A stretch of DNA of 64,000 bases. Source: Microscilla marina ATCC 23134 (GTDB lineage Bacteria > Bacteroidota > Bacteroidia > Cytophagales > Microscillaceae). Below are positions 1 through 64,000 of this stretch, piece after piece; positions within the stretch are counted from its first letter, which is position 1; each line of letters starts with the position of its first letter. A program made the translations under genes and the position numbers. A model generated the notes under the pieces. It worked only from the letters and a program-made list of their open reading frames with translations, ran no database searches and was not told the DNA's origin. The DNA is taken from NCBI RefSeq assembly GCF_000169175.1, contig NZ_AAWS01000010.1, positions 1 to 64,000 on the forward strand. The letters are read 5' to 3'.

Positions 1-103
1 GCATACATACTTCATTTAGGTACTTTCCTTCTCTTTCAAGGAAGATACTACTTCCTTTTTTTAGCAGAATACCGTTGGCATTATCGGTGTTTTGTAAATT
101 CAT
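1..103 (-). CDS. TerD-family protein, N-terminal part (cut by window edge)
   Basis: The first 34 codons of a minus-strand gene whose remainder lies outside the window. The ATG is at 103-101. The translation contains ILLKKGSSIFLEREGKYLNE, which lines up with LKKGSSISLEKQGKLLEE at the start of the complete TerD-family gene at 1576-2211, so this is another member of the array. TerD-family proteins are small calcium-binding beta-sandwich proteins of the tellurite/stress (Ter) systems. Too little is present to judge completeness or subfamily. Confidence 0.7.
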   Translation of the reverse strand, partial: MNLQNTDNANGILLKKGSSIFLEREGKYLNEVCM

Positions 104-449
104 GACAGTTGTCAAAATTTGTAATATCTATAAAAACAAGTCAAAAAGGTTGAATTTGATTGTGTGGTTTTATCCTTCTGTCAAAGGATAATTAAAACGT
201 TCGATCAAGCGGTAAAATGTCGTGATGTAATAAAAAAATACAAAAAATGTATGCCCAAACACATTTTTGGACATTGGGTAAGTAGTTTTCTTGTGGTAGG
301 GAGTAATATTGAGTGTTTATAACTGCAACTAATAAAAAAGAAAAAACACAAGCAACAGATGGCGACTGTTTTTTGTAGTAATGTACCAAAAAAACTGTTT
401 TCAAAGGTACAGAAGCTTTATTAGGGGTAAAGTATTGGTTACTTCTTAG

Positions 450-660
450 ATGTTGCCATTCAAATTTTGGGTTATTCAAGGGCAGGCCAATTTGCCCAGA
501 CCATCAATATATTGTGGATAAAATTAGCATCCACCAAAAAGTGAGGCGTAGTAAAGACATTGCTTATCTAGCATGTGTGGTCTTCAAAAATCTGGATTTT
601 AGAATTATTTCCAGCATCGGGATAAAAAACGATTTAACTTTGTTTAGCTTGATGAATTAC
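450..660 (-). pseudogene. Decayed TerD-family gene fragment
   Basis: Minus-strand translation of this gene gap shows, in order, IVFY, KIQIFED, VFTT, then DANFIHN, and after a one-base shift GKLA and NNPKFEW. The gene at 1576-2211 has IVFY, KIRIFEG, VFAT, DASFAGN, GKLI and NNWKFEA in the same order. Spacing from KIxIFE to DAxFxxN is identical. At least two in-frame stops and a frameshift interrupt it, and no N-terminal half is recognisable. It is read as a dead paralogue; the limits are approximate. The alternative is chance similarity, made less likely by the conserved order and spacing. Confidence 0.5.
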
Positions 661-795
661 TTGGGCTATTTTTAGTAGCTTCTCAATATATTATAAATCA
701 CGAAATTACCATAAAGGTTTAATTAACAGTTAGTTACCCTATTGAGAAGTTGCCGGTTTTTGGTGAATATGTTTGTTTGCCAGCTTCTATAAGAT

Positions 796-1356
796 TTATG
801 CATATGCATCAACATATCCTTGCAGGCCGTGGTTGCTTCCTATGCCCGAAGCTACAAAGTTCCAGTCATTATCTGCTTTTGTCAATCGTCCAAACTCAAT
901 ATCAGTATTGATCCTAAACTCTGCGTCCAGGTCATATCTTAGTATTTCTCGTTTGGTATTTACATCTAAAATTCGGATATAAGCTTCATCAAGCAAGCCA
1001 AAGTTATGATGTCGCACCTGTGCTTCGTGAATACTTACGGTGATCAATATATCAGTAATATTAGAGTTAATTAAAGGCAAATTGGCAAGAATCATTTCAT
1101 CGTCATCATCGCCTACCCCAGTGCGATTGTCTCCAGTATGTTGCAATGAGTCATCTGGAGATTTTAAGTTGTTATAAAATACAAAATATTCGTCAGCAAG
1201 TAACTTACCATTACCAGTTAACATAAACGCAGAAGCGTCTAAATCCAGGGTGTTGCCCGCTTTTACCTCCCAACCCAACCCAATCATTATTTTATCAAGC
1301 CCAGGTTCTTTTTTTGATAAGTTAAACCTGTTTCCTTTTTGCAGTGATATAGCCAT
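796..1356 (-). CDS. TerD-family calcium-binding stress protein
   Basis: A 186-residue protein covering a whole TerD domain with no signal peptide, so probably cytoplasmic. It starts MAISLQKGNRFNLSKKEPGL, typical of TerD/TerE, and carries WEVK, DLDASAFML and an acidic loop GDNRTGVGDDDDE that in this family binds calcium. It ends in the family pattern of basic/aromatic residues and a GLQGYVDAYA tail. TerD proteins belong to tellurite, phage and chemical stress modules; their exact biochemical role is unsettled. It is a close paralogue of the gene at 2309-2869 and lies in the same direction, 219 nt after the gene at 1576-2211. Confidence 0.93.
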   Translation of the reverse strand: MAISLQKGNRFNLSKKEPGLDKIMIGLGWEVKAGNTLDLDASAFMLTGNGKLLADEYFVFYNNLKSPDDSLQHTGDNRTGVGDDDDEMILANLPLINSNITDILITVSIHEAQVRHHNFGLLDEAYIRILDVNTKREILRYDLDAEFRINTDIEFGRLTKADNDWNFVASGIGSNHGLQGYVDAYA

Positions 1357-1575
1357 TTGTAAAGTCTTTTGATGTAAAAGTGTGAAGTTATTTTTAAAAC
1401 TATAACAGCATGGTCTTGAATAAAAATGCTGCCTCTAAAGTAACAGGGAGAAAGGGGATGACAACACCCCTTGTGTCATCCCTGATTAATGTTGTTTTGA
1501 CCACACCTGAAGTTTTAACTGTAAGCTTTTTATGTAAATGCAAAAGTAAAACATCAGTAAGTTGTGCTGAGGTGT

Positions 1576-2211
1576 TTAAAGGTAGTTTTCTTTAATATAA
1601 GGGATTGTATCTTGTATTTTTTTAGTAGGTATAGCATCACCAATGGCCTCAAACTTCCAGTTGTTTCGGGTGCGGATCAATTTGCCCAAAATCATAGACA
1701 CATTGCCTGCAAAAGAAGCGTCAGCTGATAGGTTAAAAGTAGCAAAAACATCATCTACCTTGTGGCGGCTACCCTCAAAAATACGAATCTTAGAATAAGG
1801 TATATTTGCAAAGTCTTGCCCATTGTATGAGTTGAGGTAAAACACAATTTGCTCAACTTCGGGGGTTACCTTGCCAAGGTTAATTTCAATAATTTCATTG
1901 TCTATGCCATCGTCACCACCTGCATCCCCACGAACATCGTCACCGCTGTGGTTAATGGCTCCATCTTTAGATTGAAGCTTGCTATAGTATACTGTATCCA
2001 ACTCATTTTTATCTTTGTCAAACATAGATACACTTCCGTCAAGGTCTACACTATGAGCAGTCTTTACCAAGCCAAACAAGGCTTTTTTTTGAATAGCCCC
2101 CCAGTTAAGCCCAATGCATACTTCTTCTAATAACTTTCCTTGCTTTTCCAGTGATATAGAAGAGCCTTTTTTTAGGTTAATACCCGTTTTTTTGTTGAGT
2201 GAGATTCCCAT
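1576..2211 (-). CDS. TerD-family protein, divergent paralogue
   Basis: A 211-residue TerD-domain protein, longer and more diverged than its two 186-residue neighbours. It opens MGISLNKKTGINLKKGSSIS and has DLDGSVSMFDK, then the acidic loop GDDVRGDAGGDDGIDNE in the position of the family calcium site. The C-terminal part shows VFYLNSYNG, KIRIFEG and ILGKLIRTRNNWKFEAIG, typical of the second half of the domain. It most resembles the partial gene at the left edge and the decayed copy near 450-660, so these three form one sub-lineage. It sits 97 nt after the 2309-2869 gene and may share a transcript. Confidence 0.92.
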   Translation of the reverse strand: MGISLNKKTGINLKKGSSISLEKQGKLLEEVCIGLNWGAIQKKALFGLVKTAHSVDLDGSVSMFDKDKNELDTVYYSKLQSKDGAINHSGDDVRGDAGGDDGIDNEIIEINLGKVTPEVEQIVFYLNSYNGQDFANIPYSKIRIFEGSRHKVDDVFATFNLSADASFAGNVSMILGKLIRTRNNWKFEAIGDAIPTKKIQDTIPYIKENYL

Positions 2212-2308
2212 TGATCGTTTGTCTTAATTAAGTTAGAGTTATTGTCTGGTGTTTGAAAATCAAGTGTTTAGGCTGATACACCCAGACACTTGATCTTGAT
2301 AGATTCAC

Positions 2309-2869
2309 TTATGCATAAGCATCTACATACCCCTGCAGACCTTGGTTAGAGCCTATGCCTGAGGCTATAAAACTCCATTCACCGCTTGCGCGATGAAGTT
2401 TACCAAACTCTACATCAGTATTGTTTGTAAACTCAGCATCAAGGTCGTAACGCAAAATTTCCCTTTGAGTACTTACATCCACTATTCGAATGTATGCCTC
2501 ATCTAACAGGCCAAAGTTATGACGGCGTGCATCGGCTTCGTGAATACTGACCGTAATTAATATCTCGGTTACATCAGCGTTAATGAGAGGCATATTGGCA
2601 AGAATCATCTCATCATCATCATCGCCTTTACCTGAACGGTTATCGCCAGTGTGTTGCAATGACCCATCTGGTGACTTGAGGTTATTGTAAAACACAAAAT
2701 ATTCTTCAGATATAAGCTTACCATTACTTCCCAGCATAAACACTGACGCATCAAGGTCTACCGAGTTGCCTGGTTTTACTTCCCAGCCCAAACCAATCAT
2801 TATTTTTTCTAGTCCGGGTTCTTTTTTAGAGAGGTTAAATGTTCCTCCTTTTTTTAGCGATATAGCCAT
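2309..2869 (-). CDS. TerD-family calcium-binding stress protein
   Basis: A 186-residue TerD-domain protein nearly collinear with the one at 796-1356: MAISLKKGGTFNLSKKEPGL, WEVKPGNSVDLDASVFML, acidic loop GDNRSGKGDDDDE, and the tail GSNQGLQGYVDAYA. No signal peptide or membrane segment is seen. Duplicated TerD genes beside a PspA-like gene are a recurrent arrangement of Ter stress modules; here the PspA-like gene lies directly upstream at 2996-4087 in the same direction, 126 nt away. The two 186-residue copies probably come from duplication, with the 211-residue gene lying between them. Confidence 0.93.
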   Translation of the reverse strand: MAISLKKGGTFNLSKKEPGLEKIMIGLGWEVKPGNSVDLDASVFMLGSNGKLISEEYFVFYNNLKSPDGSLQHTGDNRSGKGDDDDEMILANMPLINADVTEILITVSIHEADARRHNFGLLDEAYIRIVDVSTQREILRYDLDAEFTNNTDVEFGKLHRASGEWSFIASGIGSNQGLQGYVDAYA

Positions 2870-2995
2870 GTAGGTAAAAAACTTATTAGGTTAATTAGAA
2901 AAATAATATAAGTGCATACCCATGCGTCTACCAAATGAGCGTTTTTAGCGCCTTGGGGTAGAAGTATGAGTGCTTATACCAAAATAGGTAAAAGT

Positions 2996-4087
2996 TTAAT
3001 CTTTGAAAAAGTCGTCTATTTTTTTTTGGTTGGCAGACTTTGAATCATCTTCTTTTGCTTGCTTCTTTTCTGTTGTCTGACCTGAGTCATCGTCTCCAAA
3101 AAAGTTGTCAAACAGCCCTTTTTTGTTGTCAGCCTTGTTCGAGTCTGTGGGTACAGTATGAGAATGTTGGGAAAAACCTTCGAGAATTTGTTGGCTTTTA
3201 CTAGTATTATCTTGCCCCTTGGTAGGGGGAGTTTCTACATTAGTACCATCAAAAAATGAACTAATATCTACTGTTTTACTGTCTGATGGAGGTGTTTGCT
3301 GCATCAAAGCCTGTAGAAGCGCTTGTTTTTTTGCTTGATAGCTTTTTTGTTGGTTTTGTCCCAACTGTTGTTCTTTGCCAGAGTTTTGTTCAAAAATCTG
3401 ATTAATTTTTTTGAAGCGATGAGCATCACGTTGCTCTTGTAGTTTTTGTTCTTCAGCAGCAACACTGTTTTTAAGGTTACTTAAACTGGTTTGATTGTCT
3501 AATTGCTCAAACGCTTCATCGTCTAAACTTTGCAAATCATTTACAAGTTTAGCTTCTAATTCTATTTCATTAATTTCGTCTTCAAAAGCTTCTAAGTCTG
3601 TATTTTGATTAAGCTCTGTCAAATAAACCCCCAACTCTTTTTGAGTTTGGGCATTTTCAAGTTTAGCTTTCAGTACTACTTCTTTAGAGCGGAGCTCTTC
3701 TATTTTCATACGCATCTTCGCTATCTGAGACTCAAACTGGTATACTGTATTAGACACATTGGTGTACAACACTTCATATTGACCAGCTTGTTTGTCAGCC
3801 AGGTTTTTTTTGCGAATCAGTTCTTGCGCAAGTGTTTCTTCTTGGTTTTTGGTAGCAGTGATTGCTTCCTTGTAAAGTTGAGATGATTTATTTTGGTATT
3901 CCTGGTATTTTTGTCTGATATTTTCTTGATTTTCAGACGTTTGATGAAGAGAAGTCTGGGTTTTTGTAATGGCATCCTCTAACTCTTGAATTGTAATTTC
4001 AATCAGTTGAGTAGGGGAGGTTGTCTGACTTGTATCGTCAGTATTTTTTATAAACTTAGAAAGGGTTTTGTTAAACTTAGACCACAT
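2996..4087 (-). CDS. PspA/IM30-like coiled-coil membrane-stress protein
   Basis: A PspA/Vipp1 (ESCRT-III superfamily) type protein: a short amphipathic start MWSKFNKTLSKFIKN, then IEITIQELEDAI matching the IQEMED stretch of PspA, and a long helical coiled coil to about residue 230. The last 130 residues are polar, Gln/Ser/Asp-rich and poorly structured, longer than in PspA. The open frame begins earlier at a GTG (4120), but the ATG at 4087 places the amphipathic helix at the N-terminus as in PspA, so I chose it (363 residues). In this family the protein binds stressed membranes. Its place at the head of the TerD genes suggests one module. Confidence 0.8.
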   Translation of the reverse strand: MWSKFNKTLSKFIKNTDDTSQTTSPTQLIEITIQELEDAITKTQTSLHQTSENQENIRQKYQEYQNKSSQLYKEAITATKNQEETLAQELIRKKNLADKQAGQYEVLYTNVSNTVYQFESQIAKMRMKIEELRSKEVVLKAKLENAQTQKELGVYLTELNQNTDLEAFEDEINEIELEAKLVNDLQSLDDEAFEQLDNQTSLSNLKNSVAAEEQKLQEQRDAHRFKKINQIFEQNSGKEQQLGQNQQKSYQAKKQALLQALMQQTPPSDSKTVDISSFFDGTNVETPPTKGQDNTSKSQQILEGFSQHSHTVPTDSNKADNKKGLFDNFFGDDDSGQTTEKKQAKEDDSKSANQKKIDDFFKD

Positions 4088-4192
4088 ATAGTTTTCAAAA
4101 AAAGTAAGTATACCTATCACTACGTAAAGAACTCGCGAAAAGGTTTGCCTAGATTTAGGTTTTTAATCCAACAACAATGCGGGTATAAGCAT

Positions 4193-4224
4193 AAAAAAAA
4201 GGGGTAAACTAAAACTTTACCCCT
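4193..4224 (-). terminator. Intrinsic terminator overlapping the end of the SpoIIE gene
   Basis: The 8-bp stem GGGGTAAA/TTTACCCC (4201-4208 with 4216-4223, loop of 7) is followed on the minus strand by a run of eight U. One arm lies inside the last codons and stop of the 4209-6842 gene, so the end of the coding sequence doubles as terminator stem. Confidence 0.75.
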
Positions 4225-6842
4225 ATTAATAAAATATCATCTCGTTGTTCTGCGCTCCCCATGTGTTGGTCTAGAGCTTGCTCTATTATTTCCTGTTGTT
4301 TTTCCATAGGGTGCTGCTGACAGTCATGCAGTAGTGCTTCAAACCGTTTGTAACCAAACTTCTTTCGGGCTTCATTATTTTGGTCTACAAAACCATCACT
4401 ACATAAATATATACTATCTCCTGGCTCTACTGTTATTACTTCTTGTTCAAAACCAGGGTTTTGATACCCAATAGAGTAACGGTTACCTTTGATACGTTGC
4501 ATTTCATCGGTGGCTTTTTTATAGTGATAAAGTGGACGTTTGGCTCCACAAAACACTACTTCTAAAGGTGCCTTGCCTTGTTCCCAACTTGCCAGTATCA
4601 TATCCATTCCGTTTCGATAACCCTTTTCTTTTTGACGTAAAACAGTTTCTACTTCCTTATTCAAGGCTGTGAGTATTTGATCTGGTTCATGAATTTTTTG
4701 TAACTGTAGTATTTGATTTAATAAGTTATTGCCTATCATAGACATAAAAGCTCCTGGTACACCGTGTCCAGTACAATCTACCGCAGCCACAAATGTTCGG
4801 TTTTCTACTTTTTCAAGCCAGTAAAAGTCACCAGATACAATGTCTTTTGGGCGGTAAATAATAAAATGAGTACCTAGCAGGTTCCCCGTTTTTTCGGGGT
4901 TAGGAGCTATAGCATCTTGAATGGTCAAAGCTGCTTGTATACTTTGTTGAATATGCAGGTTTTGATTACTAAGCAAAGTGTTTTTTTGTTCAATGGCATC
5001 TCGCTGCGCCATAATTTCTTCTTGCTGTTGGTATAACTCCTCATTTTGCGAGATAATTTCACCATTTTGGTCTTCTATTTTAGTTTTTTGTTTTTGTAGC
5101 TTCCGCTTGTTTTTTCTGGTTACTATTAAACCCCAGGATACCAAACCAAGTATGGCTGCAATGAGTATGATAATACCAATGGCATATTTTTGCCTTGCTT
5201 TTTGTAATTCAAGCTCCTTCTTTTGGCTTTGCTTTTGACGTTCCAACTCGGCTACCTGTCTTCGGTTTCTTTCTTCCCTGAGCTTTTTTGCCGCTTTTTC
5301 GCGTTCTAGTGCAAGCGCTGCGTTTGATTTCTCTGCTGCCAGCTTAGCTTCACGAAGCTTTCCTTCACTTATTTGTAAAGCTTGTTCTTGGCGTACTTTG
5401 TCTAGCTGAGCCCTTTGATAATTAGCTGCATCCAGTTCTCTTTCTTTTGTAATCAACGCGAGTTGATTTTGTTGTAATTGTACAAGGTTATCTTTTAGCG
5501 CCAAATCTCGTTTTTGTTGCTCTTGTTTGTCCTGAAGCTCTGCATATTGGCGTTCCTGCGCCAATACATTTTTTATTCGTTTTTCCTGCTGATCCATCAA
5601 AGCCAAGTTGTAAGAAGCATCTTTTTTTCTTTTGGCAGCATCATCTTTTAACTGTCGTTTAAGCGCCAAATAACGAATATTGAACTCCTGAGCTTTTTTG
5701 TTGTTTCTTTCTTCTTTGTGTATGAGCGACAATAATTTATAGCTTGTCAACAGTATATTCCAGGCTTTTTTGGGGCGCGCTATAGCAATGGCTTGCTCTA
5801 CCTCATTTAATGCCTGAAAATTGTTACCACTGAGGTAATAGTTAGAGCCCGCATAATTGTGAATCTCTGCTTGCTTTAGCGGGTCATTTTGGGCTAATTG
5901 AGCGGCTTGCTGAAAATTCTTCTTTGCCCTGTTAAAAGACTCCAGGTTGGTATAGGCAACCCCGGTATTAATTAGGAGCGTAATTCGTTGGTCATCAGGG
6001 ATTGGATTAGACTTTTGTCGGGTAATTTCTGATGATAAACCAAAGTAGTTAATGGCGGTTTGTGCATCATCTTTACGTTGATACAAAAAACCAAGGTCAT
6101 TATATATATTAGATATTTTGCTTATATCTTTCTTTTTTTTGTAATAGTTAAGCAATGTTAAATAATGCTTGATGGCTTTATTATATTGCTTACTAACAGA
6201 GGTGATCAAGGCTAGTTTTTCTATGGTATTAATGACAGCCTCCTGCTTTTTTTGTTTGCGATATAAGCCTACCAGTTTTTCATAAAATACCTGAGTGCTG
6301 GTGTATTGCTCTAGTACTGAGTGGCAAAATGCTATATTTTCCAGGTTTTGATCTAACCCCGTCAGGTAATTGTTTTTTTTGCGTAAATCATACGCTTGAG
6401 TTAAATACTGTAGTGCTTTCTTAAAAAGGTTAAGCTTTTGATAAAACTGTCCTAAATTATCATATATATTGATGAGTTGTATTTCTGCATTAAAACTTTG
6501 GGCAAAGCTTTCTGCCCGCAAAAAATAAGTAAGCGCCTCCGAGGTTTTGTTGGTAGTAGTATACAGTTGTCCAAACAAGGTCAGACATTTGATCTTTCCT
6601 TTTACAAATAGCTGTTTTTCAGATATTTGTAAAGCCGTTTTGCCTAAGCTAATTGCTTGGGTATATTTTTTTTGTTTGATAGCAGTTTCAAACTCGGTAT
6701 TAAGCTTTAATACCTTTAAAGAATCCTTTGTTTTATCTTGAGCATTCGTTTGACCTTGTACCTGGTGTATTGTAAGTAATAAAAAGCACCAAAGCCAAAG
6801 CGCTCGTATGATTACTTGTTGATGCTTGTTGTCATAATTCAT
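4209..6842 (-). CDS. TPR sensor with SpoIIE/PP2C-type phosphatase domain
   Basis: An 877-residue membrane protein. A signal peptide ends near VQGQ (about residue 31); tetratricopeptide repeats fill about 45-400; a Lys/Gln/Glu-rich coiled coil runs to about 548; one membrane segment (YAIGIIILIAAILG, about 550-571) leads to a second coiled coil and a SpoIIE phosphatase domain (about 655-877). The metal-binding acidic motifs are present: IVSGDFYW, AVDCTGHGVPGAFM, LCSDGF and the terminal QRDDILL. By family it dephosphorylates a Ser/Thr-phosphorylated protein in the cytoplasm in response to a periplasmic TPR-sensed signal. It starts 2 nt after the stop of the TonB-dependent receptor gene, so the two are co-transcribed. 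The substrate is unknown. Confidence 0.93.
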   Translation of the reverse strand: MNYDNKHQQVIIRALWLWCFLLLTIHQVQGQTNAQDKTKDSLKVLKLNTEFETAIKQKKYTQAISLGKTALQISEKQLFVKGKIKCLTLFGQLYTTTNKTSEALTYFLRAESFAQSFNAEIQLINIYDNLGQFYQKLNLFKKALQYLTQAYDLRKKNNYLTGLDQNLENIAFCHSVLEQYTSTQVFYEKLVGLYRKQKKQEAVINTIEKLALITSVSKQYNKAIKHYLTLLNYYKKKKDISKISNIYNDLGFLYQRKDDAQTAINYFGLSSEITRQKSNPIPDDQRITLLINTGVAYTNLESFNRAKKNFQQAAQLAQNDPLKQAEIHNYAGSNYYLSGNNFQALNEVEQAIAIARPKKAWNILLTSYKLLSLIHKEERNNKKAQEFNIRYLALKRQLKDDAAKRKKDASYNLALMDQQEKRIKNVLAQERQYAELQDKQEQQKRDLALKDNLVQLQQNQLALITKERELDAANYQRAQLDKVRQEQALQISEGKLREAKLAAEKSNAALALEREKAAKKLREERNRRQVAELERQKQSQKKELELQKARQKYAIGIIILIAAILGLVSWGLIVTRKNKRKLQKQKTKIEDQNGEIISQNEELYQQQEEIMAQRDAIEQKNTLLSNQNLHIQQSIQAALTIQDAIAPNPEKTGNLLGTHFIIYRPKDIVSGDFYWLEKVENRTFVAAVDCTGHGVPGAFMSMIGNNLLNQILQLQKIHEPDQILTALNKEVETVLRQKEKGYRNGMDMILASWEQGKAPLEVVFCGAKRPLYHYKKATDEMQRIKGNRYSIGYQNPGFEQEVITVEPGDSIYLCSDGFVDQNNEARKKFGYKRFEALLHDCQQHPMEKQQEIIEQALDQHMGSAEQRDDILLIGVKF

Positions 6843-6844
6843 AA

Positions 6845-8863
6845 TTAGATACTGATTTTTAATCCTATCAAATACATTCCGGCAATACTATCAGCATAAG
6901 CGTGTTCTATGGTTGATGTATTCAGAACGTTTCTAGCATTAAAGAAAATACTATTTTCGTTCCAAACTTTGTAATCTACCTTAATATTTAAAAGTGTTTT
7001 GGCTGGTATAGTCAATGTTTGGTATTGAGTAGTAATATCATGCTTTCCATAAAAGTATACATTGGCATTGGCTGTCAATCGGTTAAGCAAGCCATTATAG
7101 TTTAACTGAAAACCACCAAATATCTGTGGTGCACCATTTATCTCATTGTTCATAAGTTGTTCCAGGTTTCTGCCTGAGCGTTGCATTGTAACAAAACCGC
7201 CTACTTGAAACTTGTTAAGCCAAACACTCACTTGGGCTGATGCTCCAGCCTGAGTGATAGAAAATATATTAGGTACAGGCTCTTCACTAGACACTGCTAC
7301 AGTATCAAAAGTAGTATAGTTGTATTCACCTTGAGTATAAAATACCTCAGCAGACGCACGAATTTTTGATAATATTCGTGCGTTCCAACCAAACTCTGCT
7401 ACTCTGTTTTTATTAGGGGTAGCCCCTGACAGTAACGAATGATGTGCATTTTGTCGTTCTTTACGTACCAGAGGGAGCCCTTCATTGTAGGTAAAGCTTC
7501 CACGTAAGAAGTGAGTACCTAACTTATAAGATGAACTGAGTTGATAAGATAAATAAGGTGTTTTTTGTTGTTCATATATATCCCCTCTTACCGATGCGAC
7601 AATACGTAAGTTACGTACAGGATTTAAATCTGTCTTAAAAAATGCATAATAATTTGTCAATGTTCTTATGGAATCGGGGGTTTCTATCGAGGAGCTTTTA
7701 CCTCGGAGAAGACCAGCTTCAGGTTGAATCAATACACCCTTGTACCTTAGACGATAGTTAAGCGATGCAAGAAATTGATTGATTTGATAGTGATTACCAT
7801 CATAGCCTATAGCATAATCACGTTTTCCTTGTTGAAAAGAGCCATTGAAATGAAAATTATGTACGTAAGCATTGAGGTTTATGCCATACATATTTGATCT
7901 TCTCTGAGCAAGAGCCAATGTGTCATCAGAGTGAATTGTTTGTGCCTGAGAACTTTGGTAAGACAACTGAGTGGTTACAAAAACTTTTTCTGAGGGATTG
8001 TAAAATACATAAGCATTGGTTCCTATACGTTCTTGAGCAAGTTTGGTGTTTAGGTTTGTTTCTATTACATCATGTTTGTAAAACAATAGCGAGTCACTTT
8101 GTATATACCTATCTTCGTTGAGTAAATAATAAGAGTCTTGAGATCGCTTGACTGAGTGATAATTAGTTGATAAACGAAATCGAAGCTTATCTGATGCACC
8201 AAAGCTTAAAGATAGGTTATTAAATGAAGAAACATCTCTGTTGCCTTCTTGTATACTTTGGAGTGATACACCTGCTTGGGTATTTATATCAACTTTCAAG
8301 TCATTGTCTTGTACGGTTTGTGTGAAAATGTGTATGACTCCTGTAACCGCAGTAGTACCAAAAAATACAGTAGAAGGTGTACGTATTACTTCAATTCTAT
8401 CTACTTCGTTCACACTTACAGGTAAAGCTTCCCATATCACTCCTCCAAACAAATAATCAAATTGAGGCACATGGTTAATCATTACCATCAATTGACCGTT
8501 TTTCATATCTTGTAATAATCCACCAGAAGGGGTTTGATTACCTCGCATGTATACTTCATAGTTGCCGTTGGTTTTTTGATTTACCCACAAGCCAGGGGCA
8601 AGTCTAAGTGCTTCAGCAATGTTTGTTGCACCTGTTTGTTGAATCATCTTACGGCTTATAACAGTAGCCGATACAGGTGAAGTCATAAATGCCTCCAGAG
8701 TTTTAGTAGCCGAATAAATCTGTTCCTTTTTTAAACCTTTTACTTTTAAGTTCAGCATGTCCTCAGCTACGGTTAATTGCAAGCCATTAGTGGAGTCAGG
8801 AGTTTGTGCGAATGCAATATTGCATGAACATAAGAAACATATATATATAATAAACCTTTTCAT
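6845..8863 (-). CDS. TonB-dependent outer-membrane receptor
   Basis: A 672-residue protein with a signal peptide ending at IAFAQ. A plug domain follows (about 50-190): SATVISRKMIQQTGATNIAE, then LRLAPGLWV, VYMRG, VDRIEVIRTPSTVFFGTTAV, then GVIHIFT. The rest is beta-barrel strands ending in an aromatic-rich terminus, with NARNVLN as typically seen in the last strands. It imports a ligand through the outer membrane using TonB energy; the ligand cannot be told. No SusD-like partner is next to it, which argues against a glycan-utilisation pair. It is the first gene of a two-gene unit with the TPR/SpoIIE phosphatase downstream. Confidence 0.9.
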   Translation of the reverse strand: MKRFIIYICFLCSCNIAFAQTPDSTNGLQLTVAEDMLNLKVKGLKKEQIYSATKTLEAFMTSPVSATVISRKMIQQTGATNIAEALRLAPGLWVNQKTNGNYEVYMRGNQTPSGGLLQDMKNGQLMVMINHVPQFDYLFGGVIWEALPVSVNEVDRIEVIRTPSTVFFGTTAVTGVIHIFTQTVQDNDLKVDINTQAGVSLQSIQEGNRDVSSFNNLSLSFGASDKLRFRLSTNYHSVKRSQDSYYLLNEDRYIQSDSLLFYKHDVIETNLNTKLAQERIGTNAYVFYNPSEKVFVTTQLSYQSSQAQTIHSDDTLALAQRRSNMYGINLNAYVHNFHFNGSFQQGKRDYAIGYDGNHYQINQFLASLNYRLRYKGVLIQPEAGLLRGKSSSIETPDSIRTLTNYYAFFKTDLNPVRNLRIVASVRGDIYEQQKTPYLSYQLSSSYKLGTHFLRGSFTYNEGLPLVRKERQNAHHSLLSGATPNKNRVAEFGWNARILSKIRASAEVFYTQGEYNYTTFDTVAVSSEEPVPNIFSITQAGASAQVSVWLNKFQVGGFVTMQRSGRNLEQLMNNEINGAPQIFGGFQLNYNGLLNRLTANANVYFYGKHDITTQYQTLTIPAKTLLNIKVDYKVWNENSIFFNARNVLNTSTIEHAYADSIAGMYLIGLKISI

Positions 8864-9108
8864 TCTCTTTTTTTTGTGAGCCAGATGTGCTTTGTATTGG
8901 TTCTATTGATGATTGATTAAAAACGGTGACCTTCTATAATACTTTTGATATACTTGTTTATTAGGTATCTTCGCCCTTATTTTATTGATAGATAACTGGC
9001 GTTGATATAAAACAACTGTAATCAACAAAGGTGGCGTCAGTAGCTTCTTTTGACTTGTTGTGTTATTTTTTATGTACTTCATCATTGTTCGTTTTTCGAT
9101 TGAGTTTT

Positions 9109-11307
9109 TTAAAAACTACAGCCTGTCATAGTGTATATAGCCGAATAAAATGCCTCTTTTGAAGTAGCTAAGCCTTTACTGTTATAGTTGAATATAAACA
9201 CTTCAGTAGTTGTGCCACTTATTACTTCCTTTTTTATATTATTTATTGGTAAGAAGCCTCTGTACTCGTTTTCATCACGATGAACACTACCTGTTGTCCA
9301 GTTATCGCGGTTGGTTGATACAAAAAAACAAAGGTCAGGGTGAATAGTAGCATAAGGACTAAGCTTATCATCGTACTGGTATTGTCTGATAGAAGTGCCA
9401 TTTTGGTCTTTTACCTCTACTACATTTCCTTTAGCATCATAAGTATAGTCAAACCTTGATGTTAAGTTCACTTGAGTCTCATCAGAGTATATGCTCCAAG
9501 ATGTACGTTGGTTTTGAGCATTATAAGAGAATGTCCACATTTCCTTAAACGTACTTGCACCATCATATTGTTTTATTGAAATCAAACTTCCACCACTATA
9601 TGTATAGATATGTGTGTGAATGACCGAACTATTATATGTATACACCACCTTTTGAATACTGCCATCACCATTATAAGTAACGGTGTTTTTTGCATTTGGT
9701 AGCTTAGGGTAGTTAATGCTGATTAGTTGACTTTGAGCATTATAAGTAAATGTTTGTTCTTCTGTAATAGGAGTACCATTTGAAAAAAACTGAATCCTTG
9801 AAACTTTACAAGTGTTACTGATACAAGCGTCTACCTGAATAGTATTAGAGTAATCTGATACTTTTGTAAGGCGTTTAGACCTCAAGCGATAAAAATAAGT
9901 TGCTTTAAAGTCCAGTCCTTGAACCTTATACGATGTCCCTGCTACTTCCTTGCCATTATATCCGGTTACTATATTTACAAAGCCAGCATCGGTTGCTATA
10001 TCCAATAAATACAAGTTAATTCCATCTTGAGATTGCCAGTTGGCGGTAAACTCAAATATTTTTTGACCAGAAGCAGCAGTAGCTACAGGTGCTGGCAACA
10101 AATCAGTAGTAACCTTTATGGCATTAGAGTTCTCTGAAGTGGCATTTAGGCCTTGAGCCCTTACCCGGTAGTAATAACTGGTGCTGGCATCTACAGATTG
10201 TACTACTAATTCGGTACCAATGATGGCTACACTGTTGTATGCAGGTAATATTTGCGAAAAAGCAGGGTCAAGTGCCACGTCTAACAAGTAAGAGGCGGCG
10301 TTATTTACAGGGTTCCAGTGTGCTTTAAAGCTGCCACTTTCTATCAAGGTAGCTTCAGTAGCTAGAGGAGCGTCTAAGTTGAGCGTGTTAGCTATTGTGA
10401 TATTTGAGTGATTAGAGGTTGACTCTTCATTTACTGCCCTTACTCTGTAGTAATAAGCGGTATTGGCGTCTAAGTTGGCAACAACCAAACTATTGGTTGT
10501 AACCTCGGTATTATTATATCCACTGAGTATTTGTTGAAACAATGCATCTTTTGCTATATCTATTCTATAAGAAACAGCTTCAGGCATTGCTTTCCAGTGA
10601 GCTATAAAGCTTGTTAATTGTATGTTGGTCGCTGCCACTGTCACAGGTTGGGGCAAAGTACTCGTAAGTACTGATTGCACATTAGAATAAGCAGAGTAAG
10701 ATTCAGATTGTTTTATTCTGATACGATAAAAATAAGTGGTGTTTACAGTTATATTACTTACCAGAAATGTAGTATCATTGCTTACTTCTCTGTCTTTGAA
10801 ACCTGGCAAAAAGTTGGCAAATTGACTGTTAGTAGAAATATCAAGTAAGTAGGTGCCAACAACAGGCATTTTTTTCCAGTGAACCCTAAATCCAGTAGCA
10901 GTCACTTCACTAGCTTCATATACAATGGGAGTATTAAGCTCAGCAGTGGTAACTTTGATAATATTGGAGCTTTGGGAGGTTTGGTTAGAGATCTGAGCTC
11001 TCACCCTATAATAGTAAGTAGTATTGGCTTCCAGGTTAGTTATAATTAAAGCGTTAGACTCTACTTTTTTACCTTTATAATCACTAAGTATTTCGCCAAA
11101 GTTTTCATCAAGAGCTATATCTATTTCATACCCAGTGGCTCCTGTTACACTTTTCCAGCGGGCAGTGAACCCTACTGCGTTAACTTGATCGGCTTCTTCT
11201 GCTACTGGAAGGGGCAGAATGAATTCTTTTTCAAACAACGCACAACTACATAATATATAAGTGAGACAAAAGGTCATAGTTAACCCTTTGATGTTGAATA
11301 GCATCAT
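9109..11307 (-). CDS. Five-FN3 surface lipoprotein with YD-like C-terminal repeats
   Basis: A 732-residue exported protein. The N-terminus has a hydrophobic stretch ending ILCSC, a probable lipobox with Cys22 as lipid site. Five fibronectin type III-like repeats of about 92 residues follow (about 33-495), each with a W (for example ARWKSV, VHWKKM, AHWKAM), a DIA/DIS core and TYYYRVRA. The last 230 residues carry repeated YNAQSQL, YNGDGS, YDAKGNV motifs that resemble RHS/YD repeats. It is probably exposed at the cell surface and involved in binding. No partner gene is evident; no close relative of known function is recognised. Confidence 0.85.
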   Translation of the reverse strand: MMLFNIKGLTMTFCLTYILCSCALFEKEFILPLPVAEEADQVNAVGFTARWKSVTGATGYEIDIALDENFGEILSDYKGKKVESNALIITNLEANTTYYYRVRAQISNQTSQSSNIIKVTTAELNTPIVYEASEVTATGFRVHWKKMPVVGTYLLDISTNSQFANFLPGFKDREVSNDTTFLVSNITVNTTYFYRIRIKQSESYSAYSNVQSVLTSTLPQPVTVAATNIQLTSFIAHWKAMPEAVSYRIDIAKDALFQQILSGYNNTEVTTNSLVVANLDANTAYYYRVRAVNEESTSNHSNITIANTLNLDAPLATEATLIESGSFKAHWNPVNNAASYLLDVALDPAFSQILPAYNSVAIIGTELVVQSVDASTSYYYRVRAQGLNATSENSNAIKVTTDLLPAPVATAASGQKIFEFTANWQSQDGINLYLLDIATDAGFVNIVTGYNGKEVAGTSYKVQGLDFKATYFYRLRSKRLTKVSDYSNTIQVDACISNTCKVSRIQFFSNGTPITEEQTFTYNAQSQLISINYPKLPNAKNTVTYNGDGSIQKVVYTYNSSVIHTHIYTYSGGSLISIKQYDGASTFKEMWTFSYNAQNQRTSWSIYSDETQVNLTSRFDYTYDAKGNVVEVKDQNGTSIRQYQYDDKLSPYATIHPDLCFFVSTNRDNWTTGSVHRDENEYRGFLPINNIKKEVISGTTTEVFIFNYNSKGLATSKEAFYSAIYTMTGCSF

Positions 11308-12050
11308 GTTCCTAATTTTAAGCTTTGTTGGTTAATATTTATGAAATCTAAAACTGAGTAGGGTTAGTTAGTCTAGCTGCTGGTATGAGAAATTACCTAA
11401 CCTGATGTGTGCCATTTTTTCAGTAACAAAGGTATAAACACTTCAAAATGACTCCTAATCAAAGAGGGGTGATTTGTGTTTTGTGTAAGTTTCCATTAAA
11501 AAAAATAACTTGAAAATTTATATACTTGACTTTGTATAATACAACAAAGCCTTTTGATGCCAATGAAGGAAGGTGTTGTATAATCTTAGCGGATACTTAG
11601 CTTGTTTGCCATAAACAAAAAGGTAATATTTTAAGCATTAATCGTAAAATAAGGATATTTTTTGATAATGCTTTTAGAGGTGGAAATGTGTTTGTTTGTT
11701 TCGGTTTTCAGGTATTTTTAGAGCTTAAAGTTTGCATGTTATTGTTTTAATTATTTAATATTTTGATTTATATAATTATGCGTATGTTAAATTTTTTTTA
11801 TGCTAAGATTATTATTTGACTTTTTTTAGCAATTTGATTGCCTATGGGTTATTATAAAATATAAGTGGTGACTCTTTTAATTTCATTAGATATTCAAGTA
11901 TAATAATTGATTTTAGTGGATACTTTCTTTTAATTTGCTAATTTTACATAAGCAAATGCTAATATTGTAAGCTGAAAGTTGGTTGATTTAAAAAGCTACT
12001 TTTCCTTAATATTATTTTAACATACTACATTAATAATAGCTGAAATATAA
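11308..12050. other. Gene-free AT-rich spacer between divergent genes
   Basis: About 740 nt between the FN3 lipoprotein (minus) and the HEAT-like gene (plus). No reading frame of interest is seen. A TACCTTTG box on the minus strand (11427-11434) could be the -7 element for the lipoprotein gene, but no TTTG is found at the usual distance. On the plus strand TAATATTG at 11960-11967 with TTTG at 11934-11937 (22 nt apart) is a weak candidate for the HEAT-like gene. Confidence 0.4.
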
Positions 12051-12656
12051 ATGACTACAGAAACCATTGAAGCCCTGATAAAAGAAATAAGTAAAAGAAG
12101 GCTGGATAAAATTTATACTTTGAGGTTAACTCGATACCTTCAGCTGGTATCGGAGAGCAATCATGTGGCAATAGGTGAGAAACTATTTCAGCTTATTAGG
12201 TTTATTACCCATATACATCCAGTGTTTGAGCTTGATTTAAAGGAAGAAGACTATGAACAACTTCAGCTATATGAACTACTAAAGTATTTGCCTGAATTGA
12301 GCCAATGGTCAAGGTACGACAAACGGTTATTTGAAGTGCTTAGCCAACCAGCTATCATTGAGTGTACCCTGCAGGCGTATGGTGAGGTACTGGCAAAAGA
12401 AATACGATATAACCCTTCTGATAATGTATTCCGGAGGTTGAATAAAGCCTTGGATAAACATCACGCAGCTTACGAAATATTGCAGATAACTGTCAGACAT
12501 TTGGCAAGAGCAATGCAAACCAAAAAAGGGCATTTAACCTCGGTAGGAAAGTATATACTTAAGCAAGATTTTACAAATACTTATCAGGTATTTAAACAAT
12601 ACAAAAAAAGTGACCTTTATATCAAGCTATTAGTCACAAATAGAGTCAAACTTTGA
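12051..12656 (+). CDS. HEAT-like helical protein, N-terminal part before a possible +1 frameshift
   Basis: A 201-codon frame with no recognised family; entirely helical in character, rich in Leu, Tyr and Lys, no signal peptide or membrane segment. It ends ...LLVTNRVKL followed by TGA, in the context CTT TGA C. The next frame (+1) is open across this point from 12634 and continues with DQNLSVLIGDACKQGNAAIV into the gene called at 12712, whose first GTG lies well inside similar helical sequence. A shift at CTT TGA C would give one 683-residue protein. Either programmed recoding, a real inactivating indel or a sequence error explains it. Confidence 0.7.
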   Translation: MTTETIEALIKEISKRRLDKIYTLRLTRYLQLVSESNHVAIGEKLFQLIRFITHIHPVFELDLKEEDYEQLQLYELLKYLPELSQWSRYDKRLFEVLSQPAIIECTLQAYGEVLAKEIRYNPSDNVFRRLNKALDKHHAAYEILQITVRHLARAMQTKKGHLTSVGKYILKQDFTNTYQVFKQYKKSDLYIKLLVTNRVKL

Positions 12657-12711
12657 CCAAAACCTGAGTGTACTCATTGGTGATGCTTGTAAACAAGGCA
12701 ATGCTGCCATC

Positions 12712-14103
12712 GTGTCAATGGCAGAGTTGTTATTGAGCATAGATGTTCAAAAGTATGACCACCTTGTGCAAGCCTTAGTTGTCCAAATAGATGCTTTACC
12801 TGAGCTTTGCCAATTGGTGTTTCAAATGTGTAGCATGGCTCCTAATGATTATAAAGAACTAGGTTTTACAATTATTACAGAGGTGTATGACTTGTTGAAT
12901 GATGAGCCTTGTGCAGAAGCAGGAGAATCATCTCTACAATTGATGATGACTGAGTGGTTATTAGAGGGGTATGGCAGAAGGGCATTCCCTGTAGTTGTTA
13001 AGTACAAAACCAGTGATTTGGTCAAACGTTTTCGGTATATGGAGTTAGTTGCCAAATACCTTAAGCAAACTGGGCTGGAGTTACTCATGAAGGGACTATT
13101 GATCAATCCAAAGTCGAATCAACTTGCTGAACATCAGACTTATACTAAGCAAATGCTTACTTTGTTGCAGGGGCTTTATTTGGCAAAATATCAGCATAAA
13201 TTATGGAGTTTTTTCGAGACTGAAGATGACCCTGAGACTATATCGTTGGTGGCAGGAATATTAGCAAAAGCTGAAAATAATTCGCTTGAATATGTGCGCC
13301 AAAAACTAAAAGCGTCTAAGGTAAATACCAGGTTTTTGGCCATTCAAACTTTGGCGTACATTAACAATCTTGAGGCGATTCAATTACTGAAGTGTCACTT
13401 AAAAAAAGAACGTAGTAAACGTTTGAAAGAATGGGGCAATCATTTTCTAAAAAGTAATGAAGACGAGGGGCTTAATGCTACTCAAGGTGTAGAAAACCTG
13501 CCTTGTTATTGGTTTGATACCTTTGCTCAAAAAACAATGAACCTATGTATTAAAACAGCAGTGGCAAATCAGGAAAATATTACGGATATAATTACCAGAA
13601 TTAACCTGTGTTATGATGAAAAAGAGTACAGAATTACTGGAATAGAACTGTTTTTTTGGCAAGAAAAAAGCCTGTATTTAAAATTGCCAAAAGTAAAATC
13701 CAACATTCCACTCAATATTGATTTTGTAGATGTACAGGATGCTACATTGCCTTTGTTTTGCGAAAAGCATAGATTGGGAGTACCCAAAGAGTTCCAGTGG
13801 GGAGACAGTAATTATCTAATAGAGCAGTTGTATTATTTGAGTTTGATTGATATTGCATTGTTACTGCCCAAAAAACTACATTTAAAAGGGCTTAAATGTA
13901 GTAAAGATACAGCAGTGTATCTGGTAACACAAGAGGTAGAAGACTTGGTGGAACAATCATGGGCAACCCGTTATGAGAGATCAATAGCCAAACAATTGGC
14001 AAGAGTTATTGAAAACGAACAAGTGCTGGCTGCTTTTACCAAAATTTGTTATAAATCGGTGTCCAAACAGCAGTGGATGCAGGGCTTACTAAGTTTTGAC
14101 TAG
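12712..14103 (+). CDS. HEAT-like helical protein, C-terminal part (probably starts by +1 shift at 12654)
   Basis: A 463-codon frame beginning at GTG 12712. The same frame is open back to 12634, and the residues just before the GTG (LIGDACKQGNAAIV) look like the first helix of a helical repeat, so the GTG is doubtful as a true start. Residues about 155-215 resemble HEAT repeats (VAGILAKAENNSLEYVRQKL, then NTRFLAIQTLAYINNLEAI). The rest is of unknown family. No catalytic motif is seen. The gene stands alone and ends at a strong bidirectional terminator facing GAPDH. See the preceding frame for the fusion argument. Confidence 0.7.
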   Translation: MSMAELLLSIDVQKYDHLVQALVVQIDALPELCQLVFQMCSMAPNDYKELGFTIITEVYDLLNDEPCAEAGESSLQLMMTEWLLEGYGRRAFPVVVKYKTSDLVKRFRYMELVAKYLKQTGLELLMKGLLINPKSNQLAEHQTYTKQMLTLLQGLYLAKYQHKLWSFFETEDDPETISLVAGILAKAENNSLEYVRQKLKASKVNTRFLAIQTLAYINNLEAIQLLKCHLKKERSKRLKEWGNHFLKSNEDEGLNATQGVENLPCYWFDTFAQKTMNLCIKTAVANQENITDIITRINLCYDEKEYRITGIELFFWQEKSLYLKLPKVKSNIPLNIDFVDVQDATLPLFCEKHRLGVPKEFQWGDSNYLIEQLYYLSLIDIALLLPKKLHLKGLKCSKDTAVYLVTQEVEDLVEQSWATRYERSIAKQLARVIENEQVLAAFTKICYKSVSKQQWMQGLLSFD

Positions 14104-14106
14104 AGT

Positions 14107-14146
14107 GAAAAAAGCTCCAAAACCAATTGGTTTTGGAGCTTTTTTC
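14107..14146. terminator. Bidirectional intrinsic terminator (perfect 40-nt palindrome)
   Basis: Six A, then GCTCCAAAACC, then its exact complement and six T form an uninterrupted palindrome of 40 nt. It lies between the stops of two converging genes (HEAT-like protein on plus, GAPDH on minus) and gives a U-tract in both directions. Confidence 0.9.
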
Positions 14147-14162
14147 AATTGGGTTTTATAAG

Positions 14163-15185
<1,023 letters not shown>

Positions 15186-15226
15186 CTATATTATTTTAAA
15201 GATAAATCAAATGTCTAATGTGAATG

Positions 15227-15258
15227 CAATATTAGCGATTAACTAAGAAATTGACAAA
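15227..15258 (-). promoter_or_regulatory. Putative Bacteroidota-type promoter for gap
   Basis: On the minus strand TTTG (15258-15255), 20 nt, TAATATTG (15234-15227), one mismatch from TAnnTTTG, placed 45 nt before the GAPDH start. The same 20-nt spacing recurs at two other promoters in this window. Confidence 0.5.
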
Positions 15259-15540
15259 AAAGCAGGTAAAACCTGTGTGGTTTATCACTGGTTTGAGCAA
15301 CTTAGTTAAATCCATATAAGTTCCTCAATATTTGAATTAATCTGAGATAGGATTATTTTTATATAAAAATAAGCTAAATGTATTTATGGTATTTGCCAAA
15401 GTTTTTTGATATATTTTGTGTGTTTAGTGGAGTGTTATTAGGCTTTTCAAGAAAAATGGTGCTTTTTAAAAAGATGGAAAAAGATTTAGTATGGTTTTTA
15501 TAAGTTTGTACTGCTGTTGTGATCGCCAAAAAACCTGATA

Positions 15541-16362
15541 CTACTTAAGTGGAGAGTCTTTTTCCTTGGCCATTGTATTGTATACCATCTGATCCATCCA
15601 CCCAGGGAATAGTTTGTTGAGCAGCACTGTAAGTTTACCTTGACGGGTAAGTACCAAGCTTCTTTTACGCTTTACCACCGCGTTAAGTATACGCTTGGAT
15701 ACTTCTTCGGAGCTCATCATTTTTCCTTCATCACGGGGAGTTTCACCTTGTGAACTACCATCTTTTACCAAGGCAGCATTACGAATATTAGAAGATGTAA
15801 AACCAGGGGCAGCTACCAATACATTGACATTCTTTTTGAGCAATTCAGTGCGTAAAGACTCAAGAAAACCCTGCATAGCAAACTTAGAGGCAGAATAACC
15901 TGTACGTCCTGGCAAGCCTCGGAAGCCAGCTATAGAAGATACTCCCACTATAGAACCTTGGGTTTGGGTGAGGTACGGAAGGGCGAATTTGGTGATGTAT
16001 ACTGTACCAAAAAAATTGATTTGCATAACTCTCTCTATGACTGATAAGTCCAATTCAGCAAACATTGCCCGCATAGATATTCCGGCATTATTGATCAGCA
16101 CATCTATTTTACCATATTTATCGATGGTTTCTTTCACCACCATTTTGCAGTCGCTTTCAACGCTGGAGTCTGCCACAATTGGTAAATTGTCTATTTGCTC
16201 TATATTGAGCATATCTGATACTTTCACTAACTTTTCATTATTTCGCCCCGTGATCACCACTTTTGCTCCTGCTTTGCCAAATGTTTCGGCGCAAGCCTTG
16301 CCAATACCCGAAGACCCTCCTGTGATAATTACTACTTTATCTTGCAATGTTTTTTGATTCAT
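15541..16362 (-). CDS. Short-chain dehydrogenase/reductase (SDR family)
   Basis: A 273-residue classical SDR: cofactor motif TGGSSGIG (14-21), the NNAG motif (about 90), Ser in VGVSSIAG and the YSASK catalytic pair near residue 157. The acidic/basic context ITGRNNEKL after the second strand (Arg and Asn rather than Asp) suggests NADP(H). The length and a basic C-terminal stretch (VVKRKRSLVLTRQGKLTVLL) recall membrane-associated SDRs that act on lipids or retinoid/steroid-like substrates, but the substrate cannot be told. It is divergent from the PLP enzyme, 121 nt away. Confidence 0.93.
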   Translation of the reverse strand: MNQKTLQDKVVIITGGSSGIGKACAETFGKAGAKVVITGRNNEKLVKVSDMLNIEQIDNLPIVADSSVESDCKMVVKETIDKYGKIDVLINNAGISMRAMFAELDLSVIERVMQINFFGTVYITKFALPYLTQTQGSIVGVSSIAGFRGLPGRTGYSASKFAMQGFLESLRTELLKKNVNVLVAAPGFTSSNIRNAALVKDGSSQGETPRDEGKMMSSEEVSKRILNAVVKRKRSLVLTRQGKLTVLLNKLFPGWMDQMVYNTMAKEKDSPLK

Positions 16363-16483
16363 ATTTGATAATTACTAAATGCTTTGGAGTGAAAGTCGTA
16401 AACTTTATAGTCAAAACCTACAGGTGCCATCCACTGATTTTTTATAACTTGGGCAAAAATAAAATAACTACTTAGAACAACCA

Positions 16484-17659
16484 ATGGATATTTCTTATAT
16501 AATTAACGAATTAGGTGAAGACCGATCGCAGTATGCAGGGGCAGTTGCTCCGCCCATTATGCAAACAGCAATGTTTTCGTTTGATACAGTAGAAAAAATG
16601 CGTGAAACATTGCAGCAAGAGTCTGAAATGCCTTTTTATACCCGTGGGCACAACCCTACCACCCACATACTTGAGCAAAAAATGGCGGCTTTAGAAAACG
16701 CTGAGGATGCATTGGTGTTTGCCAGTGGTAGTGCTGCGGTTGCTGCGGCGGTGATAGCCAATGTAAACCAAGGTGACCATGTGGTATGCGTACAAAAACC
16801 TTATAGCTGGACTAATAAATTGTTGAATAGCTTCCTTAACCGGTTTGGAGTTACCAACACCATGGTAGACGGAACAGATCCACAAAACTTTGAAAGTGCT
16901 ATCCAGCCCAATACGCGTGTGTTGTTTTTGGAAAGCCCCAATTCGTGGACATTTGAGCAACAAGACTTGGCGGCAGTGGCACAAATTGCCAAAAAACATG
17001 ACATTGTTACCATTATCGATAATAGTTATGCTACCCCCTTGTTTCAAAAGCCTATAGATTATGGAATTGACATAGTGGTACATTCAGCTACCAAATACAT
17101 CAGTGGGCATAGCGATACTGTGGCGGGAGTCTTGTGTGCCAGTAAAGCAATGACCAATAAAATTTTTGCCTCCGAGTATATGACGTTAGGGGGAGTTGTT
17201 GCTCCGTTTAATGCCTGGCTTTTGCTCAGAGGGTTACGTACCTTACCCACGCGAATGGACAGAGTAAGTGCTACCACTGCCATAGTAGTAAACTACCTGC
17301 AGGAGCATTCAATGGTAAGCAAAATATACTACCCCTATCTGGAGAGTGACCCTCAGTATACACTTGCCAAAAAGCAAATGACTAAAGGGGCAGGGCAATT
17401 TACTATAGAGCTTGCCATTGATGACATAGCTTTAATAGAAAAGTTTTGCAATCATTTACAACGTTTTTTGATGGCGTGTTCTTGGGGAGGACATGAATCT
17501 TTGATATTTCCGGCTTGTGTACTACATACTTCTGCCAATTATAACAGGGCTGTTCCACCAGTAAATATGATTCGTTTTTGTATAGGGTTAGAAACACCCG
17601 AAGCATTGATTGCCGATATTGAGCAGGCTTTTGGGGCAATTATTCCCGAAATACGTTAA
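16484..17659 (+). CDS. Cys/Met-metabolism PLP enzyme (cystathionine gamma-synthase/lyase type)
   Basis: A 391-residue fold-type I PLP enzyme of the trans-sulphuration family. The PLP lysine is Lys204 in VVHSATKYISGHSD; upstream YTRGHNPTTHILEQK, FASGSAAVAAAV and the Asp of IIDNSYATPLFQKP are the expected phosphate and ring contacts. Family members perform gamma-elimination or gamma-replacement on cystathionine, homoserine esters or methionine. Which reaction this one catalyses cannot be read from sequence by eye. It is a single-gene unit without methionine-pathway neighbours. Confidence 0.9.
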   Translation: MDISYIINELGEDRSQYAGAVAPPIMQTAMFSFDTVEKMRETLQQESEMPFYTRGHNPTTHILEQKMAALENAEDALVFASGSAAVAAAVIANVNQGDHVVCVQKPYSWTNKLLNSFLNRFGVTNTMVDGTDPQNFESAIQPNTRVLFLESPNSWTFEQQDLAAVAQIAKKHDIVTIIDNSYATPLFQKPIDYGIDIVVHSATKYISGHSDTVAGVLCASKAMTNKIFASEYMTLGGVVAPFNAWLLLRGLRTLPTRMDRVSATTAIVVNYLQEHSMVSKIYYPYLESDPQYTLAKKQMTKGAGQFTIELAIDDIALIEKFCNHLQRFLMACSWGGHESLIFPACVLHTSANYNRAVPPVNMIRFCIGLETPEALIADIEQAFGAIIPEIR

Positions 17660-17913
17660 TTCTGAAATTAATGTTTTTGCCGTACAACTACCCAGCTGTT
17701 ATGACGTTAGAATTTTAGGTTTTACTCAAAACATATTGATTTAACCAGACTTGTGATCAAATAGTGAAAAATTACAGCAAAAAATACCAAAATTAATCCG
17801 CAGGTTACATCAGGTATATTACTTCTGATTGAGTACAAATATTTTTTTGTTTACCTTTAGGTAAGAAAAGGTATTATGACTAATAACCCTGCGCTTAAAT
17901 TTCAAAATTTATA

Positions 17914-20900
17914 ATGACAGTATATCGAATAAAACTCCTTACCACATTTAGTTTAATAATAGGGTTGTGGGTGTTGACCACAGCAAAAACTGCGTACTCA
18001 AAAAGTGACACTACAGCTGTTAAATCTGTAAAACATAAACCCTTCACTATTCCTGATTTACAGGTAGAAATTAGCCCTGGTGTGTGGCGAACTCTTCCTA
18101 ATGGAACCACCACCATCGTTACTTTATGTAGTTCTGGCGGTTCAGGAGGGCGTAAATTACGTACCACTACCACAGGTACCACCTATGAGTGGAAAGGACT
18201 CAGTGGTACTACCTTGGGTACTAACACTGAGTTTACTGCGGTAAATGGTTTTCAGATACATACGATCACAGTAGATGGTGTAGAGTCAACAGCTAAAGCA
18301 CAAATAAAAACAGTCAGTAGTAGTCCTTCATCTGTAAGTATTATTGCTTCTTCTACTTCTATATGTAGTGGAGGTAATACTACACTTACTGCTACAGCCA
18401 CGGGTGAAGTAGATGCTTATCGGTGGTATAAGGATGGAGCACTTGTTGAAACTAATTTTAATAATAGCTACAATGTGTCGACAGCAGGTGTGTATACCGT
18501 AGAGGCAGTCAATGATTGTAATGCGACACTCTCCACCAATTCAGTCACTATTACTATAGTAGGAACACCACCATCCAATGCAAGTGTGGTGCCAGCCAAT
18601 ACCGACAGTCTTGTGTGTAATGGTTCAGGTACATTGTTGACAGCAACTGCTTCTGGAGATAATTTAAACTATGCCTGGTCACGCAATGGTGTTCCTGAAG
18701 GAACAAACAGCGCCACCCACCTGGCTACAGGAGCTGGTGCTTATAAAGTGGTAGTGAGCAATGGCTGTGGAAATGATGACGCAACTATTGAGATGAAAGA
18801 TGCAGACAAACCTGGGGGTATCTTTATAGATCAAACCAGTGCAAGTACATTTTGTGGGGCTCTATTTCCCCGACTCTCGGCTGGTGCCAACTTGTCGCCC
18901 GGTAGTACAGTTTCAAAATATGAATGGTACAGAGAGGGAATATTGGTAAAAACTTCTGCCAATTCCTCAGACAATGCGTATACCCCATCGCTTAGCGGAA
19001 ATTATACAGTGAAGGTGTACAACTTTTGTGGTGGAACCACTTCTTCTGTTGTAACCATTACCTCGATTAACCCACCTACTTATGCCAATATCAAATCCTC
19101 AAGTCCACCCTCCTTAGGTTGTGGGGTTACTTCGTTGGTGCTGAGTGTAGATACTGACGGAGACAACCTTAAGTATGTATGGAAAAAAGACAATGTTGTA
19201 GCGGGTACTAATGCCACGCTTAATGTGACTGCTACCGGAGATTATCAGGTAGAAATTACAAGTATCAACCCATTGGATAACTCTGTATGTGGCACCCAAA
19301 CCTCTGCTGTGGTCAATATACCATTTGTAGCTACTCCTCCTACTACCATTGCTATGACAAGTACTCAAACCATTACTTGTGATGGCAAGATTGAACTAAC
19401 TGCTACCTCTGACGGAGATGGTTTGTCATACAATTGGTTTAAAGATGGGGTAGCAGTAGCTACCACCCTTATTAACACCTACAACGCTACTTTGAGCGGA
19501 GTGTATACCGTACAAGCCCAAAATGCTTGTGGCGCAGGTCCCTTATCCAATGCTATATCTTTAGATATTAAATCAGTACCCAATACCATTAGCATTAATG
19601 CCTCCAATACCTTAGTCTGTGGCACTGGTACAGTTACCCTTACTGGCAATGTATCGGGCAGTGGTTTAACGTTGGAATGGTTTTTAAATAACCAGAAAAA
19701 GGGAGAGGGCGCTTCGCTGGATGTAACCGAAACAGGTGAATACTTATTACGGGTAACCAGCGCCGAATGTGGAGTGAAAGAAGCCAAAAAACTGATTAGG
19801 TTTGTGACTGTACCTTCCAATGTAAGCATTATTCCGGGGAGTGCTACAAATGTGTGTGATACCACCAAACCAGTGACTTTGTTTGCTCAATTTGACGGCA
19901 CAGAAGGTACCTATGAATGGTTTAAAGATGGGATTTTGGTGGGTAATACTGCTACATACAATGCTAAAGAGGCCGGAAGTTATGCGCTGCGAATAAATAA
20001 TGAGTGTGGCAATGCCATTTCAACAAATGACATTAAGATAACATTTGGTGGGGCGCTCAAAACTCCAGGATTGCTAATTCAAAACAATGGAGGGTCTAAT
20101 ATTCTTTGCAATGCGGTTAGCATTCAACTGAAGGCAACTCAAAGCGAAGGTACAGTACAATATCGTTGGTTTAAAGATAATAAATTGGTAAATAACGCCA
20201 ATGGTGAGGTCTTAGAGGTAAGCGATCCTGGGGAATATAGGGTAGAAATATCTAAACAGGGCTGTTCGGCGTTGTCTTTGTCGCAGGTAATCCAATCTAA
20301 TGAACAAGCCCCTCCCATTCTTGGGTACCTTACTCCCCTTGAATTTTGTCAGGGTGATAGTGTAGTTTTATCAACCGAGATTTTAGATGCTAACGCTAAA
20401 TACGAATGGCTATACAATGGAAATGTAGTTTCTTCAGGCAGTTCTTACACCGCCAAAGAAGCAGGCATTTATACCATTAGAGTAACTAATTCGTGTGGGT
20501 TTAGCAATACCCGACAAGCAGAGATAGAAGTAAAATTACCCCCTGAACCCCAGTTAATACTTGCTAATAACAGGTTGTCGGTGCTCACCGCCGATATTAG
20601 AAAATACCAGTGGTACTTCAATGATACACCTATTATTGGAGCCAATGATGAAACTTTTATACCCATTGATTCAGGGAGTTATTTTGTAAATGTGACTACC
20701 AGTATAGGTTGCGAAGGAACATCTAATGTAATTAACTTTCAGGGATTGGACATAAACGCCAACCCTTTGATAAATATTGCCCCCAACCCTACGAATACTG
20801 GAAGGGTAACCGTGACTATATTGAGTGGGTTAGATGCTCATCTCAAGTTGTATAATAACAGAGGTAAAGTAGTATACAGCAATAGTTTTCCTAAAAATAC

Positions 20901-21015
20901 TACCTTTGTAAATCAAAAGCTTGTAGAAATTGGAGAATTGCCAAGGGGCATATATTTGCTCAAAGCTAGTTTTGGCAATGGACAAAGTGTCTCTACCAAA
21001 ATATTGGTATACTAA
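17914..21015 (+). CDS. T9SS-exported surface protein with tandem Ig-like repeats
   Basis: A 1033-residue secreted protein. A hydrophobic N-terminal stretch (about 8-30) acts as signal. About nine Ig-like/PKD-like repeats of 80-95 residues follow, each with a Cys pair and a core such as YRWYKDG, YEWYREG, YNWFKDG or YEWLYNG, then GVYTVE-like ends. The last 80 residues form a type A T9SS sorting domain: INIAPNPTNTG, LKLYNNRGKVV, LPRGIYLLKA and the closing KILVY. It would cross the outer membrane by T9SS and be anchored or released. Adhesion is the likely role; the ligand is unknown. Confidence 0.9.
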   Translation: MTVYRIKLLTTFSLIIGLWVLTTAKTAYSKSDTTAVKSVKHKPFTIPDLQVEISPGVWRTLPNGTTTIVTLCSSGGSGGRKLRTTTTGTTYEWKGLSGTTLGTNTEFTAVNGFQIHTITVDGVESTAKAQIKTVSSSPSSVSIIASSTSICSGGNTTLTATATGEVDAYRWYKDGALVETNFNNSYNVSTAGVYTVEAVNDCNATLSTNSVTITIVGTPPSNASVVPANTDSLVCNGSGTLLTATASGDNLNYAWSRNGVPEGTNSATHLATGAGAYKVVVSNGCGNDDATIEMKDADKPGGIFIDQTSASTFCGALFPRLSAGANLSPGSTVSKYEWYREGILVKTSANSSDNAYTPSLSGNYTVKVYNFCGGTTSSVVTITSINPPTYANIKSSSPPSLGCGVTSLVLSVDTDGDNLKYVWKKDNVVAGTNATLNVTATGDYQVEITSINPLDNSVCGTQTSAVVNIPFVATPPTTIAMTSTQTITCDGKIELTATSDGDGLSYNWFKDGVAVATTLINTYNATLSGVYTVQAQNACGAGPLSNAISLDIKSVPNTISINASNTLVCGTGTVTLTGNVSGSGLTLEWFLNNQKKGEGASLDVTETGEYLLRVTSAECGVKEAKKLIRFVTVPSNVSIIPGSATNVCDTTKPVTLFAQFDGTEGTYEWFKDGILVGNTATYNAKEAGSYALRINNECGNAISTNDIKITFGGALKTPGLLIQNNGGSNILCNAVSIQLKATQSEGTVQYRWFKDNKLVNNANGEVLEVSDPGEYRVEISKQGCSALSLSQVIQSNEQAPPILGYLTPLEFCQGDSVVLSTEILDANAKYEWLYNGNVVSSGSSYTAKEAGIYTIRVTNSCGFSNTRQAEIEVKLPPEPQLILANNRLSVLTADIRKYQWYFNDTPIIGANDETFIPIDSGSYFVNVTTSIGCEGTSNVINFQGLDINANPLINIAPNPTNTGRVTVTILSGLDAHLKLYNNRGKVVYSNSFPKNTTFVNQKLVEIGELPRGIYLLKASFGNGQSVSTKILVY

Positions 21016-21016
21016 G

Positions 21017-21345
21017 GATAACCGTCCCATAAACGGGATTTAGCTATGCAGAGCTCCCTATGGTCGGTTCGGGCATAACCCTCAGTAATAACTGTTTGCT
21101 TTGGCTACGACGGCAAAAGCCGATAGCTACAGTCAAAGGTGAGTGGTCTATAGGGTGTACCTAGAACCTTGTCGGGACTTCTAGCTAAAAAAATCATAAC
21201 CTGCTGAAAATAAGTATACTATGAATTTGTTAGCTACCTATGAACCGAATCTACAGTAGCTTGCTGTGATGAGCTCAACGCAGTTAAATAGGGAGTAGCA
21301 CCGATATGCATCGGTATCTAAGGACTTGCGACTTGTCGCTTAAAG
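21017..21345. repeat. Structured intergenic repeat island before smpB
   Basis: No gene is seen in about 450 nt. The island is rich in hairpins: CCC/CGGG near 21026-21037; an ACTGT..ACAGT outer stem with inner GCTA/TAGC and CGGC-AAAA-GCCG (21091-21133); ACCGAT-ATGC-ATCGGT (21300-21315); GCGAC-TT-GTCGC (21328-21339). The phrase TGTCGGGACTTCTA/TGTCGGGGCTTCTA occurs twice (about 21173 and 21355). The first 90 nt are repeated in degenerate form at 24081-24142. It could be a dispersed repeat family or a structured RNA. Confidence 0.5.
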
Positions 21346-21376
21346 CTTGCTCCCTGTCGGGGCTTCTAACTTTGAG

Positions 21377-21384
21377 TATCTTTG
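21377..21384 (+). promoter_or_regulatory. Putative -7 box for smpB
   Basis: TATCTTTG fits TAnnTTTG exactly and lies 84 nt before the smpB start. No good TTTG is found 19-20 nt upstream, so support is partial. Confidence 0.35.
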
Positions 21385-21468
21385 CCAAAAAACGGTACAA
21401 GTTTCTAAGGAATGGCGAAAAGTTACTTTTTGTTCATTCCTAAGTAATAATCAAAAAGACAAACAACT

Positions 21469-21936
21469 ATGGGAAAAGATAAAAAGAAAAAAGAAATCTC
21501 TAAAAATGTACATATCAAGAATCGAAAAGCATCGTTTGACTATCAGTTTTTAGATAAGTATATTGCGGGTGTTGTACTCACGGGTACTGAGATAAAATCT
21601 ATCAGACAAAGTCAGGTAGTGTTGGGTGATGCTTTCTGTTTTTTTAAAGATGAAGAGTTATGGTTAAAGCAAATGCACATAGCACCTTATGAAAACGGTA
21701 CCCATTATAACCACGAACCTACCCGTGAGCGTAAGCTATTGTTGAATAAAAAGGAACTAAAAAAAATATCGAAAAAGCTTGCTGAAAAAGGCCTTTCAGT
21801 AGTTCCTACACGCTTGTTTATCAATGACCGAGGACTGGCAAAAATAGAAGTGGCAGTAGCAAGAGGTAAAAAATTGTATGATAAGCGAGAAAGTATGAAA
21901 GAACGTGATTCAAAACGTGAATTAAAGGACTATTAG
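21469..21936 (+). CDS. smpB: SsrA-binding protein SmpB
   Basis: A 155-residue SmpB, the tmRNA partner in trans-translation rescue of stalled ribosomes. Diagnostic segments are present: the start NVHIKNRKASFDYQFLDKY, AGVVLTGTEIKSIRQSQV, the LWLKQMHIAPY stretch, HEPTRERKLLLNKKEL, and VPTRLFINDRGLAKIEVAVARGK, followed by the basic tail KLYDKRESMKERDSKRE that enters the mRNA channel. The ATG at 21469 is the first in-frame start that gives the family length. The tmRNA gene itself was not found nearby. The gene is followed by a shared bidirectional terminator. Confidence 0.97.
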   Translation: MGKDKKKKEISKNVHIKNRKASFDYQFLDKYIAGVVLTGTEIKSIRQSQVVLGDAFCFFKDEELWLKQMHIAPYENGTHYNHEPTRERKLLLNKKELKKISKKLAEKGLSVVPTRLFINDRGLAKIEVAVARGKKLYDKRESMKERDSKRELKDY

Positions 21937-21954
21937 CAACAAGCAAGGTTTTAG

Positions 21955-22002
21955 TCAAAATAAAAAAGGATGTGTAAACCTACGCATCCTTTTTTATTTT
22001 GA
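21955..22002. terminator. Bidirectional intrinsic terminator between smpB and the flippase gene
   Basis: A stem AAAAAAGGATG..CATCCTTTTTT with the inner part GTGTA-AACC-TACGC (one G-U pair) and A/T tracts on both sides. It sits between two converging genes and overlaps the last codons of the minus-strand flippase. Confidence 0.85.
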
Positions 22003-23490
22003 TACTTTTCCTTTCACCAAACTTATGATATTGTTGGCAATGATATTCATATCTTCAGATAGTTTGAGTTTCCAGACGCCTACAACAAAAAAGAGGGAAA
22101 CAATTGCAGACTTAACAATGATGTTGAGTAGGGGAGGTAGTTGTAGTGATAGTGTCAAATAGCCCAACCCTGTGGCAATGCTGATCCATAACAAGGTAAG
22201 TATTGTTTGGAAGGTAAAAGGTTGTATGCCATACTTTACCAATAAAAAGGTGAAACGAATGAGGTTAAAAATAATGATAGACAGCAAAGTAGCAAAAGCA
22301 GCTCCATCGAGTTGATACAAAGGGATGAGTACCAAGTTGATACCAATCATTATAACAGCCAAAATAACATTAGTCATCAGGTTAAACCTGTAATACTTTG
22401 AGTAAAGTAGAATTTCATTATTGGCTCCCATGAGCATATCTACAAAGCGAGTAAGGCCAATAAACAGAACTACATATATCCCTTGGCTATATATTTTGCC
22501 CTTAGGCATAAGCAAAAAAATGTCTTGAATGTTTAATAAGATCAGACCAAGTACCAGCGCGCCTACAATCAGTTGGTTAATAGCCGTTTTTTGGTAAATT
22601 TCTTTGATCGTGACCAAGTCATTGTTTTGCCAGGCAGAAGCAATGACAGGTACCGAAATTTGAGCCAAAGCTCGCCGAGGAATTTCCACAACGGTGCCTA
22701 TAAAAAATACAATACTATAAACTCCGGTAGCCTCTTCTCCTACAAGGCTTGCCAGCATAATAATGTCAATCTGAGAAATAATAACACTGCTGGCACCACC
22801 CAACACCATATACAACCCGTATTGGATAATACTTTTCATGTCTGCTTTAGACAGTCGTTGCCCCCATACAATCGGTTTTTGCAAAAGCCTTTTCAGGTAA
22901 AACACCAAGATGCTTACATTGGTAAACCTGATAGCTACCAACCCCCATATAAACTGAGTAAAAGTGAGTATCTGTAGGCTAAATAGTATAATCAAGAGAG
23001 TAATGCCACCCTTTAGTAGTAAATTGTCTAGCATACTGGGTACAACAACCCGGAAATGAGCCCTTGAAAATGCCCCTAAAATAAACTGATAAGAAGTGAG
23101 AAACACCAAAATAGCAAGTACTTCATAATATTGAATAATACCAGGAGATTTTTTGGCATAAATAGATCCCCAAAAGTCGGGGAAAAGGAAATGCATACAC
23201 AAGAAGGCAGTAATACCCAGCAAGGGATAAAGCAGGCTAAATTGGATAAATGCGCCACGTTTTTGGTCGGACTCTTTGAACGCAGGGAAGAACCGGTCTA
23301 TAATGCCATAAGTACCTAACTGAACAAAGGTGACCATGACTAGCTCATTGGCAAGTAATAACCTTAGAAGACCAATTTCTTTTGGAGTTAAGAACTTTGG
23401 ATATATCCAAACGTTATTGAGCGCCCCTATCAGCACTCCTATATATAAGATTATTCCCGACTTGATCCCCTGACGCGCTACAATACCCAT
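21994..23490 (-). CDS. Lipid-linked polysaccharide flippase (Wzx/MATE-like, MOP superfamily)
   Basis: A 498-residue integral membrane protein with about 12-14 membrane segments spread evenly along its length, starting IKSGIILYIGVLIGALNNV and ending with several helices before a short basic tail. The pattern, with loops such as PKFLTPKEIGLLRLL and a central SVIISQIDIIMLASLVGEEA segment, matches polysaccharide biosynthesis exporters of the MOP superfamily, which flip undecaprenyl-linked oligosaccharides across the inner membrane. No glycosyltransferases are adjacent, so its substrate is not indicated. Confidence 0.88.
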   Translation of the reverse strand: MGIVARQGIKSGIILYIGVLIGALNNVWIYPKFLTPKEIGLLRLLLANELVMVTFVQLGTYGIIDRFFPAFKESDQKRGAFIQFSLLYPLLGITAFLCMHFLFPDFWGSIYAKKSPGIIQYYEVLAILVFLTSYQFILGAFSRAHFRVVVPSMLDNLLLKGGITLLIILFSLQILTFTQFIWGLVAIRFTNVSILVFYLKRLLQKPIVWGQRLSKADMKSIIQYGLYMVLGGASSVIISQIDIIMLASLVGEEATGVYSIVFFIGTVVEIPRRALAQISVPVIASAWQNNDLVTIKEIYQKTAINQLIVGALVLGLILLNIQDIFLLMPKGKIYSQGIYVVLFIGLTRFVDMLMGANNEILLYSKYYRFNLMTNVILAVIMIGINLVLIPLYQLDGAAFATLLSIIIFNLIRFTFLLVKYGIQPFTFQTILTLLWISIATGLGYLTLSLQLPPLLNIIVKSAIVSLFFVVGVWKLKLSEDMNIIANNIISLVKGKVSK

Positions 23491-23669
23491 AATTATGTTT
23501 GATGAACAGATGAAAATACGCTAATGTCTGATATAATAAAGGTCAAAAACACAGGTAATCAGAAATAGCGGTGCAAAATTAAAACTCTTTCTGTCTTTTC
23601 TATGTATTTATTGCTATGTTTAAAATACCCGTAATATTCACAAATACTTTAAAAATATAACTGAATAAT

Positions 23670-24080
23670 ATGCAAGCAGAAAAAGTTCAACAAGTCATAG
23701 GCAAAGCCCGCGAATTTTTAGGAAGCCCTTACCTTTGGGGAGGCAATAGCAAAGAGGGAATCGATTGCTCTGGATTGATGCTACAGGCTTTTCAGGCAAT
23801 AGGTCATGATGTTCCAAGGGTAGCAGGAGATCAGCAAAAGATAGGTAAATATGTAGAAATTGATGAGTTGGTAGCAGGCGATTTAATCTTTTTTACCAAC
23901 CAGCCGGGCAACACTCAAATTACCCATGTGGGTATGGTCACCAGTACCGATTACGACAATGATATTGTAAACTTTATTCACGCAAGTAGTTCACCCAAAG
24001 GGGTGATGGAAGCCAATGCATTGGCCGACTGGTGGCAAGAGTTGTATGTAGGAGCTACCCGTCCTGAGGTATTTGTTTAG
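23670..24080 (+). CDS. NlpC/P60 family cysteine peptidase
   Basis: A 136-residue stand-alone NlpC/P60 domain. The catalytic triad is visible: Cys33 in GIDCSGLM, His86 in THVGMV and His104 in FIHASS. PYLWGG and GDLIFF are family markers. Members cleave the D-Glu/meso-DAP bond in peptidoglycan peptides. No signal peptide or anchoring domain is present, so it may act on cytoplasmic muropeptides, be exported another way, or have an N-terminus not recognised here. It stands alone and is followed at once by a degenerate copy of the repeat at 21017. Confidence 0.92.
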   Translation: MQAEKVQQVIGKAREFLGSPYLWGGNSKEGIDCSGLMLQAFQAIGHDVPRVAGDQQKIGKYVEIDELVAGDLIFFTNQPGNTQITHVGMVTSTDYDNDIVNFIHASSSPKGVMEANALADWWQELYVGATRPEVFV

Positions 24081-24142
24081 GAACCTGGTCGCCCCTTAAA
24101 CGGGATTTTTGGGCATAGCCCTCAACAATCACTGTCTGGTTT
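24081..24142. repeat. Degenerate second copy of the intergenic repeat
   Basis: Starting right at the stop of the NlpC gene, it shares AAACGGGATTT, GGGCATA.CCCTCA and ACTGT with the element at 21017-21104, but lacks about 20 nt in the middle. Two small hairpins (CCCCTTAAACGGG with five T after it, and GGGCATAGCCC) are kept in both copies. The copies sit just after plus-strand stop codons, so a terminator or 3'-UTR role is possible. Confidence 0.5.
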
Positions 24143-24238
24143 AGAACAAATCCTTTTAACTGAGAACCGTTTATTTCCTTAAGAAATTAGTATTGGCTAT
24201 AACACTGTTTCTCAGCAGTACCAACCCCAACAGTCAAA

Positions 24239-24279
24239 CACCACAAGTAATCAATAAAATAGTCCCGTTACTTGTGGTG
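24239..24279. terminator. Terminator hairpin overlapping the peroxidase stop codon
   Basis: The 12-bp perfect stem CACCACAAGTAA/TTACTTGTGGTG (24239-24250 with 24268-24279) encloses a 17-nt loop. One arm contains the stop and last codons of the minus-strand peroxidase gene. The U-tract is short, so strength is uncertain. Confidence 0.6.
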
Positions 24280-25305
24280 TTTCCTAATAAAAGCTGTGTC
24301 AGTAAGTGTGTGCAAAAAAGCCTTAATTGCTCGGCGCTCGTCAAGCGATAATGCGATGCCTGGACTGCCTGTATTATTACGCAGACCTTTATCCAGTGTA
24401 GGGGTGTGCTTTACTCCTTTGGTATAATGTGTCAATACCTCGTCTATGGTACTAAACCTGCCATCGTGCATATAAGGGGGGGTAAGTAAGACATTCCGAA
24501 GGCTTGGCACTTTAAACTTTCCTTTATCTTCTTTCCTTTCGGTAATGTTGTACCTGCCTACATCTAGCAAAACGCTGTCTAAACCTATGTTACGATAAGA
24601 CAAGTCTGTGAAGAGCTGATTGCTTATCTGGTGACAAGTACTACATTTTTGTTTAAAAACCGTCAATCCCTGTTGCTCAATATCAGACAGTGGTAGTTTT
24701 TTTTGTACGTACTGGTCATAGCGAGAGGTAGCCGAAATAAGGCTGCCCATAAACTGGGCAAGGGCATACAACAAATGTTTACTTTGCAATGAATCGGTGT
24801 CAAAAACCTGGGAAAATTGCTGCTTGTAAGAGGTGTTTTTGTTCAACCTGCCTAATAATTCCTGCAAGTCACCTTGCATCTCTTGTCGGTTGACCAAAGG
24901 TGCCAAAGGAATAAGCTCGAAGTGCCTGACACCCCCATCAGCAAAAAACTCACGTTGCCATAGCAAGTTAAACAACCCTGGGGCGTTTCTTTTGGTAAAT
25001 TGTCCAGCGATTCCTCTACTAAACCTTTTGCCTGTGTCGGCAAAGGCTTGTGAAGGGTGATGGCAGCTACCGCAAGCAATGCTGCTATCTTTTGACAATA
25101 TTGGATCAAAAAATAAGCGACGCCCCAAACTTATTCCTTGGTTACTTAATGGATTTTTGTCAAAACTATATAAAGGAGAAGGAAAGTGGGAGGGAAGCTT
25201 GAATGGAGGCAAGTTAGTTTGGTTTTGGCACCCATTGATTGCTATGAATAAGAAAGAGGCAATGCTAAAAGAAAGAGGCAATGCCAAACATTTTTTGTAG
25301 CTCAT
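24268..25305 (-). CDS. Di-haem cytochrome c peroxidase (CcpA/MauG family)
   Basis: A 345-residue exported di-haem protein. The N-terminal hydrophobic segment ends INGC, a possible lipobox (Cys26). Two haem c sites are present: CGSCH near residue 77 and CSTCH near 222. Family markers include GRRLFFDPILSKD before the first haem and FKVPSLRNVLLTPPYMHDGRF near the C-terminus. Members reduce hydrogen peroxide to water in the periplasm with electrons from small cytochromes, or oxidise protein residues (MauG). Length fits CcpA. It stands upstream of and divergent from feoB, so a link to iron or oxidative stress is possible but unproven. Confidence 0.93.
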   Translation of the reverse strand: MSYKKCLALPLSFSIASFLFIAINGCQNQTNLPPFKLPSHFPSPLYSFDKNPLSNQGISLGRRLFFDPILSKDSSIACGSCHHPSQAFADTGKRFSRGIAGQFTKRNAPGLFNLLWQREFFADGGVRHFELIPLAPLVNRQEMQGDLQELLGRLNKNTSYKQQFSQVFDTDSLQSKHLLYALAQFMGSLISATSRYDQYVQKKLPLSDIEQQGLTVFKQKCSTCHQISNQLFTDLSYRNIGLDSVLLDVGRYNITERKEDKGKFKVPSLRNVLLTPPYMHDGRFSTIDEVLTHYTKGVKHTPTLDKGLRNNTGSPGIALSLDERRAIKAFLHTLTDTAFIRKHHK

Positions 25306-25374
25306 TAGTTGATCAATTTTATATATTTAAATTAATTATTTAGAATTTTTATAAATAATAAACAAGCTATTTTA

Positions 25375-25382
25375 TAATTTTG
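25375..25382 (+). promoter_or_regulatory. Putative -7 box for feoB
   Basis: TAATTTTG fits TAnnTTTG exactly, 39 nt before the feoB ATG at 25422. No TTTG is seen 19-20 nt upstream. Confidence 0.3.
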
Positions 25383-25421
25383 CTCTTCAAAATAAGAAAG
25401 AGAAAGATTTAAAGGGATGTG

Positions 25422-27461
25422 ATGGCGATAAAAATTGACAACATAGCATTAGTAGGTAACCCCAACTCAGGGAAAAGTACTGTATTTAATCAACTTACTG
25501 GGCTCAACCAACACGTAGGCAACTATCCAGGGGTAACGGTAGACAAAAAAGAAGGTGTTTGTAAGCTTACTAATCATACAAAAATTAAAGTAACCGATTT
25601 GCCGGGCACTTATAGCTTGTATCCTCGCTCAAAGGATGAAGCAGTAGTCAAGGACTTGCTTCAAAACCCTCAGCATCCAGATTACCCCGATTTGATTGTT
25701 GTGGTAGCAGACTCTTCAAACCTTGAACGCAACCTATTACTTTTTACTCAAATCTACGATTTGAAAATTCCTACCATACTTGCATTAAATATGACCGACC
25801 TGTCGGAAAAAAAAGGAATTCAAATCAATTATGAGAAACTCAGCGAAATGTTTGGTAACCTACCTGTGTTACCCATGAATGGGCGCAAAGGTGAAGGCAT
25901 ACAAGCATTGAAGGACGCAATAGTGGGTTACCAAACGCCAGAAAAGCATTTCCCATTTGTAGAAACCCAAGCGTTGGCAACTGCTAATGATACAACCCCA
26001 GAAGCGCCCCCCACCATGTTTACAAGTGCTGCTGAGAGTGGTTTCTCTACTACCACACAAGGTCAAACCGAAGAAACCCGGCAGAGGTTTGAAAAAATTC
26101 GCCAAATGCTACGCTTTGTTATAGACAAGAAAACTACAACAAAAACAGAAGCAAAATTTACCCAAAAAATAGACCAGGTAGTTACCCACCCTATCGCGGG
26201 TTATTTGTTGTTTTTAGGAATATTACTGGTTATTTTTCAGGCAATATATGCCTTTGCCGAAATACCAATGAATTTGATCGATCAGGTATTTTTGAGTTTA
26301 AGTCAATGGACAAAAAGTGTTTTACCTTCGGGTAGTTTTACCAACTTAATTGCCGAAGGAGTAATACCAGGCATAGGAGGAGTGGTTATTTTTGTGCCAC
26401 AGATAGTGCTTTTATTTTCCTTCATTGTAATCCTGGAGGAAACAGGTTATATGGCGCGTATTGTGTTTATTATGGACAGACTTATGCGTCCTTTTGGGCT
26501 CAGTGGAAAAAGCGTAGTGCCTATGATTTCCAGCGTAGCTTGTGCTATTCCGGCGGTAATGGCCACCCGTACGATTGATAACTGGAAAGATCGAATAATT
26601 ACAATCTTAGTAACCCCTCTGATGAGTTGTTCTGCCCGTTTACCTGTTTACACTTTGTTGATTGCTCTGGTAGTGCCCGATAAAGTATTATGGGGGGTAT
26701 TTAATCTCAAAGGCTTGGTGTTGCTGGGGTTATATGTACTGGGGCTGGTAATGGCATTGGCAGTGGCATTTATTATGCGTATCATTATCAAAACCAATAG
26801 TCGTAGTTTTTTGGTACTTGAGCTACCATCTTATAAACTTCCTCGTTGGCGCAATATCATAATTACTCTGTGGGAGAAAACCCGTTTATTTGTGTGGGAA
26901 GCGGGTAAGATTATTCTGGCCATTTCTATTATTTTGTGGGTGCTTGCTTCTTATGGACCAGGTAATAGAATGGCATCAGCAGTAAAAGCCATTGATAAAC
27001 CTACCACTACAGATAAAAAAATACTGGATAGCTACGAAAAAAAGGTAAGTGCCGCCAAACTCGAAAACTCTTACATTGGTATTATGGGTAAAATCATAGA
27101 ACCTGTGATTAGCCCATTGGGGTATGATTGGAAAATAGGCATAGCCTTGATTACTTCTTTTGCTGCCCGTGAAGTGTTTGTTGGCTCTATGGCTACTATT
27201 TATAGTGTAGGGGCAGATTTTGAAAGTGATCAATCATTAATTGAGCGTCTACGTGCTGAAAAACATGCCAATGGTAAGCCTGTATATAGCCTTGCCACTG
27301 GTCTTTCTTTAATGGTGTTTTATGCTTTTGCTATGCAATGCCTGAGTACGCTGGCAATTGTACGTCGGGAGACCAAAAGCTGGAAATGGCCTTTGATTCA
27401 GTTGGTGTATATGACAGGGTTGGCGTATATTTCGGCATTATTGGTATATCAATTGTTTTAA
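25422..27461 (+). CDS. feoB: Ferrous iron transporter FeoB
   Basis: A 679-residue inner-membrane Fe(II) transporter. The N-terminal G domain has G1 GNPNSGKST, the G2 region GVTVDKKEG, G3 DLPGTYSL and G4 NMTD; a linker of about 60 polar residues leads to a membrane domain with two Gate regions, including PFGLSGKSVVPMISSVACAIPA and LMSCSARLPVYTLL with the conserved Cys. An in-frame GTG lies one codon earlier (25419); the ATG at 25422 is preferred. No feoA is found beside it. The 50-residue Cys-rich gene downstream is its likely partner. Confidence 0.97.
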   Translation: MAIKIDNIALVGNPNSGKSTVFNQLTGLNQHVGNYPGVTVDKKEGVCKLTNHTKIKVTDLPGTYSLYPRSKDEAVVKDLLQNPQHPDYPDLIVVVADSSNLERNLLLFTQIYDLKIPTILALNMTDLSEKKGIQINYEKLSEMFGNLPVLPMNGRKGEGIQALKDAIVGYQTPEKHFPFVETQALATANDTTPEAPPTMFTSAAESGFSTTTQGQTEETRQRFEKIRQMLRFVIDKKTTTKTEAKFTQKIDQVVTHPIAGYLLFLGILLVIFQAIYAFAEIPMNLIDQVFLSLSQWTKSVLPSGSFTNLIAEGVIPGIGGVVIFVPQIVLLFSFIVILEETGYMARIVFIMDRLMRPFGLSGKSVVPMISSVACAIPAVMATRTIDNWKDRIITILVTPLMSCSARLPVYTLLIALVVPDKVLWGVFNLKGLVLLGLYVLGLVMALAVAFIMRIIIKTNSRSFLVLELPSYKLPRWRNIIITLWEKTRLFVWEAGKIILAISIILWVLASYGPGNRMASAVKAIDKPTTTDKKILDSYEKKVSAAKLENSYIGIMGKIIEPVISPLGYDWKIGIALITSFAAREVFVGSMATIYSVGADFESDQSLIERLRAEKHANGKPVYSLATGLSLMVFYAFAMQCLSTLAIVRRETKSWKWPLIQLVYMTGLAYISALLVYQLF

Positions 27462-27543
27462 AAGAGGCATTGAGTAAGCGTTTGTTAAGCATACGCTCTA
27501 AACCTCATACGTTGAAGTAAAGTTACTCTAAGAACCAAAACTT

Positions 27544-27696
27544 ATGCAAACTCTATTTGTTACCCTTACATTTTTAGTAGCCTGTATCTACCTTGGCAAG
27601 CAGCTTTACCAAACTTTTTGGGGTAAAGATGAGCACTGTGAAAGCTGTTCAATGTCGCATTTGCACCACCCAATCAATACAAAAAACAAGCGTTAA
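27544..27696 (+). CDS. FeoB-associated Cys-rich membrane protein
   Basis: A 50-residue protein, 82 nt after feoB on the same strand: one N-terminal membrane segment (LFVTLTFLVACIYLGKQLY), then a short tail with the pair CESC and His-rich CSMSHLHH. This is the size and plan of the small FeoB-associated Cys-rich proteins that often follow feoB. It may help hand over or sense iron at the membrane; the mechanism is not known. Its TAA and the TAA of the facing DUF1990 gene share the palindrome TTAA (27693-27696). Confidence 0.75.
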   Translation: MQTLFVTLTFLVACIYLGKQLYQTFWGKDEHCESCSMSHLHHPINTKNKR

Positions 27697-28262
27697 ACCC
27701 CTTGACAATAGGCTTGCATAGCTGCTTTCGATTCCCTGGCAAATTTGCGTTGATATGCCCTTGCCAGTGGTTTGGCGAGGTGGACATACCATTTATTGGG
27801 CTGGCTAAAAGCCTCTACTCTATACCATACATTGCCCTCCTCATCTTGTTCTACTAAGAACACTTCTTCACCTTTTTCTACGTGTTGGGTAAGCGTGCCA
27901 TAGGCAAAACCATAGCAGTTGGGTTGATGAATGGTGTACACTACTCTACTGCTGTTGAACCACCAAACACCAAATAAGTTGAACAACACTACCACCTCGT
28001 GGTGTAATTGGGCAGGTGTTGCTGGGTAAATTTTTGTCCAAGAACCAGGAAACATAATCCATTCATCAATGGCTTGTTTCGCTTTTTCGAATACCGTCTG
28101 CCCTTTTCCCAACAGGCACTTGTTACGGTCGTGGTCATAGCCCTTAGGGAACCTCTCTTGCTGAGTAGCTTTTTGCTCTGGGTATGAAAATTTATCTGTT
28201 TTTCTACCTGTCAGCCATTGTTTCAATAGGCCTTCATTCGGGAATTTAAAACTCACTTTCAT
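27693..28262 (-). CDS. DUF1990 family protein
   Basis: A protein of about 189 residues with the DUF1990 pattern: FSYPEQKATQQERFPKGYDHD, LLGKGQTVFEKAKQAIDEW, MFPGSW, the WWFNSSRVVYTI segment, FAYGTLTQHVEKGEEVFLVE and a basic ending ARAYQRKFARESKAAM. The biochemical function of this family is not established. The open frame allows a start at 28310, but the ATG at 28262 gives MKVSFKFPNEGLL, a better fit to the family length. It faces the feoB unit, with stop codons overlapping by 4 nt. Confidence 0.88.
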   Translation of the reverse strand: MKVSFKFPNEGLLKQWLTGRKTDKFSYPEQKATQQERFPKGYDHDRNKCLLGKGQTVFEKAKQAIDEWIMFPGSWTKIYPATPAQLHHEVVVLFNLFGVWWFNSSRVVYTIHQPNCYGFAYGTLTQHVEKGEEVFLVEQDEEGNVWYRVEAFSQPNKWYVHLAKPLARAYQRKFARESKAAMQAYCQGV

Positions 28263-28310
28263 TGTAGTAGATAGTTTGTTATATTTTTGTGTAACGTATT
28301 GAACTTTCAA

Positions 28311-29522
28311 TAAGTTTTGAAAATAGAAACGCTTGAAACAAAAATAAAGGGAGTATAGGAAATATTACTATTCACTGAGAAATATTACTATGCGTATACT
28401 TTTTATGCGCCATAAATAAAGCTTACAACCGCGTACTTTAAGTAAGCAAAGGTTTTATAAGATACTTATAATCAGCATGCTTAAAAGTAAACATGGGTGT
28501 TTTTGAATGAAAAAAGAACCCCTTATCAGTGATTACTAATTTGGTTACTTGATTTTGTCTCTTAAAAAAAGCTGATTTTGTGAATTTACAGACTAAAAAA
28601 AACTTTTTTTTGGTTAATTTTTGTAGAGTTAATTACCGAAAAAAAAGATTTTCAAAATGCTAAATTTTATAAAAGTGTAACTATTTAAGCTTTTTCTATG
28701 AAGAAACAATTATTCCTTCTTTTCTTGAATTAGCCCGATTATTGAATATTAGGAACCTAAAGTGTGTAAAAAAGTTAAAAAAACATAAGACTTTACATAC
28801 ACTAAATAGCAGGTAATACGTGACGGCTCACTTTAATATATTTGAGTTTTTATGTATGTAATATAAAAAACTATAAATCTCTTGAATAAGATATAAGTGT
28901 TTGTTATGCAATAGATTAGCTCGATTTTTGCTGTATATATAATGCCTTTCAATAAACCACTCACAAAACATGTTTTTTATTCTTTGTGTGTATTTAAGTT
29001 GCTTGTAAACAGATAGTTATATGCTATATGTGCTTAGTTTAACTCAAATTTACAGTGACTAAGGGTCACTTTAAGAATAATTTTTATTTGGAGAATTTTA
29101 TGTTTTATTATAGTATAAAAATAACAATGTAAGTTATTGTTTTTTTTGTGCTGTTTATTGCTTTTTTTACTTATTACCCCTGTCGTAATTGCCAGTACAA
29201 TTGTAGGTTATGTGATCTCAGGATAATCATTTAACTTTGTAGTACTAACACACAAGAAACATAAGCGAATAAATTAAATACGAGACGTTGATGTAGGTTC
29301 TTTATCCATAATTACAATTTTGTAAATAAAATAACTAAAGCGCAAAGAACTAAATTAACCCTTTTACCTACCAGCTAAGCCAATTGTATTAAAATACTTC
29401 AACCCCAGTTTAAATGGTATCAATCAGGCAGATTGTTTACGATAAAACCATAAAAAATGGTTGTGGCTCATACTTTAGCCCTACCACATAAAGCAAATAT
29501 CTTTTAAAAAAACAGAGTACCA
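28311..29522. other. Long AT-rich gene-free region and leader of the NACHT gene
   Basis: About 1.2 kb with no credible reading frame on either strand. It holds a likely promoter at 29209-29239 and a 6-bp hairpin AACCAT/ATGGTT (29446-29462) about 60 nt before the NACHT gene. If the promoter is right the transcript has a leader of about 275 nt. No repeat array or transposon end was recognised. Confidence 0.45.
29209..29239 (+). promoter_or_regulatory. Putative promoter for the NACHT gene
   Basis: TAACTTTG at 29232-29239 fits TAnnTTTG exactly; TATG 19 nt upstream matches three of four bases of TTTG. Confidence 0.35.
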
Positions 29523-31187
29523 ATGAAGCTACAAGAAATTAAAGAAGATTTGTATAAGTATTATACAAAGCATGAAATAAACCATGCACTCAAAAATTAT
29601 GTCCCAACACATTGCCAAAACGTGGCTCCTGAAACAGCCAATGACCCATTGAACCAATGTGCATTTGTGACTCGTCAATTACTCATCCCATTTTTTACTC
29701 AAAGAAACCTTAAAGACTCTATGTATAGAGACAAGTTTTATATCATATTGGCAGAGGCTGGTATGGGAAAAACTACCTTTATGCTGAATCTTTATGTAAA
29801 ATATGCGGAGTTGTTGGCAGAGACTGATTATAAAATCAAGATTTTTCCGTTGAGTTTTCCTAACGCTATGGAGGAGGTAGAAGCAATGCCTGCCGAAGAG
29901 CGTGCCAATACTATATTATTACTTGATGCATTTGATGAAGACAATGAAGCCATCAAAGCTCATCAAAAAAGACTACATTACATACTTCAGAAAGTAGGCG
30001 ATTTTAAGGAAGTTATATTTACTTGCCGTACCCAGTTTTTTCCACAAGAAGAAGAAGATTCAGGCGAAATAGGTGTTTTGAAGTTTAAATACCAAGACAA
30101 CACGTATCAATTCCGTAAAATCTATTTGTCTCCTTTCAGCAATGAAGACATTAAGGCATACCTCAAAAAAACCTACAATTTATTGAACATCAACAAGCGT
30201 AAAAAGGCAGAAAAGATTGTTTTGCATTCACCTAACCTAATGGTGCGCCCTATGTTGTTGAGGTATATAGACGATTTGATCAAAAGTCGTGACCACTACA
30301 GTTCTACTTATCAGATTTACACTGAGTTGATTGCCAAGTGGATTGAAAGGGAAGTACAACGTCGTCCTGATAATAAAGAGAAGTACCGTAAAGACTTGTA
30401 TAAGTTTTCGCGAGAAGTGGCAATTGATATGTATATGAACCGTAAACGTAGAGGTGGTTTTATTATCAGCGATGATGAGCTAAAAGTACTTGCCGAAAAT
30501 AACAATGTAGACTTGGGTACTTTAGAGCTTAAAACCAGGGCTTTGTTGCATATGAATACATTACACCAATGTACCTTTGCTCATAAGTCAATTCTTGAAT
30601 ACTTTTTGGTAACAGAGGCTTTTTATAACTTACAGTTTGCCAAGCACCTAGACCTGTCTGACCTTGAGCAAGGAGAGCAATTGCGTGGTGAAATGTTGTA
30701 TGAGAAAGCAAAATCATTGTTTGGTCGTTATAAGACTTATACTTCAGGTAAGAGTAAGGATTTTGTGAATATTAGCGTGGCTGACCTTGAAAAAGTAAAA
30801 CATGCTGCCCTGATCAAGATAGACTCACATGACATACAAGTACTTCGTATATTTAAAAGTCTTGGCTTGTTGCAAATCAATGACATACAGATAGGAGTAG
30901 ATCAACTAGATAACTTCTTGTATAAAAACACTTTAGAGTTGAGTTCAAAAAATATTACGCAAATTAATGATTTGCAGTTTTTGACCAACTTGGAAAGTTT
31001 GGATTTGAGCAATAACCAAATCACTGATTTGACTCCGCTTAGGAACCTTAAGAAACTAAAACGCTTAAATTTGAGCAATAACCAAATCGAAGATTTGAGT
31101 ATATTAGATGAGTTACCTAACCTAGTAGAGGTAGATGTGCAGGGAAACGACCAGGCACGACCAACCGCACGAGTTTTGGCTTCTTAA
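29523..31187 (+). CDS. NACHT NTPase with C-terminal leucine-rich repeats (bacterial NLR-like)
   Basis: A 554-residue cytoplasmic STAND NTPase. A short N-terminal segment (1-70) without a recognised effector precedes the NACHT core: Walker A AEAGMGKTTF (78-86), Walker B ILLLDAFDED (131-140) with the extra acidic residue typical of NACHT, and TCRTQFFP as sensor. A winged-helix/arm region follows, then LRR-type repeats at about 480-540 (LESLDLSNNQITDLTPL, LKRLNLSNNQIEDLSIL). Bacterial NACHT proteins include antiphage NLR-like sensors, where LRR or other C-terminal repeats bind the trigger. No separate effector gene lies beside it. Defence is an inference; a developmental role is also possible. 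Confidence 0.88.
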   Translation: MKLQEIKEDLYKYYTKHEINHALKNYVPTHCQNVAPETANDPLNQCAFVTRQLLIPFFTQRNLKDSMYRDKFYIILAEAGMGKTTFMLNLYVKYAELLAETDYKIKIFPLSFPNAMEEVEAMPAEERANTILLLDAFDEDNEAIKAHQKRLHYILQKVGDFKEVIFTCRTQFFPQEEEDSGEIGVLKFKYQDNTYQFRKIYLSPFSNEDIKAYLKKTYNLLNINKRKKAEKIVLHSPNLMVRPMLLRYIDDLIKSRDHYSSTYQIYTELIAKWIEREVQRRPDNKEKYRKDLYKFSREVAIDMYMNRKRRGGFIISDDELKVLAENNNVDLGTLELKTRALLHMNTLHQCTFAHKSILEYFLVTEAFYNLQFAKHLDLSDLEQGEQLRGEMLYEKAKSLFGRYKTYTSGKSKDFVNISVADLEKVKHAALIKIDSHDIQVLRIFKSLGLLQINDIQIGVDQLDNFLYKNTLELSSKNITQINDLQFLTNLESLDLSNNQITDLTPLRNLKKLKRLNLSNNQIEDLSILDELPNLVEVDVQGNDQARPTARVLAS

Positions 31188-31368
31188 ACTAGTATTACAA
31201 TGATTATATACACGAAAAGCACCAGTCCTCCGAACTGTCCACCAGACATAGTAAGAGGTTGGTGTATTTTCTGTTTGTGATGGTTGATTAATTGCTCTCT
31301 TGCGTTATTCTCAGATGCTTTGATTAAATTGCTAGCTGATTTTTTGTTTTACAAAGCAATTGATTTCC

Positions 31369-33003
31369 ATGAAAACCCTCATCTCATCTACTTTCCAAAG
31401 TATCACCCTCTTTTTGTTGTGTATATGCCAGCAAGCAGGTGCCCAGCATGCTACAGTAGCCTCCCCCATTGATGTTCAACATTACAAATTTACCCTTACC
31501 CTAAGCGATGCTACCAACGCTATTAAAGGCAAAACTACCATCCGGTTTAAATTTACCAGGCCTGCTACCTCCTTTATGCTTGATTTGACCAGTTCAAAAG
31601 GCACAAGAGGAATGTTGGTAAGTGCAGTAACATACCAAAAAAACGCCTTAAAGTTTGAACATCACAATAATCAGCTGAAGGTGCTTTTGCCAAAACAGGC
31701 AGCAAAAGGGAGTACTTATGAGGTGGACATAAGCTATGAAGGAGTACCTATGGATGGTTTGATTATCTCGAAAAACAGTTATGGTGACCGCACATTTTTT
31801 GGTGATAACTGGCCTAACCGAGCGCACCATTGGTTGCCAGTAGTCGATCATCCTTCTGATAAGGCTACTTGTGAGTTTATCGTAATTGCACCAGCACATT
31901 ACAAAGTAGTAGCCAATGGTTTATTAAAAAAGGTACAAAAACTTGCCACAGGGCAATTGCTCACCCATTGGTATCAGTCAATATTGATCCCAACCAAAGT
32001 AATGGTCATAGGAGCTGCCAAGTTTGCCGTACAAAAGGTAGGAAAGTACAAGGGGGTAGAGGTGTCATCATGGGTGTTTGAGCAAGATAAACAAAAGGGT
32101 TTTAAAAAGTATGCCCCCGCTTTAGACATACTTAAACTGTTTTCACAAAAGATAGGTGCATTTCCTTATGAAAAACTGGCGAGTGTTCAATCTAAAACCA
32201 GGTACGGAGGAATGGAGAACGCCAGTTGTATTTTTTATTATGAAGCTTCTGCTCGCAACAACAGTTCTATACAATCTTTGATTGCCCACGAAATAGCCCA
32301 CCAATGGTTTGGCAATTCTGCTACTGAGAAAGAATGGACACATATATGGCTAAGTGAGGGTTTTGCTACCTATATGGCACATGTATACAATGAGCAAAAG
32401 TATGGGAGGCATAAACTAGTTGAACGTATGAAAAGTGACCGAGCAAAAGTGATGAATTATGCCCGTCAAACTAAAAAGCCCATCATGAATAGTTTACCTG
32501 CCAACCTTAACTCATTGTTAGATGCCAATGCCTACCAAAAAGGCAGCTGGGTTTTGCATATGTTGCGCTATGTCACTGGAGACAAAGCCTTTTGGCAGGG
32601 AATACGCACATATTATAAAACCTATCGGGGTAAGAATGCTGAAACTGCAGGTTTACAGCAAATAATGGAACAAGCCTCAGGTAAAAAACTAGATTGGTTT
32701 TTTAAGCAATGGTTATATCAACCAGGGCAACCCACATTAAGGGCAAACTGGAGCTATGATGCTTCTAATCAACAACTTAGGCTAACGATACAACAAACCC
32801 AAAATATAGCGTATGGTTTGTTTGAAATGCCCTTGGATATAAGCATTCAGTCAAAACAAGGGAGCAAACCTGTGGTAAAACGAATGTATTTGAAAAAGCA
32901 AAAAGAGCAAGTAATTACATTCCCTCTGCAACAAGCCCCTTCTGCGGTAACACTTGACCCAAACACCTGGGTTTTGATGAAGTCAATCGTCACAAGCAAA
33001 TAG
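31369..33003 (+). CDS. M1-family zinc aminopeptidase, exported
   Basis: A 544-residue M1 metallopeptidase. The frame can start at TTG 31360, but ATG 31369 directly precedes a signal peptide (MKTLISSTFQSITLFLLC, cleaved after GAQ). Counted from the TTG, the exopeptidase motif GGMEN is at 283-287 and the zinc site HEIAH at 310-314, with Glu333 in LSEGFATY as third ligand; a Tyr for transition-state binding is expected further on. It removes N-terminal residues from peptides, in the periplasm or outside. It lacks the large C-terminal helical domain of long M1 enzymes. Single-gene unit after the NACHT gene. Confidence 0.94.
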   Translation: MKTLISSTFQSITLFLLCICQQAGAQHATVASPIDVQHYKFTLTLSDATNAIKGKTTIRFKFTRPATSFMLDLTSSKGTRGMLVSAVTYQKNALKFEHHNNQLKVLLPKQAAKGSTYEVDISYEGVPMDGLIISKNSYGDRTFFGDNWPNRAHHWLPVVDHPSDKATCEFIVIAPAHYKVVANGLLKKVQKLATGQLLTHWYQSILIPTKVMVIGAAKFAVQKVGKYKGVEVSSWVFEQDKQKGFKKYAPALDILKLFSQKIGAFPYEKLASVQSKTRYGGMENASCIFYYEASARNNSSIQSLIAHEIAHQWFGNSATEKEWTHIWLSEGFATYMAHVYNEQKYGRHKLVERMKSDRAKVMNYARQTKKPIMNSLPANLNSLLDANAYQKGSWVLHMLRYVTGDKAFWQGIRTYYKTYRGKNAETAGLQQIMEQASGKKLDWFFKQWLYQPGQPTLRANWSYDASNQQLRLTIQQTQNIAYGLFEMPLDISIQSKQGSKPVVKRMYLKKQKEQVITFPLQQAPSAVTLDPNTWVLMKSIVTSK

Positions 33004-33040
33004 TTTGATTTAATATGACCTTAGAGAAATGTAAAGCAGT

Positions 33041-33391
33041 TTACTGGAAGTCAAGTATGATTTGATTCCACAGTTTAGGAAAATTAGGCAATGTTTTTTT
33101 TTGCCACGAAATCTCTGAACTACCCGTGACTTTGATAGGATTCATCGCTTCTTTTTTTATTTCCAGAATAAAACGGCTAAATGCTGTTACTCCAGAGCTA
33201 TTAAGGTATTGTAATTTGGTAAGGTCTAAATTAAGCGTTGTTTCACAGTTTTTTACGGCATCTTTCAGAAAATCAAAAAAACCTTCTTCTTTGTATTTTT
33301 GCATTCCTGATAAACGCAAAGCTCCTTCTATACTGAGTGTGGCTTTGTCTTTGTCAAATATAAATGAGGCATTCTCGATAGCTAATTCCAT
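33041..33391 (-). CDS. STAS-like anti-sigma-factor-antagonist type protein (slr1659-type)
   Basis: A 116-residue STAS-like domain: LSIEGALRLSG at the start, then TTLNLDLTKLQYLNSSGVTAFSRF, where Ser65/Ser66 sit at the position phosphorylated in SpoIIAA/RsbV antagonists. It resembles the slr1659-type regulators that travel with slr1658-type HATPases. In such switches the kinase phosphorylates this protein and a SpoIIE phosphatase restores it; both partners lie just upstream in the same direction. It is the last gene of the unit, 171 nt after the HATPase gene. Its output target is not in the window. Confidence 0.8.
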   Translation of the reverse strand: MELAIENASFIFDKDKATLSIEGALRLSGMQKYKEEGFFDFLKDAVKNCETTLNLDLTKLQYLNSSGVTAFSRFILEIKKEAMNPIKVTGSSEISWQKKTLPNFPKLWNQIILDFQ

Positions 33392-33562
33392 TTTTGTGAT
33401 TTTTTGTTCCTGCTTAGGCAGGGTGTGAAAAATTATTAGGTAAAAACCAAGGACACATTTCCATACACTGGTATGGAGTACAAAACTAAGTACTGATCAA
33501 TTAGTTTTATAATAGTGTAAACAATCTTTTACAAATTTTGCTACCTAACCGATTAGTTTACA

Positions 33563-34117
33563 TTAACTAGGTTCTATAAAGTGATATACCTGAACCGTTA
33601 TTTTGTACATATTCTCATCTATTTCTTCAAACCGTATCCCAAGCTTCACCGGATAATCTTTGAGCAATAGTAATAGCCCAATGCCTGACTCTTGTTCTTT
33701 TTCTATATTTTGCTGCATTTGTTGGACATATAAATCATCCAAGTTCTTAGCGTTAACCAACTTCTCAAAATGGTTCTTCAGAGAGTCGAAATGCCGTTGA
33801 CGGGCATAATTTTCTACCTCCATCTTCAGTATATTATTATACAGCTTTGTATTTACAGTAATAAGTGCATCCCTTTTATCTGAGTATTTGGCAGCGTTTT
33901 CCATTAATTCATTAAAAATAGTAGAAATAAGGTTGGCATCTAGCTTTTTACCAAAATCTCTTTCGTCAGAGTAAAAAGACGCTACGAAATTTGCCAGTGC
34001 ACCACACCGCTTCCAACTAGTCATTAGATCAATGGGGTTGATCATAATGTTAAGCCCTCCTTCTGCTGGTAGGTGGCTTGGAATAAAGTCAAAATCGCCT
34101 AAAATAAGATTGTTCAT
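33563..34117 (-). CDS. HATPase-type switch kinase (slr1658-type regulator)
   Basis: A 184-residue protein with a GHKL-like ATPase core: the N-box FNELMENAAKYSD (Glu70, Asn74) and a late G-box GIGLLLLLKDYP (about 140-155). This matches anti-sigma-factor/switch kinases of the RsbW/SpoIIAB kind, more exactly the slr1658-type family. It would phosphorylate the STAS partner encoded next. It starts 24 nt after the membrane SpoIIE gene and precedes the STAS gene, giving the kinase-antagonist-phosphatase set of a partner switch. The target it sequesters is unknown. Confidence 0.82.
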   Translation of the reverse strand: MNNLILGDFDFIPSHLPAEGGLNIMINPIDLMTSWKRCGALANFVASFYSDERDFGKKLDANLISTIFNELMENAAKYSDKRDALITVNTKLYNNILKMEVENYARQRHFDSLKNHFEKLVNAKNLDDLYVQQMQQNIEKEQESGIGLLLLLKDYPVKLGIRFEEIDENMYKITVQVYHFIEPS

Positions 34118-34141
34118 ATTCTATTGATCAGTTTATGGAGT

Positions 34142-35698
34142 TTAGGCAGTGCGTCTTACTACCACAATAGTAATGTCATCTTCTGGGTCAGTCTTACCCG
34201 TATATTCATATATTTCATCTATGATGTTATTAACAATTTGCTGCGAAGGGTGATGCCTATGCCTTTCCAGTGCTTGCATAAGTCCCTGTATTCCAAATTC
34301 ACGGTCAGCGCTGTTCAAAGCTTCGGTAGCTCCATCAGTATACAGTAGCATAATATCTCCTGTCTCCAGGTCAAAGCTTGATTCTTGTACATGGTCAGAA
34401 AAATCATCAATTAACCCCACGTACAAGCCAAGATCCATCGTGTCTATTTGCTCAGCAAAATCCTCTTTGCTTCTTAACAAGATGACTGTTTCGTGTTGGC
34501 CAGTCATGCTTACTGTACCATTGTGGTAGTGCAATAATGAAAGCGTCAGGTTGCGCTGATCTTTCATTCGGCTAATATTTTGGTGTAAAATAGAGTTAAT
34601 CTGATTCAAAGCAGAAGTAATGTCTATGTCACTGTTGTCAAGCGTGGCTCTAAAGGCTGCTTGTGTCATCAGCATGACAACCCCCGACTGTAGCCCATGA
34701 TCTGTTACATCACCTATACCAAAATATATACTGCCATCTTTTTGTGGCAGTACTTCATAAAAGTCCCCGCCTACTTCGGTAGCTGTGTCCATTCTGGCAC
34801 CTATTTCTAACCCCTTAAAAGCCATGAATTCTTCTTCACGAGGGAGTACCATCTTTTGAATGTGCTTAGCTATGTCCAGCTCCATAGACATTCGGACGTT
34901 CTCCTTCTTCAAAAGGTTTTTCTCGTCAGCAGCCAATTCTATTTTTTCTATTGCCCTGGGAATAGTTTTGAGTACTTGCCCGATCATGCTTGCCTGAAAA
35001 AAAGTAGGTAAAAAGGCTAAAAGTAAAAATATGAGGCATACGCTGAGGTAAAGCTTAATGCTGAGTGGTTCTATTTTTTCTTTTTTCACTATCTCTTGCC
35101 GTTTTCGGGCAGCTTGGCGAACCTTTCTATTTGGTGACTTCAAGTGTTGTTTATATTCTTTCACCTCTTGCTGGGTCATGAGGTGGTACTCAAATGAGCT
35201 TCCCCGGTTTCCGTAAGCGATAAAAAAACTAATCAGTGAAATGACTAGCCACACAGTAGCGGCGTTTCGGTTGATAACTGTACCAGTGATAAACACCAAA
35301 ATGATAGAAAAAGCAGAGTCTACAATAAGACTGGTAGCAGTATTAATGTTTACATGTACGGTGGCAAGCGCAAAAAGCTGAAGTGTAATCAGTGAAGCCC
35401 AAGTGCTTACCTGAGATACCCAGCGAGGCTGGTTGGTTTTGCCTGCGAGTAAACGACTATGGTGGTATGCCGAAAAAGCATGGATGCCAATCGTAAGCGG
35501 TATCATAATCATATCGCGGGCAGGTTCAGGTAAATGCCCAAACGAAATGAGTTGAATAGCCAGGTGAAGCGACGTAATGATTACCAAAGACAGGTTTACA
35601 GCCACCAGAATTTTCTTTTTGGTGTTTTTGTAAGGTGCCTGAAGTATCAGACTTGCTTCATGAAGAGCGTCTTTATTTTTTTGAGATTCCTTCACCAT
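34142..35698 (-). CDS. Membrane SpoIIE-family phosphatase
   Basis: A 518-residue protein with several N-terminal membrane helices (about 30-180) and one near 215-240, then a coiled stretch and a SpoIIE phosphatase domain (about 300-518): GARMDTATEVGGDFYEV, FGIGDVTDHGLQSGVVML, LLYTDGATEAL and the closing DDITIVVVRR provide the metal-binding acidic residues. In partner switches such a phosphatase dephosphorylates the STAS antagonist, here two genes downstream. Unlike the other two SpoIIE proteins of the window it has no TPR domain; the membrane part should be its sensor. It is 22 nt after the GNAT/methyltransferase gene. Confidence 0.93.
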   Translation of the reverse strand: MVKESQKNKDALHEASLILQAPYKNTKKKILVAVNLSLVIITSLHLAIQLISFGHLPEPARDMIMIPLTIGIHAFSAYHHSRLLAGKTNQPRWVSQVSTWASLITLQLFALATVHVNINTATSLIVDSAFSIILVFITGTVINRNAATVWLVISLISFFIAYGNRGSSFEYHLMTQQEVKEYKQHLKSPNRKVRQAARKRQEIVKKEKIEPLSIKLYLSVCLIFLLLAFLPTFFQASMIGQVLKTIPRAIEKIELAADEKNLLKKENVRMSMELDIAKHIQKMVLPREEEFMAFKGLEIGARMDTATEVGGDFYEVLPQKDGSIYFGIGDVTDHGLQSGVVMLMTQAAFRATLDNSDIDITSALNQINSILHQNISRMKDQRNLTLSLLHYHNGTVSMTGQHETVILLRSKEDFAEQIDTMDLGLYVGLIDDFSDHVQESSFDLETGDIMLLYTDGATEALNSADREFGIQGLMQALERHRHHPSQQIVNNIIDEIYEYTGKTDPEDDITIVVVRRTA

Positions 35699-35720
35699 AT
35701 TGTATCAAACTTACTTTTGG

Positions 35721-37160
35721 CTATTCTTCCTTTTTATAAATTTGGGTTTGTACTTGTACGCTTATTTGACAAGGGTTTTTAAAATAATGTTCTTCAGCTT
35801 TTTGGTAATACTCCACTACTTCTTCGCGTTGAGCAATGAACACATACATAGCCCACATATACATGCGTCCCAATTCTGTGACATTTTCTTGTACCTTTAC
35901 CTCGTTTTCTTGTCCTGTATTTTTAGCAGTAATAGAATGCTCTTGCACAAGCTTAAGGTGTTGGTTTTGAGCCAACGTAGGTAAATCATTCAAAATATCC
36001 CGGTTACCTTCATAAATATCCTTGTGTTTTTGAACCATTCGCTTGATCAGTTTGGGTCCTGCAAAAGTAGAGTCGTTTACATCCATCACATACAAAGCAC
36101 CCCCAGGTTTCAATATCCGATATATTTCCATTAATGCCAACTCTGGATTACTTAAATGAATAAATAAAAAACCAGCATGTACTACACTTACACTATTGTC
36201 TGCAAACCCTGTGTCATAAGCGTTGCCTTGTATCCAGCGAATATTAGGGTATGATAACGATGAGTAAGTAATCATATCTTTTGATATATCCATCCCTACA
36301 AAGTCATATCCTTTGAAATGCTCGTTTTGGGCAATGGCAGACAAGTAAACCCCTGGACCACACCCTATGTCCAGAAATGTTCCAGGTGGCGATGGTAAAT
36401 GTTTTATTTTGCTAAACACAGGCTCTTGAATGAGGTAAAGCAAACGAGCTTGTGCTATAAGCCTCGGTAGCTCATCTTTAAATAATAAAGAATCGATATA
36501 AAGGTTTTCTTTTTTTAACTCCCCCAAAATCAAGTAATCCATGTGATTGATTTCTTCAAGAAAACGCAACAAAGAAGGAGGAGGTATCTCGTACCTTAGT
36601 GTCAATGATTGTACATACTTCTTTACCCTTATATAAGCTGATTTCAACACATCTTCTCCCTTGGCCAGCAATACATGACGCTGACCATGTGTAGTTTCTA
36701 CAGTTTTGTAAGAACTAAAGCCAAATGTTTTATAATAGAGACGAAGCCTGCTATGTGTATCGCTTAAGCCTACGACAAAATATTCGGGGTGAATGGTTTC
36801 AAAAATTTTTTTCCAGGCAATAGATGCCAGAAATTCGGCCAAACGAGAACCTCGGTATTCTGGGAGTTCAACCCGGCGCGAAAACTGAACAATGCGTCTT
36901 TTGGCAGCAGGCAATTCAAATTCTTCGAAAATTTTACCCTGTGGGGGAAAAATATATGCCGAGAGCGAAGAAACCAGCTTATTATTATGAAAAGCGCCAA
37001 GGTGGAGCCCTTGAGTGTCATAGGGCGACTGCATAAGGTAATCTTCTAATCCTTGACCATCGACAAATACTGCTTTTCTTAAAGCATAAATTTGATCTTT
37101 GTACTGGTCAAAGTTCATCCAAATAATTTCAAGGTTTGATTTTATCTCAGCTACTTTCAT
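35721..37160 (-). CDS. GNAT-like acyltransferase fused to SAM methyltransferase
   Basis: A 479-residue two-domain cytoplasmic enzyme. Residues about 10-170 look like a GNAT/autoinducer-synthase-type acyltransferase: YALRKAVFVDGQGL, VSSLSAYIFPP, IVQFSRRVELPEYRGSRLAE and LYYKTFGF. Residues about 235-400 are a class I SAM-dependent methyltransferase with motif I FLDIGCGPGVYLSAIA (about 262), VGMDISKDMI and VVHAGFLFIHLSNPELAL. The product cannot be told. It heads a four-gene unit with the SpoIIE, HATPase and STAS genes, suggesting that it makes, modifies or responds to a signal read by that switch. The end beyond 400 is of unknown type. Confidence 0.85.
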   Translation of the reverse strand: MKVAEIKSNLEIIWMNFDQYKDQIYALRKAVFVDGQGLEDYLMQSPYDTQGLHLGAFHNNKLVSSLSAYIFPPQGKIFEEFELPAAKRRIVQFSRRVELPEYRGSRLAEFLASIAWKKIFETIHPEYFVVGLSDTHSRLRLYYKTFGFSSYKTVETTHGQRHVLLAKGEDVLKSAYIRVKKYVQSLTLRYEIPPPSLLRFLEEINHMDYLILGELKKENLYIDSLLFKDELPRLIAQARLLYLIQEPVFSKIKHLPSPPGTFLDIGCGPGVYLSAIAQNEHFKGYDFVGMDISKDMITYSSLSYPNIRWIQGNAYDTGFADNSVSVVHAGFLFIHLSNPELALMEIYRILKPGGALYVMDVNDSTFAGPKLIKRMVQKHKDIYEGNRDILNDLPTLAQNQHLKLVQEHSITAKNTGQENEVKVQENVTELGRMYMWAMYVFIAQREEVVEYYQKAEEHYFKNPCQISVQVQTQIYKKEE

Positions 37161-37397
37161 CAGAGTTTTATACCATTTTTAAAATACAGAATTTATGTAT
37201 TTGAAGGCATCGATTATAAGTTTTGTTTAGACTAACAAAACATCCATAACAAGCATTACAGGTGTTTGTGCTGCTGATATACTACGGAAATACATACGAT
37301 TGACAAAACTTTATCAATCAGTTCATCATTATTGGAAATGTCTTAATTACTGCGTACAATAACTTTGTAGACAAGCATATTTTTTGTGACAAGTATT

Positions 37398-37428
37398 CAA
37401 ATATAGAGCAACAAAAATCAAAATCAAA
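37398..37428 (-). promoter_or_regulatory. Putative promoter of the partner-switch operon
   Basis: On the minus strand TTTG (37428-37425), 19 nt, TATATTTG (37405-37398), an exact TAnnTTTG, about 240 nt before the first gene (start 37160). This implies a long leader. Confidence 0.45.
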
Positions 37429-37474
37429 GCAGGTTTTTACTTAACAAAATAATAGTTTTTGTTATTTTTTACTA

Positions 37475-39148
37475 CTAAAAACTATACATATCTGTTTTAT
37501 TATCAATTGGTAACCCTTTTTCATAAGGAGGCACATCTGCTATTTCTCCTGACTTTACTCTACTTTGTAATTGCTTCCAATATTCTTTGTCTAATAAACC
37601 AGGGTGTTTCTCTGTCAATACTTCCTTAAGTTCTGGATCATTCTTCAATATTGCTTGTATTTGTTGGGTAAGGCGGTGTATACCTTCAGGTTGGACATCG
37701 CTCAACCACCCCAATTGCTCATAGTTATAGCATATTACCCGGCTATGTTGCGATACTCCAAAACAGTTGAGCGATAAATTGGCAGGTAAGATATTTGCCA
37801 AGGCGAGTTGTTTAATTGCCAAACCGTAGTCTTGCATCACTAGTTTGCGCGCCATTACATTGGCTTTTTTCAAGAAAAGATCCAGTGACACCATTCGTCT
37901 TTCGACCAATAGGTAGGCAATTGATATTTGGTTGTTTCCGGTTATTTTTACCTGAGAAGGAGCCTGTGTGCAAAGGTGCTCTAAAACCTGAGTGGACATA
38001 ATTTCTTTAGGAAATATAAAATTGTAAAACTCCAGTGCCTGAGTCATTCGCCCTACCCGATTTTTTTGAGAAAGTGTCCGGTATTTATCTTTTATAGCTG
38101 CTTCTTTGTCAGAAGTGCTTGTTTGATCGTGTAACACCCTGAATACCATATTAAAAGAGGGCAAGGTAAAAGTAGTCATAGAGGTACTCGTTTGGTTTTG
38201 CCAAAGCACCATTTCATCGGGTGCTTTTTTGATATGTGCATTTAACTGACGGATTAAAACTGTCTTACAATGGTTGTCAAAACCTATGGAACTATACAGT
38301 TCAGCGGTGAGCTTAGAGGGCAGTAGCACTTGCAAAAACTCAATCAATAAAGAAGGGGCAGGAGTGTCAGCCAAAAAGCAAGAGTGTGCAAAACTAAACA
38401 CAATACTTAAGCTATTGGGGTTGGTGATCAAAGTTTCGATAATTACTTTTCTCTCTACACTCAGTATGGGCAATACAAAAGGCATTAAAATACCTTGTAC
38501 CTGAAGTTTGCCTATAATATACCCCCTTTTATTACGGTAAAATACCGACTTAAGAACTTCTATAGTAATGGTATGAGACTTTAAAAAACGAGGCGAAACC
38601 CTTTGTTGCAATGTGGCTGTAATCAAACCTACATCCCGGTCAAGGTTTTCATAGTCAAAGTTAAAATCCAGTAGAAGTTGATGAATAGTTTCAAACAGGT
38701 GGTTATCATTTATTTGATAGGTATGATAAATAGCAGATACTCCACCTTTAGTCACGCGGTGCTTGTAATAACTTTTGCTAACAAATAAGTATTCATTGTT
38801 CAAGTGACGATAATTGTACAAACGGCCGTATATAGAGTTAAAAAAAGTTTCGGCTATGTCGCCTGCCGAGTGGTTCTGAACTGTGACTGAGTACTCTTGC
38901 TTAAGATAAGCCCAGTCACTTTGGTTATTTTCTAACGTTGGACGGATGTTTAATATCTGGTCTAACACAGATTGTAAGGTTTGGTTGTACAAACCTTGTC
39001 TTTGAGAAGCAACACCTTGAATTTTTTGATAGTTTTCTTGCTTAAAATCACCTTCTACAGATCGTGTGATTTGTCTAAAGCCTTCAAAATACTTTTCAAA
39101 TCCCTCAAATATGATGTTAACTATTTGTTGTGTGGTTGTATATTTCAT
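37475..39148 (-). CDS. aceK: AceK-like protein (isocitrate dehydrogenase kinase/phosphatase family), probably catalytically altered
   Basis: A 557-residue protein collinear with AceK: GFEKYFEGFRQITRSVEGDF, DIAETFFNSIYGRLYNYRHL, VFYRNKRGYIIGKL, IVFSFAHSCFLADTPAP, NRVGRMTQALEF and YLLVERRMVSLDLFLKKANV all have direct AceK counterparts. The track frame starts at TTG 39154; ATG 39148 is preferred. AceK switches isocitrate dehydrogenase on and off at the glyoxylate branch point. Against the E. coli sequence as recalled, the catalytic Asp457 is Asn457, metal ligands Asn462 and Asp475 are Cys462 and Asn475, and the ATP lysine is Arg337. Activity is therefore doubtful. No glyoxylate-shunt gene is adjacent. 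Confidence 0.85.
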   Translation of the reverse strand: MKYTTTQQIVNIIFEGFEKYFEGFRQITRSVEGDFKQENYQKIQGVASQRQGLYNQTLQSVLDQILNIRPTLENNQSDWAYLKQEYSVTVQNHSAGDIAETFFNSIYGRLYNYRHLNNEYLFVSKSYYKHRVTKGGVSAIYHTYQINDNHLFETIHQLLLDFNFDYENLDRDVGLITATLQQRVSPRFLKSHTITIEVLKSVFYRNKRGYIIGKLQVQGILMPFVLPILSVERKVIIETLITNPNSLSIVFSFAHSCFLADTPAPSLLIEFLQVLLPSKLTAELYSSIGFDNHCKTVLIRQLNAHIKKAPDEMVLWQNQTSTSMTTFTLPSFNMVFRVLHDQTSTSDKEAAIKDKYRTLSQKNRVGRMTQALEFYNFIFPKEIMSTQVLEHLCTQAPSQVKITGNNQISIAYLLVERRMVSLDLFLKKANVMARKLVMQDYGLAIKQLALANILPANLSLNCFGVSQHSRVICYNYEQLGWLSDVQPEGIHRLTQQIQAILKNDPELKEVLTEKHPGLLDKEYWKQLQSRVKSGEIADVPPYEKGLPIDNKTDMYSF

Positions 39149-39422
39149 TGTCAAGCGCTAACTAAGCCAATATTTAGTGTTTGATGATACTAAATATTTA
39201 CTGGTTTTTCAATGAACTTGTCCCGACTTTTTGAATGTTTGCAAAAATTATTGCTTTTGTTGAGTGACAAGAAGATTTTCCCTGATAAACCAACCAGAGT
39301 TTAGTAAAAGAAGCATAGCAGCACTATGGTGATAGTGGCAGCTCCTTGCAAAATAAGCTTTTGAAGAAGTGCCCCAATCAGAGATAATATTTGGTAAATA
39401 AAGTAATTTTTTTAGTAAGAGT

Positions 39423-39447
39423 AGAGAGGTAGTGCAAATACCTCTCT
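39423..39447. terminator. Hairpin after the AraC-type gene
   Basis: A 9-bp perfect stem AGAGAGGTA/TACCTCTCT with a 7-nt loop, 13 nt beyond the stop of the minus-strand regulator. There is no clear U-tract, so it may be a processing or weak termination element. Confidence 0.4.
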
Positions 39448-39459
39448 ATCTAAAGCAGC

Positions 39460-40509
39460 TTAGGCCGCTCTTCTTTGCAAGAGCATTTGGCGTTGGTATT
39501 TTTTAGGTGTGGTACCTTCTTCTTGCTTAAAAAAAGCATAAAAAGTTGTTTTGGAACCAAACCCTGCCTGTTTTGCCAAACCTTCCAGACTTAGCTTTTT
39601 GCTTTCTTCCAAAGTCAGTAACCGCTTAAACTCCTGTAGTCTTAAATGATTGATATAAGTATAAAAGTTTTTGTATTCTTGTTCTCTGATAGCTTGAGTC
39701 AAAGTTTTGTACCTGATTCCTAATTCTTGAGAAAGCCACTTTAGCGTAAGATCGTTTTTTTTATAAGCTTTGTGCTTTTCCATAAACGTTTCTAACGCTT
39801 TGTATGCCTCCGTAGTTTTTGGGTGAATAACTTCAGCTTTTCTTTCAATTACAAACGTGTTTTTTAGAGTACTAAGACCTATCCAGCACAAGGTAATAAG
39901 TATATAGGTGGCAGAAATAATAGACATGTTAACCGATAAGACATTTGGTGGATATACTGCTTTTAATATATCATTCATGATCCAAATGATATGTAAGCAT
40001 AGTAAAATTTTCACAAGTTGCTTAACCCATACAGGGTAGCGCATGTTCTGTTGGGTGTAGCTGTTGAGTTGTTGCCAGGAAATAAGGCAAATAGTAATAG
40101 CCATTGCGTAGCCTGTTATTTTAAATATTTGAGTGTACAAGCTAAAGGCAGGTGAACTGAGGTAAAGTTGTTGTTCTTGAAAAGGCTGCAGCAACCAGTA
40201 TATTTTATAAATAACATCAACTCCCCAAATGCTAAGCATAAAATAATGGAGGGTTGGTATTTTCCTGTATAGTGAAGTGATAAAGAACAGGAAAAAAGGA
40301 CCATGTAAAAAAATATTGCCGAAAGACAAAAAATAGGCGGTAGGAGATGATTGCTTGAATAACCATATAATAAGCTCAAACGAAACCCCCAGAATAGCTA
40401 CCCCAAGGAATGATGCACGAGGGTATTTTTTGCATCTAAAAAAATGAATACTTAAGAATAGCCCCATGAACGCGGCTAGGAACGAGATATAATTTGCAAT
40501 AGGATACAT
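39460..40509 (-). CDS. Membrane-bound AraC-family transcription regulator
   Basis: A 349-residue protein with about seven hydrophobic segments in the first 215 residues (starting YISFLAAFMGLFLSIHFF) and a C-terminal AraC DNA-binding domain (about 245-345): LKWLSQELGIRYKTLTQAI is the first helix-turn-helix and LEGLAKQAGFGSKTTFYAFFKQEEG, split here by function, the second, followed by TPKKYQRQ. Such membrane-anchored AraC regulators are common in Bacteroidota and likely sense a membrane or small-molecule cue. The target genes are not evident. It has one of the best promoters in the window (40603-40634). Confidence 0.9.
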   Translation of the reverse strand: MYPIANYISFLAAFMGLFLSIHFFRCKKYPRASFLGVAILGVSFELIIWLFKQSSPTAYFLSFGNIFLHGPFFLFFITSLYRKIPTLHYFMLSIWGVDVIYKIYWLLQPFQEQQLYLSSPAFSLYTQIFKITGYAMAITICLISWQQLNSYTQQNMRYPVWVKQLVKILLCLHIIWIMNDILKAVYPPNVLSVNMSIISATYILITLCWIGLSTLKNTFVIERKAEVIHPKTTEAYKALETFMEKHKAYKKNDLTLKWLSQELGIRYKTLTQAIREQEYKNFYTYINHLRLQEFKRLLTLEESKKLSLEGLAKQAGFGSKTTFYAFFKQEEGTTPKKYQRQMLLQRRAA

Positions 40510-40602
40510 AATATAATCAGATGGTTGTAGTGAGTAAGTGTTATGATGTACTGTTGAAGGAGGAAAATATTTGGTATAGATTTTCCTGTGAATTAATTAG
40601 TA

Positions 40603-40634
40603 CAAAAGTAAGACTTGTTAGCGGCTGGGGCAAA
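40603..40634 (-). promoter_or_regulatory. Putative promoter of the AraC-family gene
   Basis: Minus strand TTTG (40634-40631), exactly 20 nt, TACTTTTG (40610-40603), a full match to TAnnTTTG, 94 nt before the start codon. Confidence 0.6.
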
Positions 40635-40831
40635 TTTTTGTACTTAACAAGGGCTTAACAAGTAAATATACTAATACTCGTTTTTTTGATTTTAAGTTAT
40701 TGATATTGAGTATCTTATATTTTTTGTATATCTAAAGTAGAGTTGGGTTTTTGTGAGATCAGGAATGTTTTGTTAACAAAATAAACTGTAGGCCGATGTT
40801 GTAAAATCAATATTTACTTGTTTGATAAGTG

Positions 40832-42676
40832 TTACAAGTCATCAATAAATTTGGCAAGTTTTTCATCTGATGGTATAGAAAGTTTCTTACGGATTCGATG
40901 GCGGGCAACTGAAGTACTGCCATGCGTGATTCCTAAAATAGACGCAATTTCTTTAGAGGTAAACTTTAGCTTAACCAAAGCACATAAACGCAATTCTGTA
41001 TCACTTAATTCGTCCGAAATGCCTTTTAGCTTATCAAAGAAACCTTGATGTACTTCCAGAAATAGCGCAAAAAAGTTATTCCAATCTTTATCTATTTGAA
41101 TACCAGAGTCAACCAAGCGGGCAAGCTGGGTAACATTTACCTTATTATCTTTTTTTAGGGATTGTATGCTTTCTTTTACTTTTTCAAGAATTTCGTTTTT
41201 CTGAATAATATGTAATGCCTTTGAGGCAAGCTGTTGTTGTTTTATTTCCAGTTCTTTTTTAAGTGTTTCAGCAAGCAATTTTTTTTCGTTTAACTGAGCC
41301 TTGGTCAGTTTTGTTTCTGCGTCGTGTAATTGTTGATTTTGTATAATCAACTGTTTGTTTTTGCTTACCCTTAATCGTAAAAACATAACCAACAAACTAC
41401 CTAAGAAGAACAGGCTTATAAAAGCACCTACAAAAGTATATTTGAGGAGTGTTTCATGTTGTTTTTCTTTTTTTAACAGTGTTATCTGATTATTCTTCAA
41501 TATGATTTGCTGCTCTTTCTTTTGGGTTTCATAGCGGGTTTCTATCTCTACTAGTTGTTTGTTTTTTTCCAGATTAAACAAAGAGTCTTTTGCTTGAATT
41601 AATAGAGTTCGTGATTCGATGGCTTTTTTGTAGCTACCCAGTTTCATATAACATTTAAACAATACCTCGCTGATATTCTTTATCGAAATCAACCGCTTGT
41701 TTTGTTGTGCAAGTGTAAGCGCCTCTTCGCCATTTTTGATTGCATAAGTATACTTTTGTCGAGCAAAATAAATATGAGCCAAATTGATTTTTGAAATTGT
41801 TTTCCCTTTAATGTCATCAATGTCTATGGACATCCTTAGCCCTTTTTGAGCATAGAAAAAAGCGGAGTCTAATTGATTTAGTTTTGAGTAGATATAACTT
41901 AAATTATTAAAAACCAGCGGGTTTTTAAGTTTGAGTTGCTGAGAGATTGTCAATGCTTTTTGTAAATACTCTAAAGCTAAAGAGTATTGTTTCATTTCAC
42001 CGTGTACCATGCCAATGTTAGTATACACAATGGCTACCCCTCGTTGGCTGTTGATTGCTTTTTTTAAATCAACTGCTTTCTTGTTATACTCCAATGCTTT
42101 TTGGTAATTTTTCTGAAACCTGTATATGGTAGCTATATTGGTATAAGAAACACTCATTAAACGTAAGTTGTTGGCTTTTTCCTGAATACTCAATCCTCGT
42201 TGATAGTAAAAAATAGCCTTGGTATAGGCACCTTGCTGTTTATAAATGTTTGCCAGGTTATTGTAGGCTACTGAAGTACCCAGTTTGTGAGATATTTCCT
42301 TGAATAGATTTAAAGATTCTTGATAATACTTTTCAGCCTCTTTGTATTTTGCTTGAAAAAAATACGATGCCCCAAAATGGTTTTTGATTTTGGCAATAGC
42401 CAACTTGGATTGTAGCTTTTGAGCAATTGATAAAGCTTTTTGAGAAAAAAAACGAATAGAATCGGGCGACCTTTTGTGATAGGCATAACAAATCTTATCT
42501 AATAGATGCAAACGCATGCTATCAGTTGTTTTGGTGTTTAAAGCAGCCTTCCATTGATCAATTTGTGGTGTTTGTGCGCTGGAAGAAGTAACCAGTAAGG
42601 GAAAACAAATCCAACAAAAAAAGGCAATGAATAAACATTGCTTTTTCTGAGGGCGAGTATCTTCATGAATTTTCAT
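40832..42676 (-). CDS. TPR sensor with C-terminal LuxR-type helix-turn-helix
   Basis: A 614-residue protein with an N-terminal signal or anchor (about 15-33, ending SSAQ), TPR repeats (about 45-365; for example YYQESLNLFKEI, YYQRGLSIQEKANN, EYNKKAVDLKKAIN), a membrane segment (YTFVGAFISLFFLGSLLVMF, about 408-428), a coiled coil and a LuxR-type HTH at the C-terminus (LSDTELRLCALVKLKFTSKE, then IASILGITHGSTSVARHRIR). It would bind DNA from the membrane in answer to a TPR-sensed signal. Its TPR half is close to that of the divergent 43382-45580 phosphatase, so the two are sister sensors with different output domains. Confidence 0.9.
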   Translation of the reverse strand: MKIHEDTRPQKKQCLFIAFFCWICFPLLVTSSSAQTPQIDQWKAALNTKTTDSMRLHLLDKICYAYHKRSPDSIRFFSQKALSIAQKLQSKLAIAKIKNHFGASYFFQAKYKEAEKYYQESLNLFKEISHKLGTSVAYNNLANIYKQQGAYTKAIFYYQRGLSIQEKANNLRLMSVSYTNIATIYRFQKNYQKALEYNKKAVDLKKAINSQRGVAIVYTNIGMVHGEMKQYSLALEYLQKALTISQQLKLKNPLVFNNLSYIYSKLNQLDSAFFYAQKGLRMSIDIDDIKGKTISKINLAHIYFARQKYTYAIKNGEEALTLAQQNKRLISIKNISEVLFKCYMKLGSYKKAIESRTLLIQAKDSLFNLEKNKQLVEIETRYETQKKEQQIILKNNQITLLKKEKQHETLLKYTFVGAFISLFFLGSLLVMFLRLRVSKNKQLIIQNQQLHDAETKLTKAQLNEKKLLAETLKKELEIKQQQLASKALHIIQKNEILEKVKESIQSLKKDNKVNVTQLARLVDSGIQIDKDWNNFFALFLEVHQGFFDKLKGISDELSDTELRLCALVKLKFTSKEIASILGITHGSTSVARHRIRKKLSIPSDEKLAKFIDDL

Positions 42677-43381
42677 TAAAATTTTCAGGTAATATTCATA
42701 ACTACTTTGTTTGGGTAAGCAATCTGTAAAAAATAAAGTGATTCAGTCAAATAAAATACCTTGTGAACAAACAAGCAAAAAACTTTACATGGTGATAAGT
42801 TTCTCCATTGTATTACTCCCCAAGTCAAGTTCAGAACCGTGAGAACCTAAATCAAAGGATTTAAAAATGTACCACAGTAAATTGTCGGTGCAGTTTTTTT
42901 TAGAAACACGGCAACCAAAGATATCGTTTGACGAAATTGGTTATTTTTGTAGAATTACTAAGCCAAAGAAAGCTTAATATAACACCTTAGGAATAGTACC
43001 AAAATAAATTTACATTTTTAACGTCATCTTTCGCTGACAGAATTCGTTAAAAAAACTTGCCGTAGCGCTGCTATGCCGCCGTCCCGCAGGGCTGGCTCAA
43101 CATCCACTGGATATTGCCCTACCTCTCCTGCCAACAAAATATTTTGGCGTTACTATAGAACTTTATTTTTACACCATTCCTTATAGCAAAATGTCGCTGA
43201 ATTTTAGGGTTAAATTTGGGAGTGTAAGCATGACAGTGCCTTTGCCTGATTAAGATGTTACACTGAAGGTGGATTTTATAAAAAAGAGTATAATTTATAG
43301 CGTTAATTTGTCTGTTTTTATAACAAAATGCTATATTTAGAATAAACCTTTTCAATAAATCCTACACCAACTTCTAAGATA
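42677..43381. other. Gene-free region between divergent TPR sensor genes, with a GC-rich island
   Basis: Mostly AT-rich, except about 43030-43135, which is clearly richer in GC and hairpin-prone (TAGC-GCT-GCTA, CCCGCAGGG). The minus strand of the island reads through 37 codons without a stop (EVGQYPVDVEPALRDGGIAA), but has no start and no known match. It may be a remnant of a mobile element or a dispersed repeat. No insertion-sequence ends were recognised. TATTTTTG at 42942-42949 is a possible plus-strand -7 box. Confidence 0.4.
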
Positions 43382-45580
43382 ATGTGTACAAATTCTGGCT
43401 ACGTATGGACGGTTTTTTATATTTGTTTATTTCTACCTTTGTATAAGTTAAAAGCGCAAAATTCTCAGATAGACAGCCTGAAAACGCTTCTTCTAGCAAG
43501 CAAACCTGATACCCATCGACTACACTTATTGAATGAACTTTCTAAAGCCTATTTTAAAATTTCGTCAGACACCATCAGGTTTTTTGCCTTAAGGGAAAAA
43601 CAACTTGCTCAAAATTTAAAGCAAATATATTGGCAAGCGAGTGCCGAAAATAATTTGGGGATTTCCTGTTTTTTTGAGGCAAGTTATACAAGAGCATTGC
43701 AGCATTATCGCCGAGCGTTGCAGCTATACCAAAGCATCAGAAGTGAGCGGGGAATATCTAGTGTTTATAATAATCTAGGGAACATCGAGAGAGCGCTGGG
43801 CAATTACCCAAAGGCGCTCGACTACTACCAACGAGGTCTGGCTATTCAAGAGAAAATCCAGGACTTGGGTTTATTGGGGGTTTCTTATAACAACATTGGT
43901 ATTATCTTTAAAAGGCAGGGAGAATACAACAAAGCAATCACGTACTATCTAAAATCTTTGCAAATAAGGAAAAAACTTCAGGATTATAAAGGGGTCGTTT
44001 CGTGTTATACCAACTTGGGAGTTGTTTATAATAAACTGAAGCAGTATACCAAAGGGCTTTTTTACTGCAAAAAATCATTACACCTTGCACAACGACTGAA
44101 ACTTAACAGAGCACTTTATTATAACAATGTTGGTTATGCTTTTTTCAAACTTAACCAATCAGACTCAGCATTGATGTATATTCAACAAGGGTATGCTATT
44201 GCAGAAAAAAATCAAGATAAGCTTGGTAAAATACGCGCTTACTTACATTTGGCTTGGGTCTATTATGCCCAAAAAGCATACGAAAAAACCATTTTTGTGG
44301 CAAAACAGGCTTTAACCATTGCCCAACAACTCAACAGAAGGGATGAAATAAGCCAGTTAAGCCATGTTTTGTTTCAAAGTCACCAGCAATTGGCTCATTA
44401 TCAGTTAGCATTAAAATACCACTTGTTGCATACTCAAAGTAAAGATTCCTTGATTAATGACTCGAAAACTAAAGAAATTACCCGCCTAGAGCTGAGTTAT
44501 GTTTTTGATAAAAAACAAGCATTTCTTAAAATGCAACAGCAAGTCAAAGAACAAAAAATCAGGATGGATAGCGAAAAAAAACTCGTGCAAGAGCGTTGGT
44601 ACTTATTCAGCGCATTGGCAGGGTTGTTTGTGCTGGCAATCATTAGCACATTCGTTTTTAGAAGCCGTCAGATACAAAAACACCTAAATAGCCAACTGGT
44701 GAAACAAAAAGATAAACTGGTTATGCTCAATGAAGAACTCCTCCAAACCCAAGACGAAATTACTGCTCAACATAATCATATAGAACAACAACACAAGGCA
44801 CTGGTGGAATATAAATATAATACAGAGGGGAGTGTAAGGGCTGCACGAAATATTCAACTTGCTTTATTACCGTTTGAAAAAGATTTGACAAAGGTGTTTA
44901 AAAAGCATTTTGTAGTGTATCGTCCTAAAAATATTGTATCAGGAGATTTTTATTGGATAAAAACAATAAATGAGCAAAGGTTGATTGTAGTGGCAGACTG
45001 TGTAGGACATGGGATACCCGGTGCATTTATGAGTTTGATTGGGATTAATTTGTTAGATAAAATTATTTTTCAGGAGGGGCTCACCGATCCGGCAGGTGTA
45101 TTTGAGCGATTGCACCAAGAGATTAACCAAGTACTTCAGCAATACATAGATGCTAAGTGGAGTATGGGAATGGACGCTGTTTTGTGTAGCTTAGTTGAGC
45201 AAAACGACGGGAATACTAGACTGGTATTTTCAGGAGCCAAAAACCCTTTGTATTATGTGTTGCCTGGCACTACAGCATTAGAAGTGATTCAAGGAGATCG
45301 TAAGTCGATAGGTGGTACGAGAGGAGCAAATAAATCGTTTATCAATAAAGAAATGGTGTTTCCTCCAGGTACATTGCTTTATGCGGGCTCTGATGGTTTA
45401 CAGGATCAAAACAATATTGCCCGCCAAACCTTTGGAACTCGTCGCCTACAGGCAGTTTTAAAATCTTGCGCCTCTTTGCCTTTTGCTCAACAAAAACAAC
45501 GAATTGAGCATTGCATCGATGAATATATGCAAGGTACCACCCAACGTGATGATATTTTGTGGGTAGGCATTGAACTTTAA
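43382..45580 (+). CDS. TPR sensor with SpoIIE/PP2C-type phosphatase domain
   Basis: A 732-residue membrane protein: signal/anchor (about 8-25), TPR repeats (about 40-370; for example YYQRGLAIQEKIQD, YYLKSLQIRKKLQD), one membrane segment (WYLFSALAGLFVLAIIST, about 405-427), a coiled coil, and a SpoIIE phosphatase domain (about 500-732) with VSGDFYW, VADCVGHGIPGAFM, YAGSDGL and the closing QRDDILWVGIEL. Same plan as the 4209-6842 protein. By family it removes phosphate from Ser/Thr of a switch protein. It is divergent from, and similar in its TPRs to, the TPR/LuxR regulator at 40832-42676. Confidence 0.93.
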   Translation: MCTNSGYVWTVFYICLFLPLYKLKAQNSQIDSLKTLLLASKPDTHRLHLLNELSKAYFKISSDTIRFFALREKQLAQNLKQIYWQASAENNLGISCFFEASYTRALQHYRRALQLYQSIRSERGISSVYNNLGNIERALGNYPKALDYYQRGLAIQEKIQDLGLLGVSYNNIGIIFKRQGEYNKAITYYLKSLQIRKKLQDYKGVVSCYTNLGVVYNKLKQYTKGLFYCKKSLHLAQRLKLNRALYYNNVGYAFFKLNQSDSALMYIQQGYAIAEKNQDKLGKIRAYLHLAWVYYAQKAYEKTIFVAKQALTIAQQLNRRDEISQLSHVLFQSHQQLAHYQLALKYHLLHTQSKDSLINDSKTKEITRLELSYVFDKKQAFLKMQQQVKEQKIRMDSEKKLVQERWYLFSALAGLFVLAIISTFVFRSRQIQKHLNSQLVKQKDKLVMLNEELLQTQDEITAQHNHIEQQHKALVEYKYNTEGSVRAARNIQLALLPFEKDLTKVFKKHFVVYRPKNIVSGDFYWIKTINEQRLIVVADCVGHGIPGAFMSLIGINLLDKIIFQEGLTDPAGVFERLHQEINQVLQQYIDAKWSMGMDAVLCSLVEQNDGNTRLVFSGAKNPLYYVLPGTTALEVIQGDRKSIGGTRGANKSFINKEMVFPPGTLLYAGSDGLQDQNNIARQTFGTRRLQAVLKSCASLPFAQQKQRIEHCIDEYMQGTTQRDDILWVGIEL

Positions 45581-45619
45581 CCGTAGCATACACCCACCAG
45601 CTTGTTTTTAGAACAACCT

Positions 45620-45651
45620 AAAAAAGGACTCCCTTTATACAAAGAGAGCCC
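45620..45651 (-). terminator. Imperfect terminator after the Kelch lipoprotein gene
   Basis: On the minus strand a hairpin with two mismatches (arms GGGCTCTCTTT and AAAGGGAGTCC) is followed by six T, 50 nt beyond the Kelch gene stop. Confidence 0.55.
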
Positions 45652-45701
45652 TGACTTGTATTTCCTGCAAGTGTACTTAGCAGTCTTAAGTATTTAGACA
45701 A

Positions 45702-46979
45702 TTAAGGTGTATACTTCCATAATTCAAGGCTACTTCCTTTGCCTAACTTGTCACCCAACCCGATATAACCGATGCTATTAATGCCAAATGCAGTAGCATA
45801 AGCTCTGGCACCGCTTTTGGGTTTGTTTGTACTTACCCACTGTTTGGTAGCAGGAGCATACGCCCACATGTCATCTGCATACGTGGTTCCGGCAGCACTC
45901 AAATCATCAATGCCTAACCCCACATATCCTTTGCTGTTGAATGAAAACCCCACGGCTCCTATACGTGTTTTACCTGGTAAATCAGCAATTTGTGTCCATT
46001 GGTCTAAAATAGGGTCATATTCCCAAAAATCTTTGTAAAAGTCATGGCTACGTCCAGTACCTACATAAGCTTTATTGTCAATAGTAAAGCTAGTGGCTGA
46101 ATACCGTTCAGTACCTTTAAAATCAGCGACTTGTATCCACTTATCTGAGGTTGGGTCGTATTTCCAGAAATCTTTGGTAGCTGGACCATTAACTTCTCCG
46201 TTTACGAGAGTTGCTGCATCTATACGACCTGTACCTACATAACCTTGACCGTTTAGCACAAAGCTTACAGCTTGATTTCTTGCTTTACCAGGAAAACCAG
46301 CTACTTGATTCCATTGGTCGTTGCTTGCATCATATTCCCAAAAATCTGTGTAGCTTTTTCCTTTTGATCCCTTACCAGTACCTACATAAGCTTTGGTGCC
46401 TATTACAAAACTTACAGCAGAGGTGCGCGATTCGCCTGGAAAATTAGCCACTTGTGCCCAAGTATCGTTGCCAGTGTCATATACCCAAAAATCCTTAAGA
46501 TAATTTCCTGAAACTTTGCCCATACCTGCATATATTTTATCATCTATAGCAAAAGTAGTAACATTGGATCGAGCCTCGCCAGGCAAAGAGGCCAATTGAT
46601 TGGCAGGACGAGTTATCTCAAAATCAGTAGTGCTGGTAGCAGTTTCTGTTTCCTGTTTTACTACCACCTTGCCAGTAGTGGCATTATCAGGAATAGTTAC
46701 TGTTACCAATTTGTCACCATTAGTAGTCATATCTTTGACGAGGGTATTATTAAAGAAAACCTTGGCACCATTCACTTTTTTATTAATGGTAATTTTTATT
46801 TGTTCCCCAACCTTGCCCTTCATTGGTTCTATAGATATAATAGACAAGGCTACACTATTATTATCAGTAGTAGGGTTAGCAGTAACAGGTTGTGGGTCTT
46901 CATTCTTTTTTGAGCAAGCAGTTAATAATACGCTTGCAAACATGCTGATGTAGAAAAAACTTAAAATGATTCTTTTCAT
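45702..46979 (-). CDS. Kelch-repeat lipoprotein with IPT/TIG domain
   Basis: A 425-residue surface lipoprotein: signal peptide with lipobox LTAC (Cys22), an acidic linker, an IPT/TIG-type domain (about 43-128; SIISIEPMKGKVGEQIKITI), then six Kelch-like blades of about 48 residues (VYDTGNDTWAQVANFPGESR, EYDASNDQWNQVAGFPGKAR, EYDPILDQWTQIADLPGKTR), with a DFW-YD core in each. The whole forms a six-bladed propeller. The role is probably binding at the cell surface. The gene has a full-match promoter (47125-47156) and its own terminator. Confidence 0.92.
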   Translation of the reverse strand: MKRIILSFFYISMFASVLLTACSKKNEDPQPVTANPTTDNNSVALSIISIEPMKGKVGEQIKITINKKVNGAKVFFNNTLVKDMTTNGDKLVTVTIPDNATTGKVVVKQETETATSTTDFEITRPANQLASLPGEARSNVTTFAIDDKIYAGMGKVSGNYLKDFWVYDTGNDTWAQVANFPGESRTSAVSFVIGTKAYVGTGKGSKGKSYTDFWEYDASNDQWNQVAGFPGKARNQAVSFVLNGQGYVGTGRIDAATLVNGEVNGPATKDFWKYDPTSDKWIQVADFKGTERYSATSFTIDNKAYVGTGRSHDFYKDFWEYDPILDQWTQIADLPGKTRIGAVGFSFNSKGYVGLGIDDLSAAGTTYADDMWAYAPATKQWVSTNKPKSGARAYATAFGINSIGYIGLGDKLGKGSSLELWKYTP

Positions 46980-47124
46980 TCTGATTTTTTATTTAAAAAT
47001 TTACTTTGATAAGGATAGCTTGGTAAAGGATAAAATACTTCATTCGCCTAATGATAGAATGAAGGCGAATAGTGAATATTTTGACAACTAGAAGTTGAAA
47101 AAATATAACTTGATTTCGTGAGTG

Positions 47125-47156
47125 CAAAGTTAGATATTGACCTTACTCACAACAAA
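47125..47156 (-). promoter_or_regulatory. Putative promoter of the Kelch lipoprotein gene
   Basis: Minus strand TTTG (47156-47153), exactly 20 nt, TAACTTTG (47132-47125), a full match to TAnnTTTG, 146 nt before the start codon. Confidence 0.6.
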
Positions 47157-47313
47157 TTTTGCCACTTAACAACGACTTAACAAAAGCCCGTTGTAAATAA
47201 GGTTTTGTGATGATTTAAGTTTTTGATAGTCAGTTATTTGTGTGTTGTTGTATATATAAAATAAAGTATTTTTGCATTAGCCAAATGCTGTACTGCCAAA
47301 GTTAGCAAGCCTT

Positions 47314-48069
47314 TTATTTGGTCAAATTATACTCACCGTCAAATTTACAGTTTTTGGTTTGTGGGGTGCGACAGTTGGTCGTCTCACTTACTTTTACTTG
47401 GCCAGCTGTGCTAAAATCAAAGGCAATTTTACAGTTTCCTCCTTGGTTGCTTATTGCTGTATATTGATCTGTAAAAAACGCTTTGCCATTAAACTTACCT
47501 ACACAATCAGGCACCGCAAGTGTTACATCATAGGTGAGCTCACTACCTTGAGTCCATTGTATTTTTAATGACTTGTACTTATTGAAGGTGTACTCCCCAT
47601 TGTATTTCTGGTAGTTAGTTGTAGTCACCTTTGCCTGAGGGCTTGTTTTGGGTAGTGGCTTTTCTTTGTAAGACACTATTTTGTTTTGTTCATCAAATTG
47701 AATATTAGCCAATATCAATTCTTTTTGTTGTTTTCGGTGTTTTACTACCTTGATACTAGCAAGGCGACCTTCTATTTTCAAAGAAGGCAAATCAGGCATA
47801 TAAACAATCCCGTTATTTTCGGCTTTCATTTTTTGTACAGCTGTTGGGGCGCTTATATAAGTAGCTGCCTTGAAAAGTTTTATGGTATCAGCAAAGTTAT
47901 TTTGCATAGCGTCATAATAACCTTTGGAGTACTTATGATAAAAATCAAGAATTTGTTGTCCTGTCTGAGTTTCCTCCAAGATTGTTTCAGTCGCTTCTTT
48001 TTTGTTGTTAGAACAGGCGGCAAACGTAAAAAATAATGCAGCCCATAAAAGATAAACTCGTAAATTCAT
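47314..48069 (-). CDS. Lipoprotein of unknown function
   Basis: A 251-residue exported lipoprotein: signal peptide with FAAC (Cys19), then a Lys-rich domain with no known match. Residues about 155-251 contain YQKYNGEYTFNKYKSLKIQW and four Cys (DCVGKF, GNCKIAF, TNCRTP, KNCKFDGEYNL), suggesting two disulphides in a small beta domain framed by two GEY motifs. No enzyme motif is seen. It is a single gene with hairpin terminators on its upstream side belonging to the neighbouring gene. Confidence 0.75.
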   Translation of the reverse strand: MNLRVYLLWAALFFTFAACSNNKKEATETILEETQTGQQILDFYHKYSKGYYDAMQNNFADTIKLFKAATYISAPTAVQKMKAENNGIVYMPDLPSLKIEGRLASIKVVKHRKQQKELILANIQFDEQNKIVSYKEKPLPKTSPQAKVTTTNYQKYNGEYTFNKYKSLKIQWTQGSELTYDVTLAVPDCVGKFNGKAFFTDQYTAISNQGGNCKIAFDFSTAGQVKVSETTNCRTPQTKNCKFDGEYNLTK

Positions 48070-48147
48070 AAGGGTTAAAATATTATTAGTGATCTGGAAA
48101 AAATAAGATGTGCCAATTTAAGAAAATATATTGTTCTCAGACGATTC

Positions 48148-48189
48148 AAAAAAAACGGTGCATAGCCAAAGCTATGAGGCTTTTTTTTT
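48148..48189. terminator. Bidirectional terminator-like hairpin
   Basis: CATAGC-CAAA-GCTATG (48161-48176) is flanked by eight A upstream and nine T downstream, so it can act on either strand. It lies between the 48350 gene end and the 48069 gene start. Confidence 0.6.
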
Positions 48190-48296
48190 GAGAAGAATGA
48201 GGGCAATAGATACACTTTAATGGCTCAAATTATTTATGAAAGATCACTTAGATGGTAATTCGATATTTTTATTAACATAATGAAGTTTATATAAAA

Positions 48297-48321
48297 TACC
48301 CCCAACCTTGAGTTGGGGGTA
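48297..48321 (-). terminator. Terminator hairpin after the 48350-48871 gene
   Basis: A perfect 10-bp stem TACCCCCAAC/GTTGGGGGTA with a 5-nt loop, followed on the minus strand by TTTTATATAAAC, 29 nt beyond the stop codon. Confidence 0.7.
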
Positions 48322-48349
48322 TTGCATAGCCGAAAAGGGTTACACTGTT

Positions 48350-48871
48350 TTAAAATGTATCGGCTTTTGTCTCTAGCAAAAACCTAAAGTTAGGTTCTTG
48401 CCCAGCGGGCAAGCCATTTTCTACATTTACCATTTTAAATTGCCCGTTGGGCTCTATCATCATTACCTTAGTATGATCTGTAGGGTCAGACAATACACAA
48501 TAACCTATAGCACCGTTTTTGGTACCAATACCAGCAAAATCTATAGACCAAGAATAACTCTGTAGGTTGTCCTCTGAATCAATCACAATATCCCCGTTAG
48601 CATTGAGCCCCAAGTACAAAAGAGGGTTTGATGCAGAATTAATACGTACTCTACCATCAACCCTAGGCAAAACAATAAAAAACTGCGACAGGCTATTTTC
48701 CTTGCTCCGAGGCGAACCTACTAAGTGAGTTGGGTTTGCTGCATTGAGTTTGGTGGTAATAGCCAGGTTGCTACGATCATTTACAAACCTAAACAGTTTG
48801 GTTTGTGCCTGAGAGCTATAAGCTCCCAGACAAAATAGTGTAACCAATAAAATTTTATGATAATTTTTCAT
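48350..48871 (-). CDS. Small secreted protein, possibly beta-trefoil
   Basis: A 173-residue exported protein with a clear signal peptide (cleaved after SSQAQ). The mature part has repeated short strands with FRFVNDRSNLAITT, PLLYLGLNANGDIVIDSEDN and the ending NFRFLLE, a pattern similar to ricin-type beta-trefoils, though the family is not certain. It lies 17 nt after the 48889-49731 gene in the same direction and ends at a strong hairpin, so it is the last gene of a short unit with it. Confidence 0.7.
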   Translation of the reverse strand: MKNYHKILLVTLFCLGAYSSQAQTKLFRFVNDRSNLAITTKLNAANPTHLVGSPRSKENSLSQFFIVLPRVDGRVRINSASNPLLYLGLNANGDIVIDSEDNLQSYSWSIDFAGIGTKNGAIGYCVLSDPTDHTKVMMIEPNGQFKMVNVENGLPAGQEPNFRFLLETKADTF

Positions 48872-48888
48872 AACTAATCTCGCTTCAA

Positions 48889-49731
48889 TTATTTTTTAGA
48901 ATTTACCAGAGTTTTCAAGGCTTTTACTTCTTGCATCAATTGTTTGATTTGTTTGTGCTGCTCAATAGTATGCAAAGTCAACTCCTCCACTTTTTCCATG
49001 AGCAATATGTTGATTTGCCCCACGTCCATGCCTTCTTTGATCACCTTGGCTGCAGCAGGCACCTTGGGCAAGTGTTGGTTGGCTTTGATATAGGCCTCTA
49101 CTTGCTCTAGTGGCATCAAATCATAGTCTTTGGCAAACACATAATCAGGAAAAGTACCTACATTGAGACGTACTCGATTGGCGGTTAAGTCACCGTTAAA
49201 ATAACCATTGGTTGCTTTTACGCTTCCAGCAACATGTAGTTTTTCTTTAGGTTCTTGAGTACCAATTCCTAAACGACCTGCCTCGTTAAAAACCATGTGA
49301 CGTGTTTGTCTAAGACCAGGGGTAGTTGATGATACACTGAATGTAATTGGTTTAGATCGTGACGTTATGCTTCCATTGAGGCGTATTTGTTCTGTCAAAA
49401 CTGTTTGTCCATTGATGACATCAGCTTTTGCAGTTCCATTAACATCCAGCTTTGTTGTAGGATTTTTTACCCCAATGCCTACATTACCACTATGCCCTAT
49501 TCTCAGGGCTAATTTCTCAGAAGCCCCACTTCCTAAATAAAAGCCGTATCCTTCGTTGTGGTTAGATGCGTCACTATTTGCTACCCAGCGTATTTCCTGG
49601 TTAGAATTGTGCACAATTTCTTTACCTCCTTGAGGAGGGACAGATTGCCCAAAAACCTGGGCACTACTGGTCAATGCTAAAGCTAAAGCCCCTGCTTTGA
49701 AAGTATTTTTTATGATTTTTTGAATGTTCAT
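48889..49731 (-). CDS. Secreted tail-fibre-like repeat protein, tandem copy 2
   Basis: A 280-residue exported protein. The signal peptide (MNIQKIIKNTFKAGALALAL, cleaved after VFGQ) is the same as in the neighbour at 49777-50676. The middle has VGIGVKNPTTKLDVNGTA and LGIGTQEPKEKLHVAGS, repeats typical of Bacteroidota fibre-like proteins. The C-terminus (VGTFPDYVFAKDYDLMPLEQ, then VEAYIKANQHLPKVPAAAKV) and a final coiled coil are close to the neighbour's. Function is unknown; trimerisation through the coiled coil is likely. Probably a duplication of the next gene, 45 nt upstream. Confidence 0.85.
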   Translation of the reverse strand: MNIQKIIKNTFKAGALALALTSSAQVFGQSVPPQGGKEIVHNSNQEIRWVANSDASNHNEGYGFYLGSGASEKLALRIGHSGNVGIGVKNPTTKLDVNGTAKADVINGQTVLTEQIRLNGSITSRSKPITFSVSSTTPGLRQTRHMVFNEAGRLGIGTQEPKEKLHVAGSVKATNGYFNGDLTANRVRLNVGTFPDYVFAKDYDLMPLEQVEAYIKANQHLPKVPAAAKVIKEGMDVGQINILLMEKVEELTLHTIEQHKQIKQLMQEVKALKTLVNSKK

Positions 49732-49776
49732 GATTTTTAAAATTTATTGCCACAAGGGACAAATGGTTAGAAATAA

Positions 49777-50676
49777 TTATTTTTTGTGAGTTGTCTTGCT
49801 TTCAAGCTTTTGTAGCCTTTGCTGCATTGCCTTCATTTGCTTGTTTTGTTCAATCAAGTGCAAAGTCAATTCCTCCACTTTTTCCATCAACAATATGTTG
49901 ATCTGCCCCACATTCATGCCTTCTTTGATTACCTTGGCGGCAGTGGGCACCTTGGGCAAGTGTTGGTTGGCTTTAATATAAGCCTCTACTTGCTCAAGCG
50001 GCATCAAGTCATAGTCTTTGGCAAACACATAATCAGGAAAAGTACCTACATTGAGACGTATTCGGTTGGCAATGACATTACTGGCACTTAGGTCACCACT
50101 AAAGGTGCCCTTGATAGCTTTCATATCGCCTGCTATATGAAGTTTTGCTTCAGGGTTTGTTGTACCTACTCCAACTTTGCCATTACCTAAAAGATACATT
50201 CCAGCAGACGAGGGAGCACCAGGATACCCACCTAAAGTAAGGTGACCTTCACGCACATTTTTTGTCACCCAATTGGTAATAAATGTATTAGTTTTGGCAG
50301 TTCCATTTACTACCAATGGAAATTCAGGGTTAGTAGTACCAATGCCGATTTTATTTGCGGTTAATAAAGTAGCTTTGGCTGTACCATTCACATGTAGTTT
50401 GTATGCAGGATTGTAAACTCCTATGCCTACATTACCGCTGTGCCCTATACGAAAGGCTAAGGAGCCAGGGTATTTCCCTACATAAAAGCCAAAACCCTCA
50501 TTATGATTTGAACCATTGTTATTGGCTAACCAGCGTATTTCATGGTCAGAATTTTGAACTAATGTATTTGTTCCTACAGGAGGAACTGTTTGCCCAAAAA
50601 CCTGGGCGCTACTAGTCAATGCTAAAGCCAAAGCGCCTGCTTTGAAAGTGTTTTTGATGATCTTTTGAATGTTCAT
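49777..50676 (-). CDS. Secreted tail-fibre-like repeat protein, tandem copy 1
   Basis: A 299-residue exported protein with the same signal peptide, DLMPLEQ region and coiled-coil end as the 48889-49731 protein. The middle has one more fibre repeat (VGIGVYNPAYKLHVNGTA, IGIGTTNPEFPLVVNGTA, VGVGTTNPEAKLHIAGD). Ends are well conserved, while the centre differs, as expected for duplication followed by diversification of the exposed part. It starts after three tandem hairpins that follow the giant LamG gene. Binding partner and role are not known. Confidence 0.85.
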   Translation of the reverse strand: MNIQKIIKNTFKAGALALALTSSAQVFGQTVPPVGTNTLVQNSDHEIRWLANNNGSNHNEGFGFYVGKYPGSLAFRIGHSGNVGIGVYNPAYKLHVNGTAKATLLTANKIGIGTTNPEFPLVVNGTAKTNTFITNWVTKNVREGHLTLGGYPGAPSSAGMYLLGNGKVGVGTTNPEAKLHIAGDMKAIKGTFSGDLSASNVIANRIRLNVGTFPDYVFAKDYDLMPLEQVEAYIKANQHLPKVPTAAKVIKEGMNVGQINILLMEKVEELTLHLIEQNKQMKAMQQRLQKLESKTTHKK

Positions 50677-50713
50677 AATTTTATGATGTTTTAAATGTTG
50701 TCTGTTTAAAAAA

Positions 50714-50790
50714 GGGCAAAGCCTGCCCGTTTTGCGGCTTTATGTAGCCGCATTTTGATTAAAAAGAGGAGCATTTTTCAGCCCCTCTTT
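50714..50790 (-). terminator. Three tandem hairpins after the giant LamG gene
   Basis: Reading on the minus strand from the giant gene: AAAGAGG/CCTCTTT with T-run (50790-50763), GCGGCT/AGCCGC with a 6-nt loop (50751-50734), then GGGC/GCCC (50728-50714). The first is a good intrinsic terminator; the others may stabilise the RNA or terminate read-through. Confidence 0.65.
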
Positions 50791-50802
50791 GTTTCATAAG
50801 AT

Positions 50803-53800
50803 TTAGTGAATTACCAATCGTTTGGTCATGGGTTTGCCTGCTTTGGTAGTCAGGGCATAGAAATACACCCCACTAGGCAAACCATTGCGTTGCCATTGTA
50901 CGGTATGTTTACCCACAGCCTTGAGGCCTTTTGCCAGCACTGCCACCACTTGTCCTTGAGCATTGTACACGGTCAAGTGCACCTCATCTGCCTGAGGCAA
51001 TTCGTAGCTAATACTGGTAACATCGTGAAATGGGTTAGGCTGGTTTTGGTATAGCTTATAACCGCTAAACAATGCTGCCTTGGCTTCTTTTACTTGTGTA
51101 TCAACACGTTTCATGCGAAACTCGTAAGGAGCTTGCAAGCTGCCTTGTACCTGATCTACATAGCTTATTGGAGTTTCCAGTTTTTGTACTGTTTTGGTTT
51201 CCCTATGTGTCAAACGTACTTCATAAGCTGCCTGCTTATCGTTAGTGTGTACCGTTAAGAAGTACATCAACTTACCATTCACCATCTGAGGTACTGCTAC
51301 CCCACGTACTTCGCCTGTGTTGGTATGCGCGGTTACTATATAGTCAGCCGCATCTAGGTGTTGCCCATCCTGAGTTACTACACCCATTACGTGCGCAGCA
51401 TAGCGGTATTTGAGTGCATTAACCTGCATGCCCATGGCTCTTGCCTCGGTGCGAACTTCGTACATGGGTTTGTTTTTGCGGTTTTGCGACGCTCGGTTAC
51501 TTAACTGATGGGCACTGGCATTTGCCCCCAAACTAGTAGCATAATTGAGTGTACCGTTGCCCAAAGCAATTAGCTGATAACCCATATTGGGTGCCAGATA
51601 TTCCAATGTACCCGACCATTGGTTTGTTTGAGAGTCATAAATGCTAAAGCCCCCTTGCCCAACCAAGCGTAATTCGGTATTATCAGAAATATTCAACCCT
51701 GACAAAGCTTGACCTATTGGGAAGGTCTGGTCTGACAAATAGCCAATCCAGTTGATCCCAGGGTTTATTTGAATAACCGTGCTCAATGCCACTACGTGTC
51801 CTTGTAGTTCTACCTGAGCCGCCACAGGCGATTCTACCTGATACGCCTGTGTAGGCAATAATTGAGTTAGATTACCCGACCAGCTTTGCCCATCATAAGT
51901 GGCTTCTTGACCGTTCTGAGTATATACTTTGGCTCCAGTAGGCAAACCTTTTACCTGATCAATGCTGAGGTAATTGCGTCCTTGGTTGGTAGCATTAAAA
52001 GTAACATACTGAAAACCTGCTACCACATTAAACTTACGCACCAATGTATTGCCTACAGTCAGCGTTTGATTGTTGAGCGAAGTGCTTTTAGCAAAGGTGT
52101 ATTGTTCAATTATACTACCATATTCACGGCATTCCGAGGCATCCCATACTCTAAACTGCAGTGCTTCCCCTGTTTCCTGGTTGCTATGAATAAGCATTGA
52201 CACCTTATATCGGTCACCCGACCTGCGTACTTGTCCAGTACCACGCACTTCAGCTTGTCCGTTGCTTCCCATTACAAAGGCTGTCACCTTATCACGTTCA
52301 TCGATAGAGCGTTGCCCGTTGATATGTAAACTGGCGTTTAAGAACATTGCATATTGGTATTGAGCCGCATTCAATGTATACAATGGAGCAGCACAGCTCA
52401 CGTTTACATTGACTATTACTAGCTCGGTGCCCAACAAGCGTCCGCTGCGATCAAACACTTTAGCCTTGATTGTACCAGTATGCTCTCCTGCATTTAACCA
52501 GGGCTGCAGCACAAAGTCAATGCTTTCGTTTTGTCCGCTATTCAAGGTGTACGTTTGATTGGTGGTTTTGTCCGATGGCTTGATCCATTTGGGCAAATCA
52601 GTCAATTCATAAGTTACCTCAGTTGCCCCACTGTTCATCAACGTAAGCGCAAAGTTTTTCTCTTGCTGCCAAACCTGTTGCAAATCAATGCTACGTTGGT
52701 TCCACGCAATGTGGTTTTTCTCATATCTGAAACTCCACTTTTCGCCCTTAATCTCATTACCTAGTAAATCCTTGATTTTGTTGTTGGCAATATTTACCGT
52801 CAGGTAAGCCCCTTCCAGGTCACTATCAGCCAAATCAGGTGTAATCAAAATCTGATTTTCATTGCTTCGGTGAATCGTTACCGGGATGCTTTGAGGCACC
52901 GCTTCTACTTGCAGAGGAGCCGCCTCTTGTTTGGTTACCCAAGTCACCCCTTGAACAGTAGTGCCCGATGCGTTTCCGGTAAAGTCGCGAATGCCCTCTT
53001 GAGTACCATTTACAGTCAAAGCATTGTTGTCTAAGCGATAGTACCCTACCAATTTATCTTCATTACCCAACAACATTTTGCGGTAATTATTGATTATTTG
53101 ATTTGAAGTACGCGCCTTGCTCCAAATGCGGATCTCGTCTAGGCTACCTTTAAAACCTTGCCCGTTCACAGCCTTGGCTATAGTAACAGGCTGGTCATTG
53201 GTGCCAAATGGCTCTGAAACCAACTTCAGGTCTCGTTCACCCGCCAAGCGTCCATTTATATAAATCCGAATTGCTTTATTTGACTTACTATAGGTTACAG
53301 CCACATGACTCCACTGATTTGGAGCAAGCGGTTGGTCTGACCTTACCCTTTGGGCATTGACAGTTCCATCAGGCATCAACGAAATTTGGAAATTGTTACC
53401 CTTCTCTATGATGGGCACAGTAGTGCTAGGTAATAAAGGTTTCACCCAAAACTCTACTGTACAACTGTCCATATCTAGCACATCATTGTCAGGTATTTGA
53501 ATTTGGTCAGTAGCCTCTGTAAAACGTGCTGCGGTAGCCTCATAATTGCTGTTTGCCAATACCCCCATTACATTAATGTTCAGGCTGTTTACTCCATCAT
53601 TGCTGATTTTGTCGGTATAAGTAGCTGAGATTACTCCATCGCTGCCTATAATGCCATTGTCTGCAGGCGTTACCGAAGCAATGACAGGTGCATTGCGCTG
53701 AATCGTACCTTCTATCCACTCGCTTACATTGTTGCGGTTGGTACCCGCTTCGCCACATACAGGCACCAGGCGTAGGCTGTATTTACCATCCACCAAACTG

Positions 53801-56800
53801 CTTACATCCAACGAAACAGTATAATATTCCTCGCTATCTTTGGTAAGTTCATCTACATCCAAAGTGGTCAGCAGTTGTGCTTTGTTATTACCTTCAGTAG
53901 CATATTCTACTTCTACCTTTTTGAAATCATCTTTGGCTGTTTCTGGCTTAAATCGTAGCCTTAAACGATTGTTTGAGGTATTGTTCACCACCCAGTTTGT
54001 GGTAGGTTGATTAATCTCAAACTTACTTACACAAGGTTCGCGGAAGTATGTGTTTAATAATACCTGATCAAAGACTTTTACTACTGAAACAGGGTTGCCA
54101 TTGGCATCTTTTTTCACGGTACCATCTTTGTTGCGTTCGTACAACTCATTGGCAGTGTACTTGGTTGTACCTGCTGTAAACTCACAACTGGAATAAAAAC
54201 GGAGTGCGATATTTTCATACGAAGTATCTCCACTATCGTTTTGTTGTATGCTAACCGTGGTAGTGTCACTGGCTCCTGGCATAAGGAAAAAAGATGCAGG
54301 TATTCCAGAGGCGTTTCCATTGATAGAAATTTTGGCGGCATTGGTAGTGTTGGCACTCACATCCAAAACATATGACTTACCCCTATTGTCATCAGCAATT
54401 TGGGTATTGGTCAAGCGTACTTTATAAACTGCTTTTGTTCCAGCAGGCGTTACCTTAGTAGCTCCATCCAGCACCTCTACTCTTACACCTTCACGAGGTT
54501 GAGTACCCCTTTCGTAAGGGCAGCTGCTACGTCCAGCACTGGTTTTAAATATGGGCGTGTCATAATCAGGGTCACGACGCATAAATACGTGAAACTGATC
54601 TCCCTGATCGTCATCAGTCAAGGTAAAACTAATCCCTGTCTTTTTATTTTCAGTATTTTTGAAACTAAACTTATTGTTCCAAACTGCACTTACCTGAGTT
54701 TTCACATCTAGTTTTATGCCTACAATAGAGGTAGAGTTGGTAAAAGGCGTACCTATCTTGCCATTGAAAGCGTGTGAGTTAGTGGTGCTATATTCCTTGC
54801 TCCAGTCAAGCGTAACTGTATAGCTACTACCCCCTCCTGAAAACACAAAATCACCTTTTTCATAATCCAAGCGATTGGCTCCAGCATTATACCCATGTCT
54901 TAGTTTCTCATAAGTATCTGCTTTGGCAATTTTCTCTTCATTCTTCTTAAGAATGTTCTTCCAGGCAACCTTACTAGAACGGGCACTGTCAAGCAGAGCA
55001 CTTTCCTTAGTAGTTAGATTGCTTTTGGCAGACAGTTCTTCAATAAGTGACTCGAGCCCTGGGATAGTTGTTTCTTTGACATCTTCTACTTTGGTGGCAA
55101 AAGAACTTTTATAGCTCAGAGCAGTAGCGTTAGGGTTTTCTCTTATTTCAGCTGAACATCCACCGACTATCAATTCTCTGGATTTGCCACGAGTTATTAC
55201 GCGGGTTACACCAATCAATAAGTCAGCATCTGGACCTACTACTTTACCTCCGGCAGCAGTCGAGTAGCTTTCGTTCAAAGTCAAAGTCCATAAGGTAGAG
55301 TTGTCAATTGTATTTAAGTTAGAGGCGTCAATACTGATTCCGGTACCTCCTTTGGCAGCAAAGAAACGATTGAGTATAAACACTCCAAAACCACCCCCAG
55401 TAGTTGTTACTACATCGCTACCCGCAGTAAATGCAGTAGAAGTCTCTACTCCTATATCGGTAGTATATTGAGAGGTGAAAGAAATGGTGGTTCCTTCTTC
55501 TATTTTGGCAAAACTACCATCACCTGGAGGGTCATGTAATACATACATTACCTGTGGTTCAGTCAAGGTGAAATCATTGCTCAACATTTGAGAACCAGTG
55601 ATGAATGATTTTAGAAAATCTTCGGTATCACGGTTTTTAGTACGTGCACTTATTTGAAATTGCTCCAGGTAATTTGCTGCATCAAAACTAGGACCTGCCG
55701 ACATAAACCGTATGCTGGCTTTACCGTTTTCATTGGTTTTACCGTTTTCATGCCCTGTGGCAGGTGTTCCCAAACTACCACTTACGGTATAGTCTACTCC
55801 TGCAACATTACATTTTCCATTTTGAAATTCTTCTGATACGGTAAGCTCCAGCTCATAGTTAGTGTAAGCTTTGAGCGAGTATTTGCCTGTACAAAGCGGT
55901 TGTATCTCTTGACCTCGAACACCTCCTACTTCTGGCTTTCCTTCGTCAACATTGGCTTTAACTTCCACAGCATAAATCTTATAACTTACCATCAAAGGAT
56001 TATGATACTCAAAGTCGTAAGAAGCCCAACCTTGGGTAATGTCTACCACAGGCGAGCGTAGTAAAGGCTCTGCATCAGCACCGGCATTTTCTCTGAATAT
56101 TTCTACCCGATACTTTCCTGGAAGCAAATTTTCTATGGCAAACACATTTCCATTAAAATGGCTGGCATCAAAGCTTTTTTCATACCCTTGAATGTCGGTT
56201 CTGAAAATACGCCCTTTCAAATCACCAATGTGGTTGTCGCAAGGAACAATCAAGTTGCCTACAAACCCATATCGAGTAGTGTTTTCAAAATCTAAACCTG
56301 TAGTCACCCCCGTCAGGTTCAACTCATAAGCCGCTTTTCCTCTGGGGTTGTAGCGTGGGTTACTCGCCAAGTAGCTATATTTATAGGTCCCTTGGTTGAT
56401 TGCTACAATTTTATTGTCGCGTAACGCCTCAACTAGCTTCAACCCTTGGTGTTTTGCCTGAGCAGTAAGGCTAAGTTCTCTGTTTCCACCAGAAGTCACT
56501 ATTGGGTAGCTCAATCGTAAGTGTTGGGCATCATTGGCTATAAAATTCCCCTCTTTTATTTGCTTAAACTCGTTGTGAGCAAACGTGCGGGTACGAAACT
56601 CTATATGATCTACATGCCCGCGAAACGGCGTAGCCATGTCATTGTTTACCCAAGCGGCTCCCAACGTAAAATGCCCAGTCATGTCTACACCTGATACTGC
56701 GTTAGATACATCAGGGGTTTCGCCTACATAAATTGTAAACTTTTGTGTAGCCGCTTCATAAGAGATGGCACAAAATGTCATGGCTTGATTACCAATGGTT

Positions 56801-59322
56801 TGAGTAGAACGTACCAGATCAGTACCCTCTTTTTTCAATACCAGCGTCTCGCTGTTTTCCAGGTCAAGTTGAATATTACCCAACTGAAACACCGTTTGCA
56901 CTATGGGTAAACTTGGGGTTTCTTGAGTTGCATCATCAGCTTTTATGTCTCCCTCAAACGTTTCGGTAGCACTGGCTGGTTTTACCCAAAACGACCAGGT
57001 AGCATTACCTTGGTGGCTAATTGTTCCTTCAGATTGAGCGTAAGCAGTTTTCCCGTCAAAACGCAGTGATTGATTAACCAAGTTGCTACGTTTGGTTGCC
57101 ACTGAATTTACTGCTATAGTCAACAGCTCAGGCGATGCACTCGTAGTAAAAAGCCCAGCAGCGTCAGATTTTGCCTTATCACCAGGAGCCAGTATTGTTG
57201 TAGTACCATTATTTAAGGTAATTTGTTGTCCTTGAGGCACTGGGTATACCTCTTCTCCTTCTTTGTACACAACTCTGCCCGAAATAGTAAATTGAGAAAT
57301 ATCAGTAAAATCAATCTCACTTTTGTTGGTGTGTTGTCCTCTTTGCAACAACACCTCTATAACAGGCGCTCTGAACTCATGGTTAGGCTTTTGGGGCACT
57401 ACATTAAAGGTCTTGCCTGTACTGCTGGTACCATAATTGAGCCCTCTAAGCACATAAGCCCCCGACGTAGAAGTCAAAATACCATAATACAAACCTGCGT
57501 ATTGACTAGCGCTCCAGTGCAAATCCTGACCCTTGGATTGACTTTTACCAATGTACTCATTGCGGTTTGTTAAAGCATAGTTATATACTTCTTTGCCATC
57601 CCCTTCATCAAAACGGTAGTATAGCAAAAGGTTGTCCTCTTCGCCTGATAGTACATGGCGGTAAGTTTGTTTGATTTGTTTGGCTGATTTTGCCACTTTC
57701 CAAGCCTTAAACTCATCTAGTTGATAAGCAGCATTGTTTTGAGCCCCTATCAAGAAACGATTTACACCACCTGGAGGAGCCTGATAAGGCGTAGGCGTAG
57801 TGGCTAGTTCTTCACCGTCCTGATAAAGCTTACCTTCGGCCCCTATAGGTTTTTGCTCTTCGTCGAGCACAGGTGCAAAGGTAAATGCGTAGTGGTGCCA
57901 TTGGTTATCACGCGTTTTCAGATTACCTTCCAAATAAGCATTGCCATCGGCATTGGTTACTATAATTTTGTTGCTGGTGAGTTGAATCTTGGAGTTGCCC
58001 ATAGCAAATACGGTATTGTTACCTGCACCCTTATACCAAAACTCCATCGTAAAACGTGGTTGGTTTCTCAAGGCTTCTATATTGTCAACCTCTATAGCAG
58101 GTGTGTTGGCATCAAACATCAAAGCATGTCCAGGTACACCACCATTTTTCAACGCAGCGGTTATTTCTACATCTTGTACTGCATCTTGATGATTAGTAGT
58201 TACCTTACCCGAAATTTGCCCATTGTAAAAAATAAAGCCCAAAGTTTGTCCATTGGTAGTAAAGCTATCATCACCCAAAGCCTCTACTTTATACACATAA
58301 CGCTCGCCAGCTGTCAGATCTTTGTCTTCAAAAATCAACTCATCACCCGCTTGTTGGTTATTGATGGCAGGAGGGTTAGGCAAAGCCACAAACGTGACCT
58401 CTGCTTGTGGGCGACGCGAAACTGTATACCGGGTAGCCTTGGCAATATGATTCCATTTGATTTGCACCTTATCACTAAACTCGCCTTTAGACGCGGTCAC
58501 AAATATTTCTTCTAAATCAAGAATAGGGTGTCCAGCGTCGGTTCTTACTTGCATCAAAGGAGGACCATCTACATAAGCATGTCCCATTCCTTCTTTGACA
58601 GCAGACTCCTTAATGGCATTTGTCCAACCCATCACTCCCCTATCAGGAGAAGTCATGTCAGACGTATTCAACAATACATCCAGCCCCTTAGCGGTGTGTT
58701 GAGCCAATTCGTCTGCCTTGTTACTATCGATTACTTTAGCCCAATACCTTAAGATATCTTGCTTGGTACGTGCCTGATTCCAAGCTCGTACTTCAGTAAT
58801 AAATAGTTCGGTTTCTCTGGCTTTATAAAAATACAGTTGACGACCTAGGGTAGTATTAAAATCCAGGTCGCTAAATACACCACGTGTTCTTCCGTTTACA
58901 TACAGTGTAGTAGTGCCATTGTTGGCTACTAAAGCTATGTGGTGCCAGGTATTTTTTCCAATTTGTCCATTGAGGTCAATGTTTTTTTCTGCGCCCTTCA
59001 AATGAAGCTTTAATTGGTGATTATTTTCCACCCGCATCGAGAACGACTCCTGGTCGCCTAGTAAGTCCGTAAGCACCCAGGCATTATTATCACTTTGGGC
59101 TTTAATCCAAAACTCAAAGCTCGCTTGGTTTGCTTGCCCACTATTCAGCAAGGTGTTAAAATCTACTCCTGTATTGAAGTAGTTGTTGTACTTATTCTTT
59201 TTGAGGTGTAATACCGCCCCCAAAGAAGAGTTTGTAGCTTGGGCAAACAATTGCTGAGGAAACCAAAGTCCACTCACAATTACTGCCAGCATGATTTTTA
59301 TAAAAAAACATCTTTTTTTCAT
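50803..59322 (-). CDS. Giant LamG-domain surface protein with T9SS sorting domain
   Basis: A 2839-residue secreted protein: signal peptide (ending LFAQ), LamG/concanavalin-like domains at about 30-190, 395-560, 747-940 and 1934-2067 (each with WIKAQS, EFWYKG, FWVKPAS or EFWVKP, then WHHIAL or WSHVAV and NGR), an FN3-like domain at about 275-355, a long region without recognised family (about 960-1930) that contains predicted coiled sequence, and a type A T9SS sorting domain at the end (YQNQPNPFHDVTSISYELP, VTVYNAQGQ-like HLTVYNAQGQVV, SGVYFYALTTKAG). Likely binds carbohydrate or protein at the surface. Such genes are the largest in gliding Cytophagales. Confidence 0.92.
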   Translation of the reverse strand: MKKRCFFIKIMLAVIVSGLWFPQQLFAQATNSSLGAVLHLKKNKYNNYFNTGVDFNTLLNSGQANQASFEFWIKAQSDNNAWVLTDLLGDQESFSMRVENNHQLKLHLKGAEKNIDLNGQIGKNTWHHIALVANNGTTTLYVNGRTRGVFSDLDFNTTLGRQLYFYKARETELFITEVRAWNQARTKQDILRYWAKVIDSNKADELAQHTAKGLDVLLNTSDMTSPDRGVMGWTNAIKESAVKEGMGHAYVDGPPLMQVRTDAGHPILDLEEIFVTASKGEFSDKVQIKWNHIAKATRYTVSRRPQAEVTFVALPNPPAINNQQAGDELIFEDKDLTAGERYVYKVEALGDDSFTTNGQTLGFIFYNGQISGKVTTNHQDAVQDVEITAALKNGGVPGHALMFDANTPAIEVDNIEALRNQPRFTMEFWYKGAGNNTVFAMGNSKIQLTSNKIIVTNADGNAYLEGNLKTRDNQWHHYAFTFAPVLDEEQKPIGAEGKLYQDGEELATTPTPYQAPPGGVNRFLIGAQNNAAYQLDEFKAWKVAKSAKQIKQTYRHVLSGEEDNLLLYYRFDEGDGKEVYNYALTNRNEYIGKSQSKGQDLHWSASQYAGLYYGILTSTSGAYVLRGLNYGTSSTGKTFNVVPQKPNHEFRAPVIEVLLQRGQHTNKSEIDFTDISQFTISGRVVYKEGEEVYPVPQGQQITLNNGTTTILAPGDKAKSDAAGLFTTSASPELLTIAVNSVATKRSNLVNQSLRFDGKTAYAQSEGTISHQGNATWSFWVKPASATETFEGDIKADDATQETPSLPIVQTVFQLGNIQLDLENSETLVLKKEGTDLVRSTQTIGNQAMTFCAISYEAATQKFTIYVGETPDVSNAVSGVDMTGHFTLGAAWVNNDMATPFRGHVDHIEFRTRTFAHNEFKQIKEGNFIANDAQHLRLSYPIVTSGGNRELSLTAQAKHQGLKLVEALRDNKIVAINQGTYKYSYLASNPRYNPRGKAAYELNLTGVTTGLDFENTTRYGFVGNLIVPCDNHIGDLKGRIFRTDIQGYEKSFDASHFNGNVFAIENLLPGKYRVEIFRENAGADAEPLLRSPVVDITQGWASYDFEYHNPLMVSYKIYAVEVKANVDEGKPEVGGVRGQEIQPLCTGKYSLKAYTNYELELTVSEEFQNGKCNVAGVDYTVSGSLGTPATGHENGKTNENGKASIRFMSAGPSFDAANYLEQFQISARTKNRDTEDFLKSFITGSQMLSNDFTLTEPQVMYVLHDPPGDGSFAKIEEGTTISFTSQYTTDIGVETSTAFTAGSDVVTTTGGGFGVFILNRFFAAKGGTGISIDASNLNTIDNSTLWTLTLNESYSTAAGGKVVGPDADLLIGVTRVITRGKSRELIVGGCSAEIRENPNATALSYKSSFATKVEDVKETTIPGLESLIEELSAKSNLTTKESALLDSARSSKVAWKNILKKNEEKIAKADTYEKLRHGYNAGANRLDYEKGDFVFSGGGSSYTVTLDWSKEYSTTNSHAFNGKIGTPFTNSTSIVGIKLDVKTQVSAVWNNKFSFKNTENKKTGISFTLTDDDQGDQFHVFMRRDPDYDTPIFKTSAGRSSCPYERGTQPREGVRVEVLDGATKVTPAGTKAVYKVRLTNTQIADDNRGKSYVLDVSANTTNAAKISINGNASGIPASFFLMPGASDTTTVSIQQNDSGDTSYENIALRFYSSCEFTAGTTKYTANELYERNKDGTVKKDANGNPVSVVKVFDQVLLNTYFREPCVSKFEINQPTTNWVVNNTSNNRLRLRFKPETAKDDFKKVEVEYATEGNNKAQLLTTLDVDELTKDSEEYYTVSLDVSSLVDGKYSLRLVPVCGEAGTNRNNVSEWIEGTIQRNAPVIASVTPADNGIIGSDGVISATYTDKISNDGVNSLNINVMGVLANSNYEATAARFTEATDQIQIPDNDVLDMDSCTVEFWVKPLLPSTTVPIIEKGNNFQISLMPDGTVNAQRVRSDQPLAPNQWSHVAVTYSKSNKAIRIYINGRLAGERDLKLVSEPFGTNDQPVTIAKAVNGQGFKGSLDEIRIWSKARTSNQIINNYRKMLLGNEDKLVGYYRLDNNALTVNGTQEGIRDFTGNASGTTVQGVTWVTKQEAAPLQVEAVPQSIPVTIHRSNENQILITPDLADSDLEGAYLTVNIANNKIKDLLGNEIKGEKWSFRYEKNHIAWNQRSIDLQQVWQQEKNFALTLMNSGATEVTYELTDLPKWIKPSDKTTNQTYTLNSGQNESIDFVLQPWLNAGEHTGTIKAKVFDRSGRLLGTELVIVNVNVSCAAPLYTLNAAQYQYAMFLNASLHINGQRSIDERDKVTAFVMGSNGQAEVRGTGQVRRSGDRYKVSMLIHSNQETGEALQFRVWDASECREYGSIIEQYTFAKSTSLNNQTLTVGNTLVRKFNVVAGFQYVTFNATNQGRNYLSIDQVKGLPTGAKVYTQNGQEATYDGQSWSGNLTQLLPTQAYQVESPVAAQVELQGHVVALSTVIQINPGINWIGYLSDQTFPIGQALSGLNISDNTELRLVGQGGFSIYDSQTNQWSGTLEYLAPNMGYQLIALGNGTLNYATSLGANASAHQLSNRASQNRKNKPMYEVRTEARAMGMQVNALKYRYAAHVMGVVTQDGQHLDAADYIVTAHTNTGEVRGVAVPQMVNGKLMYFLTVHTNDKQAAYEVRLTHRETKTVQKLETPISYVDQVQGSLQAPYEFRMKRVDTQVKEAKAALFSGYKLYQNQPNPFHDVTSISYELPQADEVHLTVYNAQGQVVAVLAKGLKAVGKHTVQWQRNGLPSGVYFYALTTKAGKPMTKRLVIH

Positions 59323-59377
59323 AGAAAAAGTGTAATTTTGCTAAGTTTTTTAAAACAAAAAGATTAAAAGTCTTTGT

Positions 59378-59414
59378 AAAGCCTTGTTTGTCTGCTAACA
59401 AACAGGGCTTTTTT
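59378..59414 (+). terminator. Orphan plus-strand terminator upstream of the giant gene
   Basis: A 14-bp stem (AAAGCCTTGTTTGT with its complement, one G-U pair, 6-nt loop) followed by TTTTTT on the plus strand. No plus-strand gene ends here. It may terminate an antisense RNA crossing the giant gene's start, or act as a leader structure on the minus strand. Confidence 0.6.
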
Positions 59415-60143
59415 ATTTTCCGTAGACTTCCTGTTCACTTTTCGCAAAGCAGCGTCATAAGCTGTTTGGAAAAGTACCAAAAGACATAAACAGTGTTTGT
59501 ACATAATATGTATGAACACTTAAATATGGATATAACAATCCTGTTCAAATGATTTGAAAACAAGCCATTTGAAGCATCTGGTGAGAATGAAGCTTATAAA
59601 ATTATGAAGAAGTTTATCCTGAAATTACCCAATAAGCATTGGGCATGTCAAAAGAGTAGCAGGTCTTTTATATAATCCCTGAATCAGTTTCGTAGGTGAT
59701 CCAAAAAGTTGGAATACAACTATGGTGGATATGTGCTTGTGTACAAGTATAATGCAATGATAAACTGTATTTGTTCATGTTCAATGTCTAATTTGTTAAT
59801 AATATGCTCGTGATCCAACAATCAATTTTGTGTAATTAATTTAATATTATAAAGTGTTAGCAGTCGTTTTGAGTAAAAAAAATCTACAATAACCAGTCAG
59901 GTAATAAACCTGTGTAACATAGTTTGCCCAGCCCAAAGGCTTTTTTTGACAATTTTTTGTTTTTAAATTTAACGCGATCTATAACTAACCATCAATTACT
60001 TGAAAATGTAAAAGAACAATTAAATTATATGTATCAATATAAACTTATAAATGTTTGTCACTATTCATTTAAGAATAGCAAATAAATAATTACTTGATTG
60101 ATTGTAGTTGATAAGTTTATTCAAACTATCGCAGGCATATCTT

Positions 60144-60183
60144 TCCTTTAGCACACCGTGCTTAAACACGATTTCTTAAAGGA
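60144..60183. ncRNA. Candidate structured RNA element
   Basis: Outer 7-bp stem TCCTTTA (60144-60150)/TAAAGGA (60177-60183) with inner hairpin GCAC-ACC-GTGC; an alternative pairing CGTG/CACG overlaps the inner hairpin. No family match. Orientation is not known. Confidence 0.25.
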
Positions 60184-60974
60184 CAAAAATCCTATAACTC
60201 TCTTTATCTAAAAGGTCAGCTCAAGATCATCAAACATTCCTCTTTTAATAAGAAAATACCCACTTGTACTCATCAAATTGTACAAATGTCTTTTAGTTCA
60301 AATAGTATAATAGGTTGGTGGTATGATTTATAAAATTTAGAGATATTGTAAATAGTATGTCTGATCAATTATTAGTTGGTGTTACAAATGTAATGGGTAA
60401 CCCTTTCAAAAATCAAATAATTGCACTTGCTTTTAGTCCATTTCTGGGAAACGGAGTTTTTTATTGTGTATACCTTAATGTTTTTTTGTTGGTAAAGGAG
60501 TAATCATTTATGAAGATGTTTTAAGTAAGTGTTTGATTATTAGATATTTATATGTGAATATGAAGTAAACAATTACTCATTTTTGTATAAAAAATAAAAA
60601 GAGGTGTTTTTTTGAGAAAAAGTAATACGAATTTGATTTATTTTTATGATGATCTGATTACAGCGTTTTTTTGTCGTGAAAAGATGAGGTGTTTTTTTGA
60701 AAAAATGGCATCAGTGCCTTGCTTTAAGGTGTTTGAGCCAAAAGTGGGTGTTTGGGGGGAAAGCAGGGTATGTTTTTTCTTGGTTTATTGTCATCTGTTT
60801 TATTAGGTAAAAACAGCAAATTGTATGGTAGTAAATGCTCATGTATGTTTTTGTATTTTAACTTTGATACATTTTTGATAAAAATATTGTCTAAAAGCGT
60901 GTTACACTCAATTTTTTGCTTGAAAAAAACAAAATAAAGCATGTGTGACCATTTAAAAATCAAACCGTTTTACT

Positions 60975-60982
60975 TATTTTTG
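60975..60982 (+). promoter_or_regulatory. Putative -7 box for murC-ftsQ-ftsA
   Basis: TATTTTTG fits TAnnTTTG, 54 nt before the murC start. The -33 position has only ATTT, so support is partial. Confidence 0.35.
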
Positions 60983-61036
60983 CCAAATTTATTAAAGTAA
61001 ACCTGGCTTAACGAATAAGCTTCATTATTATCAATA

Positions 61037-62476
61037 ATGTTGGAACAAATCAAAAACATCTATTTTATAGGTATTGGAGGCATAGGCATGAGTGCTCTGG
61101 CAAGGTGGTTCAATACTCACCAATACCAAGTAGCTGGCTATGATCGCACCCCTACTACCCTAACCACTCAACTTCAGCAAGAAGGCATTGATATACATTT
61201 TGACGACAATGTAGCGCATATTCCAGAGGCATTTACCCACCCTGCGACTACATTGGTAGTATATACACCTGCTGTACCTGCACAGCACAAGCAATTAAAT
61301 TATTTCAAACAACATAATTTTCAAGTCAAAAAAAGAGCTGAAGTACTTGGTTTTCTTACACAAGACAGGTTTACAGTAGCGGTTGCCGGAACTCACGGAA
61401 AAACCTCTACCTCTTCTATGATTGCCCATATTATTCATTATGCAAAAAAGAATTGTACTGCTTTTTTAGGAGGAATACTTCAGGAGTATGAATCTAACCT
61501 TATATTGAGTCAAGAGATTGATAAAGAGTCTATTATGGTGGTGGAAGCTGATGAGTATGATCGATCTTTTTTGCATTTGCACCCCAATATTGCAGTGCTT
61601 AACTCAGTAGATGCAGACCATTTAGACATTTATGGTAACGAAGACTCAGTGCTTGATTCTTATGTGGCTTTCATCAAAAAAATCAAAGAAAACGGTAGAC
61701 TTTTTATAAAAAAAGAAATACATTTAGGCACTAACTTACTTCCAAATACAGTTATTACAAAGAGTTTTGCTTTAGAACAAAATGCAGATTGCCAGGCACA
61801 GCATGTACAAGTATCCCCTGAGGCATTTTACTTTGATTTTCACACAGAAGACATCACTATTCAAAACATAAAAATCAAAGTACCTGGCTATCACAATATC
61901 ATCAATGCAACTGTAGCTATAGCCGTAGCCCTGGAGTTGGGCATTGACCCTCAACAAATTAGAGATGCACTAGCTGTGTATAAAGGAGTAAAACGTCGTT
62001 TTGAGTATATTTTACAACATAAAAATATCATTTACATCGACGATTACGCACATCACCCTACTGAGATAGAGGTATTTCTTAAGTCAGTGAAAGCGATGTA
62101 CCCAAACAAAAAGATCACGGCGATTTTCCAGCCTCATTTATTTACTCGTACCCGCGACTTTTTAGATGGATTTGCCAAGAGCTTAAGCCTTACCGATCAG
62201 TTGGTGTTGCTTGATATTTACCCGGCAAGAGAGCAACCCATTCAAGGGGTAACCTCTCAGTTGATTTTGGATAAAGTAACTATAAAAGATAAAACATTGT
62301 GTGGCAAAAACGAACTTTATGACTTTTTGCAAAGGAACGATACCGAAGTTGTACTTACCATAGGAGCCGGAGATATAGGGGCTATGGTAGATAAAATTGG
62401 AGCACTGTTAAATGAAAAATATATTCAAAAAGAAGAAAACGAAAAAACAAATACCCAAAAGCAAATTAAGATTTAG
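61037..62476 (+). CDS. murC: UDP-N-acetylmuramate--L-alanine ligase
   Basis: A 479-residue Mur ligase that adds L-Ala to UDP-MurNAc with ATP, in the cytoplasm, at the first peptide step of peptidoglycan synthesis. The N-terminal Rossmann motif GIGGIGMSALARW (12-24), the ATP loop AGTHGKTSTSSMIA (about 116), EADEYDRSFLHL and DADHLDIYG, and the C-terminal FQPHLFTRTRDFLDGFA are all present and length is normal. It heads the murC-ftsQ-ftsA string here, and murG or ftsW, which usually precede it, are absent upstream. Confidence 0.97.
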   Translation: MLEQIKNIYFIGIGGIGMSALARWFNTHQYQVAGYDRTPTTLTTQLQQEGIDIHFDDNVAHIPEAFTHPATTLVVYTPAVPAQHKQLNYFKQHNFQVKKRAEVLGFLTQDRFTVAVAGTHGKTSTSSMIAHIIHYAKKNCTAFLGGILQEYESNLILSQEIDKESIMVVEADEYDRSFLHLHPNIAVLNSVDADHLDIYGNEDSVLDSYVAFIKKIKENGRLFIKKEIHLGTNLLPNTVITKSFALEQNADCQAQHVQVSPEAFYFDFHTEDITIQNIKIKVPGYHNIINATVAIAVALELGIDPQQIRDALAVYKGVKRRFEYILQHKNIIYIDDYAHHPTEIEVFLKSVKAMYPNKKITAIFQPHLFTRTRDFLDGFAKSLSLTDQLVLLDIYPAREQPIQGVTSQLILDKVTIKDKTLCGKNELYDFLQRNDTEVVLTIGAGDIGAMVDKIGALLNEKYIQKEENEKTNTQKQIKI

Positions 62477-63215
62477 AAAAAATGTTGTAATTTCTTTTTG
62501 GGTTGTAATTATTTTCTTGGTGTTTGGCTTTATCGAAATCAGACATAATGGAAGACTATGTACTGATATTCAGATAAATATTGAAAACGAAGCGGATAAT
62601 TACTTTTTGTCTACCGAAGACGTCATCCGCCTAATGACCAATGGAGGAAAAGAAAAAGTGCTCAATAATAGCTTCAGTAATATCTCTATCAAAACCCTGG
62701 AAAAAAGAGTCAAAGAGGGGAACGCATTTGTAGAAAAATGTCAAATAGCAAGAAATTTGAAGGGAGTATTGTTTGTAGATGTTACCTTGAAACGCCCCAT
62801 AGCCCGATTTATAAGAAAAAGCAAGGCAGATGTTTATGTAGACAATAATGGGGTGGTGCTTAACGTTTTAAGAAAATTTACAGCTAGAGTATTGCTGGTA
62901 ACTCAAAGCGAGCGAACTGCTCCTCTTGATTTCAAACGCAATAAACAAGACAAAGAGTTACTTGAAATGATCAGGTATATTTACCAAGATCCCTTTCTCA
63001 AAGCACAAATAGCTCAAGTAGATGTGCTTAAAAACCAAGATATGATACTGTATTTACAATTAGGCAAACAAGTGGTTGACTTTGGTAATTTAAACCAATG
63101 GAAAAGCAAACTTGATAGATTTAAGGTTTTTTATAAAGAAATACTTCCTCGAAAAGGCTGGAATGCTTACCGTAAGATCAGCTTGCGTTTCGACAAACAG
63201 ATAATTTGCGAATAA
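62412..63215 (+). CDS. ftsQ: Cell division protein FtsQ
   Basis: A 267-residue bitopic division protein: a basic cytoplasmic start (MKNIFKKKKTKKQIPK), one membrane helix (VVISFWVVIIFLVFGFIEI, about 25-43), and a periplasmic POTRA-type part (FLSTEDVIRLMTNGGKEKVL, then VDVTLKRPIARFI) with the beta domain after it. It links early and late divisome proteins in the periplasm. The ATG at 62412 lies inside murC (65-nt overlap); this gives the basic N-terminus expected for the family. ftsA starts 7 nt after its stop. Confidence 0.93.
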   Translation: MKNIFKKKKTKKQIPKSKLRFRKNVVISFWVVIIFLVFGFIEIRHNGRLCTDIQINIENEADNYFLSTEDVIRLMTNGGKEKVLNNSFSNISIKTLEKRVKEGNAFVEKCQIARNLKGVLFVDVTLKRPIARFIRKSKADVYVDNNGVVLNVLRKFTARVLLVTQSERTAPLDFKRNKQDKELLEMIRYIYQDPFLKAQIAQVDVLKNQDMILYLQLGKQVVDFGNLNQWKSKLDRFKVFYKEILPRKGWNAYRKISLRFDKQIICE

Positions 63216-63222
63216 TACTGAC

Positions 63223-64000
63223 ATGAAAGATAAAATTGTAGTAGGATTAGACATAGGCAGCACTAAAATATGTGCCCTGGTAGGTAAAAAAGACCAATTT
63301 GGTAAAATAGAATTACTAGGCATGGGCAAGGCGCCGTCAGAAGGGGTAACCCGTGGAGTAGTAATTAATATCGACAAAACTGTGACTGCTATCTCAGAAG
63401 CCATCGAAGAAGCTGAGCAGACTTCTGGCATAGATATACGCATTGTAAATGTGGGTATTGCCGGGCAACATATCAAAAGCCTGAAACAGAATGGAAGTAT
63501 TACCCGTGATTCGGCAGAGAACGAAATAACTCGCAATGATGTCAATCGTTTGATCAACGACATGTACCGTATTGTAACACCACCTGGTAACGAGATTATT
63601 CACGTGATGCCACAAGACTATACGGTTGACTTTGAGACTGGTATCAAAGAGCCAATAGGTATGTCGGGTATCAAACTCGAAGCTGATTTCAATATCATTA
63701 CAGCCCAAACCAGCGCCATCAACAACATCAACCGTTGTGTGAAACGTACCGGACTTGAAATAGAAAACCTGATACTAGAACCTATAGCTTCCAGCTTGTC
63801 GGTGCTTACCGACGAAGAGCGTGAAGCTGGGGTAGTATTGGTGGATATTGGAGGAGGAACTTCTGACGTAGCTATATTTTATGAAAATATTATACGCCAT
63901 ACCGCCGTTATACCTTTTGGAGGCGATATTATAACCTCTGATATCAAAGAAGGTTGTAGAATAATGACTGGACAGGCCGAAAAACTCAAAGTAAAGTTTG
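63223..64000 (+). CDS. ftsA: Cell division protein FtsA, 5' part
   Basis: The first 259 codons of an actin-like membrane tether for FtsZ; the rest lies beyond the window. It opens MKDKIVVGLDIGSTKICALV (phosphate-1 motif) and has the later VVLVDIGGGTSDVAIF (phosphate-2 motif, about 205). The 1C subdomain region (EAIEEAEQTSGIDIRIVNVG) is present as in FtsA. The ATG at 63223 is 7 nt after the ftsQ stop. ftsZ is expected next, outside the window. Confidence 0.95.
   Translation, partial: MKDKIVVGLDIGSTKICALVGKKDQFGKIELLGMGKAPSEGVTRGVVINIDKTVTAISEAIEEAEQTSGIDIRIVNVGIAGQHIKSLKQNGSITRDSAENEITRNDVNRLINDMYRIVTPPGNEIIHVMPQDYTVDFETGIKEPIGMSGIKLEADFNIITAQTSAINNINRCVKRTGLEIENLILEPIASSLSVLTDEEREAGVVLVDIGGGTSDVAIFYENIIRHTAVIPFGGDIITSDIKEGCRIMTGQAEKLKVKF

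Follow-up and report, generated by a model that had tools for sequence, protein, structure and literature searches.

A putative AceK-derived pseudoenzyme in Microscilla marina ATCC 23134

Results and Discussion

The aceK-like gene and its product

The window analysed here, i.e., the first 64,000 nucleotides of contig NZ_AAWS01000010.1 of Microscilla marina ATCC 23134, carries an open frame starting from an ATG at 39148 that encodes a homologue of AceK, the kinase/phosphatase of isocitrate dehydrogenase (ICDH; Table 1). It is the only AceK copy that was found in this genome (G000; 9.77 Mb).

Table 1. Positions of the aceK-like gene, its domains and altered sites, and the upstream repeat in the window.
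Feature	Position	Strand	Remarks
aceK-like gene	37475..39148	-	557 aa; predicted AceK fold, active site destroyed
AceK regulatory domain	38225..39115	-	Pfam, residues 12-308; better conserved half
Kinase-fold half	37478..38218	-	residues 311-557
ATP loop	38177..38203	-	residues 316-324 WQNQTSTSM; E. coli 315-323 APGIRGMVM
Arg337 for ATP lysine Lys336	38138..38140	-	Lys in sister species
Asn363 and Gln370 for Asp364 and Asp371	38039..38062	-	by alignment
Catalytic loop 457-462, NLSLNC for DMLFKN	37763..37780	-	Asp457, Lys461 and Asn462 gone
Metal site 475-478, NYEQ for DYDE	37715..37726	-	Asp475, Asp477 and Glu478 replaced; sister DYEQ
Site of 21-residue deletion after metal site	37670..37693	-	E. 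coli 487-490 and 497-513 as aligned; sister likewise
Exact 10-bp inverted repeat AATATTTAGT-N10-ACTAAATATT	39169..39198	.	20 nt before the ATG

Both Pfam domains of the family are present in the predicted protein, AceK_regulatory (PF20423; 4e-78, 263.1 bits against a cut-off of 25) and AceK_kinase (PF06315; 2.7e-54, 184.8 bits, cut-off 29.3), and its score with the NCBIfam equivalog for the bifunctional enzyme, 443.1 bits, lies under the 488-bit cut-off. Escherichia coli AceK (from the PDB) aligns with it over residues 9-486 and 520-565 (E 2.6e-79). An AlphaFold2 model, based on 34 aligned sequences of which 32 were AceKs from outside Microscilla, had a mean pLDDT of 83.9 and a pTM of 0.85, and superimposed on E. 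coli AceK (6k5l) with Z 42.3 and rmsd 2.1 over 534 residues at 30% identity. When the Foldseek matches were realigned, five E. coli AceK entries came out on top (Z 39.3-42.3, rmsd 2.1-2.2, 530-541 residues), the first row below them having a Z of 11.7. The AceK fold is thus predicted to be preserved, although the model, as a prediction from such an AceK-rich alignment, is barely informative on the exact shape of the emptied pocket. The homology with AceK over the whole length, which a first-pass annotation of the sequence had proposed, is borne out by the two domains, the alignment and the matching predicted fold.

The upstream inverted repeat is identical in the sister species (G001, the sole other genome of the genus among those searched) and is absent elsewhere in either genome at up to two mismatches. 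It could possibly be an operator or an RNA hairpin, but little weight should be placed on it, as a control pattern, too, is matched once on each strand of either genome and the sequence around the repeat is conserved in any case. Sigma-70-like sites number 17 in the window, against 8.1 in shuffled sequences, and one of them lies upstream of aceK at 39212-39184, where its second hexamer falls inside the inverted repeat. Matches to a Bacteroidota-type promoter pattern numbered 8 in the window, where 4.15 were expected; none lies directly upstream of aceK, and one falls in the gap on its downstream side. No terminator-like sites were found from 37100 to 39700 and Rfam gave no matches over 33000-43400.

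Downstream of aceK, at 33041-37160, lies a cluster encoding a methyltransferase-domain protein, a SpoIIE phosphatase, a DUF6272 protein and a protein of 116 aa, which is conserved in the sister species. The SpoIIE phosphatase matches SiaA far under the cut-off, the 116-aa protein, for which Pfam gave no match, is presumably STAS-like, and the SpoIIE and DUF6272 genes have a very low dN/dS relative to the sister (0.007 and 0.018). The cluster looks like a Sia-type phosphatase module. An operon of aceK with the methyltransferase, SpoIIE and DUF6272 genes was considered but not retained: the gene order is kept in the sister, but a gap of 314 bp separates them from aceK. On the other side, two neighbouring TPR-type signalling proteins are encoded at 40832-42676 and 43382-45580, each of which also aligns with the sister's counterpart of the other protein (about 36% identity); the former ends in a weak LuxR-type match.

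Replacement of the active site

The first-pass annotation had reported Asn457, Cys462, Asn475 and Arg337 in the place of E. coli Asp457, Asn462, Asp475 and Lys336. All four proved to be exact in the alignment, which is gapless around the catalytic loop, so that the catalytic residues have not moved to nearby positions. The list was incomplete, however, since many more active-site positions are changed: in addition to the complete triad (D457N, N462C, D475N), the ATP loop, Asp364, Asp371, Lys461, Asp477 and Glu478 have been replaced. Three of these are phosphatase residues, Asp371, Asp477 and Glu478 having become Gln, Glu and Gln; Asp371 we take to be an active-site position of the AceK phosphatase. 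Of the three residues by which pseudokinases are recognized, i.e., the ATP lysine, the catalytic Asp and the metal Asp, the window protein has lost all, and the sister protein the catalytic Asp alone.

Mutants of E. coli AceK indicate what such replacements do. According to PMC3747045, kinase activity is abolished when the Asp457/Asn462/Asp475 triad is mutated and is lowered by a change of Lys336 to Ala, and with Ala or Asn at Asp477 it is retained or increased. PMC6591243 places two Mn ions on Asp475, Asp477 and Asn462, and reports that phosphatase activity was completely lost in the standard assay with D457A, D477A and D477K and partly lost with D475A and E478A; in the kinetic table the kcat/Km of D477A is 240-fold lower. 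The change at 477 in the window protein, to Glu, is milder than the mutants assayed in E. coli. A phosphatase-only form, which had been suggested as one option, is not supported, given the replacement of both Asp457 and Asp477 and the phosphatase activity that D457A and D477A are reported to lose in the standard assay (PMC6591243), and is also unlikely because one active site serves both reactions. The title of PDB entry 4p69 is that of an AceK(D477A)-ICDH complex, which indicates that binding of ICDH can survive when catalysis by AceK is impaired.

Conservation in other AceKs

Out of 183 relatives, the initial comparison covered the 80 with the best matches (79 loci). In the order, the AceK of each of the 51 genomes with a match was read. 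In the Pseudomonadota, where 80 genomes have AceK, 51 were read, comprising the 30 best matches, the 20 lowest and, by way of L005, G770. Exact duplicates and refetched copies were removed before counting. Two sets of rows were used. One, from which rows of less than 450 residues were dropped, holds 117 rows, 115 of them not from Microscilla. The other holds 187 rows, 183 not from Microscilla (182 genes, that of G552 being counted twice), including two fragments without letters at 315-336; left out of it were rows that do not span the catalytic loop or that duplicate the middle stretch of an earlier row.

Positions 457, 462, 475 and 477 read D, N, D and D in 183 of the 183 other rows, and Lys336 is kept in all 181 that have a letter there. 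Across the smaller set, E. coli positions 315, 317, 320, 322, 336, 364, 457, 462, 475 and 477 are invariant in the 115 other AceKs, and 371, 461 and 478 nearly so (113, 112 and 112 rows); the window protein differs at 13 out of these 13 positions. Judged from this comparison, the changes in its active site are not ordinary AceK variation. The lowest-scoring copy in the Pseudomonadota (L250, G1056) keeps Lys336, Asp457, Asn462, Asp475 and Asp477. This divergent AceK (G1056:C3:27301-28074; 217 bits) has changes at Asp364, Lys461 and Glu478 with an intact triad, and two other AceKs, L112 and L113 (G110 and G301), carry Asn371 and Thr461, the triad being otherwise intact. The segment of 21 residues that is missing from the Microscilla proteins occurs in almost every other AceK row, with a letter at position 505 in 180 and at 512 in 181 of the 183 other rows; it might belong to the contact surface with ICDH.

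The changes are concentrated in the kinase half. Of the 92 columns conserved to at least 97%, 55 lie in the kinase half, where the window protein is changed at 33, and 37 in the regulatory half, where it is changed at 9 (Fisher p 0.0012); at 90% conservation these numbers are 42 of 83 and 12 of 47 (p 0.006), and at 100% 20 of 36 and 2 of 9 (p 0.13). In seven control rows, the columns conserved to at least 97% showed 0 to 14 changes for the kinase half and 0 to 9 for the regulatory one, which places the kinase-half loss of the window protein outside the control range. By this column count the regulatory half is not specially conserved, since L102, a divergent but intact control, has also lost 9 of 37 columns there, the same as the window protein.

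Order of loss and selection

The AceK protein of the sister species is 95% identical to that of the window. Common to both are D457N, K461N, N462C, D364N, D371Q, D477E, E478Q, the changed ATP loop and the 21-residue deletion. Lys336 and Asp475, in contrast, are retained by the sister and lost in the window species only. By parsimony, the shared losses predate the species split and K336R and D475N came later, in the window lineage, and the four changes originally noted would represent more than one event. A consistent change of these four sites within the clade, which had been proposed as a check, is thus seen at 457 and 462, which are changed in both Microscilla species, and not at Lys336 and Asp475.

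It could be argued that kinase or phosphatase activity persists with substitute residues, as Glu477 still offers a negative charge at one metal site and the sister retains Lys336 and Asp475. This seems very unlikely, as Asp457 and Asn462 are absent in both species but unchanged in every one of the 183 other rows, and no residue has shifted into the catalytic loop.

Selection on the gene was estimated by a Nei-Gojobori count for this one species pair. The values for aceK are dS 0.165 and dN 0.022, i.e., a dN/dS of 0.135, which indicates that the aceK-like gene is maintained by selection; neutral evolution is rejected both for the complete gene (p 7e-17) and for its regulatory (3e-14) and kinase (4e-5) halves taken separately. 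Provided that the shared losses are ancestral, the whole of this measured divergence arose after the catalytic Asp and the metal Asn had gone. As far as a single pair of sequences can tell, the gene therefore has the maintenance by selection that is asked of a pseudokinase. The two halves differ in dN/dS (0.079 for residues 1-308 and 0.236 for residues 309-557), with nonsynonymous changes making up 18 of 37 in the kinase half vs. 11 of 44 in the regulatory half (p 0.037). The higher value of the kinase half is as would be expected from drift of that half.

These data also bear on the idea that the gene is on its way out, selection having been relaxed after the catalytic loss with the frame not yet broken. 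Such decay would be in line with the changes of Lys336 and Asp475 in the window lineage after the species split, with the higher dN/dS of the kinase half, and with the fact that, among the eight genes compared, dN/dS is highest for aceK, albeit by 0.002. Yet the frame is open in both species, dN/dS is low and neutrality is rejected for either half, and the dN/dS of the seven neighbouring genes (0.007-0.133) was also counted against it; we consider decay improbable. Of the other possibilities first raised, a pseudokinase or a binding protein, the former agrees with the replaced residues and the purifying selection, and the latter would be a plausible consequence of them: with active-site residues replaced and the rest of the protein under selection, binding rather than chemistry is the probable function.

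Distribution and origin

Of 395 genomes drawn from the phylum, 13 have an AceK that scores above the family cut-off (at E 0.001 there are 14 matches; the fourteenth, G381, lies below the cut-off, contains stops and was excluded from the count). In the order it occurs in 51 of 390 genomes, including the two of Microscilla, and the other 49 have an AceK with the same domains but with 457, 462, 475 and 477 kept in 49 out of 49. The early remark that AceK is not typical of Bacteroidota thus holds for the phylum and needs qualification for the order. For comparison, 80 of 398 genomes have AceK in the phylum to which G770, a Rheinheimera genome (L005), belongs. In the family of the window species 3 of the 15 genomes searched possess it, i.e., both Microscilla and G010. 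The G010 protein is 36.5% identical to the window protein over the first 341 residues and retains 457, 462, 475 and 477 in a broken reading frame, possibly an assembly error, since a neighbouring gene, probably for a transporter, is likewise broken up into several ORFs.

In both trees the branch leading to the two Microscilla proteins is longer than any other internal branch (2.22 and 2.78 changes per column). The first tree puts it beside gammaproteobacterial rows with weak support (93/80), and in the smaller tree a grouping of Microscilla with Bacteroidota is not rejected (p-AU 0.41). With such values and a very long stem, an origin by transfer from Gammaproteobacteria was not retained.

The setting of isocitrate dehydrogenase and the glyoxylate branch point

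The two Microscilla genomes (G000 and G001) each encode isocitrate lyase and malate synthase, as does G010. In the window genome they lie together on contig C94, not on the contig of the window, and none of the six neighbouring proteins scanned belongs to a citric-acid-cycle or glyoxylate family, in agreement with the initial observation that no glyoxylate gene is adjacent. Two ICDHs were found in the window genome, one of the E. coli type (422 aa), in which Ser113 lies in the motif GGGIRSLN, and one of a 497-aa type; the Ser113-bearing E. coli-type occurs in both Microscilla genomes. The segment of the Microscilla ICDH corresponding to E. coli 239-275 comprises 50 residues, vs. 37 in E. coli, and its best match in the PDB is 1hqs, presumably the ICDH of Bacillus subtilis. 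According to PMC3521221, a segment of this kind prevents AceK from acting on the B. subtilis enzyme, and PMC4999502 ties AceK targets to Gram-negative ICDHs. A mismatch in ICDH class as the cause of the active-site loss was, however, rejected, as the same segment length is combined with an AceK with kept catalytic residues in eight genomes (G552, G577, G614, G771, G773, G774, G775 and G776; the AceK of G552 has an internal stop and the frame of that of G577 is 266 aa) and G010, of the window's own family, also has the long-segment ICDH and an AceK with intact residues.

Some of the other genomes suggest further partners for AceK. The gene lies within a few kb of an ICDH gene at L102 (G199), G614:C6:31335-34414, G552:C30:2143-4885 and G438:C2:725219-727754, the ICDH being of the 484-494 aa type in G199, G614 and G552 and of the 456-aa E. 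coli type in G438; this proximity makes the long ICDH type a candidate partner of AceK. Four genomes of the window's order (G047, G164, G245 and G323; L103-L106) have an AceK with kept catalytic residues and gave no match for isocitrate lyase or malate synthase. Their PF00180 hits are restricted to one frame of 366-375 aa and one of 488-519 aa, and a monomeric IDH is present. AceK in these four would need a job or substrate other than that in E. coli.

In Microscilla, the partner of the putative pseudoenzyme may not be ICDH, its regulatory domain or whole fold having been recruited for another protein or nucleotide. The longest internal branch of both trees, the lower dN/dS of the regulatory half, the 21 residues missing from the kinase half and the scanned neighbours without citric-acid-cycle or glyoxylate families would all fit this alternative, but both the glyoxylate branch point and a Ser113-motif ICDH have been retained in the genome, and we regard a partner other than ICDH as possible though rather doubtful.

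A probable binding protein derived from AceK

The window protein is best read as an AceK-derived pseudoenzyme and not as a member of the active enzyme family. With E. coli AceK (PDB 3lc6, 3lcb, 3eps, 4p69, 6k5l) it has both domains and the predicted fold over its whole length in common, but the ATP loop, triad and metal ligands are changed and 21 residues of the kinase half are missing. We estimate the probability at about one half that it is a pseudokinase/pseudophosphatase under selection for a non-catalytic role exerted through binding, with ICDH as the likeliest partner. In this scenario, a once-bifunctional ICDH kinase/phosphatase would have lost residues for the ATP loop, catalysis and metal binding before the two Microscilla species diverged, after which selection would have kept the protein for a non-catalytic role. 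It would presumably be devoid of phosphotransfer, phosphatase and metal-dependent ATPase activity and, less certainly, would act by regulated protein binding. It may then be a stoichiometric inhibitor that holds or shields the Ser113 active-site region of ICDH, with a readout that possibly still runs via the AMP pocket at the domain interface known from E. coli AceK. Weighing against this reading are the absence of the 21-residue segment, the presence of Lys336 and Asp475 in the sister and hence in the ancestor, and the higher dN/dS of the kinase half.

SelO transfers AMP and SidJ carries out glutamylation, and a kinase fold that now performs another chemistry, as in these two, might also be envisaged for the window protein. 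Pseudokinases with other chemistry do exist, as set out in PMC6858067, but here the ATP lysine and Asp475 differ between the sisters, indicating that the pocket has not been held constant, and metal ligands and ATP loop are altered, so that a changed enzyme is highly improbable.

Among bacterial Ser/Thr kinases, the pseudokinases ActPs1-3, GLW and CP1 (PMC12599244) likewise combine a kinase fold with replaced catalytic motifs; they are, however, families of bSTKs in which all three motifs have diverged, whereas the window protein derives from AceK. In that 2025 review of bacterial pseudokinases the terms "AceK" and "isocitrate" do not occur. A search of the open-licence literature, a scope outside which most subscription papers fall, yielded no AceK pseudoenzyme. 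It is conceivable, and we advance this tentatively for a case that consists of two genomes of one genus, that the window protein represents the first AceK pseudoenzyme, and that in this genus the founding bacterial protein kinase/phosphatase controls ICDH, or another partner, by binding alone.

In AceK the kinase, phosphatase and ATPase reactions all take place at a single active site, and because of this the share of binding in its control of ICDH is hard to separate. A lineage that keeps AceK and discards its active site would constitute a natural separation-of-function experiment, with the sister species, in which Lys336 and Asp475 are present, as an intermediate state from which the order of loss can be read. 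If the proposed role is correct, the covalent switch at the glyoxylate branch point would in Microscilla have been replaced by a stoichiometric one.
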